In this document: positions 1 to 33,562 of the stretch, in pieces | Layout of the letters: every line of letters begins with the position of its first letter | How positions within the stretch are numbered: position 1 is the first letter of the stretch | NCBI GenBank assembly: GCA_001004345.1 | Contig: LCQW01000007.1 | Coordinates: 1 to 33,562, forward strand | DNA from: Candidatus Kaiserbacteria bacterium GW2011_GWA2_52_12 | GTDB lineage: Bacteria > Patescibacteriota > Minisyncoccia > Phycocordibacterales > UBA2100 | Length of the DNA: 33,562 nt | Direction of reading: 5' to 3' | Position numbers and translations under genes: made by a program | Notes under the pieces: generated by a model | What the model saw: only the letters and a program-made list of their open reading frames with translations | The model's database searches: none | Told to the model about the DNA's origin: nothing

Positions 1-120
1 GGTGTCCGCCGAGGCTCTGCGAGGCGGTGGCGGGGCTGATTCATTCGTTCAGTTTCCGCTCGAAAAAAGTTCGCGCAAAGTGTATAATTACAGCACAAAT
101 GAAAATGCCACCTGAAATAG

Positions 121-146
121 AAAAGCGGCGCTAGAAGTGCGCCGCC
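121..146 (-). terminator. Intrinsic terminator, leftward
   Basis: Read on the minus strand, a GC-rich stem (GCGGCGC at 125-131 against GCGCCGC at 139-145) is followed by TTTT at 124-121. The stem overlaps the stop codon of the 131-373 reading frame, so leftward transcription of that frame ends here. This supports the frame as the true 3' end of a gene. Confidence 0.65.
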
Positions 147-373
147 AGGTGTTCTTGGTAGAAGATTTCGACTTTTTCGAGAAGTTCTTCACGGCTCCCG
201 TCATTGACAATAATCACATCGGCTTTCGCCCCGATCTCCGAAATAAATATTTCAGTTGAGACCGATATATCTGATACGTCGGCAGAAGCGAAGGGAAAAC
301 AACCGTCGATAAAAGGACGAAAACAGCGCAGTCTGAAAAACCGCGAGCGAGCACAGTAGGAAATTTTTTTCAC
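131..373 (-). pseudogene. 3' remnant of a P-loop nucleotide/CoA kinase-like protein
   Basis: An 80-residue frame opens with GTG at 373. Residues 1-35 are rich in Arg, Phe and Cys and match nothing I recognise. From about residue 40 it reads like the C-terminal end of the dephospho-CoA/adenylate-kinase-like AAA_18 group: an STEIFISEI helix, the strand ADVIIVNDGS, then EELLEKVEIF. No Walker A motif is present, so the catalytic N-terminal part is missing. A Rho-independent terminator overlaps the stop codon, as expected for a genuine gene end. I infer a decayed or rearranged kinase gene of which only the tail survives; a genuine small protein is the alternative. It lies just downstream of clpB on the same strand. 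Confidence 0.4.
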
Positions 374-404
374 AACCCCGTCGAAATGGCGGGGTTATTC
401 TTTT
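374..404. terminator. Hairpin between clpB and the kinase remnant
   Basis: Arms AACCCCG (374-380) and CGGGGTT (390-396) form a perfect 7-bp stem. The T-rich tail (ATTCTTTT) lies on the plus-strand side, although clpB ends here on the minus strand. It is probably the clpB 3' hairpin, but its polarity better suits blocking rightward read-through. Confidence 0.45.
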
Positions 405-410
405 GCAATT

Positions 411-3122
411 TTACGCACGTACGGCTGCGCGAGCGCGGGCGCTGCGCGGTGCGCGCTCGGGGCCCTTGCGTACGTCGAAGGTGAATTCGCCTTTGCCGTC
501 TTGTCCGGCATCAGCTTTAAAATCAACGGCCACGGAGCCGCCTTCCATGACGCCGCGCGCGACCATCATGTTGGCGACCGCCGTCAGTATTTTTGTCTGT
601 ATCAAGCGCTTCAACGGGCGCGCGCCATATTGCGGGTTGTAGCCTTCTTTCGCGAGATGCTTCAGTGCCGCCTCCGTGAACGTGAGCGATATCTGTTTCT
701 CCGCCAGCCGCTGCCGCACGATCTCGACTTGCATGCGTACGATCTCCATCACGGCATCTGGTGAAAGGATGTCGAAGAGGATTATCTCGTCCAAACGATT
801 GAGAAATTCGGGGCGGAAAAATTCCTTGAGTGCGCTCATGACTTTGTCCTTGACCTGCGAGTAGCGCTGACCCTCGGTGTCGCTCGCGCCGCTCCCGAAG
901 CCGACACCCGACATTTTGTCAATGTGTTCGCTTCCGATGTTGGACGTCATGATGATGACGCAATTTTTGAAATTTACGGTGCGGCCTTTGGCATCGGTGA
1001 GACGGCCATTGTCCAAGACTTGCAGCAGGATATTGAATACTTCCGGATGTGCTTTTTCTATCTCATCGAACAGAATGACGGAATACGGGCGGTGGCGCAC
1101 GAGCTCCGTGAGTCCGCCGCCTTCGTCGTAACCCACGTATCCAGGCGGCGAGCCGATCATTTTTGACACAGAGTGTTTCTCCATGTATTCCGACATATCG
1201 ACGCGGATGAGCGACTTGTCGCTATTGAACAAGAATTCAGCGAGTGATTTTGTGAGTTCGGTCTTCCCCACACCGGTCGGTCCCAAGAACAGGAACGAGC
1301 CGACGGGACGATTCGGGTCGGCGATGCCCGCGCGGCTGCGTTTGATAGCATCGGCGACTTTCTGCACGGCTTCATTTTGTCCGACGATTCGTTTGTGGAG
1401 TTCTTCCTCCATACGCGAGAGTTTTTCCGCCTCCTCTTCGAGCATTCGCGAGACCGGCACGCCCGTCCATTTGGAGACAACGCTTGCGATGTCCTCTTCG
1501 GTGATATCTTCGCGCAATACGCGGCGTGTCTGCTGCAGTTTCTTGAGGCGCTTCGTCGCTACTTCTATCTCTTTTTCAAGAAGCGGTATTTTGCCGTAGC
1601 GGATCTCGGCCGTCTTGGTGAGGTCGGCGATGTTTTCCGCCGCGTCGGCCTCCCTGCGCGATTTCTCGAGGTCGCCTTTTGCGCGCTTGATATCCGCAAG
1701 CGTTTCTTTTTCATTCTTCCACTTGAGCTCGAGCTCGCGGGTGCCATCTTTGAGGTCGGCGACCTCCTTCTCGATCGATTTGACTCGCGTGCGCGCCTTG
1801 CCGTCCTCCGCTTCCGCTTCTTTCTTCAGAGCCTCGCGCTCTATCTCGAGGCGCGTGATCTTGCGATGTGCCTCTTCGAGGGCCGGTGGCTTGTTCTCAA
1901 GCGAAAGGCGCAGCGCGGAAGCGGCCTCGTCGATGAGGTCGATCGCTTTGTCCGGCAAAAATCGCTCGGTAATGTAGCGCGTCGCAAGCTGTACCGCGGC
2001 CAAGATGGCATCATCGGTGATGTGCACGCCGTGGTAGAGCTCGTATTTTTCTTTGAGTCCGCGCAAAATGGCGACCGCATCGTCTATCGACGGCTCGTTG
2101 ATATACACCGGTTGAAACCGACGTGTGAGCGCCGGATCGTGCTCGATGTGTTTTTGGAATTCCTTCAGGGTCGTCGCGCCGATGACGCGGATCTCACCGC
2201 GTGCGAGCGCCGGCTTCAGCATGTTGGATGCATCCATAGAACCCTCGGCCGCCCCTGCGCCAACGAGCGTGTGCATCTCATCAATGAAAAGAATGATTTT
2301 CCCCTCGGAGCGCTCCACTTCGCGCATCACTGTCTTGAGACGCTCTTCGAATTCGCCGCGATATTTGGTACCCGCAATGAGAAGTCCCAAATCGAGCTGA
2401 ATGAGTTCCTTGCCGCGCAGCGATTCGGGCACGTCGCCGGAGGCCATGCGCTGCGCAAGCCCTTCGGCAACGGCGGTCTTGCCGACGCCAGCTTCACCGA
2501 TGAGGATGGGATTATTTTTGGTGCGGCGCGAAAGTATCTGAATGACGCGGATTATCTCGGTATCGCGGCCAATGACGGGATCGAGCTTGTTCTCGCGCGC
2601 GCGGTCGGTGAGTGATCGGGCGAAGCGCGCGAGAGCGCGCGGCTTTTTCGGTTCGCCCTCATCGCGGATTTTCCCCTCCTTGATGTCGGTGAGGACGCGC
2701 GCGAGCGCGGTGCGATCGATACGGAACCGCGCGAAAAGTTCCGCCGCCGGGCCGGGATGTTCCGCGATACCCAATATCAAATGTTCGGGAGAAACGAATT
2801 GATCGTTGAACGAAGCGGCGATACGCGGTGCCGCTTCGAACACGCGGACCAGCTCCGGCGTGAGGTATAGCTGGAACGACGGCGAAACCGCAGTATTGGA
2901 ATTGCCGCCCTCGATCATCTCCAAGACGGAATCGGTGAGGTGTGCAATATCTATCTCGACCTGCTCGAGCATCGGGAGGACCATCGACTCCTCTTGCGTG
3001 AGAAGCGCGGCAAAAAGATGGAGAGTAGAGACCTGATTGTGGCCCCGCTCCACCGCAAGCTGATGTGCGCGATGGATCGCTTCTTTCGCCTTGGTTGTAT
3101 AATTATTGAATGGTGTAGCCAT
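411..3122 (-). CDS. clpB: ATP-dependent disaggregase ClpB
   Basis: This cytoplasmic Hsp100 chaperone threads aggregated proteins through a hexameric ring, normally with DnaK. The 903-residue product has the family layout: Clp_N repeats (about 1-150); AAA-1 with Walker A GEAGVGKT (209-216), Walker B ILFIDE and arginine finger LTRRF (about 333-337); a charged coiled-coil middle domain (about 405-535); AAA-2 with Walker A GPTGVGKT (613-620) and VILFDE (682-687); and a sensor-2 motif GARPLKR (833-839). The long middle domain favours ClpB over ClpA or ClpC. I place the start at MATPFNN (3122) because Clp_N begins there; an in-frame extension 27 codons longer is unlikely. The C-terminus ends in a basic, Arg/Ala-rich tail (about 886-903) not usual in ClpB. 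A good sigma70-type promoter lies just upstream. Confidence 0.95.
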
Positions 3123-3148
3123 AAAATATAGTATTAACTCTAATTGAT

Positions 3149-3177
3149 AGTATACAGTATTTAGGCAAAAATGCCAA
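3149..3177 (-). promoter_or_regulatory. clpB promoter with overlapping palindrome
   Basis: Minus strand: -35 TTGGCA (3177-3172), 17-bp spacer, -10 TATACT (3154-3149), leaving a leader of about 20 nt. The near-palindrome TTTGGCA-TTTT-TGCCTAA covers the -35 region and could be an operator. It does not match the CIRCE heat-shock consensus. Confidence 0.6.
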
Positions 3178-3210
3178 ATTGAAATCGTGCGGGGTAGAGC
3201 CAAGGTACAT

Positions 3211-4038
3211 TTAGTTCACGGGAACCTGGCTTTGGGCCGACTTTTCGACAGGCTTCTCAAACGGCGGAATCGGAATAAATCCTGAAACCGATGAAGCGCG
3301 GGCAACTCCCGTACTGATGCCGAGCACGGTGCCATCGGTGTCAACGAGAGGGCTCCCGCCCATGATCGAATCCTGCGAAATGCTGGTGTCGATGATAGAA
3401 GCGGCTTTTTCTCGCGGCATGAGCGCCGTCACGATGCCGCTCCCGATACGCTGGATGGTTTTACCCGAGAGAGCAACTACCGTTTCCCCAAGAGTGATCT
3501 TGCTGCTCGAAAGTACGGCGGATTCCCATGCAATGGCTTTTCCATCAAGGGTCGTCGTGGTGGCTTGGAGATACGCAATGCCGGTCCCGACGTCACGTGC
3601 GATCACGAACGCACGCACCTGCGCTCCGCTCTGCAACCGGACGACCGCATCCGAATAATCGCCGAGTGCGTTGCTGTCGGTGACGATGACGCCCGTTTTG
3701 TCGACGACAAGCCCGAGTCCAAAAAATATCTGGCTTTCGGGATCGCTCGTATAGAGCCTGGCGACAGAAGGATTCACACTGTCTACCGATTGCGAAATGA
3801 GCTGCGATTCTTTGATGACAACCGTTTGCCCCACTGCGGCGGGAACTGCAGCAGTCTGGGCGGATTGGACGACTTTCTCAACGGTGCGCTCGACAATGCG
3901 ATTGACCGTCTGTGCGATGGCTGGCGGCGCCTGATCCATGAGCGACACGGTCACGACGCCTGTCGCGATCGAAGTCACAAAGCTGACGAGAAGCGTCAGG
4001 AGGACGATCTGTGACTTGTTGAGCTTCTCCATCTCCAT
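3211..4038 (-). CDS. Membrane-anchored trypsin-fold protein, catalytic triad lost
   Basis: From [10 protein letters not shown] (4038) the protein is 275 residues. A single N-terminal membrane segment (about 8-30) is followed by a short coiled linker and a domain with the strand pattern of DegP/HtrA-type proteases. The landmark segments are recognisable but altered. The His site 'TNNHVV' reads TDSNAL. The Asp site 'DLAVLK' reads GIAYLQ. The Ser site 'GNSGGPLV' reads SIMGGSPLV. All three catalytic residues therefore appear replaced, and no PDZ domain follows. I infer a non-proteolytic extracytoplasmic binding or scaffold protein. The gene starts 7 nt after the cysteine desulfurase stop codon, so the two are probably co-transcribed. 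The upstream ATG choices (MEMEK or MEK) are equally possible. Confidence 0.65.
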
Positions 4039-4045
4039 AGTTCTT

Positions 4046-5317
4046 TTATAATACCATGCGCAAAAAATGCAATGCGGCCGTTCCTGTTGAAAGATTTTTT
4101 GCAAAAGATATAAGGTTATTTTTTGTTGTATCGCGACCGAGCGAAATGCGCAGTGTATTTTTTGCTCTCCACTCTACTATTGGAGAACGCGCCGCCTTCG
4201 CCCCATCCTTCGCGTAAAGCTTCGGAGGGCACAGCGAGGCTTCGGCGAGCCGAAGAACGACGTGAGATGATGCATCACCCTCATTGCATGCACTCTTTGT
4301 CGAGAGTGCAAAGCCCTGCCTGCCGGCAGGCAGGCTGGCGTGATCGAGTGCGAGGACAAGATATTCGGCATTGATATTCGGAATGGAGATGTTGAGCATG
4401 TGTGGGAGGGAATGTTTTAAGTCAGTGTTGAGAATCACGCCGGGGATGTGCGCGACGACCTGCGCAGCGAGGTCGTCGCGCATCTTCTGCAAACGCTTCG
4501 CTTCTGTTTCCCGCTCGCCAGCGATGATGTCGAACGCCGTTGCAAATCCCGCAGCAAGTGCCGGCTCCTCGGTTCCCGAACGCAATCCCCGCTCCTGCCC
4601 GCCGCCGAGGGTGACCGGCGCAAGTGAAACCCTATTATTGATATACAAGGCACCGACGCCGCGCGGACCGTAGAGTTTACCGGAACCGAGCGAGAAAAGG
4701 TCAACGCCCAGCGTGTGCACTTGTGGTGAAAGGTAGAGTGGCGCTTGACCCGCATCGGAATGAAAAATTACTTGTGACCGTTCATGTATTGTTTTTGCAA
4801 TTTCTTTGAGCGGCTGCACTATTCCTATCTCGTTATTGCCCCACCCCACAGATACGAACACTGTCTCGGGTCGAAGCGCTTGAGAAACGATTTCCGGTTT
4901 GATGATGCCGCTGGCGTCGGGATCGATATGTGTCACCTTTCCGCCCAGTCGCTCCACTTCAGCGAAACATTCGAGCACTGACGAATGTTCGATGGAGCCG
5001 ACGAGCCAGTGGGTATTCTTCAAGGCGTCGCCTTGGGGATTTTTTAAAGCGATGCCTTTTGCACATCCGAGGATCGCGAGATTGTTGGCTTCGGTAAGAC
5101 CTGATGTGAAGACTACTTCTCGCGCTTTGCACCCGAGCTGCATCGCCACTCGCTCACGCGACTTCTCAAGCAGTGCTTTTGCCGCCACGGCTTCCGTGTG
5201 TACCGCACCGGGGTTGCCGAATAGTGCGCTCGCGCGATTGACCGCCGCTTGTGCCTCGGGCAATACCGGCGTCGCGCTCGCATAGTCGAGATAGATTCGT
5301 GTATTTCGCCACCACAT
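4046..5317 (-). CDS. iscS: Cysteine desulfurase (NifS/IscS class V aminotransferase)
   Basis: This PLP enzyme removes sulfur from cysteine for Fe-S clusters and tRNA thiolation. The 423-residue product shows the N-terminal YLDYASATP, the PLP region HSDAGQ (about 186-191), the Schiff-base lysine in SGKLYGPRGVGA (K214), the RSGTE motif (about 246-250) and the catalytic loop with SACNEGDAS (C344). The residue before the PLP lysine is Gly where IscS has His. The protein carries extra segments relative to typical IscS. LKNPQGDALK (91-100) is encoded by a 27-bp palindrome that also flanks a transposase at 26-27 kb. LPAGRQG (329-335) is encoded by a 20-bp GC palindrome just before the catalytic loop. 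A stretch at about 362-382 follows the loop. All are in frame. AGGA lies 7 nt before the ATG. No iscU or other Fe-S gene is adjacent. Confidence 0.9.
   Translation of the reverse strand: MWWRNTRIYLDYASATPVLPEAQAAVNRASALFGNPGAVHTEAVAAKALLEKSRERVAMQLGCKAREVVFTSGLTEANNLAILGCAKGIALKNPQGDALKNTHWLVGSIEHSSVLECFAEVERLGGKVTHIDPDASGIIKPEIVSQALRPETVFVSVGWGNNEIGIVQPLKEIAKTIHERSQVIFHSDAGQAPLYLSPQVHTLGVDLFSLGSGKLYGPRGVGALYINNRVSLAPVTLGGGQERGLRSGTEEPALAAGFATAFDIIAGERETEAKRLQKMRDDLAAQVVAHIPGVILNTDLKHSLPHMLNISIPNINAEYLVLALDHASLPAGRQGFALSTKSACNEGDASSHVVLRLAEASLCPPKLYAKDGAKAARSPIVEWRAKNTLRISLGRDTTKNNLISFAKNLSTGTAALHFLRMVL
4315..4334. repeat. 20-bp perfect GC palindrome inside iscS
   Basis: Arm CCTGCCTGCC followed directly by its reverse complement, a perfect 10+10 palindrome. 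It encodes the in-frame LPAGRQG insertion just ahead of the IscS catalytic cysteine loop. Related, less perfect versions occur at 20822-20841 and 13591-13608. I recall that peptides of the PAGRQ type recur in CPR proteins, which would fit a dispersed element. Confidence 0.75.
5015..5041 (+). repeat. REP-like 27-bp palindrome (family 2, copy A) inside iscS
   Basis: Left arm ATTCTTCAAGGCG, central T, right arm CGCCTTGGGGATT. The right arm is identical to those at 26392-26404 and 27116-27128, which frame the RAYT gene at 26.4-27.1 kb. Two left-arm changes are C to T and keep T-G pairs on the plus strand; one position mismatches. The copy is translated in frame (on the minus strand) as KNPQGDAL. 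Confidence 0.85.
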
Positions 5318-5396
5318 GGCTGCATCCTAGCAGAAGCTTCCCTTGCGCGCTCGTGCGTGGCATTATGCGACGCAGGAAAGATGAGGAGGAAGTATC

Positions 5397-5936
5397 ATGA
5401 GGAAACATACGCTGTACCTCGCGGGACCGGAAGTGTTCCTGCCAAACGCACTGAAAATCGCCGAAACGCAACGGAATATCTGCAAGGATTTTGGTTTTAT
5501 CCCGAGACATCCGTTTGACAATGATGCCGGAAGTCAGCCCACCACCGCCAGGAGTATTTATCGCGGCAACATCAACCAGATACGCGGAAGCGATATTATC
5601 GTCGCAAATTGCAATCCGTTCCGCGGTATGTGCATTGACGACGGCACCGCGTATGAGCTCGGCTTTGGGAATGCGCTCGGAAAACCTACGTACGGATATA
5701 TTTGGAAAATCGAAAGGGGGTCTGCGCGCATCGCGCGGAATTATCCGGGCTCTATCGATGCACGTGGCGTCTACACCGACCGTGAAGGCTTCCTCGTGGA
5801 AGATCTCGGTACATCCGTCAATCTAATAATGGAGTGCGGTATGTACCACCTGAACGGCCGGCTCATCCAGGGTGACTTTGAAACATGTGTCGCTGCGGTG
5901 CGGTCCGATATCAATACGGGTCGTCTTGTCCTTTGA
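5397..5936 (+). CDS. Nucleoside 2-deoxyribosyltransferase family protein
   Basis: The family moves a 2-deoxyribosyl group between nucleobases, or hydrolyses deoxynucleosides, in cytoplasmic nucleotide salvage. The 179-residue product starts with the sugar-binding YLAGPEVF (7-14). It has the Asp-rich SDIIVANCNPFRG segment (65-77) and the DDGTAYELG signature (81-89), whose Glu87 is the expected nucleophile. A strong Shine-Dalgarno (GAGGAGG) precedes the ATG. A Rho-independent terminator follows, so this is a single-gene unit, divergent from iscS with an 80-bp gap. The next gene is a cytidine deaminase, which fits a salvage role. Whether it is a transferase or a hydrolase cannot be told from the sequence. 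Confidence 0.85.
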   Translation: MRKHTLYLAGPEVFLPNALKIAETQRNICKDFGFIPRHPFDNDAGSQPTTARSIYRGNINQIRGSDIIVANCNPFRGMCIDDGTAYELGFGNALGKPTYGYIWKIERGSARIARNYPGSIDARGVYTDREGFLVEDLGTSVNLIMECGMYHLNGRLIQGDFETCVAAVRSDINTGRLVL

Positions 5937-5942
5937 AGAATG

Positions 5943-5974
5943 TGCCGCCGTGTCTGACGCGGCGGCAATTTTTT
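5943..5974 (+). terminator. Intrinsic terminator
   Basis: TGCCGCCG (5943-5950) pairs with CGGCGGCA (5960-5967), followed by a TTTTTT run. It closes the deoxyribosyltransferase gene. Confidence 0.85.
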
Positions 5975-5984
5975 GCACAGAATT

Positions 5985-6012
5985 TTGACGTTCGAAATAC
6001 AATCTATATACT
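5985..6012 (+). promoter_or_regulatory. Promoter of the cytidine deaminase gene
   Basis: -35 TTGACG (5985-5990), 16-bp spacer, -10 TATACT (6007-6012). Each box matches consensus at five of six positions. The leader is about 28 nt. Confidence 0.7.
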
Positions 6013-6046
6013 CACAGCAGTGAAAAAGTAACACACGGGAAAATCG

Positions 6047-6514
6047 ATGACGAAAAAAAAGAAGATATGCGAACTTTCTATCGAAGATCAGTGTCTCGTT
6101 CGCCAAGCACTGGAAGCTCGACAGAATGCCCAGCCGCCCTATTCAAATTTTTACGTGGGTGCGGCAGTGTTGGGAAGCGATGGAGGTGTCTCAAAAGGAT
6201 GCAATGTCGAGCGAGCAAATTACACATCGACATCTCACGCGGAACAGGTAGCAATCGATAGTTTGATCGCATCAAATGGCCCTGTTGGTATCTGCGCCAT
6301 AGCCATAGTCGGTGCGCCACGCGACAAAGAACCAAATGCCGCCGTATGGCCCTGCGGCCATTGTCGGGGCATTATTTGGGAAAATTGTCTCGGCAATAAG
6401 AATGTGCGAATACTTACCGTAGTTAGCAAAGACGAAGTCGAGATCTCAACTATCGGCGAACTTTACCCGAATGCCTTTGGTCCCGAAGACTTGGGTATCA
6501 AGATAGGTGCATAA
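6047..6514 (+). CDS. cdd: Cytidine deaminase-like protein
   Basis: Zinc-dependent deamination of cytidine or deoxycytidine to uridine in pyrimidine salvage. The 155-residue product has the two zinc/catalytic motifs of the family: HAE (H64, E66) in NYTSTSHAEQVAI and PCGHC (C103, C106). PPYSNFYVGAAVL (about 30-42) matches the N-terminal substrate-binding stretch. Its length and single domain resemble the short bacterial enzymes; the HAE form rather than CAE is a variant seen in part of the superfamily. A blasticidin-type deaminase specificity cannot be excluded. The gene has its own promoter and a terminator just after the stop. Confidence 0.85.
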   Translation: MTKKKKICELSIEDQCLVRQALEARQNAQPPYSNFYVGAAVLGSDGGVSKGCNVERANYTSTSHAEQVAIDSLIASNGPVGICAIAIVGAPRDKEPNAAVWPCGHCRGIIWENCLGNKNVRILTVVSKDEVEISTIGELYPNAFGPEDLGIKIGA

Positions 6515-6521
6515 GAATATC

Positions 6522-6551
6522 GACCGCCGGATTACCGGCGGTCTTTGTTTT
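6522..6551 (+). terminator. Intrinsic terminator
   Basis: GACCGCCGG (6522-6530), loop ATTA, CCGGCGGTC (6535-6543), then TTTGTTTT. It ends the cdd transcript. Its T-run overlaps the -35 box of the infB promoter. Confidence 0.85.
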
Positions 6552-6573
6552 AAAGTGTTTTTCGGCGTATACT
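6545..6573 (+). promoter_or_regulatory. infB promoter
   Basis: -35 TTGTTT (6545-6550), 17-bp spacer, -10 TATACT (6568-6573). A small GGGG-CAAAT-CCCC hairpin lies in the leader. Confidence 0.55.
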
Positions 6574-6611
6574 GGGGCAAATCCCCTCATTTATGGGCAT
6601 CCGAACTACCT

Positions 6612-8177
6612 ATGAAAAAAGAAGTTGCACAATCAATCGAGCGGCCTTTGGCCATAGGTCTACAAACGAGGCCGCCTATCGTGGTAGTGATGGGGCACGT
6701 GGATCACGGTAAATCCACGCTACTCGACTTCATTCGCAAGACCAACACCGTGGCTAAAGAGGCTGGCGGCATCACGCAGCATGTCGCGGCGTACGAAGTG
6801 GAACGTGAGAAGGGTGGAGCAATAAAACACATTACATTTATCGACACGCCCGGTCACGCGGCGTTCAAGGCGATACGCGCGCGCGGCGCGCACGTGGCCG
6901 ATATTGCGATACTCGTCGTCGCGGCCGACGACGGCGTAAAAGCGCAAACACTCGAAGCACTCGAGAGTATCCGCGATGCGAAAATTCCGTTCATCGTCGC
7001 CATCAACAAGATAGACAAATCCAACGCGTCGATAGAACGCACGCATGCGTCCCTGCTCGAACATCAGATATATCTCGAAAAATTCGGCGGTGATATTCCG
7101 TGGGTCGCGATATCGGCCAAGGCAGGCACTGGCATCGAGGAATTGCTCGACCTCATTCTTACTGTCTCGGAAATGCAGGAATTGAAAGCCGACCCCGCGG
7201 CAGACGCCTCGGGCGTCGTTATCGAAGCGCATCGCGACCAAAAACGCGGCATCGCAGCGACCCTCATCATCACGAACGGCACACTTCAGGGCGGCATGGC
7301 GGTACTCGCCGGCCATGCCATCTCGCCGGTGCGTATTATGGAAAATTTTGCGGGCAAAACGATACGCGAAGCGACGTTCTCAAGTCCCGTTCTTCTCACC
7401 GGATTCGATGAAATGCCCGACGCCGGCGACACATTCCGTGCATTCACAAACAAGCGCGACGCGGAGGAAGTGCGTCCCGCCTTCGCGAGGCCAAAGCCCG
7501 CTGCGACGTGGCAACGGCCTGCCGCTGCCGCTACCACGAAGCAGGCTGCCTCCGAAGAAGTCGGTGAACAATTTGCCATGCCCATCATCGTGCGCGCCGA
7601 CACGCTCGGTTCGCTCGAAGCCATCGAACTCGAGGCGGCGCGCATCGGCGACGAGCACGCGAAGATCGCCATCGTGCAATCGGGCATCGGGAATATTTCC
7701 GAAAACGACGTCAAGGCGGCAATTTCATCTGTCATTCCCACTACTATCGTCGGATTCAATGTGGGCACCGATTCAATAGCATACGATCACGCTCGCCAAA
7801 GCGCCGTTCGCATTGAGACGTTTAATATTATTTACAAACTAACCGAGCACCTCGAAGAGCTTCTCAAGGCATCGGCGCCGAAGCGTGTCGTCGAGGAAGT
7901 GGTCGGCCGCGCAAAGATACTCAAACAATTCTCGAGCCGTAAGGACGAACACGTCATCGGCGGCAAGGTCCTCGAGGGATATCTCGCGCGTGGCTACCAA
8001 GTGCACGTGACGCGGCGCAATACACTGCTTGGCGTAGGTAAGATACGCAATCTGCAGGCCAACAAGCAAAATGTCGACCGCGTCGAGGAAGGTCGCGAAT
8101 TCGGCGCACAGATAATCAGCGATTTTGAAATTGTCCACGGCGATGTCGTCGAGTGTTTCGTCGCCACCACTAAATAA
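6612..8177 (+). CDS. infB: Translation initiation factor IF-2, short form
   Basis: This GTPase positions fMet-tRNA on the ribosome and drives subunit joining. The 521-residue product is much shorter than typical IF-2 (often over 700): only about 20 residues precede the G domain. G1 is GHVDHGKS (28-35), G3 DTPGH (78-82), G4 NKID (132-135), and a SAK G5 motif follows. Domain II, the linker domain and the C-terminal fMet-tRNA-binding domain (ending [15 protein letters not shown]) are all present. I start at MKKEVAQ (6612), because upstream in-frame codons read through the cdd terminator and the promoter. The gene lies 2 nt upstream of rbfA, a classic infB-rbfA pair without nusA in this window. 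Confidence 0.95.
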
Positions 8178-8179
8178 GT

Positions 8180-8500
8180 ATGAGTAGAAGGGAGGTACAG
8201 GTGTCGGAAACGCTCGCACACCTCGCAGCAGATTTTCTAGCGCGAGAGTCCAACCGAGAGTCGCTTATCACGGTTACGAGGGCGTCTCTTTCTCCTGATC
8301 TCAAACACGTGACGGTCTTTATTTCAGTCATTCCCGAGAAATTTGAAGCGACCGCGCTCGCCTTCGTGAAGCGGCAACAAAAAGAATTTCGCGCATACAT
8401 CAGGGCGCACAGCAGATTAGGTCTCCTGCCGAGCGTTGATTTCGAGGTCGATTATGGAGAAAAAAACCGTCAGCGCATCGACGACCTCACGCGAAAATAG
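8180..8500 (+). CDS. rbfA: Ribosome-binding factor A
   Basis: RbfA binds the immature 30S subunit and helps 16S rRNA 5'-end maturation. The 106-residue product has the single KH-like domain of the family: the N-terminal VSETLAHLAADFLARES helix, the strand LSPDLKHVTVFISV and a C-terminal strand ending LPSVDFEVDYG. Its length is normal for short RbfA proteins. It directly follows infB and is surely co-transcribed. Its stop codon is 2 nt from the 3' end of the convergent tRNA-Cys gene. Confidence 0.92.
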   Translation: MSRREVQVSETLAHLAADFLARESNRESLITVTRASLSPDLKHVTVFISVIPEKFEATALAFVKRQQKEFRAYIRAHSRLGLLPSVDFEVDYGEKNRQRIDDLTRK

Positions 8501-8502
8501 TG

Positions 8503-8575
8503 AGGCCTGGGAGGGATTCGCACCCTCGCATATCGGTTTTGCAGACCGACGCGTTGACTTCTTCGCCACCAGGCC
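8503..8575 (-). tRNA. tRNA-Cys (GCA)
   Basis: Acceptor stem GGCCTGG/CCAGGCC; anticodon stem TCGGT/ACCGA with loop CTGCAAA (anticodon GCA); T stem GAGGG/CCCTC. CCA is not encoded. Two oddities: the T loop is TGCGAAT instead of TTCGAAT (position 55 is G), and the D loop AAGAAGTCAA lacks the usual GG. The G18-U55 tertiary contact therefore seems to be missing. Confidence 0.92.
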
Positions 8576-8637
8576 AGACTTGTACTTTAACATGCAACCA
8601 AGAATTCGGTAGACGCCCGTGTACAAATGTGTGCTTG

Positions 8638-8665
8638 TTGCTATACGTCAACCATTTGATAAAAT
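8638..8665 (+). promoter_or_regulatory. Promoter of the HNH gene, leaderless geometry
   Basis: -35 TTGCTA (8638-8643), 16-bp spacer, -10 TAAAAT (8660-8665). Only 6 nt separate the -10 box from the ATG at 8672, so transcription should start at or next to the start codon. No Shine-Dalgarno is present. Confidence 0.5.
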
Positions 8666-8671
8666 TTTGAA

Positions 8672-9184
8672 ATGAGAAAACGTTCATGGAGTGAGGTGCA
8701 ACTAATTGAAGCCGCGAGGACATCTGCTAGCCTAAGACAAGTAATCGCTAAGTTGGGGCTCATTGAAGCGGGGGGAAATTATGATCAGGTTAGAAAATAT
8801 ATTAAGGAATTGGAAATTGATATCACGCACTTCAAAGGAAGATCGTGGAATAAAGGAATGCGAGGAAGATTGATGCCATTGATTCCGACAAAAGATATTC
8901 TCATTAAAGGAAGTACATACCAGAGTTTTAAACTTAAGAGGAGACTTTTCAACGAAGGCCTGAAAATGAAGCGCTGTGAAGAATGTGGTTGGGCAAAATC
9001 AACCGAAGACGGATACTTGCCATTGGAACTTGATCACATTAATGGAGATCGCCATGATAATCGACTTGAGAACTTACGGGTGCTTTGTCCCAACTGCCAT
9101 AGTCTAAAACCCACACATCGTGGTAGAAATAAAGGACGTCGGGGTGGCGAAACCGGTAGACGCGCGACACTTAAGATGTCGTGA
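8672..9184 (+). CDS. HNH endonuclease, phage/homing type, ending inside tRNA-Leu
   Basis: A 170-residue protein in two parts. The N-terminal region resembles a winged-helix/HTH segment common in phage and mobile HNH proteins (WSEVQLIEAARTSASLRQVI, then LGLIEAGGNY). The C-terminal HNH nuclease has zinc pairs C102/C105 and C139/C142 and the core LELDHINGD (118-126), with N130 and H143. The DNA is visibly more AT-rich than the flanking genes, which suggests acquisition by transfer. The last ~15 residues (from about 156) are encoded by the 5' half of the tRNA-Leu gene and are not part of the domain. It sits between two tRNA genes, a common site for mobile genes. It could be a homing nuclease; its target is unknown. 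Confidence 0.85.
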   Translation: MRKRSWSEVQLIEAARTSASLRQVIAKLGLIEAGGNYDQVRKYIKELEIDITHFKGRSWNKGMRGRLMPLIPTKDILIKGSTYQSFKLKRRLFNEGLKMKRCEECGWAKSTEDGYLPLELDHINGDRHDNRLENLRVLCPNCHSLKPTHRGRNKGRRGGETGRRATLKMS

Positions 9185-9221
9185 CCGCAAGGTCGTGTGG
9201 GTTCGAGTCCCACCCCCGGCA
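9138..9221 (+). tRNA. tRNA-Leu (UAA)
   Basis: Acceptor GTCGGGG/CCCCGGC (one T-G pair). The anticodon loop centres on TAA, flanked by CGACA/TGTCG. A long class-II variable arm contains GACCGCAAGGTC. The T arm is GTGGGTTCGAGTCCCAC. CCA is not encoded. The 5' half overlaps the end of the HNH reading frame. Confidence 0.93.
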
Positions 9222-9344
9222 CAAGACAAGTGGTACAGTGGTGGCACAGGGCTGTTTATTTTAATAGAATAATGACAGTACCGCATCACAAACAATATGA
9301 CTATAGAATTTTTTCCCGGTAGCAACAAAAATGAGAGGACTCCG

Positions 9345-9887
9345 ATGCAAAGCGAGCGGATGCGTGAAGAGGATGCGCGCCTTAGGGCCATGTTCGATGA
9401 TAAACTCAAGGCGTTTCGAGAGAAAAAGAAGTCAATGGAGTCTCATCCGTTCTCCGAATTAAAAAATGGGATGACGGCGACGAAGACCATACAGGTCACC
9501 CAAGACGACATTATGTTTTTTGCAATAGCGTCGGGCGACCTGAACCCATTACATGTGGACGAGGAATTCGCAAAGAGCACCAAACTTAAGGGTACGGTCA
9601 TGCACGGCGTCTACTCGGCTGCCATTATTTCCGAACTGCTCGGCACCCTAAAGCCCGGTGTAGGGACTATATTTAAAGAGTTGCATATAAAGTTTGATAA
9701 TCCCTTGAGACCGGGCGACACGGTCGAAGCGTATGTCACGGTCGCCGAGATCGGAGAAAAGGGGGATGTAACGTTCGATGTGGGAACAAAAGTCAATGGT
9801 AAAAATATTGTAACGGGCACGGCGCTCGTAAAGGCCCCGAGGGAAGCGGCCGTGCTTGGTAAACAAGAGTTGAAAGACGTCGCATAG
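9345..9887 (+). CDS. MaoC-like (R)-hydratase, single hot-dog domain
   Basis: MaoC/PhaJ-type enzymes hydrate trans-2-enoyl-CoA or acyl-ACP. From the ATG at 9345 the product is 180 residues. A charged helical N-terminal extension (about 1-33) is followed by one hot-dog domain with the hydratase signature SGDLNPLHVDEEFA. It contains the catalytic Asp and His of the D-x-N-P-x-H motif, then VMHGVYSA. AGAGGA lies 5 nt before this ATG; an ATG 48 nt upstream has no ribosome-binding site. CPR bacteria usually lack fatty-acid synthesis and oxidation, so the substrate is unclear and the gene may have been acquired. A terminator follows, so it is a single-gene unit. Confidence 0.85.
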   Translation: MQSERMREEDARLRAMFDDKLKAFREKKKSMESHPFSELKNGMTATKTIQVTQDDIMFFAIASGDLNPLHVDEEFAKSTKLKGTVMHGVYSAAIISELLGTLKPGVGTIFKELHIKFDNPLRPGDTVEAYVTVAEIGEKGDVTFDVGTKVNGKNIVTGTALVKAPREAAVLGKQELKDVA

Positions 9888-9903
9888 ACTTCTCGTTTTG
9901 TAC

Positions 9904-9936
9904 GGCCCCCATTAGACGATGGGGGCCATATTGTTT
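9904..9936 (+). terminator. Intrinsic terminator
   Basis: GGCCCCCAT (9904-9912) and ATGGGGGCC (9919-9927) form a 9-bp stem, with a loose T-rich tail (ATATTGTTT). It ends the MaoC-like transcript ahead of the convergent tRNA-Lys. Confidence 0.75.
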
Positions 9937-9951
9937 GCGTATCGGCATTTG

Positions 9952-10024
9952 TCCGCCCAGTAGGATTCGAACCTACGACCTTCTCCTTAAGAGGGAGCAG
10001 CTCTACCAACTGAGCTATGGGCGG
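9952..10024 (-). tRNA. tRNA-Lys (CUU)
   Basis: Acceptor CCGCCCA/TGGGCGG; D arm GCTC/GAGC with GTTGGTA; anticodon loop CTCTTAA (CTT); T arm GTAGG-TTCGAAT-CCTAC. CCA is not encoded. Pair 27-43 is a G-A mismatch. Confidence 0.92.
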
Positions 10025-10215
10025 AAATGAGGAGCAAAATGAACGCTTGCGTTCGTTTTCTCCGAATGTACCGTCCAAACGAAGTATGGGCGGTAATTAT
10101 CTGGATTGTACACGGAATTGTATCGTTTTGCGAAACGCATTGCGCATATCGACCGAGGGGCCATAATGACCGTGGCAATAGAGTCAGAAATAACAGCAAC
10201 CGAGGGAGGCACGAC

Positions 10216-11244
10216 ATGCACCGATTCGTCGGCATGACCCGCTCCTTCTTTCGGAGCGGCATCATCCAGTCGTTTTTTGGCGACAAAAAGCGCGCATTTT
10301 TCGCATATGGAGGGATCGTCCTTTTAATGGCACTCCTCACGCTGAACGTGTGGGGTGCAGTATGGGCGGCGACCGAAATGAGCGCGCTGTATGACACATT
10401 CCAAAACACGACGACGAAAGAGCATTATCTCTATGTCACGCTGCGCATTCTTATCATTTACTATGTGATCTTTTTCACGACCGACAACCTAACGCTTCTC
10501 GTGAAATCTCTCTGGGGTTCGTACTGGAGAAAGAGAATGCGCCATTGGTATTTGCGTAAAGCGGAGGCAAGCGGCAGAAAGATCGAGGGCCTTAGTCAAC
10601 GCATTACCGATGGTCCCGAAAAGATCACGGTGCTCGTGATTGATCTTGGCATCAATCTCTATCGAGCAGTCATCGCATTGTTCAGCTTTGTTCCTATGGT
10701 ATGGATGTTGAGCGTGCATTTTCAGCTGGGCGGACTCATCGCTCTGCTTAGTTATTACGTACCATGGATAGGTATACTGGACGATCTCAATATCCCGGGT
10801 TCTCTCCTGTGGATTCTGATGATTGTGTGCTTCGTAGAAACGTATTTTTCGTGGCGTCTTGGCCGGAAATTGCCTCGATTGGAGATAAAAAAACAACGGA
10901 CCATGGCGCTTACGCGGCATCTGATAGACTGCCTACTTCACCGTGCTGCGCACAGGTCGGTGATCGGGTTGTTCAAGCGAGAGATCGCGCTTATTTTCGG
11001 AGGATATCCACTCGTCCTATGGAAAAGTTTCTATAACTTTTTCTGGGGCTTGACGACACTCCTCGGGATCGGATATTTCGTCGCGGTTTTAGTCACTATT
11101 GCGTACGGGACCATGCAGCAAACCATGTTCGCCATTGGCGAGATACACAAATCGCTCGCCGTAGTACCTGATTCATGGTCCGTCATTACGGATTTACAGG
11201 GCACCATGCGTCGGCTACGCGAGATCGACGAAGAACTGGGTTGA
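10216..11244 (+). CDS. SbmA/BacA-like peptide transporter protein
   Basis: SbmA/BacA proteins import peptides such as microcins across the inner membrane using the proton gradient and have no ATPase domain. The 342-residue product has about six or seven membrane segments. It matches the family in several conserved blocks: a W-R-x-R-x-x-x-W-Y stretch, KIEGLSQRITDGPEK (SbmA 'RIEGASQRVQED'), RAVIALFSFVPMVWML, LPRLEIKKQR (SbmA 'LPGLEFNNQR'), and a C-terminal TDLQGTMRRLREID (SbmA 'TELRSIYMRLREFE'). GAGGGAGG, 6 nt before the ATG, decides the start. It is about 60 residues shorter than E. coli SbmA, mainly at the N-terminus. A terminator follows, so it is not co-transcribed with the glycosidases downstream. 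Confidence 0.8.
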   Translation: MHRFVGMTRSFFRSGIIQSFFGDKKRAFFAYGGIVLLMALLTLNVWGAVWAATEMSALYDTFQNTTTKEHYLYVTLRILIIYYVIFFTTDNLTLLVKSLWGSYWRKRMRHWYLRKAEASGRKIEGLSQRITDGPEKITVLVIDLGINLYRAVIALFSFVPMVWMLSVHFQLGGLIALLSYYVPWIGILDDLNIPGSLLWILMIVCFVETYFSWRLGRKLPRLEIKKQRTMALTRHLIDCLLHRAAHRSVIGLFKREIALIFGGYPLVLWKSFYNFFWGLTTLLGIGYFVAVLVTIAYGTMQQTMFAIGEIHKSLAVVPDSWSVITDLQGTMRRLREIDEELG

Positions 11245-11252
11245 TCAAACTG

Positions 11253-11283
11253 ACCGCCTCTGCATATACAGGGGCGGTTTTTC
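11253..11283 (+). terminator. Intrinsic terminator
   Basis: ACCGCCTCTG (11253-11262) and CAGGGGCGGT (11269-11278), followed by TTTT. Confidence 0.8.
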
Positions 11284-11361
11284 ATTATCCCCTTTTCCTC
11301 TCCAAAAGAGACTGTTTTTCCGTATTACAGTTGGACACAGACACTGGAAGGGAGAGAAACG

Positions 11362-12129
11362 ATGATCACCCGCAAAAAACTTTTCGGACTGTGCTTCGGC
11401 CTTGGCGATACGCCCGGCGACGTGGAACAAAAGAACGGCCTGCTTGCCACCGCAGAGCACACCGAGTGGGTGCGGCTGTATGATGTTGCGAAATTCCCCG
11501 AATACATGCGGGCACTCGGTCTCAAGATCGCCTCAACGGCCTGGATCTCCGGCAACAAAGAGAATGACGAGGCGAGCGTCAAAGTGCTTATTACTGCCGC
11601 GAAACGAGGCGACGTCGACCTTGCCATTATCGGCAATGAAATGCTGCTGCGTAGGGCCTGCACACCCGAGCATTTGATCGAGCTCATACATCGCTTCAAG
11701 GATGCGGTACCGGACACTCCGGTAACAACCGGCGAAGTCGAGGAATTTTTGCTGAAATATCCGCAGGTCATGGCCGCATGCGACATCGTCGGCATGCATC
11801 ACTATCCATACTGGTGCGGCATTGATATCAATGACGCTATGGCCGATTTCGACCGCCGGTACCGCGAGGTCGTCGCGCAAGCACAAGGTAAAGAGGTGTG
11901 GGTGCTCGAAACGGGCTGGCCGTCGGACGGTGAGGTAAAAAAAGACGCCGTGGCGTCGCTCAAAAATGCTCGGAAATATTTCCGAGATTTCATGCAGTGG
12001 GCGCACCTGAACAACGTGAAATACTTCTGGTTCGAAGCATTCGATGAACAGTGGAAAGTCCGTGATGAGGGCCCGCAGGGCGCGAATTGGGGCATGTGGA
12101 CAAAGCCAGGCGCAAAAAGAAAGTATTGA
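11362..12129 (+). CDS. GH17-type beta-1,3-glucanase
   Basis: Glycoside hydrolase family 17 enzymes cleave beta-1,3-glucans by a retaining mechanism. The 255-residue TIM-barrel product has the acid/base motif IIGNEML (E93), MHHYPYW, the nucleophile signature VWVLETGWPSDG (E183) and the C-terminal YFWFEAFDEQWK followed by GANWGMW, all typical of GH17. It is shorter than most members (about 300) and begins directly with the first barrel strand. No signal peptide is visible, so it should act in the cytoplasm. GGGAGAG precedes the ATG. It is bracketed by terminators but followed by two GH1 genes, which suggests a shared role in beta-glucan or glucoside use. Confidence 0.85.
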   Translation: MITRKKLFGLCFGLGDTPGDVEQKNGLLATAEHTEWVRLYDVAKFPEYMRALGLKIASTAWISGNKENDEASVKVLITAAKRGDVDLAIIGNEMLLRRACTPEHLIELIHRFKDAVPDTPVTTGEVEEFLLKYPQVMAACDIVGMHHYPYWCGIDINDAMADFDRRYREVVAQAQGKEVWVLETGWPSDGEVKKDAVASLKNARKYFRDFMQWAHLNNVKYFWFEAFDEQWKVRDEGPQGANWGMWTKPGAKRKY

Positions 12130-12134
12130 TAATT

Positions 12135-12178
12135 AGTCCCGCCTCGAAAGCTTTCGAGGCGGGACTTTCTTTTTTTCC
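12135..12178 (+). terminator. Intrinsic terminator, 16-bp perfect stem
   Basis: AGTCCCGCCTCGAAAG (12135-12150) is followed directly by its exact reverse complement (12151-12166) and a T-rich tail. Confidence 0.9.
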
Positions 12179-12228
12179 TATCTGAACAAGCAAGGTACAA
12201 TCAGGAAAGCAAAGAGAGGAGCACTACA

Positions 12229-13524
12229 ATGGTACGAAATATCTGCGAGATAGAACTTCCGGCCCTATTCCCTGCTGAATTTTTTTGGGGTGCAGCCACT
12301 GCTGCCCATCAGATACAAGGTTCTCCGAACAGCAACTGGGGACAGTGGGAAAGATCAAAAGCGCGCATCGAAGATCTGAAGAGCAGGGGGCTCAACGTCA
12401 GCGTCTATATTTCCGGGAACGGATGTGAAATGGAATCCCGGTATTACAAAAAAGATCTCGAGCTTGCGCGCGCGCTTTCACACAATGCGCATCGCTTTGG
12501 AATTAATTGGGCGACCGTCGAGCCGGAGAGGGGCGTATTCGATACGAACATTCTCAAACGCTATGCCAATATCATGACCTACGCCCGCGAGTGCGGCATT
12601 GAGCCGTTCGTCACGCTCTACTGGTGGACGCATCCGGCATGGTTCGAACGAATGGGAAGCTGGAAACACCAAGACTCGCCTGCGCTATTCGCGCGGTTCG
12701 TCGCGGAGGTAATGAAATATATCGGCGACATCGTCGATTACTATCCGCTGTTAAACGAGATCAACGTCTACGCGGGGATGTCGTTCAGATGGGGTGAATT
12801 CCCGCCGCACGAGCATGACGAACGGGTATGGACGACCGTGATACAAAATCTACTGGAGGCGCACCGGCGCGCGTATCCCGTTATCAAATCACGGAACAGT
12901 AGAGCGCGAGTCGGTATCTCGCACGCCGCCAATTGGCAGGAAGCGGTCGACCCCGCGGCGCTTGCCGATATATATGCGTGGAATTTCGAGCCGATCGATC
13001 AACTCCTGCCGTATCTGGACTGGATAGGCTTGAATACCTACATGCATATCGCCGACAAAAGTTCACTCGTACCGATATTGAGCGGTGCGGATCCGTGCAC
13101 GACAGAGCCCGTCATCTCCGATTCCGGATGGGGCATGTGTCCGCGCGCGATGGGCGAGATTCTCAAAGAATTTTCCAAAAAATACACGCTGCCGCTTATC
13201 ATCACCGAACATGGCCACTCCGTGGCAGAGATAGATGACCGGCGACGCTGCTGGTATCTGTGGGAATCCCTCAAATGGATACATCAGGCGATGCAAAAGG
13301 GTGCCGATCTGCGCGGCTATCTGCACTGGAGTCTTATGGACAATTTCGAATGGGCCGAGGGCTATGCGAAAAAGTTCGGCCTTCTGCACATTGATCGGAC
13401 GACCATGCGAAGAACGCCGCGCACATCGGCATATCTGCTGCGCGACATCATTGCCGCAGGCGGCCTCACGCAAGAGATTGCCGACACATACCGCAGCGCT
13501 ATCCGCCATCCGCTCGCCGTATGA
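12229..13524 (+). CDS. GH1 family beta-glycosidase, paralogue 1
   Basis: GH1 enzymes hydrolyse beta-glucosides, beta-galactosides or 6-phospho-beta-glucosides. The 431-residue barrel shows FFWGAATAAHQIQG (18-31), HRFGINWATVEP (88-99), YWWTHPAWF (131-139), the acid/base Glu in LLNEIN (E177), and the nucleophile Glu in ITEHG (E327). The family norm is ITENG, so Asn after the nucleophile is replaced by His, and the acid/base motif lacks the usual NEP proline. HWSLMDNFEWAEGY near the C-terminus is standard. No signal peptide is present. GAGAGGAG gives a strong ribosome-binding site, and a TACAAT -10 box lies at 12196-12201. It is closely related to the next gene and probably arose by tandem duplication; the loops before and after the acid/base site differ most. 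Confidence 0.9.
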   Translation: MVRNICEIELPALFPAEFFWGAATAAHQIQGSPNSNWGQWERSKARIEDLKSRGLNVSVYISGNGCEMESRYYKKDLELARALSHNAHRFGINWATVEPERGVFDTNILKRYANIMTYARECGIEPFVTLYWWTHPAWFERMGSWKHQDSPALFARFVAEVMKYIGDIVDYYPLLNEINVYAGMSFRWGEFPPHEHDERVWTTVIQNLLEAHRRAYPVIKSRNSRARVGISHAANWQEAVDPAALADIYAWNFEPIDQLLPYLDWIGLNTYMHIADKSSLVPILSGADPCTTEPVISDSGWGMCPRAMGEILKEFSKKYTLPLIITEHGHSVAEIDDRRRCWYLWESLKWIHQAMQKGADLRGYLHWSLMDNFEWAEGYAKKFGLLHIDRTTMRRTPRTSAYLLRDIIAAGGLTQEIADTYRSAIRHPLAV

Positions 13525-13540
13525 TGAAATATGTGTTCTA

Positions 13541-13570
13541 AAGTCCCCGTTCATTCGGGGACTTTTTCTT
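13541..13570 (+). terminator. Intrinsic terminator
   Basis: AAGTCCCCG (13541-13549) and CGGGGACTT (13556-13564), then TTTCTT. It separates the two GH1 genes. Confidence 0.85.
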
Positions 13571-13587
13571 GTATGAGTATCGCTTGA

Positions 13588-13615
13588 TTGCCTGCCTGCG
13601 CAAGCAGGATACAAT
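13588..13615 (+). promoter_or_regulatory. Promoter of the second GH1 gene, spacer filled by a palindrome
   Basis: -35 TTGCCT (13588-13593), 16-bp spacer, -10 TACAAT (13610-13615). The spacer and -35 edge contain a near-palindrome (13591-13608, CCTGCCTGCG/CAAGCAGG) resembling the GC palindrome in iscS. Confidence 0.5.
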
Positions 13616-13642
13616 TCCGAACAGAAGAGAGAGGAAAAACAA

Positions 13643-14944
13643 ATGGCGCGAAATATCTGCGAAGTCGAGCTTCCGCTCGTATTCCCTCCCACATTTCTAT
13701 GGGGAGCGGCGACCGCCGCTCACCAGGTACAGGGATCGCCGGAGAGTAATTGGGGTCAGTGGGAACGTTCTCCCGAAAGGAAAAAAGAATTACAGGACGC
13801 GGGAAAAGATCCCAATGATTATATTTCCGGCAACGCCTGCGAATTTGAACAGCGCTTCAGCAAGGATTTTGCGCTCGCGCGGTCCCTCGGCCACAGTGCC
13901 AATCGATTCAGTATCAATTGGGCAACGGTCGAGCCGCACCCCGGAGAATTTGACCGCGCGATACTCGCCCGGTACCGGCGATTGGTCCGCAGCGCGCGCA
14001 GACACGGCCTCACGCCGATTGTCACGCTCTACCACTGGACGCACCCCGCATGGTTCGAAGCCATGGGAAGCTGGAAGTGCGATGGTGCTCCTCTGTTATT
14101 TGCGCGCTTCGTTGAAGAAGCGCTGAAATACATCGGCGACATGGTCCACTACTACACCGTGCTCAATGAGCCGACCGTCTACGGGCCCCTTTCATTTCTG
14201 ATCGGGTGCTGGCCGCCGAAAGAAAAAAATAGTCAAGAGGTGTTCCTGAAAGTCATGGACAATCTCGCCGAGGCACACCGCCGTGCATACGCACTCATCA
14301 AACAGTGTAATCCGCACGCCGAAGTCGGCATCGCGCACGCCGTGGCATGGGAAGAATCGAGCGACCCGAACATAAAAGCGGAGAAGCTCCGCAACAACCT
14401 ATCGTGGACCGACACAATCATTGCGCAATTGGATTTCATCGGCCTCAACGTGTACTTCCACGAAGTGCATGAACCGGAAGGCTCGGCGTACACAAGATTA
14501 AGCTGGACGGATCCGTGCTCGGCCGATGCCGTCGTGTCGGATTTCGGCTGGGGTATGTGTCCCCGCTCGCTCGCCGAGGTGCTCAAAGAATTTTGGCATG
14601 CGTATAAAAAACCGCTCATGGTAACGGAGCACGGTCACGCCGTGGCCGAGATGGATGACCGGCGTCGCTGCTGGTTCCTCTGGGAATCCCTGAAATGGGT
14701 ACATCAGGCGATGCAAGAAGGCATCGACCTGCGGGGGTATTTGCACTGGAGCCTGCTCGACAATTTCGAATGGGCCGAGGGGTTCACCAAGAAATTCGGC
14801 CTTATCCATGTCGATCGCGCAACTCAAAAAAGAACGCCGCGCACATCGGCATATCTGCTGCGCGACATCATCAAAGCCGGTGGACTTACGCAAGAGATCG
14901 CGGAGAAATACCGCACAGCGATCCGTCACCCCAACGAATTGTGA
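13643..14944 (+). CDS. GH1 family beta-glycosidase, paralogue 2
   Basis: A 433-residue GH1 barrel, strikingly similar to the gene upstream. It has FLWGAATAAHQVQG (18-31), NRFSINWATVEP (87-98), LYHWTHPAWF, the canonical acid/base motif LNEPTVYGPL (E176), the nucleophile in VTEHG (E329), and HWSLLDNFEWAEGF. Both copies share the rare TEHG form and the following AVAEMDDRRRCW-type block, so that change predates the duplication. This copy keeps the NEP motif that paralogue 1 lost, so it is the better candidate for standard hydrolase activity. No signal peptide; the enzyme is cytoplasmic. It has its own promoter and a good ribosome-binding site (GAGAGAGGA). Substrate specificity cannot be read from the sequence. 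Confidence 0.92.
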   Translation: MARNICEVELPLVFPPTFLWGAATAAHQVQGSPESNWGQWERSPERKKELQDAGKDPNDYISGNACEFEQRFSKDFALARSLGHSANRFSINWATVEPHPGEFDRAILARYRRLVRSARRHGLTPIVTLYHWTHPAWFEAMGSWKCDGAPLLFARFVEEALKYIGDMVHYYTVLNEPTVYGPLSFLIGCWPPKEKNSQEVFLKVMDNLAEAHRRAYALIKQCNPHAEVGIAHAVAWEESSDPNIKAEKLRNNLSWTDTIIAQLDFIGLNVYFHEVHEPEGSAYTRLSWTDPCSADAVVSDFGWGMCPRSLAEVLKEFWHAYKKPLMVTEHGHAVAEMDDRRRCWFLWESLKWVHQAMQEGIDLRGYLHWSLLDNFEWAEGFTKKFGLIHVDRATQKRTPRTSAYLLRDIIKAGGLTQEIAEKYRTAIRHPNEL

Positions 14945-15051
14945 ATAACCGTGTGGATAAGCTTGTTTGGAGCTTCCTCACATCGGATTGATGATTGGGT
15001 TCAGGATAAGAGGTTCTCTGAAAATTCAGACAAAAACCGCAGGAGGAATTC

Positions 15052-15831
15052 ATGGGTACGAGTAGGTCAAAAAAGCTTGCTCGCCATGAGCAAGACGAGT
15101 ACACACGAAAGGCGCTGCTGGGAGATCATATCCCCGAGGACAACCATGATTATCGTGTCAATCGCCTTACGTTCACCATATATGTTGGCGGGGACCCGGA
15201 TTCGAAAGATGATGACGGAGATGATCCTGGTGTCGACCATAAAATGGCCGACCGTTTCGAGATCAATCTCGGCATGTTGAGTGCTATCGATACAACGAAA
15301 CCGGTCCTCGTCACCATGGCAGGCGATGGCGGACATTGGGATGAAGGTATGCAAATGTTCGGCGCCATCCTCACCTGTCCCAATCCTGTCACCGTATTTG
15401 CCGTCAAGGGGGCCTGGTCGATGGCTTCGATCATTCCGCTTGCGGCGGATCGGTTTGTTATCAGACCGCCCGCGCAATATATGTTCCACATGGGCTCGTG
15501 GGGATTTTACGGCACCGAACAAGAAGCCGAAACCGCAAACACCCAACGAAAACGAGTCAACGAGCGCATGTTCATGATATATATTGCCCGTCTCAAGTCA
15601 CAAGGAATGCACAAGGACTGGGACGAGAAGCAGATCCGCGAGATGCTCGATGAGAAAATCAAAAAGCACGTCGATGTGTGGCTATCGGCCGATGAAGCCA
15701 AGCAGTGGGGATTTGCCGACGATGTGTTCGATGGAAATTGGGATGCGCTTCGCGCCACGAAACAAAACGTGGAACGCAGAAAGCTCATGATGACCACTCT
15801 TCGCAAGAAAATAAAGTTACCAATATTCTGA
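15052..15831 (+). CDS. ClpP-class serine protease
   Basis: A 259-residue member of the ClpP/crotonase-fold protease class. The catalytic triad can be placed from three family motifs: Ser123 in VKGAWSMAS (ClpP 'GQAASMG'), His146 in YMFHMGSWG (ClpP 'MIHQP') and Asp208 in HVDVWLSADEAKQWGFAD (ClpP 'ERDRFLSAPEAVEYGLVD'). Compared with housekeeping ClpP (about 195-200 residues) it has a long N-terminal extension and an acidic Asp/Gly-rich insertion (about 48-62). It is therefore a divergent paralogue, perhaps one that does not pair with ClpX. A strong ribosome-binding site (AGGAGGA) precedes the ATG, and a terminator follows. No Clp ATPase is adjacent; clpB is 12 kb away and ClpB does not normally partner a protease. 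Confidence 0.8.
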   Translation: MGTSRSKKLARHEQDEYTRKALLGDHIPEDNHDYRVNRLTFTIYVGGDPDSKDDDGDDPGVDHKMADRFEINLGMLSAIDTTKPVLVTMAGDGGHWDEGMQMFGAILTCPNPVTVFAVKGAWSMASIIPLAADRFVIRPPAQYMFHMGSWGFYGTEQEAETANTQRKRVNERMFMIYIARLKSQGMHKDWDEKQIREMLDEKIKKHVDVWLSADEAKQWGFADDVFDGNWDALRATKQNVERRKLMMTTLRKKIKLPIF

Positions 15832-15860
15832 TCAGTGGGACACTCAAGCCTCCTTTCTCA

Positions 15861-15892
15861 AAACCGCTCGGGTCTCCCGAGCGGTTTTTTTC
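15861..15892 (+). terminator. Intrinsic terminator
   Basis: AAACCGCTCGGG (15861-15872) and CCCGAGCGGTTT (15876-15887) form a 12-bp stem with a continuing T-run. Confidence 0.9.
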
Positions 15893-15918
15893 TTATTTTT
15901 TTGATAGGATGATGTTAC

Positions 15919-16001
15919 GGGCAGGTGGCGAAATTGGTAGACGCGCTAGGCTTAGGACCTAGTACCGCAAGGTGTTGGGAGTTCGAGTCTCCCCCTGCCC
16001 A
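15919..16001 (+). tRNA. tRNA-Leu (UAG)
   Basis: Acceptor GGGCAGG/CCTGCCC; D arm with GGCGAAATTGGTAGACGC; anticodon stem CTAGG/CCTAG around CTTAGGA (anticodon TAG); class-II variable arm; T loop TTCGAGT. CCA is not encoded. Confidence 0.93.
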
Positions 16002-16012
16002 CAACATGAGGT

Positions 16013-16738
16013 TTACACCCCCGCAAGTTGGACAATGATATATATCACGGCCATGCCGAGCACCGTCGCGACGGTCGTCCAGCGCTTCGGATGCGCGTGG
16101 TGACTCTCGGGTAGGAGATCGCTCGCGCCGATGTAAAGGAAGAATCCCGCAAAGAGCGCGAGCAAAAGCCCGAGGTTCCCTTCTGAAACGGTAAAGAGAA
16201 GCGTCGAGAGGACGCCGACGAGGGGTGCCAAGGCGTCGATCATGAGCCAGCGCAACGCTTTCGCGCGCGTTCCATTATTTTTCAGTATCATATTCACCGT
16301 ATTGATACCGTCGGAGAAATCATGCGCCAACACCGCGGCGGCAACGACGAGGCCGATCGCGGGTGATACTTTGAACGCGAGCCCGATGCCGACTCCGTCG
16401 AGAAAACTATGCAACGAAAGCGTCCCCGCGCCCCACACGCCGCGCACGGCATGCGCATGCTCGTGGGAGAGGTCTTCGTGGTGACGATGCAGAATGATCA
16501 TGCGATCGAACACGAGGTAGAGAGCAAAACCGAGCGCCATAAGAGATGTGGTAAAGGAAAAGCCGCGACCGGAGCCGGCTAATTGCAACGCCTCCGGCAT
16601 CAAGTCAAAGAACGCAACACCGATAACGGCGCCGGCGCTGAATCCGAGTATCAAATGCAGACGGTCCTTGAGGTGGAGCGCCAGAAAGCCGCCGAGGAAC
16701 GTGGCGAAAAAAGCAGCGATGCTGATAAGAATGACCAT
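16013..16738 (-). CDS. ZIP family divalent metal transporter
   Basis: ZIP proteins move Zn2+ or Fe2+ into the cytoplasm. The 241-residue product has about eight membrane helices. The two metal-binding helices of the family are visible: HSFLDGVGIGLAF (usual 'HSFPEGL') and AHDFSDGINTVNM (usual 'HxxPEG'). In both, the usual Glu is Asp. A His-rich loop (HRHHEDLSHEHAH) lies between helices 3 and 4, as is common in ZIP transporters. The gene is last in the leftward pilin/solute-binding protein cluster, 76 bp after the preceding gene, and may be co-transcribed with it. It is convergent with tRNA-Leu(UAG). Confidence 0.85.
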   Translation of the reverse strand: MVILISIAAFFATFLGGFLALHLKDRLHLILGFSAGAVIGVAFFDLMPEALQLAGSGRGFSFTTSLMALGFALYLVFDRMIILHRHHEDLSHEHAHAVRGVWGAGTLSLHSFLDGVGIGLAFKVSPAIGLVVAAAVLAHDFSDGINTVNMILKNNGTRAKALRWLMIDALAPLVGVLSTLLFTVSEGNLGLLLALFAGFFLYIGASDLLPESHHAHPKRWTTVATVLGMAVIYIIVQLAGV

Positions 16739-16814
16739 GACGTTACGATATCAGGGATACGTTACAAATGAAACGTGGTACCATTCGAGGTCGTTTCCGA
16801 TTGAGAGCGGGGAG

Positions 16815-17114
16815 CTACCGAAAGTTTATCTGCGAGTTGGTATTGTTGATACTGTTTACGCCGGGTCCGGTGAAAACGCCAAGATTGAACGTATTGTCGA
16901 GCAGATGGATGATCGCTTCCACGCTGATCATCACGAGCATTCCCGCAAGTCCCCACAGCATATGATTCCTACCATCCTGTCGTCCGGTATCACTCTCCAC
17001 ATTGAACAAAAACTGCACGAGTCCCCACATGAAGAGAAGAAATCCGGCGGAAAAAACAAGAAGGATCAAGGGATCAATGATATAGGTCGTAAAACGACCG
17101 ACGAGATCTGTCAT
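16815..17114 (-). CDS. Two-helix pilin-like membrane protein (TrbC/VirB2 type), gene 5 of the cluster
   Basis: A 99-residue protein with two membrane helices (about 13-35 and 51-70) separated by a short polar loop (NVESDTGRQDGRN), and an Asn/Ser-rich tail (about 80-99). This is the general build of TrbC/VirB2 and T4SS-pilin-like proteins. Unlike the other four it has no clear cleavable signal peptide. The gap to the preceding gene is 26 bp, so co-transcription is likely. Assignment to the pilin group rests on architecture and position, not on a diagnostic motif. Confidence 0.65.
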   Translation of the reverse strand: MTDLVGRFTTYIIDPLILLVFSAGFLLFMWGLVQFLFNVESDTGRQDGRNHMLWGLAGMLVMISVEAIIHLLDNTFNLGVFTGPGVNSINNTNSQINFR

Positions 17115-17140
17115 ACGATCACTATATCAAAGCAATTGTG

Positions 17141-17500
17141 CTAGTAGCCAGTGGTGTTGATCTGTATACCTTTCGGGATGATGGGGTCGGTCGAGGTAAC
17201 TTGGAATGTACTCTGAAGCAAGCGGATAATTCCCCATATCGATACCATGACGAAAATCGCAATAACGCCATAAAACATGATCTGCAAGCCTTCCGATTTC
17301 TTTTCGCCGCCCATATTGACGAGGTATTGGATGAGGCCCCAAAAGAAGACCACGATCGCGAGCGTGATAAAGAGGCCGATGGCAGCGTTCAAAAAGGTAT
17401 TTGCCAGGGCAAGAGTATTGAGCAATGTTGCTGCCGACGTAAGCAATGGAAGACAAAGTACCCCGAGGGAAAGAGCCGACGAACCGATTAATCTACGCAT
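17141..17500 (-). CDS. Two-helix pilin-like membrane protein (TrbC/VirB2 type), gene 4 of the cluster
   Basis: A 119-residue protein with a signal peptide (about 1-23, ending LLTSAA), two membrane helices (about 34-57 and 72-92) and the short loop NMGGEKKSEGLQ between them. The second helix (FYGVIAIFVMVSIWGIIRLL) closely resembles that of gene 2 (FFWGVIVLFVMVSVWGILQLL), so these two are paralogues. The ATG lies 6 nt after a -10 box (TAAAAT), which suggests a second promoter and a leaderless mRNA for the last genes of the cluster. Confidence 0.75.
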   Translation of the reverse strand: MRRLIGSSALSLGVLCLPLLTSAATLLNTLALANTFLNAAIGLFITLAIVVFFWGLIQYLVNMGGEKKSEGLQIMFYGVIAIFVMVSIWGIIRLLQSTFQVTSTDPIIPKGIQINTTGY

Positions 17501-17506
17501 AGCGAT

Positions 17507-17535
17507 ATTTTAGCGATTATTATTAGTAACCTTAA
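17507..17535 (-). promoter_or_regulatory. Internal promoter, leaderless geometry
   Basis: Minus strand: -35 TTAAGG (17535-17530), 17-bp spacer, -10 TAAAAT (17512-17507), then 6 nt to the ATG at 17500. No Shine-Dalgarno is present. Confidence 0.45.
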
Positions 17536-17706
17536 TCGTACCGGGCGTACGCCAATTAACAATGGTTTTCTGGCCTTATATGTGGATAAGATTTCCCAGG
17601 AGTACCCGGGAAATCTTTTTGACTCCTCGGCTCGGAAATGAACATGGGGGCAAGCTCTCATGTTCCATCCTCGCTAGCCGCAATAAGCCCCCCACCCGAG
17701 ATCACC
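17536..17706. other. Spacer inside the pilin cluster with several hairpins
   Basis: This is the only long gap (206 bp in total) in the leftward cluster. Stem AAGATTTCCC (17588-17597)/GGGAAATCTT (17608-17617) is followed by T's on the plus strand, so it reads as a rightward terminator although no rightward gene is seen upstream. A second stem is GAACATG (17640-17646)/CATGTTC (17659-17665). A perfect DnaA-box 9-mer (TGTGGATAA) lies at 17581-17589. No reading frame here looks like a gene. A short plus-strand RNA is possible. Confidence 0.45.
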
Positions 17707-18126
17707 CTAACCCCGTTCGGGACGGGCGGGTTTCTTTTCGTCGCCACTTTGGGCGGCAATGATAATGATGATGACAACAATGGCGATCGTAATAATGGCA
17801 GAGATAAGAAACGTGCCATAGGACGGATGGGACTGAAAAAATTTGACCAGCCCGGTCAAAACGACGAGCACAAAGAGAATAATGACCCCCTTCTCCATGA
17901 GCCTGATGCCTTCATCGCGATGGACCGTCCCCATCCTGACGATATACACCGTAAATCCAGCGCCGTAAAAAAGAAACGCGGCGGTCAGCATGAGTCCGAC
18001 GAATATGTTGAAAAGACCGATAATGTGCGTGAAGTCAAAAGATGTTCCCTGCGCCGAAGCGATGTATGGCAACAGCAGCGCCGGTACTACCGCTGATAAT
18101 GCAAGCCAATGAGATGATCTCGTCAT
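17707..18126 (-). CDS. Pilin-like membrane protein with an extra helix, gene 3 of the cluster
   Basis: A 139-residue protein with a signal peptide (about 1-25, ending ASAQ) and three further hydrophobic helices (about 34-58, 77-93 and 105-124), the last made almost entirely of Ile and Val. It ends in a charged tail (GDEKKPARPERG). The first two helices and the loop between them follow the pattern of its neighbours; the third helix is an addition. It starts 2 nt after the stop of gene 2. A CCCGT/ACGGG hairpin overlaps its stop codon. Confidence 0.65.
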   Translation of the reverse strand: MTRSSHWLALSAVVPALLLPYIASAQGTSFDFTHIIGLFNIFVGLMLTAAFLFYGAGFTVYIVRMGTVHRDEGIRLMEKGVIILFVLVVLTGLVKFFQSHPSYGTFLISAIITIAIVVIIIIIAAQSGDEKKPARPERG

Positions 18127-18128
18127 TG

Positions 18129-18512
18129 TTATTGAATGAACTGTTGCTGTTGGAAGTCAAGCGACTGTTCGGGTAGAGGCGCCCCTTCGGTGCCCCCGCC
18201 AAAGACCGTATTTTTAAGGAGCTGTAATATGCCCCAGACCGATACCATCACGAAGAGCACAATGACACCCCAGAAAAAATATGCCTTTATTTTCTCGCCT
18301 GCCCCCGCTTTTCCTCCATGCAAACTCATAATATTGGTCGACACGCCGTAAAAATAGACGACGAGTCCCAAAACCACAAGAACGATGGACGCACTGCTCA
18401 TGAGGGTGACGAGAACATTCGCAAAATCTTGAAATGTGCGCGGAGCGGCAGCGAGCGCCGCTGCCGGCGCGAGGAGTATGCCGACGAGCACAAGTATACG
18501 GGATATCCTCAT
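18129..18512 (-). CDS. Two-helix pilin-like membrane protein (TrbC/VirB2 type), gene 2 of the cluster
   Basis: From MRISRILVLVG (18512) the product is 127 residues. It has a signal peptide (cleavage probably after ALAAA), then two membrane helices (about 36-57 and 79-99) with the loop NIMSLHGGKAGAGEKIK, and a Gln-rich tail (QQQQF). The start is set by position: the ATG comes 1 nt after the stop of gene 1. An ATG 24 nt upstream would overlap that gene. Helix 2 resembles that of gene 4. Confidence 0.75.
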   Translation of the reverse strand: MRISRILVLVGILLAPAAALAAAPRTFQDFANVLVTLMSSASIVLVVLGLVVYFYGVSTNIMSLHGGKAGAGEKIKAYFFWGVIVLFVMVSVWGILQLLKNTVFGGGTEGAPLPEQSLDFQQQQFIQ

Positions 18513-18513
18513 A

Positions 18514-18894
18514 CTAATTCGCGACAAGCTGACCAATGGTTGCTTCGATCATAGTCGCGATAATCCATGCGCCGAGAATGAGAAGAGCGCCGATCACTAC
18601 ATATATGAAGTTCTTCTTTGCAGTAGTAAGTTCGGTCGTATTTCCCTGCGCCTTGATGAAAAGAAAGCCCGAGTACACAAAAAAGAGCGTGATGATGGGG
18701 AGTGCGACTTCGACCATGACCTTGAGGGCGCCCGCGATGAATTTCGGTATCGTGCTGAAGTTCGCATCAAGCGGATTACACAATCTACCTGTGCAATCCG
18801 TTGTTGCGGCGAACGCGATGGATACAAAGAGGATGTTCACAAAAAACGAGAGAGCGAATGCGGAAAAAGCGCGTATGTTCTTGAAAAATTTCAT
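18514..18894 (-). CDS. TrbC/VirB2-like T4SS-pilin family protein, gene 1 of the cluster
   Basis: A 126-residue protein with a clear signal peptide (about 1-29, ending SIAFA), a short extracytoplasmic stretch with two cysteines (TTDCTGRLCNP), and two membrane helices (about 59-80 and 94-116). They are separated by the basic/polar loop KAQGNTTELTTAKKN. This is the best TrbC/VirB2 (T4SS_pilin) match in the cluster. Known VirB2-type pilins polymerise into pili or transfer channels, but here no VirB4/VirD4-type ATPase is present. The ATG overlaps the stop codon of the solute-binding protein gene (ATGA), so the two are translationally coupled. Confidence 0.8.
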   Translation of the reverse strand: MKFFKNIRAFSAFALSFFVNILFVSIAFAATTDCTGRLCNPLDANFSTIPKFIAGALKVMVEVALPIITLFFVYSGFLFIKAQGNTTELTTAKKNFIYVVIGALLILGAWIIATMIEATIGQLVAN

Positions 18895-20267
18895 AGTCCG
18901 AGAACGTGTCCGAGTTCCTGATCGGCCCGCTGTATCGCATCTTCAATACGAAGTGCTCCGCTGACCGTATTTTCAATCATAGCGCGGAAAATTGTGTCTG
19001 TCTCTTGGGGGTCAGGGTCTACCCATGCGCGTGCGGTGATGGCAGAGAGAGCGATCGCCTGATCATGACTCGCTTTTATCTGGAGATTTTCGTACGCCTT
19101 GGTCTTCGTGTTCTGCAGAGCCGCCTGCAGTACAGATATTTGGGCGCTCGGTATGCCGAGCGCGATGGAGAGATTTTTTGACAGCTCGGGTGACGCGAGT
19201 AGGTATGCGGCTGTTTGTGCACCGGTCGGATTGCGGCTGGTGCGTGATATCGCGAATCCGTATACGTGCGCGGTACCTTCGGAGTAGTCGCTGCCGCGGA
19301 TCTGCGGCAATGCCGCCACAAAGAAATTGAGGTTCGGGTTCATTTGTCGTATCAGCGACTCTTCGCTTGCGTGTCCTACATAGAGCCCTACGTCCCCCGC
19401 CGCGAACGCAGCGCGCGCGTCCGGCAGAGAACGGTTCCATGAATAGATGTCGCGTGATGGGTCCGCAAAACCGGTGTAGAAACGCAGGGCATTGACTGTC
19501 GCCTGCGCACCTTTGGTAGCTTTCTGTGAAAGAGATGACACGATATGACCCGCCGAATCTTTCGTGGTAATGAGGCCGCCTGCTTGCAGTATCAATGCGG
19601 CGAGAATATCTTTTGCGTCTGAAATATTTTGGTATTCGCCGAATGCGATCGCACTCTTCTTTATCGTGCCCGCCTGATCGCGGAGCGTGACGGCGCTGGC
19701 ATTGAGCTCCTTACTGCCGTCTACGACATACGTCGCCATCGGTATGACTTCATCCCAGTACTGCGGCGGCAATGTGCGCCCCGCCGACGCAAGCAGGTCG
19801 CGGTTCCAGTACAGAACGAGGGGATCGACATTGAGCGGTATGGCTTCGATTCCACCGGCTGTAAGGAACGGTGTAGCCGCCACGGCGAATGTCGCTTCAA
19901 ATTCCGACTCCGAAAGTATGGCGTACGGAATAACATAGACCTTGCCGACGTTTTTCATCGCCTGATCTTCCCGCATCAAGAAAATGTCCGGTCCTTGCCC
20001 GTTGGCGAGAGCATTAGTGAGTTCCGCGTCATAGGTGGCCGCATCTTTTTGCTCATAAACAACACCCGATAGTTCTCCTGTGTTTTCGGATGCCTGACGG
20101 ATAACAGTGGAAAACGCACCCTGGTCAAGCGTCCCCCACACAGTGATGGAGCCGACGGTGTTGGAAGTTCCCTGGCCGACAAAGAGCGCAAAAATAAGAA
20201 TGCCGGATATCGCGAGCGCTCCGAAGATGACGAGCAATATCATTTGGAATTTGGAAAGATTTTTCAT
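18891..20267 (-). CDS. Membrane-anchored extracellular solute-binding protein (family 1-like)
   Basis: A 458-residue protein with one N-terminal membrane segment (about 9-30) and no lipobox cysteine. It is anchored by a helix rather than as a lipoprotein. The rest is a bilobal periplasmic-binding fold of the sugar type: SITVWGTLDQGAFS at the first strand, ANGQGPDIFLMRED, PLNVDPLVLYWNRDLLASAG (a typical family-1 block), PQYWDEV, and AAFAAGDVGLYVGHASE. Such proteins normally deliver sugars or peptides to an ABC permease, but none is encoded nearby. Instead it overlaps the first of five pilin-like genes and follows a methyltransferase by 6 nt. The ligand is not predictable from the sequence. Confidence 0.85.
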   Translation of the reverse strand: MKNLSKFQMILLVIFGALAISGILIFALFVGQGTSNTVGSITVWGTLDQGAFSTVIRQASENTGELSGVVYEQKDAATYDAELTNALANGQGPDIFLMREDQAMKNVGKVYVIPYAILSESEFEATFAVAATPFLTAGGIEAIPLNVDPLVLYWNRDLLASAGRTLPPQYWDEVIPMATYVVDGSKELNASAVTLRDQAGTIKKSAIAFGEYQNISDAKDILAALILQAGGLITTKDSAGHIVSSLSQKATKGAQATVNALRFYTGFADPSRDIYSWNRSLPDARAAFAAGDVGLYVGHASEESLIRQMNPNLNFFVAALPQIRGSDYSEGTAHVYGFAISRTSRNPTGAQTAAYLLASPELSKNLSIALGIPSAQISVLQAALQNTKTKAYENLQIKASHDQAIALSAITARAWVDPDPQETDTIFRAMIENTVSGALRIEDAIQRADQELGHVLGL

Positions 20268-20273
20268 TGATAT

Positions 20274-20885
20274 TTATGAGGTGCGAGATCGATGAGAGGC
20301 CGATTTGAACACCAGTCCGTAATGGTGCGCGCCGGCGGAGAATTCACGTTCAAGTCCGAAACCATGATTGTTGGCCAGAGCGAGTGCCGTATTTTTGGCA
20401 ACGACGTCGTTTTTTACCGGTCCCATTCCGCCGAACGACTCAGACCAATCGATGATGGCGAGCCGTCCTTGCGGTCGCAGCACGCGCGCCGCTTCTTGAA
20501 GTACCGCATCTTTGTTTTCCACTTGAAAAAGCAGGTTCGAGATCAATACAAGATCAAGATGTTTGTCCGCTATTTTTGAACCGCCGGAAGTCTCGAGATC
20601 GCCCCAGAGTATTTGCACATTCTTAAATCCGCGTTTGGTCGCTTCATTGTGCGTACGACGAAGCAGATCACGTTGTACGTCGATCGCATATATATGACCC
20701 GAGCCTTCAAGCGCCTCGGCAATAGCCAGCGCGTAATGGCCCGAGCCGCTCCCGAAATCCGCGACCGCCATCCCCGGCCCAATGCCAAGCGCCCCCACAT
20801 TGGTATGCGGATGCGCAAAACCCTGCCTACCGACAGACAGGCGACCGTCACTGGTCGTTGAATGATGATGTGCAGTTTTCTGCAT
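20274..20885 (-). CDS. Class I SAM-dependent methyltransferase
   Basis: From ATG at 20885 (MQKTAHH) the product is 203 residues. The Rossmann methyltransferase fold is clear: motif I VADFGSGSGHYALAIAE, motif II IYAIDVQRD, motif IV DLVLISNLLFQVENK, and ARVLRPQGRLAIIDWSE. It resembles UbiE/type-11 enzymes. The substrate is unknown. The N-terminal part has RLSVGRQGF, encoded by a degenerate copy (20822-20841) of the GC palindrome seen in iscS. A -10 box TATACT ends 7 nt before this ATG, so the mRNA may be leaderless; an ATG 6 nt upstream is too close to the -10 box. First gene of the solute-binding protein/pilin cluster. Confidence 0.85.
   Translation of the reverse strand: MQKTAHHHSTTSDGRLSVGRQGFAHPHTNVGALGIGPGMAVADFGSGSGHYALAIAEALEGSGHIYAIDVQRDLLRRTHNEATKRGFKNVQILWGDLETSGGSKIADKHLDLVLISNLLFQVENKDAVLQEAARVLRPQGRLAIIDWSESFGGMGPVKNDVVAKNTALALANNHGFGLEREFSAGAHHYGLVFKSASHRSRTS
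20822..20841 (-). repeat. Degenerate copy of the GC palindrome, in the methyltransferase gene
   Basis: Minus strand: CCTGTCTGTC followed by GGTAGGCAGG. All ten positions can pair on this strand, three of them as G-T wobbles. On the opposite strand the same positions are A-C mismatches. The hairpin therefore seems preserved on the mRNA strand. It encodes the SVGRQG segment, comparable to PAGRQG in iscS. Confidence 0.6.
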
Positions 20886-20892
20886 CTCCATA

Positions 20893-20898
20893 AGTATA
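20893..20898 (-). promoter_or_regulatory. -10 box of the methyltransferase/solute-binding protein operon
   Basis: TATACT on the minus strand, 7 nt upstream of the ATG at 20885. The preceding terminator hairpin leaves no good -35 box. Confidence 0.4.
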
Positions 20899-20902
20899 TA
20901 GC

Positions 20903-20929
20903 AAAAGAGGCGCCACTTCGTGGCGCCTC
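20903..20929 (-). terminator. Strong leftward terminator without an assigned gene
   Basis: On the minus strand GAGGCGCCAC, loop GAA, GTGGCGCCTC (20929-20907) is followed by TTTT. It would end a leftward transcript coming from 20930-21170, where I recognise no gene. Confidence 0.7.
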
Positions 20930-20989
20930 GCAAACGAACTGTGGGCATCAGTTCATAGGCCATACCGCATGCCGTCTTTCAAAATTTTC

Positions 20990-20998
20990 TGTTAGAAT
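20990..20998 (+). promoter_or_regulatory. Extended -10 promoter of the candidate small RNA
   Basis: TG-T-TAGAAT (an extended -10). A start about 7 nt downstream falls on G21005. No convincing -35 box is seen. Confidence 0.4.
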
Positions 20999-21004
20999 GA
21001 TTTT

Positions 21005-21151
21005 GGGCAACCGAAGTACAAAGACGTCAGGGCATGTTGTTTGGGTGTTGAATCTATGAACCCGTGGTTTTTGTCTTTTCCCCATACGGTGGAGATGAAC
21101 GCACTGTGCAATATGCGCCCAGAAGCTGGTGATTCAGTCACCAGCTTTTTT
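21005..21151 (+). ncRNA. Candidate small structured RNA, about 147 nt
   Basis: The interval begins at a predicted start site 7 nt after an extended -10 box. It ends in a canonical terminator: AAGCTGGTGA (21123-21132), loop, TCACCAGCTT (21138-21147), T-run. The interior can pair over long range: the start GGGC or the inner GGGCATGTTG with CAATATGCGCCC near 21110, AAAGAC with GTCTTT, and GGGT with ACCC. A 36-codon frame from 21057 exists, but it runs through the terminator stem and has no clear ribosome-binding site, so RNA is more likely. The size fits 6S-like regulators, but I see no diagnostic 6S, SRP or RNase P motif. Confidence 0.4.
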
Positions 21152-21174
21152 AAATTATTCCGATAGGGAAAATG

Positions 21175-21199
21175 ATGATTGATTTCGTAAATCAATCAT
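21175..21199 (+). repeat. REP-like 25-bp palindrome (family 1), left copy
   Basis: Perfect arms ATGATTGATTT and AAATCAATCAT around CGT. It ends 13 nt before the start codon of the transposase. Confidence 0.9.
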
Positions 21200-21206
21200 T
21201 TATACT
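21179..21206 (+). promoter_or_regulatory. Transposase promoter built on the palindrome
   Basis: -35 TTGATT (21179-21184) lies inside the left palindrome. The spacer is 16 bp and the -10 is TATACT (21201-21206), 6 nt before the ATG. The geometry suggests a leaderless transcript. Confidence 0.5.
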
Positions 21207-21212
21207 GTCCGG

Positions 21213-21875
21213 ATGGAATTATTTCATGTGCTGAATCGCGGAGTAGAAAAAAGGGATCTTTTCACCAACACCAGCAACTATGCACGTTTTGTTCACGATA
21301 TGTATGAATTCAATGACTCGTCTCCCGCACTGAATGCCGGAAGGGCATTTGATACCAATATGATTGATTTACGAAATCAATCATTGGGTAGAGAACAGAT
21401 CGTAGATATTCACGGTTGGTGTTTAATGAAAAACCATTATCACCTCCTCCTTTCGGAGTGTACAGATGGCGGCATAACTAAGTTTCTGCGGAAATTGAAC
21501 GTTGGCTATGCAAATTATTTCAACGATAAATACAAGCGAAGCGGAGCGCTCTTTCAAGGCCGAACAAAGAAAATACTCATCGGCTCGGACGCGCACTTCT
21601 TGCATATATTGCATTACATTCACCTCAACCCTCTCGATTATGTAAAAGGTGCACAAGGATGGCGCGCGGGACATATTTCAAACTCGGCAGCAGCTCGCAA
21701 ACAACTCGAGGAGTATCGTTGGAGCAGTTATGCGGATTATTGCGGTAGAAAAAATTTTCCTTCCATAGTAACTACTGATTTTATGCGCGAGTCACTCGGG
21801 AATATTGAAAAACAAACTCTCGCATATCTTAACGAAATCGACGTTACTGATATTCATTCATTTCTTCTCGAATGA
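21213..21875 (+). CDS. REP-associated tyrosine transposase (RAYT, Y1_Tnp), family 1
   Basis: Y1 HUH transposases of the IS200/RAYT group cut single-stranded hairpin DNA through one Tyr. The 220-residue product has the N-terminal FHVLNRGVEKRDLF (4-17), the HUH motif KNHYHLLLSE (H75, H77) with GGITKFLRKLNVGYANYFN after it, and the catalytic Tyr in HYIHLNPLDYV (Y135). All residues needed for activity seem present. The gene is framed by two identical 25-bp palindromes, and its stop codon lies in the right one. A third copy in opposite orientation lies inside the gene and encodes MIDLRNQSL (50-58). No other cargo is present. Confidence 0.92.
   Translation: MELFHVLNRGVEKRDLFTNTSNYARFVHDMYEFNDSSPALNAGRAFDTNMIDLRNQSLGREQIVDIHGWCLMKNHYHLLLSECTDGGITKFLRKLNVGYANYFNDKYKRSGALFQGRTKKILIGSDAHFLHILHYIHLNPLDYVKGAQGWRAGHISNSAAARKQLEEYRWSSYADYCGRKNFPSIVTTDFMRESLGNIEKQTLAYLNEIDVTDIHSFLLE
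21360..21384 (-). repeat. REP-like palindrome (family 1), copy inside the transposase gene
   Basis: The same arms around ACG, so inverted relative to the flanking copies. It is read through in frame as part of the linker ahead of the HUH domain. Confidence 0.9.
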
Positions 21876-21896
21876 TTGATTTCGTAAATCAATCAT
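21872..21896 (+). repeat. REP-like palindrome (family 1), right copy
   Basis: Identical to the left copy (arms ATGATTGATTT/AAATCAATCAT, centre CGT). The transposase stop codon TGA (21873-21875) is part of the left arm. Confidence 0.9.
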
Positions 21897-21976
21897 TGTG
21901 CCAAATGTAAAAAAAGGAAAGATCCCGCTGATGGCGAGACCTTGGAAATTAGCGATTTCCACAACAAGAGCATGTG

Positions 21977-22186
21977 TCATAACGAACCCCTGCCACCGAA
22001 CAACACCCTAAAACCGATTGCGCCGAGCATAACGGCAATACCAAAGAAGGTGAACTCGATGGCTCGCAACATATACATGACAACGGGGCCGTTGTCATTG
22101 AAATACTCGAGGAATCCTTTGCCCATGCCGTATGCCAACAAACAAAGACCGAGCACGAATAGTGCGCGCAACAGGGTGGTGAGCAT
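21977..22186 (-). CDS. Small two-helix membrane protein, unknown function
   Basis: A 69-residue hydrophobic protein: helix 1 about residues 4-24 (LLRALFVLGLCLLAYGMGKGF), a short polar turn with FNDNGP, and helix 2 about 34-62. AGGGA lies about 8 nt before the ATG. It starts 46 nt after the gyrA stop on the same strand and may be co-transcribed. I do not recognise a family. No terminator with a T-run is evident downstream. Confidence 0.55.
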   Translation of the reverse strand: MLTTLLRALFVLGLCLLAYGMGKGFLEYFNDNGPVVMYMLRAIEFTFFGIAVMLGAIGFRVLFGGRGSL

Positions 22187-22232
22187 GATGTGTCCCTTTC
22201 TACGACAACGCTATCCAGCAATCGAAGGAGAG

Positions 22233-24719
22233 TCAAGCTTCCGCGTCAGGAGTTTCGAAAACGACGAATGATGCGACCTGATCCCCTTCGCGCATTTTCA
22301 TGACGCGCACGCCCTGCGTCGCGCGTGAGAGCGTCGGTATCTCATCGAGGCCGGTGCGAATGGTCTGCGATTTCTTTGACATCGCGACGAGTTCGCCACC
22401 CTTCGTGAGCACGGCGCCACCGACGAGCTGTTTCGTCTTTGTGGTGATGGACATCGTCTTGATACCGCTGCCACCGCGCCCCTGTATCTTGTATTCGGAA
22501 AGTTTCGTCTTCTTACCATAGCCGGTCGAAGAGAGCACGAGTAATTCCGCGTCTTTCGCCTCCTTCGGTACAACACCGGTGCCGACGATGGCATCTCCGC
22601 TCCGCAATTTCATACCACGGACGCCGGCAGCTTGCCTGCCCATTTCGCGCACGTTCTTTTCATCAAAACGGATGGCCAGACCCTTCGTGGTAACGAGGAC
22701 GACACTGTCGCCTTTGCGGACGAACTGCGCGGAAATCAGAGCATCACCCTTGTCGAGATTTATTGCTATCAAACCGCTCCGGCGGACTTCATAGAATTTG
22801 TTTGCGGCGCTCTTTTTTACGGTCCCATCCCGCGTCGTCATGATGAGCGATAGTCCTTCGACTATCTTCTTCTCTTTTGGCATTGCGAGAATCGACGTGA
22901 TATTCTCGCTCCCCTCGAGTGAGAGGTAATTCATGATGGATTTGCCCTTGGTGGCGCGTTTTCCTTCCGGCAGATCGTACATTTTGAGCTGATACACCTT
23001 GCCGCGATCCGAGAAGAAAAGGAGGTCGCTGTGTGCGCTTGCGGTCAGGAATTGCGTCACGAAATCCTCTTCTTTCGTATCGAGGTCGACGACGCCCACG
23101 CCCCCGCGCCTCTGGCGGCGGTATTCGGCCGGATTGGTGCGCTTGATGTAGCCGCCGGAGGTCAAGACGAGCACCGATTCCTCGTCGGCGATCAAGTCCT
23201 CGGCGGAGAGGATGGTCGCTCCGCGCTTCACGATCTTGGTGCGGCGGTCGTCGCCGTACTTCTCGATGACTTCGCGGATCTCTTTTTTAATCAAGTCCAT
23301 CAATTTTTTCGGACTTTTCAAGAGGGAAGTCAGCTCTTCGATAAGCATCTGTACTTCCTTCAGCTCATCTTCCACTTTCTTGCGTTCGAGGCCAGCGAGC
23401 TTCTGCAGGCGCATGTCGAGGATCGCACCCGCCTGGATCTCGGAGAATTTAAATGTCTTCATCAATCCTTGGCGTGCGTCGTCGACATCCTTGGATTTCT
23501 TGATGAGCTTGATGATCTCGTCGATATGGTCGAGCGCCTTTTTGAGGCCGAGCAAGATGTGTTCGCGTGCCTGCGCTTTCGCAAGATCGAACCTGGTGCG
23601 GCGCGTGACGATCTCTTTGCGATGCAGGATGAAATATTCGAGCAGTGCTTTCAGCGAGAGTGTTTGTGGCACGCCGTCCACAAGCGCGACGACGTTGTAG
23701 TGGAAGGTCTCTTCGAGCTGCGTGTGTTTGTAGAGATAATTCAAGACCGTCTGCGCATTGGCGTTGTTCTTCAATTCGACGACCACACGAATGTCTTTTG
23801 TCGATTCATCGCGGATGTCGCGCACGCCCTCGAGTTTTTTTTCATGCACAAGGTCGGCGACCTTGGTGAGCAAGTCGGATTTATTTACACGGAAGGGAAT
23901 TGAGGTGATGATGATCTGGTAATCCCCTTTCTTTCCTTCGACAATTTCCGCGTCGCCGCGTACGACGACCGGTCCGCGGCCCGTCGCATACGCGTGCGCC
24001 ATGTCTTTTTGATTGAACGCGATGCAGCCGGTCGGAAAATCCGGGCCTTGTACGAACTTGAGTAAATCGTCCGTCGTCGCTTCGGGATTTTCTATCAGAT
24101 GAACAGTCGCTTCGCACACTTCGCGCAGATTGTGCGGCGGAATATTGGTGGCCATGCCGACCGCGATGCCGAGCGTGCCGTTCAAGAGAAGGTTCGGGAT
24201 GGCCGCCGGCAAGACCGTAGGCTCCGTCTTCGTGTTGTCGTAGTTGGCCGCGTACTCGACGGTGTCTTTGTCGATGTCGCGCAACATCTCTCCCGCGAGG
24301 CGCGCCATTTTGGCCTCGGTGTAGCGGTATGCCGCCGCGCCATCGCCGTCGATCGAGCCGAAGTTGCCTTGTCCGATGATGAGTGGATAGCGCATCGTAA
24401 AATCCTGCGCCATCTTGACCATCGCATCGTACACTGACGTGTCACCATGCGGATGGTATTTGCCGAGGACATCGCCGACGACCGTCGCCGACTTGCGCGT
24501 CTTTGCAGACACCGTAAGACCAGCCTCTTGCATCGCGTATAGAATGCGCCGGTGGACCGGCTTCAGACCATCGCGCACGTCCGGCAGCGCGCGCGCCGTG
24601 ATGACCGACATCGCGTAGTCGAGATACGACTCACGCATTTCTGTCGTGATAGAGCGCGACACAATTCCCTTTACTGGCACCGTATGTACTGGTGCCTTGT
24701 CATCCTTTTTCGCCGCCAT
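22233..24719 (-). CDS. gyrA: DNA gyrase subunit A
   Basis: Subunit A of the type IIA topoisomerase that introduces negative supercoils; it carries the DNA-cleaving tyrosine. The 828-residue product has [16 protein letters not shown] (43-58), the quinolone-determining helix [17 protein letters not shown], the catalytic Tyr133 in AAYRYTE and a long coiled-coil/tower region. A C-terminal beta-pinwheel contains a GyrA box QRRGGVG near residue 535, which separates it from ParC. At the position of E. coli Ser83 there is Thr, and the Asp87 equivalent is kept. An extended -10 box lies 6 nt before the ATG, so its mRNA may be leaderless. gyrB is not in the window. Confidence 0.96.
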
Positions 24720-24725
24720 TATTTA

Positions 24726-24734
24726 ATTTTACCA
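24726..24734 (-). promoter_or_regulatory. gyrA extended -10 promoter, leaderless geometry
   Basis: Minus strand TG-G-TAAAAT; the -10 hexamer is 24731-24726. Six nt (TAAATA) separate it from the ATG, and there is no Shine-Dalgarno. Confidence 0.5.
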
Positions 24735-24756
24735 TACATTGAGCCATAAATCACGC

Positions 24757-24785
24757 TTGACAAATATGTTCCCCGGTGATGGAAT
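24757..24785 (+). promoter_or_regulatory. Promoter of the small membrane protein gene
   Basis: Perfect -35 TTGACA (24757-24762), 17-bp spacer, -10 TGGAAT (24780-24785). Confidence 0.6.
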
Positions 24786-24813
24786 GTTAAAGGTTCCCCG
24801 GATGGAGGTGGTC

Positions 24814-24957
24814 ATGACCGTAATAATCGACGAGTTCGTCCGTGCCATGACGGATACGCTCAGGCGTTCGTGGAAAATCTACGCGTACATTTTTTGTGCC
24901 TTCTTGATTGTCTTGTTCGTCTTAACGGCTGGTGACGTCGTCTGGCGAATGTTCTAA
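24814..24957 (+). CDS. Small single-helix membrane protein, unknown function
   Basis: A 47-residue protein: an amphipathic N-terminal stretch (MTVIIDEFVRAMTDTLRRSW) followed by one membrane helix (about 22-42, YIFCAFLIVLFVLTAGDVVW). The start is fixed by GGAGGT placed 5 nt before the ATG. A promoter with a perfect -35 box and a 15-bp terminator frame the gene as its own transcription unit. That is good evidence it is real despite its size. It is divergent from gyrA. Confidence 0.65.
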   Translation: MTVIIDEFVRAMTDTLRRSWKIYAYIFCAFLIVLFVLTAGDVVWRMF

Positions 24958-24986
24958 CACGCCGAAAACAGGTCGCGCGTATCGGC

Positions 24987-25028
24987 AGAGGGCCGTCATC
25001 CAAAGGATGACGGCCCTCTATCTTTTTT
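24987..25028 (+). terminator. Strong intrinsic terminator, 15-bp stem
   Basis: AGAGGGCCGTCATCC, loop AAA and its exact complement (24987-25019), followed by ATCTTTTTT. It lies between convergent genes and touches the stop codon of the leftward one. Confidence 0.9.
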
Positions 25029-25398
25029 AATTCGTGGTCGTATTCGTAAATTGATCGGTGTCCGCGCCCGGTTGCACATTCACCTGCTGCTGCGTTTGCA
25101 TCTGATCCGACGTGTTGCTGTTGCGGATGTCCTGCAAGTCTTGCTGATTCTGCGCAGTGCCGTTGTAAATATTATTTAATTGATCTTGCGCCTGTTTCAC
25201 CGACGAAGAATTGAATTGATTTTGCACTCCCCCGCTCAAATTTAATTGTTGCGTTCCTTTTTGAATATTGCGAAAAAAGAAGAATGCCCATGCCACGAGG
25301 AGTATAACGACGACCGATATGGCGATCCCGCTCGCGACCACGACGCGTTCGTCTTTCGGCTTATCTTTCAACTTGTCTATTGCGCTTTGTTCTGCCAT
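25027..25398 (-). CDS. Single-pass membrane protein with Gln/Asn-rich exterior, unknown function
   Basis: From MAEQSAIDK (25398) the product is 123 residues: a charged cytoplasmic N-terminus (KLKDKPKDE), one membrane helix (about 22-43, VVVASGIAISVVVILLVAWAFFFF), then a low-complexity tail rich in Gln, Asn, Ser and Thr. The ATG follows the stop of the metallo-beta-lactamase-like gene by 1 nt, so the two form an operon. No family is recognised. The layout is that of a small surface or envelope protein. Confidence 0.65.
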   Translation of the reverse strand: MAEQSAIDKLKDKPKDERVVVASGIAISVVVILLVAWAFFFFRNIQKGTQQLNLSGGVQNQFNSSSVKQAQDQLNNIYNGTAQNQQDLQDIRNSNTSDQMQTQQQVNVQPGADTDQFTNTTTN

Positions 25399-25399
25399 G

Positions 25400-26017
25400 T
25401 TATGCACTCAATACTACCACCTCGCTTTCTTTGCCGACGAGATCACGGGGTTTGATGGTGAGTTTGTCGACCGGCTTCACATCTTCTCCGGTCTCTTTCA
25501 GGAATTGCTTGAGCGTCTTATCATCGTAGAGTATTGGAATAATGATCTTCGCTTCGAGTTTGACCGCAAGCTTCTGCGCTTCGGCCGGATTCAGCACACC
25601 AGCGCCGCCGACGGGAATAATGAGCACGTCAGGTGCATCCATTTCAAGTACGTCGGGCGGCAGGTCCATATCGCCGAGCGCACCGAGGTAGAGCAGCGAT
25701 AGGCCGTCGAAGTGGGTCGAATACAATGTATTCGTGCGTGGTTCGCCGCCGTATTTTGAACCCGACGGGAAGGCCGCCACGGTGATGTCCTTTATTTCAT
25801 ACTCGCCGGAGCCCTGAATAATGAACGGCTGTTTATCGCCACGCCCTGCCTCCTCCGCGCCGTTCATGTCGGGATGATTGAGAGAAATGAACGCGACATC
25901 AGCGCCAAAATTGGTCGGCTTGAAATTCTTGGATTGCTTGGATACCGGCCCAAAAACGAGCGTCGTATCCCCCGCCGCCGCACGTATGCAGGCACCTTCG
26001 TGAAATGTGAGGATCAT
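25400..26017 (-). CDS. Metallo-beta-lactamase-fold protein (UlaG-like), metal site degenerate
   Basis: From MILTFHEGACIR (26017) the product is 205 residues. It has the UlaG-type MBL fold order: the first strand ILTFHEGACIRAAAGDTTLVFGP, then FISLNHPDMNG where active members have TH-x-H-x-DH, EIKDITVAAFPS, LLYLGALGD, LIIPVGGAGVLNPAEAQKL and a C-terminal strand pair. Only one His of the usual metal-binding cluster is evident, so hydrolase activity is doubtful. The start is supported by a -10 box (TATACT at 26031-26026) 8 nt upstream. It is co-transcribed with the following small membrane protein gene. Confidence 0.75.
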   Translation of the reverse strand: MILTFHEGACIRAAAGDTTLVFGPVSKQSKNFKPTNFGADVAFISLNHPDMNGAEEAGRGDKQPFIIQGSGEYEIKDITVAAFPSGSKYGGEPRTNTLYSTHFDGLSLLYLGALGDMDLPPDVLEMDAPDVLIIPVGGAGVLNPAEAQKLAVKLEAKIIIPILYDDKTLKQFLKETGEDVKPVDKLTIKPRDLVGKESEVVVLSA

Positions 26018-26118
26018 ACTAAGTAAGTATACCCGTTTACGGCGGACTTGACAGTATGACATCATGGTAATAGGTTGGTGACAGTCAACACCAGCGGAAG
26101 GAATGTTATTTAAAATCC

Positions 26119-26162
26119 AAAAGTGGACTGTTTTGAGGGGTTTTAAACTTTAAAAGTGGACT
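26119..26162 (+). repeat. Two 11-bp direct repeats at an IS end
   Basis: AAAAGTGGACT at 26119-26129 and again at 26152-26162, 33 bp apart. Short direct repeats upstream of a transposase fragment look like the transposase-binding end of an insertion sequence. Confidence 0.5.
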
Positions 26163-26191
26163 CAGGGACGGGGCGATTCCAGCCCATACTG

Positions 26192-26216
26192 GCAGTTATT
26201 TCTCACGAATAACTGC
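26192..26216. repeat. Hairpin before the transposase fragment
   Basis: GCAGTTATT (26192-26200) and AATAACTGC (26208-26216) form a perfect 9-bp stem 2 nt before the ATG at 26219. Such a structure could limit translation of a transposase. Confidence 0.5.
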
Positions 26217-26218
26217 AT

Positions 26219-26386
26219 ATGTCTCAAGTCCACAAGCGTCTCAGTGACGCGCAGATTATTACCATCCTCACGCAGTACGACGAAAAAAAGATCCCTGCCG
26301 CAGATGCACAAGCGAAGCTCGGCGTGAAGCGCAGCAAATTCTTCCGCCTGCTGAAGGAGTTTCAAATCCCCAAGGCGAATCCCTAA
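26219..26386 (+). pseudogene. Truncated transposase/integrase, N-terminal HTH only
   Basis: A 55-residue frame starting MSQVHKRLSDAQIITIL contains a helix-turn-helix (IPAADAQAKLGVKRSKFFRLLKEF, about 25-48) of the kind found at the N-terminus of rve-type IS transposases. It then runs straight into the palindrome of the neighbouring RAYT element, which supplies the last residues (IPKANP) and the stop. No catalytic DDE domain follows on either side of the RAYT. I infer an insertion sequence cut short by arrival of the RAYT element or by an accompanying deletion. Confidence 0.6.
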
Positions 26387-26404
26387 GGCGTCGCCTTGGG
26401 GATT
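26365..26404 (+). repeat. REP-like palindrome (family 2, copy B) with a duplicated left arm
   Basis: The full hairpin is AATCCCTAAGGCG, T, CGCCTTGGGGATT (26378-26404). It is preceded directly by an extra left arm AATCCCCAAGGCG (26365-26377). It ends 3 nt before the stop codon of the second RAYT gene. Confidence 0.9.
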
Positions 26405-26407
26405 TTC

Positions 26408-27079
26408 TTAACCGAGATTCTCGTAATATTGCAGAGCATCAAATAGTAGTTCTCTTGGTGGGGCCATTTCGCTCCGCAATACACCCATCCAACAAGGATC
26501 GAGTATCGCTTTTTCAGGACGAGCGCTCCCAAAATAATCTGGATAACTTGAGTATGGGTAAGCTATCAAATTCTTCTCAAGGTTTTTTATCGACCTAACC
26601 ACGCCCTGCTTCCAACCTCTCTCGAAAATTTCGACCGAGTTCAAATGTATGTACTGGGCGACGTGTCTAAAATACTTATCATCATGCACGTGACGAGACC
26701 GAAACGGCTTCAAAAACAGATTTCCTATCCGCTCATGTTTGATATTAAAATACATCGTGTAGCTCGTTCCGAGTTTATGCATAAATTTCGTAATACCACC
26801 TTCAGAGTGTTCCCTTAATAGCAGGTGAAAGTGGTTCGGCATCAAACAATACGCCCCTATTTCCACCAACAGTTCGCCCCGCGCACGTTCAAAAAATCTG
26901 TCGTGCTCGAAATGTTTAATGTTAAATCTGTTGGTAGATTCCGCATTATTACTCAAGTATATAGTCTGGACGAACCGACGATAATCATTGTCCGATTCAA
27001 AAACCGTACGTTTATCTACTCCGCGGTTGTAACAGTGATACCATTCGTCAACGGCAAACTGTTCCCTTCGGTAAGCCAT
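26408..27079 (-). CDS. REP-associated tyrosine transposase (RAYT, Y1_Tnp), family 2
   Basis: From MAYRREQFAV (27079) the product is 223 residues. It has YHCYNRGVDKRTVF (14-27), the HUH motif CLMPNHFHLLLRE (H83, H85), GGITKFMHKLGTSYTMYFN, and the catalytic Tyr in AQYIHLNSVEI (Y143). All catalytic features are intact. It is clearly homologous to the family-1 RAYT at 21.2 kb, but the two differ widely in sequence and are flanked by unrelated palindromes, so they are separate lineages. A GTG start 18 nt upstream is an alternative. The C-terminal part (about 160-223) lacks features I can assign. Confidence 0.92.
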   Translation of the reverse strand: MAYRREQFAVDEWYHCYNRGVDKRTVFESDNDYRRFVQTIYLSNNAESTNRFNIKHFEHDRFFERARGELLVEIGAYCLMPNHFHLLLREHSEGGITKFMHKLGTSYTMYFNIKHERIGNLFLKPFRSRHVHDDKYFRHVAQYIHLNSVEIFERGWKQGVVRSIKNLEKNLIAYPYSSYPDYFGSARPEKAILDPCWMGVLRSEMAPPRELLFDALQYYENLG

Positions 27080-27101
27080 GCAAGAACATACTATCACAAA
27101 A

Positions 27102-27128
27102 AATCCTCAAGGCATCGCCTTGGGGATT
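27102..27128 (+). repeat. REP-like palindrome (family 2, copy C)
   Basis: AATCCTCAAGGCA, T, CGCCTTGGGGATT. The right arm is identical to copies A and B. The left arm has one C-to-T change that keeps a T-G pair and one mismatch at the inner end. It lies 22 nt upstream of the RAYT start codon. Confidence 0.88.
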
Positions 27129-27136
27129 CAGGCAGC

Positions 27137-27165
27137 TTGCCTTTCGGGCAGTCTTTCTATATATT
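27137..27165 (+). promoter_or_regulatory. rpsA promoter
   Basis: -35 TTGCCT (27137-27142), 17-bp spacer, -10 TATATT (27160-27165), giving a leader of about 98 nt. The -35 box starts 8 bp beyond the right palindrome of the RAYT element. Confidence 0.6.
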
Positions 27166-27203
27166 GTACGAACGCCGATAGGGCGATTATTAATTAATAG
27201 AAG

Positions 27204-27261
27204 CGCTCGGTAAGGCTTCCCTGCACACAGTCACGGTAGCGTAGGCAGGATAGTCCGAGCG
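27204..27261 (+). promoter_or_regulatory. Structured 5' leader of rpsA
   Basis: CGCTCGG (27204-27210) pairs with CCGAGCG (27255-27261), enclosing CCTGC (27220-27224) paired with GCAGG (27245-27249). The outer stem ends 8 nt before the ATG, where a ribosome-binding site would lie; no strong Shine-Dalgarno is seen. S1 is known to repress its own mRNA in other bacteria, so this may be an autoregulatory site. Confidence 0.45.
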
Positions 27262-27269
27262 TCAATATA

Positions 27270-28397
27270 ATGGCAATAGAAACAGAGGGGGTTAAGCGTC
27301 TACATGACGAGGAAGAAGAGGGTGCGGTAGTCGTTGCAGAAAAGGAAGGACCGATGGCGGAGCTCTTGAAGAGTGCGCCGAAGCCGCCGACGACCGACGA
27401 TGTCGTCGAAGGTCCGGTCATTGCGATTGGGCGCGCGTGTGTATTTGTCGATCTGCATCCCTTCGGGACCGGAATTATTTTTGGCCGCGAATATCTCTCG
27501 GCGCGCGAGACATTAAAAAATGTCAATGTTGGTGATACGGTCACCGCGAAGATCATCGGCACCGACAACGCCGACGGATACATCGAGCTCTCGCTCCGCG
27601 AGGCTCGTCAGGCCCTCATATGGGGCGAGGCGGAAATGGCAGTGCAAAAGAAATCGTTGTTTGAATTGGCTATCACCGATGCCAACAAAGGCGGACTCAT
27701 CATCAACTGGAACGGTATCCAGGGATTCCTCCCGGCATCGCAGCTTGCGCCCGCGCATTATCCGCGCGTGCCTGATGGCGATAAGGAGAAAATTTTTGCG
27801 GAGCTCAAGCGCATGGTCGGCCAAAAGCTCGATGTACAGATCATCACCGCAAATCCAAAGGAGCAGAAGCTTATCTTCAGCGAGAAGGGCGCCGGCGTCT
27901 CCGAGCGCACATCGCTCGTGGAGAAATATCATGTCGGCGATGTTGTGGGCGGCATCGTGACGGGAGCAACGGAATTCGGCGTCTTCATCAAGCTCGAAGA
28001 GGGCTTGGAAGGCCTCGTGCACATCTCCGAAATGGATTGGGCGCTCGTCGAGAATCCGAAGTCGCGCTACAAGGTGGGCGAAGCGGTCAAAGTGAAGGTC
28101 ATCGAGATCAAGGATGACAAAATCTCGCTTTCCATCAAAGCGCTGGCCGAAGATCCGTGGAAAGTTGCGGGGACAAAATATCACAAAGACCAAAAAGTTG
28201 ACGCGGTCGTCATCAAACACAACAAACACGGCGCGCTCGCATCGATCGAGGAAGGTGTCGCAGGATTGGTGCACATTTCCGAATTCGCTTCCGAAGAAGA
28301 ACTTCGAAGCCGTCTCGAACTTGGCAAGGTGTACCCGTTCATCATCACATTCTTCGAACCAAAGGAACGCAGGATGACTTTGAAGCCAGCACTGTAG
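27270..28397 (+). CDS. rpsA: Ribosomal protein S1 family, four S1 domains
   Basis: S1 brings mRNA to the 30S subunit. The 375-residue product has an acidic N-terminus (LHDEEEEG) and four OB-fold S1 repeats: about 40-110 (GTGIIFGREYL), 125-205 (GIQGFLPASQL), 220-290 (VVGGIVTGATEFGVFIKLEEGLEGLVHISEMDW) and 307-375 (GALASIEEGVAGLVHISEFA). Proteobacterial S1 has six repeats; four is common in other phyla. Repeats 3 and 4 are the most canonical. The gene has its own promoter, a structured leader and a strong terminator. Confidence 0.93.
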   Translation: MAIETEGVKRLHDEEEEGAVVVAEKEGPMAELLKSAPKPPTTDDVVEGPVIAIGRACVFVDLHPFGTGIIFGREYLSARETLKNVNVGDTVTAKIIGTDNADGYIELSLREARQALIWGEAEMAVQKKSLFELAITDANKGGLIINWNGIQGFLPASQLAPAHYPRVPDGDKEKIFAELKRMVGQKLDVQIITANPKEQKLIFSEKGAGVSERTSLVEKYHVGDVVGGIVTGATEFGVFIKLEEGLEGLVHISEMDWALVENPKSRYKVGEAVKVKVIEIKDDKISLSIKALAEDPWKVAGTKYHKDQKVDAVVIKHNKHGALASIEEGVAGLVHISEFASEEELRSRLELGKVYPFIITFFEPKERRMTLKPAL

Positions 28398-28421
28398 GAT
28401 TATTTCTGTCGCTGAAAAAAG

Positions 28422-28452
28422 AAAAACCGCCAGCATTTGACTGGCGGTTTTT
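28422..28452. terminator. Bidirectional intrinsic terminator
   Basis: AAAAACCGCCAG (28422-28433) and CTGGCGGTTTTT (28441-28452). The A/T flanks make it work for rpsA and for the convergent gene at 28463. Confidence 0.92.
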
Positions 28453-28462
28453 GGTGGACACG

Positions 28463-28864
28463 TCACGCGAATATTCGTGCGATGCGCATGCGAATAGCGA
28501 ACATAAGGAGAGCGCCGAACATTCGGACCTCGCGATACCGCGACGATGCGAAATAGTGTCGGTAGCCGCAATGGCACGTCAACCGCTCGTTGTGACCGGG
28601 ATATCCGTTGGGATAATCCGCCGATACATGATCGTCGTGCTGGAACAGGTAGAGCGGTAATCGACGCGGAGTTCCTTTTCGTTGGTCACCCTCGTCCCAT
28701 TCTCCCCAATCGACTTCGCCGATTTGCACGGGGAAAAACCGGAGCTTTGTGCGATCCTTCGCCGAGAGCGCGCCGCGGAAATCCTCCGCCATCTCGTCCC
28801 GTTTGTAAAATTTCGCCTTTTCCCGATTGGAAAAAAACGTATCGGCATCGAGAACCTTTTCCAT
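28463..28864 (-). CDS. Hypothetical protein with a CxC/His motif, unknown function
   Basis: A 133-residue protein that I do not recognise. The N-terminal half is charged (DTFFSNREKAKFYKRDEMAED). The middle has RFFPVQIGEVDWGEWDEGDQ, and a segment with HNERLTCHCGYRHYF contains two Cys and two His that could bind metal. The C-terminus (FGALLMFAIRMRIARIF) is hydrophobic with spaced Arg. GAGGAG lies just upstream of the ATG, and a shared terminator lies 11 nt after the stop, so it is a real single-gene unit. Confidence 0.7.
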   Translation of the reverse strand: MEKVLDADTFFSNREKAKFYKRDEMAEDFRGALSAKDRTKLRFFPVQIGEVDWGEWDEGDQRKGTPRRLPLYLFQHDDHVSADYPNGYPGHNERLTCHCGYRHYFASSRYREVRMFGALLMFAIRMRIARIFA

Positions 28865-28928
28865 TTCCTACTCCTCTGTTCGATTGACCTGCCACCACTC
28901 TACTTATTACTGGAATGGAGTCAACTTA

Positions 28929-28956
28929 TTGACACCCAGCACGCAATGCGTACCAT
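28929..28956 (+). promoter_or_regulatory. Promoter of the NTPase gene
   Basis: Perfect -35 TTGACA (28929-28934), 16-bp spacer, -10 TACCAT (28951-28956). Confidence 0.5.
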
Positions 28957-28989
28957 TCTACGCAGTTCAACTAACGAAAGGATGTGACT

Positions 28990-29583
28990 ATGGTTGCGGA
29001 AGGTGATGAAGATTGTAAACAAACTCTCCTGAAGATCGCACTTGGAAGTACGAGCAAGCTCAAGATCGAGGCAGTACGTTTGGCGTTTGCACATTTCGAA
29101 CGTCCCGTAGAAATTGTCACGGTCAAAGCCAAAAGCGGTATACCGGATCAGCCCGAAGGGTTTGATGTGATGCTGTATGGAGCGCAAGAGAGGGCTCGCG
29201 CCGCGCTCGTGACAACATCGGGCGCTCTCCTTGGTATCGGACTCGAGAGCGGCACCGTTTCGATCTTTAGCGACGTAACGCAGAAGGGTAAATACCCCTC
29301 ATTAGTAAGACTCTACTTTGATCCTGCAATCGCTGTCATTATCGATCGACACGGCAACGAATATGCCGGCTTCGGACCGGGGTTCCCTATCCCCAAGTGG
29401 GCAGTCGAAGAAGCGCTGGGGAGCGAGCTCGGCAAGGTCGTGATGAAGCGCGGTGCTAAAGACAAAAATCCAATGGCGTATTTTTCCAACGGGAAAATCG
29501 ATCGCACGGAAATTCTTTCGTCGGCCGTGAAAATGGCGCTCGCGGAGTATTTCAACCCCAAGCGCTATACCTATCACACATGA
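28990..29583 (+). CDS. YjjX/DUF84-type inosine/xanthosine triphosphatase
   Basis: This group hydrolyses non-canonical ITP and XTP to keep them out of RNA and DNA. The 197-residue product has the family's opening LKIALGSTSKLKIEAVRLAF (about 15-34) and SGIPDQPEGFDVMLYGAQERARAAL, which matches the YjjX 'SGVSDQPFG...GARNRARNAL' block. GIGLESG (the E-S-G metal/phosphate site) and a C-terminal SSAVKMALAEY helix also fit. AAGGA is 7 nt before the ATG at 28990; a GTG 6 nt upstream is too close to it. It has its own promoter and terminator and fits the salvage and house-cleaning genes at 5-6.5 kb. Confidence 0.82.
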   Translation: MVAEGDEDCKQTLLKIALGSTSKLKIEAVRLAFAHFERPVEIVTVKAKSGIPDQPEGFDVMLYGAQERARAALVTTSGALLGIGLESGTVSIFSDVTQKGKYPSLVRLYFDPAIAVIIDRHGNEYAGFGPGFPIPKWAVEEALGSELGKVVMKRGAKDKNPMAYFSNGKIDRTEILSSAVKMALAEYFNPKRYTYHT

Positions 29584-29592
29584 CCTGTTTCA

Positions 29593-29628
29593 ACCCCGCT
29601 GTGTATCTGCAGCGGGGTCATTCTTTTT
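29593..29628 (+). terminator. Intrinsic terminator
   Basis: ACCCCGCTG (29593-29601) and CAGCGGGGT (29610-29618), followed by CATTCTTTTT. Confidence 0.85.
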
Positions 29629-29671
29629 GTGTACACTGCAAGAAGAAATTGCGAACAAGAGGAGGACCCCA

Positions 29672-30262
29672 ATGACCGTATTATTTGTACTGGCACTATT
29701 TGGTGCCGTACTTCTATGGTTCGCGGGCACGCCACCCATGGCGCTCGTCGTTTTTGTTGGAAGTTCATCCATCGCAGATTGGGCATTGCTGCAACAAGAC
29801 TTTTCGAATGTTCGGACCATCAATCGCGGCATAGGCGGATCCGAATTGGCAGACAGTATTGCCATCCTAAAGAGCGAGGTGATTCCACACCGTCCGCGCA
29901 CTATCGTCATCTATGCAGGTGAGAACGACCTTGATGTCGGCAAGACTCCCGAAGCAGTGTACGTGGATTTCAAAACGTTTGTCGCAAAAATTCACGCAAC
30001 ATTGCCGGAGACGCGGATCGTTTTTATCTCGATCAAGCCGAGCCCGTCGCGCTGGCATATAAAAAATAAGATAGTTGCTGCGAACGCGCTCATTGCAGAA
30101 GAGTGCGCGAAGGATACACTCTGTCGATTCGTTGATGTATATCGAAAGATGCTGACTCCGGAGGGAAAACCAAACGCTGATCTTTTTCAGGAAGATATGC
30201 TGCACATGAATAATGCGGGATATGCGATCTGGAAACATGTCGTCGGTGCAGCACTCGAATGA
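29672..30262 (+). CDS. Membrane-anchored SGNH/GDSL-family hydrolase
   Basis: SGNH enzymes are esterases or lipases. From MTVLFVLALF (29672) the product is 196 residues, with an N-terminal hydrophobic signal or anchor (about 2-19). Block I is VVFVGSSSIADW (Ser32 as nucleophile; GSS instead of GDS, a form known in PAF-acetylhydrolase-like members). Block II is NRGIGGS, block III GENDLD (Asn85) and block V EDMLHMN (Asp175, His178). All four catalytic blocks are present. GAGGAGG 6 nt before the ATG sets the start. It is likely extracytoplasmic and could deacylate cell-wall or surface sugars; the substrate is unknown. Confidence 0.85.
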   Translation: MTVLFVLALFGAVLLWFAGTPPMALVVFVGSSSIADWALLQQDFSNVRTINRGIGGSELADSIAILKSEVIPHRPRTIVIYAGENDLDVGKTPEAVYVDFKTFVAKIHATLPETRIVFISIKPSPSRWHIKNKIVAANALIAEECAKDTLCRFVDVYRKMLTPEGKPNADLFQEDMLHMNNAGYAIWKHVVGAALE

Positions 30263-30276
30263 ACGCACACAAGAAC

Positions 30277-30308
30277 GCCGCCACGTATGATGTGGCGGCA
30301 TTTATATT
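30277..30308 (+). terminator. Intrinsic terminator
   Basis: GCCGCCAC (30277-30284) and GTGGCGGC (30292-30299), then ATTTATATT. It is shared between convergent genes. Confidence 0.75.
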
Positions 30309-30729
30309 AAAATAAACTGTCTCTCTCCCATTCGCGATCGAACTCATCGAACCGCTTCAGCTGCTCCTTCGCCTGCACAGCCGGAAGGCCGGAACGGGCA
30401 AATCCCTTGAGCTTGTCCTCCGTAGACGTGCCCTTACTTCCCTTGTCTTCAACGTATGCGGTAATAAGCAAGGTAATCTCCTCCGCGCTCGACGGCCTTT
30501 TGAGGAGTTTCAGCGGCAAATCGGGGAACATTCCTCTCCCCCGTTTATCGCTGTCGAATCTATCGAGCAGCAACGTAATAGTGTCCTCAGCAACTATGCT
30601 TTGAGACACCTTGTTGGTAGCAGCGAGAAGCTCGAGCGTGGCATCCTTGTGCTCCAAGGAAGTTCTAAACTGCTTTCCAGCGAGCACCTTGATCGCAGCA
30701 ATCGCCGTGCGTTTGTCCAATGTGGTCAT
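30307..30729 (-). CDS. Hypothetical soluble protein, unknown function
   Basis: A 140-residue, mostly helical, highly charged protein that I do not recognise. Notable stretches are [46 protein letters not shown] in the middle and AKEQLKRFDEFDREWERDSLF at the end. No membrane segment or metal motif is visible. GGAGG 5 nt before the ATG supports expression. A possible promoter (TTGCAA, 16 bp, TAGACT on the minus strand) lies near 30755-30785. Confidence 0.65.
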   Translation of the reverse strand: MTTLDKRTAIAAIKVLAGKQFRTSLEHKDATLELLAATNKVSQSIVAEDTITLLLDRFDSDKRGRGMFPDLPLKLLKRPSSAEEITLLITAYVEDKGSKGTSTEDKLKGFARSGLPAVQAKEQLKRFDEFDREWERDSLF

Positions 30730-30797
30730 GTAAGCCTCCTTTACTCTACAGAGAGTCTACGTATCACGCACGGCTTTGCAAGTCTTCGTTCTTTCTA

Positions 30798-31397
30798 TTA
30801 TTTAGACGTATTGAATTCGTTCATCGCGCGCTCGGGACCATCGACAATGATGGTGCGGAGTGCATCGGAGGCGCGTTTGAAGACGCGGTGCAATGTTTCC
30901 ATCTCGTGCGCTTTGAATTTCGTGAGAATAAAATTGTTGACTACTTTCTCACCCTGCGGCTTTCGAAGCGTACCGCTCGCGGTCGACGGCGAAACGCCGA
31001 TGCGCACGCGCGTGAATTTTTTTGTCTTCACGGCGCGCATGACCGACTCCAATCCTTTGTGTCCACCCGATCCTCTATCAAATGAAAGCTTCATCGTCCC
31101 GAGCGGCAGATCGAGGTCGTCGTGGATAACCACGAGTCGCTCGGCTGCTTTTGGATTTTTTATGAATTTGCTGATCGCGGAGCCCGATTTATTCATAAAC
31201 GTCTCGGGCGCGACGAGCGCGACAACGATCTTTTCGAGCAAGCCGGTCGAAATTATCGATTTCGATTTTTTGTCCTCATGCCAACCGTTGAATTTGTTGG
31301 TTTTCGCAAAAAATTCAAGCGCCATGCGCCCGGTATTATGCCGCGTGTTCGCATATTCATCGCCCGGATTACCGAGCCCGACGATTACCCATGCCAT
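30798..31397 (-). CDS. pth: Peptidyl-tRNA hydrolase
   Basis: Releases tRNA from peptidyl-tRNA dropped during translation. From MAWVIVGLGNPG (31397) the product is 199 residues. The active-site residues of Pth are all placed: Asn10 (GLGNPG), His20 (NTRHNTG), Asn69 (ETFMNKSG) and the Asp pair 93/94 (IHDDLDLP). RGSGGHKGLESV is also typical. Six extra codons upstream (MIRCIA) are possible but not conserved in the family. It is divergent from lepB with a 185-bp gap. Confidence 0.95.
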   Translation of the reverse strand: MAWVIVGLGNPGDEYANTRHNTGRMALEFFAKTNKFNGWHEDKKSKSIISTGLLEKIVVALVAPETFMNKSGSAISKFIKNPKAAERLVVIHDDLDLPLGTMKLSFDRGSGGHKGLESVMRAVKTKKFTRVRIGVSPSTASGTLRKPQGEKVVNNFILTKFKAHEMETLHRVFKRASDALRTIIVDGPERAMNEFNTSK

Positions 31398-31531
31398 GGC
31401 GATACAGCGTATCATATTTTTCCTTCACCATCGATACTCTGCCGTTTGTCGAGTCCACTTATCCACAGGTCGTCGCGCAACATCGCAAAATACTTGGTGT
31501 CAATCCACCCGCGCGTAGTAAGATGGTCGCA

Positions 31532-31572
31532 CCCCATTAGAAGCCCAACATTTTTTAAATGTGGTGATGGGG
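31532..31572 (+). promoter_or_regulatory. Hairpin in the lepB leader covering the ribosome-binding site
   Basis: CCCCAT (31532-31537) pairs with ATGGGG (31567-31572). Inside, CCAACATTT pairs with AAATGTGG (one bulged A). The GGGG(A) 10 nt before the lepB ATG is the only Shine-Dalgarno candidate and lies in the 3' arm, so folding would hide it. Confidence 0.5.
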
Positions 31573-31582
31573 AAAAAGAACA

Positions 31583-32248
31583 ATGTCGCTTTTAATGCAT
31601 GTGCGTGACGATATGAGAGCTTCTAACGGGGCAAGCATGCCCGACCCCGTGATTCAAATTGACTCATCGCGGGAAACTCCGAAGACTTCTGGCACGCCCC
31701 TGTTCAAACAGAATTCGTTCTTTGCCTATACGATCATCGCGCTCGGCCTTGCGATATTCATCCGCTTCTTTGTCGCAGCTCCCTACGTTGTTTCCGGCGC
31801 ATCAATGGAACCTACCTTTGATAATTGGCACTATCTTATCATTGATCGCGTGTCGTATCGCTTTGAGGAGCCGCAGCGAGGCGATGTTATCGTCTTTGAT
31901 CTTCCTCAAAATGAGAGCCGCGCACTCATTAAGCGCGTCATCGGCCTCCCGGGCGACATGGTCGTCATCGAAGGAAACGCTGTCATCATTACCAGCGTGC
32001 AAAATCCGAATGGATTCACGCTCAAAGAGCCGTACCTTGATCCCGCCAATCTCGGCGGGGCGTCCACTATACGAGTCACGCTCGGCGCAGATGAATTTTT
32101 TGTGCTCGGCGACAATCGCCGAGTTTCAGCGGACTCGCGCCTGTGGGGAATTCTGCCGCGCAAAGATATCGTCGGCCGCGTTTTCCTTCGTCTCTATCCT
32201 CTCAGTGAGATCGGCGTGTTGCCCGGTGAAGCGAGGTACGGTAATTAG
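31583..32248 (+). CDS. lepB: Signal peptidase I
   Basis: Membrane protease that removes signal peptides from exported proteins, such as the pilin-like proteins at 17-19 kb. The 221-residue product has one membrane helix (about 46-66), then SGASMEPT with the nucleophile Ser74, the box RALIKRVIGLPGD with the general-base Lys117, and GDNRRVSADSR near the C-terminus. A cytoplasmic N-terminal extension of about 45 residues precedes the helix; internal ATGs (MHVRDD, MRASN, MPDPV) could also be the start. It is followed after 4 nt by the HisRS-like gene. Confidence 0.93.
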   Translation: MSLLMHVRDDMRASNGASMPDPVIQIDSSRETPKTSGTPLFKQNSFFAYTIIALGLAIFIRFFVAAPYVVSGASMEPTFDNWHYLIIDRVSYRFEEPQRGDVIVFDLPQNESRALIKRVIGLPGDMVVIEGNAVIITSVQNPNGFTLKEPYLDPANLGGASTIRVTLGADEFFVLGDNRRVSADSRLWGILPRKDIVGRVFLRLYPLSEIGVLPGEARYGN

Positions 32249-32252
32249 CTAT

Positions 32253-33449
32253 ATGATCAGATTAAAAGATACTCGGCATCCCTCAACGGCGGCGTTCCTT
32301 TCGTCCGCCATTCGCGTTGCCGAGTATTACGGTTTCAAGCCGCTCGATGAAATGACACGCAAGCCCGGCATGTCCGCCCGTCCGAAAAAGATACTAAAAA
32401 GCGATCCGGAGATAGCGTACGCGCGGCGCGACGAGCGCGCGCTCGCATCTTCCGCGCGCAAATGCCTTTCATATGTACGCGACACGGGTACGCTTCTTGC
32501 GTGGCGCGTTGCACATGGTACGACGGGCATCCCAAGCGCGTCGCTTGAACTCCATGTGATGGGTACGGGAAGCGCCATTGCGGAAGCGATACTGCTCGTC
32601 GTCGCGCACGCGATCATCGAGGAAACAGGGCTCAAAGAGCGCTCCCTAAGCATCAACAACATTGGTTCGTATGAATCATCCAATCGTTTCGTGCGCGACG
32701 TGGGACTCTATTTGCGCAAACATATCGAATCGATATCTCCGACGCTCCGCCCAAAGGCCGTCGAGGATCCGCTCGGCACGCTCGTGCAGCTCATTGAGCG
32801 CGGCCACCCAGCGACGCCGCGCGCGCCGCAACCGATGGAATATCTCACCGAAGAAGAGCGCCAGCGGTTCTGGGAACTCCTCGAATATCTCGAAGTCTTC
32901 GGCCTGCAATATGAACTGAACGCGCACATTCTGGGAAGTCGCGATTGTTGGGCGCACTCACTCTTCGAGATATCCGTCGTAGATGAGGAGAGCAGCGCTC
33001 ACATTACTATCGCTTCGGGCGGCCGCTACGATCCGCTTGCCACGCGTTTTGCCGGACGCCCCATCTCCGCCGCGATGATCTCGATCACGTCCGAAGTGCG
33101 CGGCTCGTCGCGCGTCAAACGCGAAACGCACGGTGCTCCCACTATTTATTTCGCCCATCTCGGGCCTGAGGCGCGCCGCCGTTCATTGGGCGTTATGGAG
33201 ATCCTTCGTCATGCGGAAATACCTGTGTACCAGGGCCTCTGCTACGACCGGATGGGTGAACAAATGACGCAGGCGCGTGAACTCGCCACACCCCACATCC
33301 TCATCATGGGGTACAAAGAGGCAATGGAAGGAACAGTGGTCGTACGCGAAGTCATGACCAATTCGCAAGACGCCGTGCCGCTTCCCGATCTCACTGCCTA
33401 CCTCAAACGCCACCACATCGGTGCGTGGCAGATTCCGGAGAAAGTCTGA
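32253..33449 (+). CDS. Histidyl-tRNA synthetase-like protein, probably non-canonical
   Basis: A 398-residue class II aaRS-like protein. The C-terminal half fits HisRS: ASGGRYDPLATRF (HisRS 'GGGRYDGLV'), then an anticodon-binding-like domain with YDRMGEQMTQARELATPHILIMGYKEAMEGTVVVREV. The N-terminal half is altered: the motif-2 block (HisRS 'FRYERPQ...REFHQ') appears as LLAWRVAHGTTGIPSASLELHVMGTGSA, and the usual LRPE-type substrate loop is not seen. It is probably a paralogue like HisZ or another accessory protein rather than the main synthetase. It follows lepB by 4 nt and has only a weak ribosome-binding site, so it may be translationally coupled. Confidence 0.7.
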   Translation: MIRLKDTRHPSTAAFLSSAIRVAEYYGFKPLDEMTRKPGMSARPKKILKSDPEIAYARRDERALASSARKCLSYVRDTGTLLAWRVAHGTTGIPSASLELHVMGTGSAIAEAILLVVAHAIIEETGLKERSLSINNIGSYESSNRFVRDVGLYLRKHIESISPTLRPKAVEDPLGTLVQLIERGHPATPRAPQPMEYLTEEERQRFWELLEYLEVFGLQYELNAHILGSRDCWAHSLFEISVVDEESSAHITIASGGRYDPLATRFAGRPISAAMISITSEVRGSSRVKRETHGAPTIYFAHLGPEARRRSLGVMEILRHAEIPVYQGLCYDRMGEQMTQARELATPHILIMGYKEAMEGTVVVREVMTNSQDAVPLPDLTAYLKRHHIGAWQIPEKV

Positions 33450-33472
33450 CATTCGAATGATCTCTACTGAAC

Positions 33473-33498
33473 AACCCTCGCCTGCAAGGCGAGGGGTT
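33473..33498 (+). terminator. Hairpin after the HisRS-like gene
   Basis: AACCCTCGCCT and AGGCGAGGGGTT form a stem with one bulge but no T-run follows, so termination would be weak. The remaining bases to 33562 hold no recognisable gene. Confidence 0.4.
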
Positions 33499-33562
33499 CG
33501 TCCGCGTTTGAGGTTGTCGCGCTAAAGCGCTCTTGGTCAGGTATCGAGCGTGGTGAAGTTGT

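Follow-up and report, generated by a model that had tools for sequence, protein, structure and literature searches.

Introduction

It has been described in several bacteria that Y1 transposases are accompanied by families of short palindromic repeats. In REPtrons, a TnpA-REP/RAYT enzyme of class 2 TnpA-Y1 type is found together with REP sequences (PMC6006769, PMC2817692). In TIRtrons (TIRYT), a RAYT-like gene is flanked by untagged, sometimes self-complementary repeats that also form modest dispersed families, as exemplified by the self-complementary TIR family of Stenotrophomonas maltophilia ORF 1152 (PMC3733652). Palindromes can also reside in frame within conserved genes. Such Rickettsia palindromic elements (RPEs) have been known since 2000, and a review published in 2007 noted that there was no experimental support for any mobiliser (PMC2229807). 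Intragenic CGTC/GTAG REPs were described in Rickettsia conorii and Opitutus terrae, and no transposase gene was linked with coding repeats of the CGTC type (PMC3733652).

Here we analyse a stretch of 33,562 nucleotides (the window) from a Candidatus Kaiserbacteria genome, in which a candidate mobilising enzyme sits beside protein-coding palindromes resembling those of Rickettsia. The locus is probably a minimal unit of the REPtron/TIRtron kind, made up of a transposase gene and its palindromes, with movement driven by the RAYT. In the openly accessible literature we found no prior report of palindromic or intragenic repeats in Patescibacteria, nor of the combination of untagged RAYT-end palindromes located in frame in core genes in this group.

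The transposase gene and its palindromes

The features of the window referred to below are the following.

4046-5317, minus strand: cysteine desulfurase (NifS/IscS-like) gene hosting the third palindrome copy (alignment of 30 orthologous loci)
5015-5041, no strand assigned: third, dispersed palindrome copy, in frame within the cysteine desulfurase gene
26365-26377, no strand assigned: extra tandem left arm AATCCCCAAGGCG, a half palindrome that ends at the apex
26378-26404, no strand assigned: 27-bp palindrome with 1-nt apex, 3' flank of the transposase gene (direct reading)
26408-27097, minus strand: predicted RAYT/TnpA-REP-type Y1 (HUH) transposase gene (Pfam Y1_Tnp, NCBIfam, AF2 model)
27102-27128, no strand assigned: 27-bp palindrome with 1-nt apex, 5' flank of the transposase gene (direct reading)

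Reading of the sequence bore out the preliminary description in that a Y1 transposase gene lies between two 27-bp palindromes, AATCCCTAAGGCG-T-CGCCTTGGGGATT at 26378-26404 and AATCCTCAAGGCA-T-CGCCTTGGGGATT at 27102-27128, whose right arms are identical. The left arms had been said to vary mostly by C-to-T changes that keep T-G pairs; this is correct but incomplete, as A.C and T.T mismatches also occur. Relative to perfect pairing, the left arm has one T.G in the 26378-26404 copy, T.G plus A.C in the 27102-27128 copy, and two T.G plus one T.T in the third copy (5015-5041), which lies inside a gene and was absent from the earlier account. The duplicated left arm is real: AATCCCCAAGGCG complements the right arm exactly and abuts the 26378-26404 copy, so its assignment to "copy B" is wrong if the second-listed palindrome was meant.

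Judged from its sequence and modelled structure, the gene between the palindromes is predicted to encode a RAYT/TnpA-REP-type (class 2 TnpA-Y1) transposase with intact catalytic motifs. Its Pfam Y1_Tnp match (32.2 bits) is above the cut-off, and its sole NCBIfam match, REP_Tyr_transpos (NF047646), is below it (39.6 bits, cut-off 80). Residues H89/H91 (HUH), Y149 and N153 are invariant among 31 sequences; in the class 2 motif Y-x3-N(P) the window transposase has NS and most relatives have NP. The AlphaFold2 model has a pLDDT of 88.6, and its best PDB match, the only one with E < 0.001, is 4er8, the E. coli TnpA-REP with a REP hairpin (E 1.6e-6). The pLDDT is low over residues 1-10 when the ORF is read from its GTG, and the true start is probably the ATG at 27077-27079.

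Palindrome pairs accompany most related transposases

RAYT homologues were found in 45 of 60 relatives, the named ones being Candidatus Kaiserbacteria and other Paceibacteria (Patescibacteria/CPR), and seven are present in the source genome alone. Most of these genomes are draft metagenome assemblies, with one closed chromosome (G028). A matched palindrome pair was detected within 300 bp of 73 of the 102 RAYTs, compared with 1 of 600 same-locus control windows; around the other 29 no matched pair was found within this distance. Most Kaiserbacteria loci share the layout arm-AGG-N5-CCT-arm with a one-base apex. The arms are unlike between RAYTs and alike within each pair, and palindrome similarity drops as transposase distance grows (Spearman -0.31; none of 999 permutations, which did not include the species tree, was as low). 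When the 14 bases to either side of the left and right palindromes of 51 RAYTs were compared, neither GTAG/CGTC nor any position above 0.37 bits was seen.

In 52 genomes of the genus we counted 328 copies of the core RAGGYGWCRCCTY (reversed control, 27), with a maximum of 43 in one genome and 15 in the source genome (reversed control, 0). Outside the genus 89 copies were counted in 146 genomes, 26 of them from two genomes, against 49 in the control. Since the latter count is near background, this core variant belongs mainly to the genus. In one genome (G084) the reversed control pattern was present eight times and the core pattern not at all, possibly owing to an unrelated palindromic repeat.

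For the source genome (924,614 bp in 38 contigs, 91% complete), genome-wide statements are based on pattern searches and fetched sequence stretches. The exact 13-bp right arm occurs four times (reversed control, 0), always on the contig of the window, and the 27-mer has three sites when up to three mismatches are allowed. The window contains ten 27-nt palindromes with at least 11 of 13 Watson-Crick pairs, whereas Markov shuffles contained 0.6 (maximum 3). The preliminary description had envisaged matching palindromes elsewhere, and would have regarded a palindrome missing from the rest of the genome and from RAYT-carrying relatives as a local duplication; copies are present in the source genome, and related pairs in most of the relatives that carry a RAYT. 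As the genome has only three strong copies with exactly this arm type, and these share a contig, one could think of a local duplication or of chance palindromes that form no family, but the genus-wide count of the core, the pairs around most RAYTs and the Markov shuffles reduce the probability of this explanation to almost nothing.

The other RAYTs of the source genome are 36-55% identical to that of the window, and thus there is no sign of recent multiplication of the whole unit. The window contains a further RAYT gene (21213-21875, plus strand), which is divergent and is associated with a different palindrome type (centre TTCGTAA/TTACGAA). This gene is flanked by copies centred at 21187 and 21884, and its own coding sequence contains a third copy in frame, at 21372 (peptide NMIDLRNQS).

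Dispersed palindromes and duplicated arms

A palindrome was regarded as dispersed if no RAYT lay within 600 bp of it, and agreement at six or more of seven arm positions counted as a match. RAYT ends were characterised in about 20 genomes, which contain 93 dispersed palindromes. Thirty-seven of these matched a RAYT end of their own genome, whereas shuffling of the genome labels gave an expectation of 8.5 and reached 37 once in 2000 shuffles; like our other label and permutation tests, this one ignores the species tree and could be inflated by species-level relatedness. The remaining 56 did not match a characterised RAYT of their own genome. Aligned copies of five families are conserved across the palindrome (about 21-27 bp), at whose ends conservation stops abruptly, and no GTAG/CGTC-like tag was found in the 14 flanking positions on either side. 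From these comparisons we infer that the dispersed palindromes belong to the resident transposases.

Two sets of apparently orthologous palindromes (G071:C40 and G024:C24; G071:C37, G024:C36 and G013:C57) differ by paired changes in the arms that keep the palindrome, which suggests concerted change or replacement.

Extra arms were searched for in the 16 bases adjacent to each of 283 palindromes. A score of at least 9 was obtained at 17 palindromes (0.10 expected) and of at least 8 at 27 (0.65 expected). Nearly all strong extra arms are direct repeats of the neighbouring arm and end at or just past the apex. The duplicated arm in the window is one instance of this recurrent arrangement, whose cause might, speculatively, be cutting, repair or template slippage at the hairpin tip.

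Palindromes inside coding sequences

The third copy in the window is read through as the peptide NPQGDALKN in the cysteine desulfurase frame. By a conservative codon test, which overlooks genuine coding copies, for example that in trmD of the source genome, 37 of 111 dispersed palindromes were called coding, in all three frames (17/12/8), against 55% of random positions, indicating that genes are only partly avoided. The in-frame inserts are open frames read from the sequence. Host genes, named from NCBIfam matches, PDB alignments or reading of the sequences, include trmD, tsaD, guaA, uvrA, dnaE, ligA, alaS, lysS, purD, murD and atpD.

The palindromes might terminate transcription or act as mRNA hairpins in the regulation of the transposase gene, and their position near gene ends and their capacity to form RNA hairpins would agree with this. 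However, copies with the same arms lie inside unrelated coding genes in all three frames, many copies are dispersed independently of gene ends, and the arms vary among RAYTs yet agree within each pair, which is not required of a terminator; we therefore consider a terminator role very improbable.

The clearest insertion is in trmD, where a stretch of 39 nt in 23 of 30 orthologues corresponds to 66 nt in the source genome; the difference is exactly one 27-bp palindrome, in frame and without target duplication. The same two trmD loops carry different palindromes in six or more other genomes. One tsaD loop carries palindromes in many genomes. For the nine of these whose RAYT ends are known, the agreement between the arms and the resident RAYT exceeds that of all 5000 label shuffles: the match is unambiguous in G061, G016, G014 and G071, tied on the core in G000 and missing in four. 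The source-genome tsaD (L097) has a related but weaker palindrome. The net length change of the loop is only +2 residues, so replacement or trimming must also occur. A second tsaD loop (L097, L106, L425, L433, L434) holds palindromes of 28-36 nt, which form a longer, ACATTC...GAATGT-like family with the peptide HSxILxNxR.

In alignments with solved structures, the inserts fall at variable positions and bring a net gain of 0 to 8 residues. Clean insertion at every site was ruled out by net gains of 0 to +9 residues in the PDB, tsaD, NifS and ArgS alignments; since the gain at coding sites is often below 27 bp, clean insertion explains trmD but not every site. The only clean gains are the 27 bp in trmD and an unrelated 21-bp palindrome in NifS. 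The latter, a GCCTGCCTGCCGGCAGGCAGG-type palindrome at 4313-4336 of the window, adds SLPAGRQ in frame immediately ahead of the cysteine desulfurase's STKSAC motif; 29 orthologues are without it, and it is unrelated to the RAYT palindromes.

A model for palindrome movement

In the proposed mechanism the transposase would recognize its own palindrome as a single-strand hairpin, following the logic of TnpA-REP and IS200, cut at the ends of the approximately 27-nt unit and join it at new sites without target duplication. An insertion within a gene would be tolerated if the unit length preserves the reading frame and the site lies in a permissive surface loop, which would gain about 7-13 residues. 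Transposase and palindrome would evolve together, so that each genome would have one to a few private families. Speculatively, the tandem half-palindromes ending at the apex could be left over from cutting or repair of the hairpin tip.

Palindromes could also have spread by other routes, such as replication template switching, strand exchange or gene conversion between palindromes, with the transposase genes merely adjoining or exploiting them. TnpA-REP and IS200 enzymes require a guide tetranucleotide, and the lack of a guide tag at the palindrome flanks would fit such routes, as would the recurrent half-palindromes ending at the apex, the paired changes in both arms at orthologous sites (G071, G024) and the exchange of palindromes at near-constant length in the tsaD loop. 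On the other hand, palindrome pairs flank RAYTs specifically (73/102 versus 1/600) and diverge together with them, and trmD shows a clean 27-bp gain, leaving these routes unlikely though worth weighing against RAYT-driven movement.

A tentative and rather doubtful variant of RAYT-driven movement is that the transposase exchanges palindromes in place at fixed permissive sites such as the tsaD and trmD loops, the resident palindrome being replaced by that of the active RAYT family and half-palindromes ending at the hairpin tip representing intermediates or scars. If this were true, a selfish single-strand-DNA system would be repeatedly rewriting protein loops.

Relationship to known systems

The locus resembles REPtrons in having a Y1 HUH class 2 enzyme (Y-x3-N) with 4er8 as best fold match, in the cognate palindromes that flank the gene and are also present elsewhere, and in the co-divergence of palindrome and enzyme. 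It differs in that the Kaiserbacteria palindromes have no 5' GT[AG]G tag, are near-perfect and without bulge, number tens or fewer per genome and are often inside genes, and in that the window transposase scores below the NCBIfam REP_Tyr_transpos cut-off. Classical REPs exceed 100 copies, whereas the arm type of the window has about 3-4 copies in its genome. Given the missing GTAG/CGTC tag, the few copies and the location not confined to extragenic DNA, the term "REP" in its strict sense does not fit. Thus, of the REP/RAYT pair originally proposed for this CPR-like genome, the RAYT-type transposase with its own palindrome family stands, but the family is not a classical REP family.

The closest described anatomy is that of the untagged, self-complementary TIRtron repeats: by the definition of PMC3733652, the locus likewise has a RAYT-like gene, untagged self-complementary flanking repeats and a dispersed family. 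TIRtrons are from other phyla, the Kaiserbacteria palindromes have the centre AGG-N5-CCT, and the intragenic insertion described in PMC3733652 concerns GTAG/CGTC REPs, not TIR families. The closest described behaviour is that of the Rickettsia coding palindromes and the Opitutus intragenic REPs, which are also in-frame palindromic units in conserved genes, including those of UvrA, DnaE, DNA ligase and tRNA enzymes. By unit length and tag these are distinct, RPEs being 105-146 bp or CGTC-tagged and the Kaiserbacteria units about 27 bp and untagged. CGTC repeats lack an associated transposase gene, whereas the Kaiserbacteria genomes encode a cognate transposase whose gene is framed by the same palindromes. 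With IS200/IS605 elements the unit shares the Y1 transposase fold and the absence of target duplication. Those elements have subterminal asymmetric hairpins with guide sequences; the Kaiserbacteria unit has identical full palindromes at both ends and no tnpB, and the RAYT copies of the source genome are divergent.

Because palindromes in essential genes share arms with the ends of resident transposase genes, the question of what moves coding palindromes becomes directly testable, and is approachable with one enzyme and short oligonucleotides. In the streamlined Patescibacteria genomes a RAYT-type system appears to extend surface loops of core enzymes by short peptides, and such palindromes matter for the annotation and modelling of core proteins in this group.

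Neighbourhood of the element

The window RAYT lies between a metallo-beta-lactamase-fold gene and an S1-domain gene, which are divergent and conserved in the genus. A RAYT between them was seen in no relative in which both genes were found, and hence its presence at this site is specific to this lineage. In seven relatives (L386, L388, L399, L407, L410, L412, L413) a RAYT is located just downstream of the S1-domain gene, i.e. on its other side, and in three genomes (G003, G018, G008) a RAYT abuts trmD. RAYTs beside the S1-domain gene or trmD may mark insertion hot spots or old shared insertions.

A 55-aa ORF at 26219-26386 (plus strand), which ends in the extra palindrome arm, was considered as a part of the element and rejected, having no relative in the fetched loci and no Pfam or NCBIfam match. 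It looks like a truncated helix-turn-helix gene or an insertion-sequence remnant, and AAAAGTGGACT repeats are present at 26109-26162.
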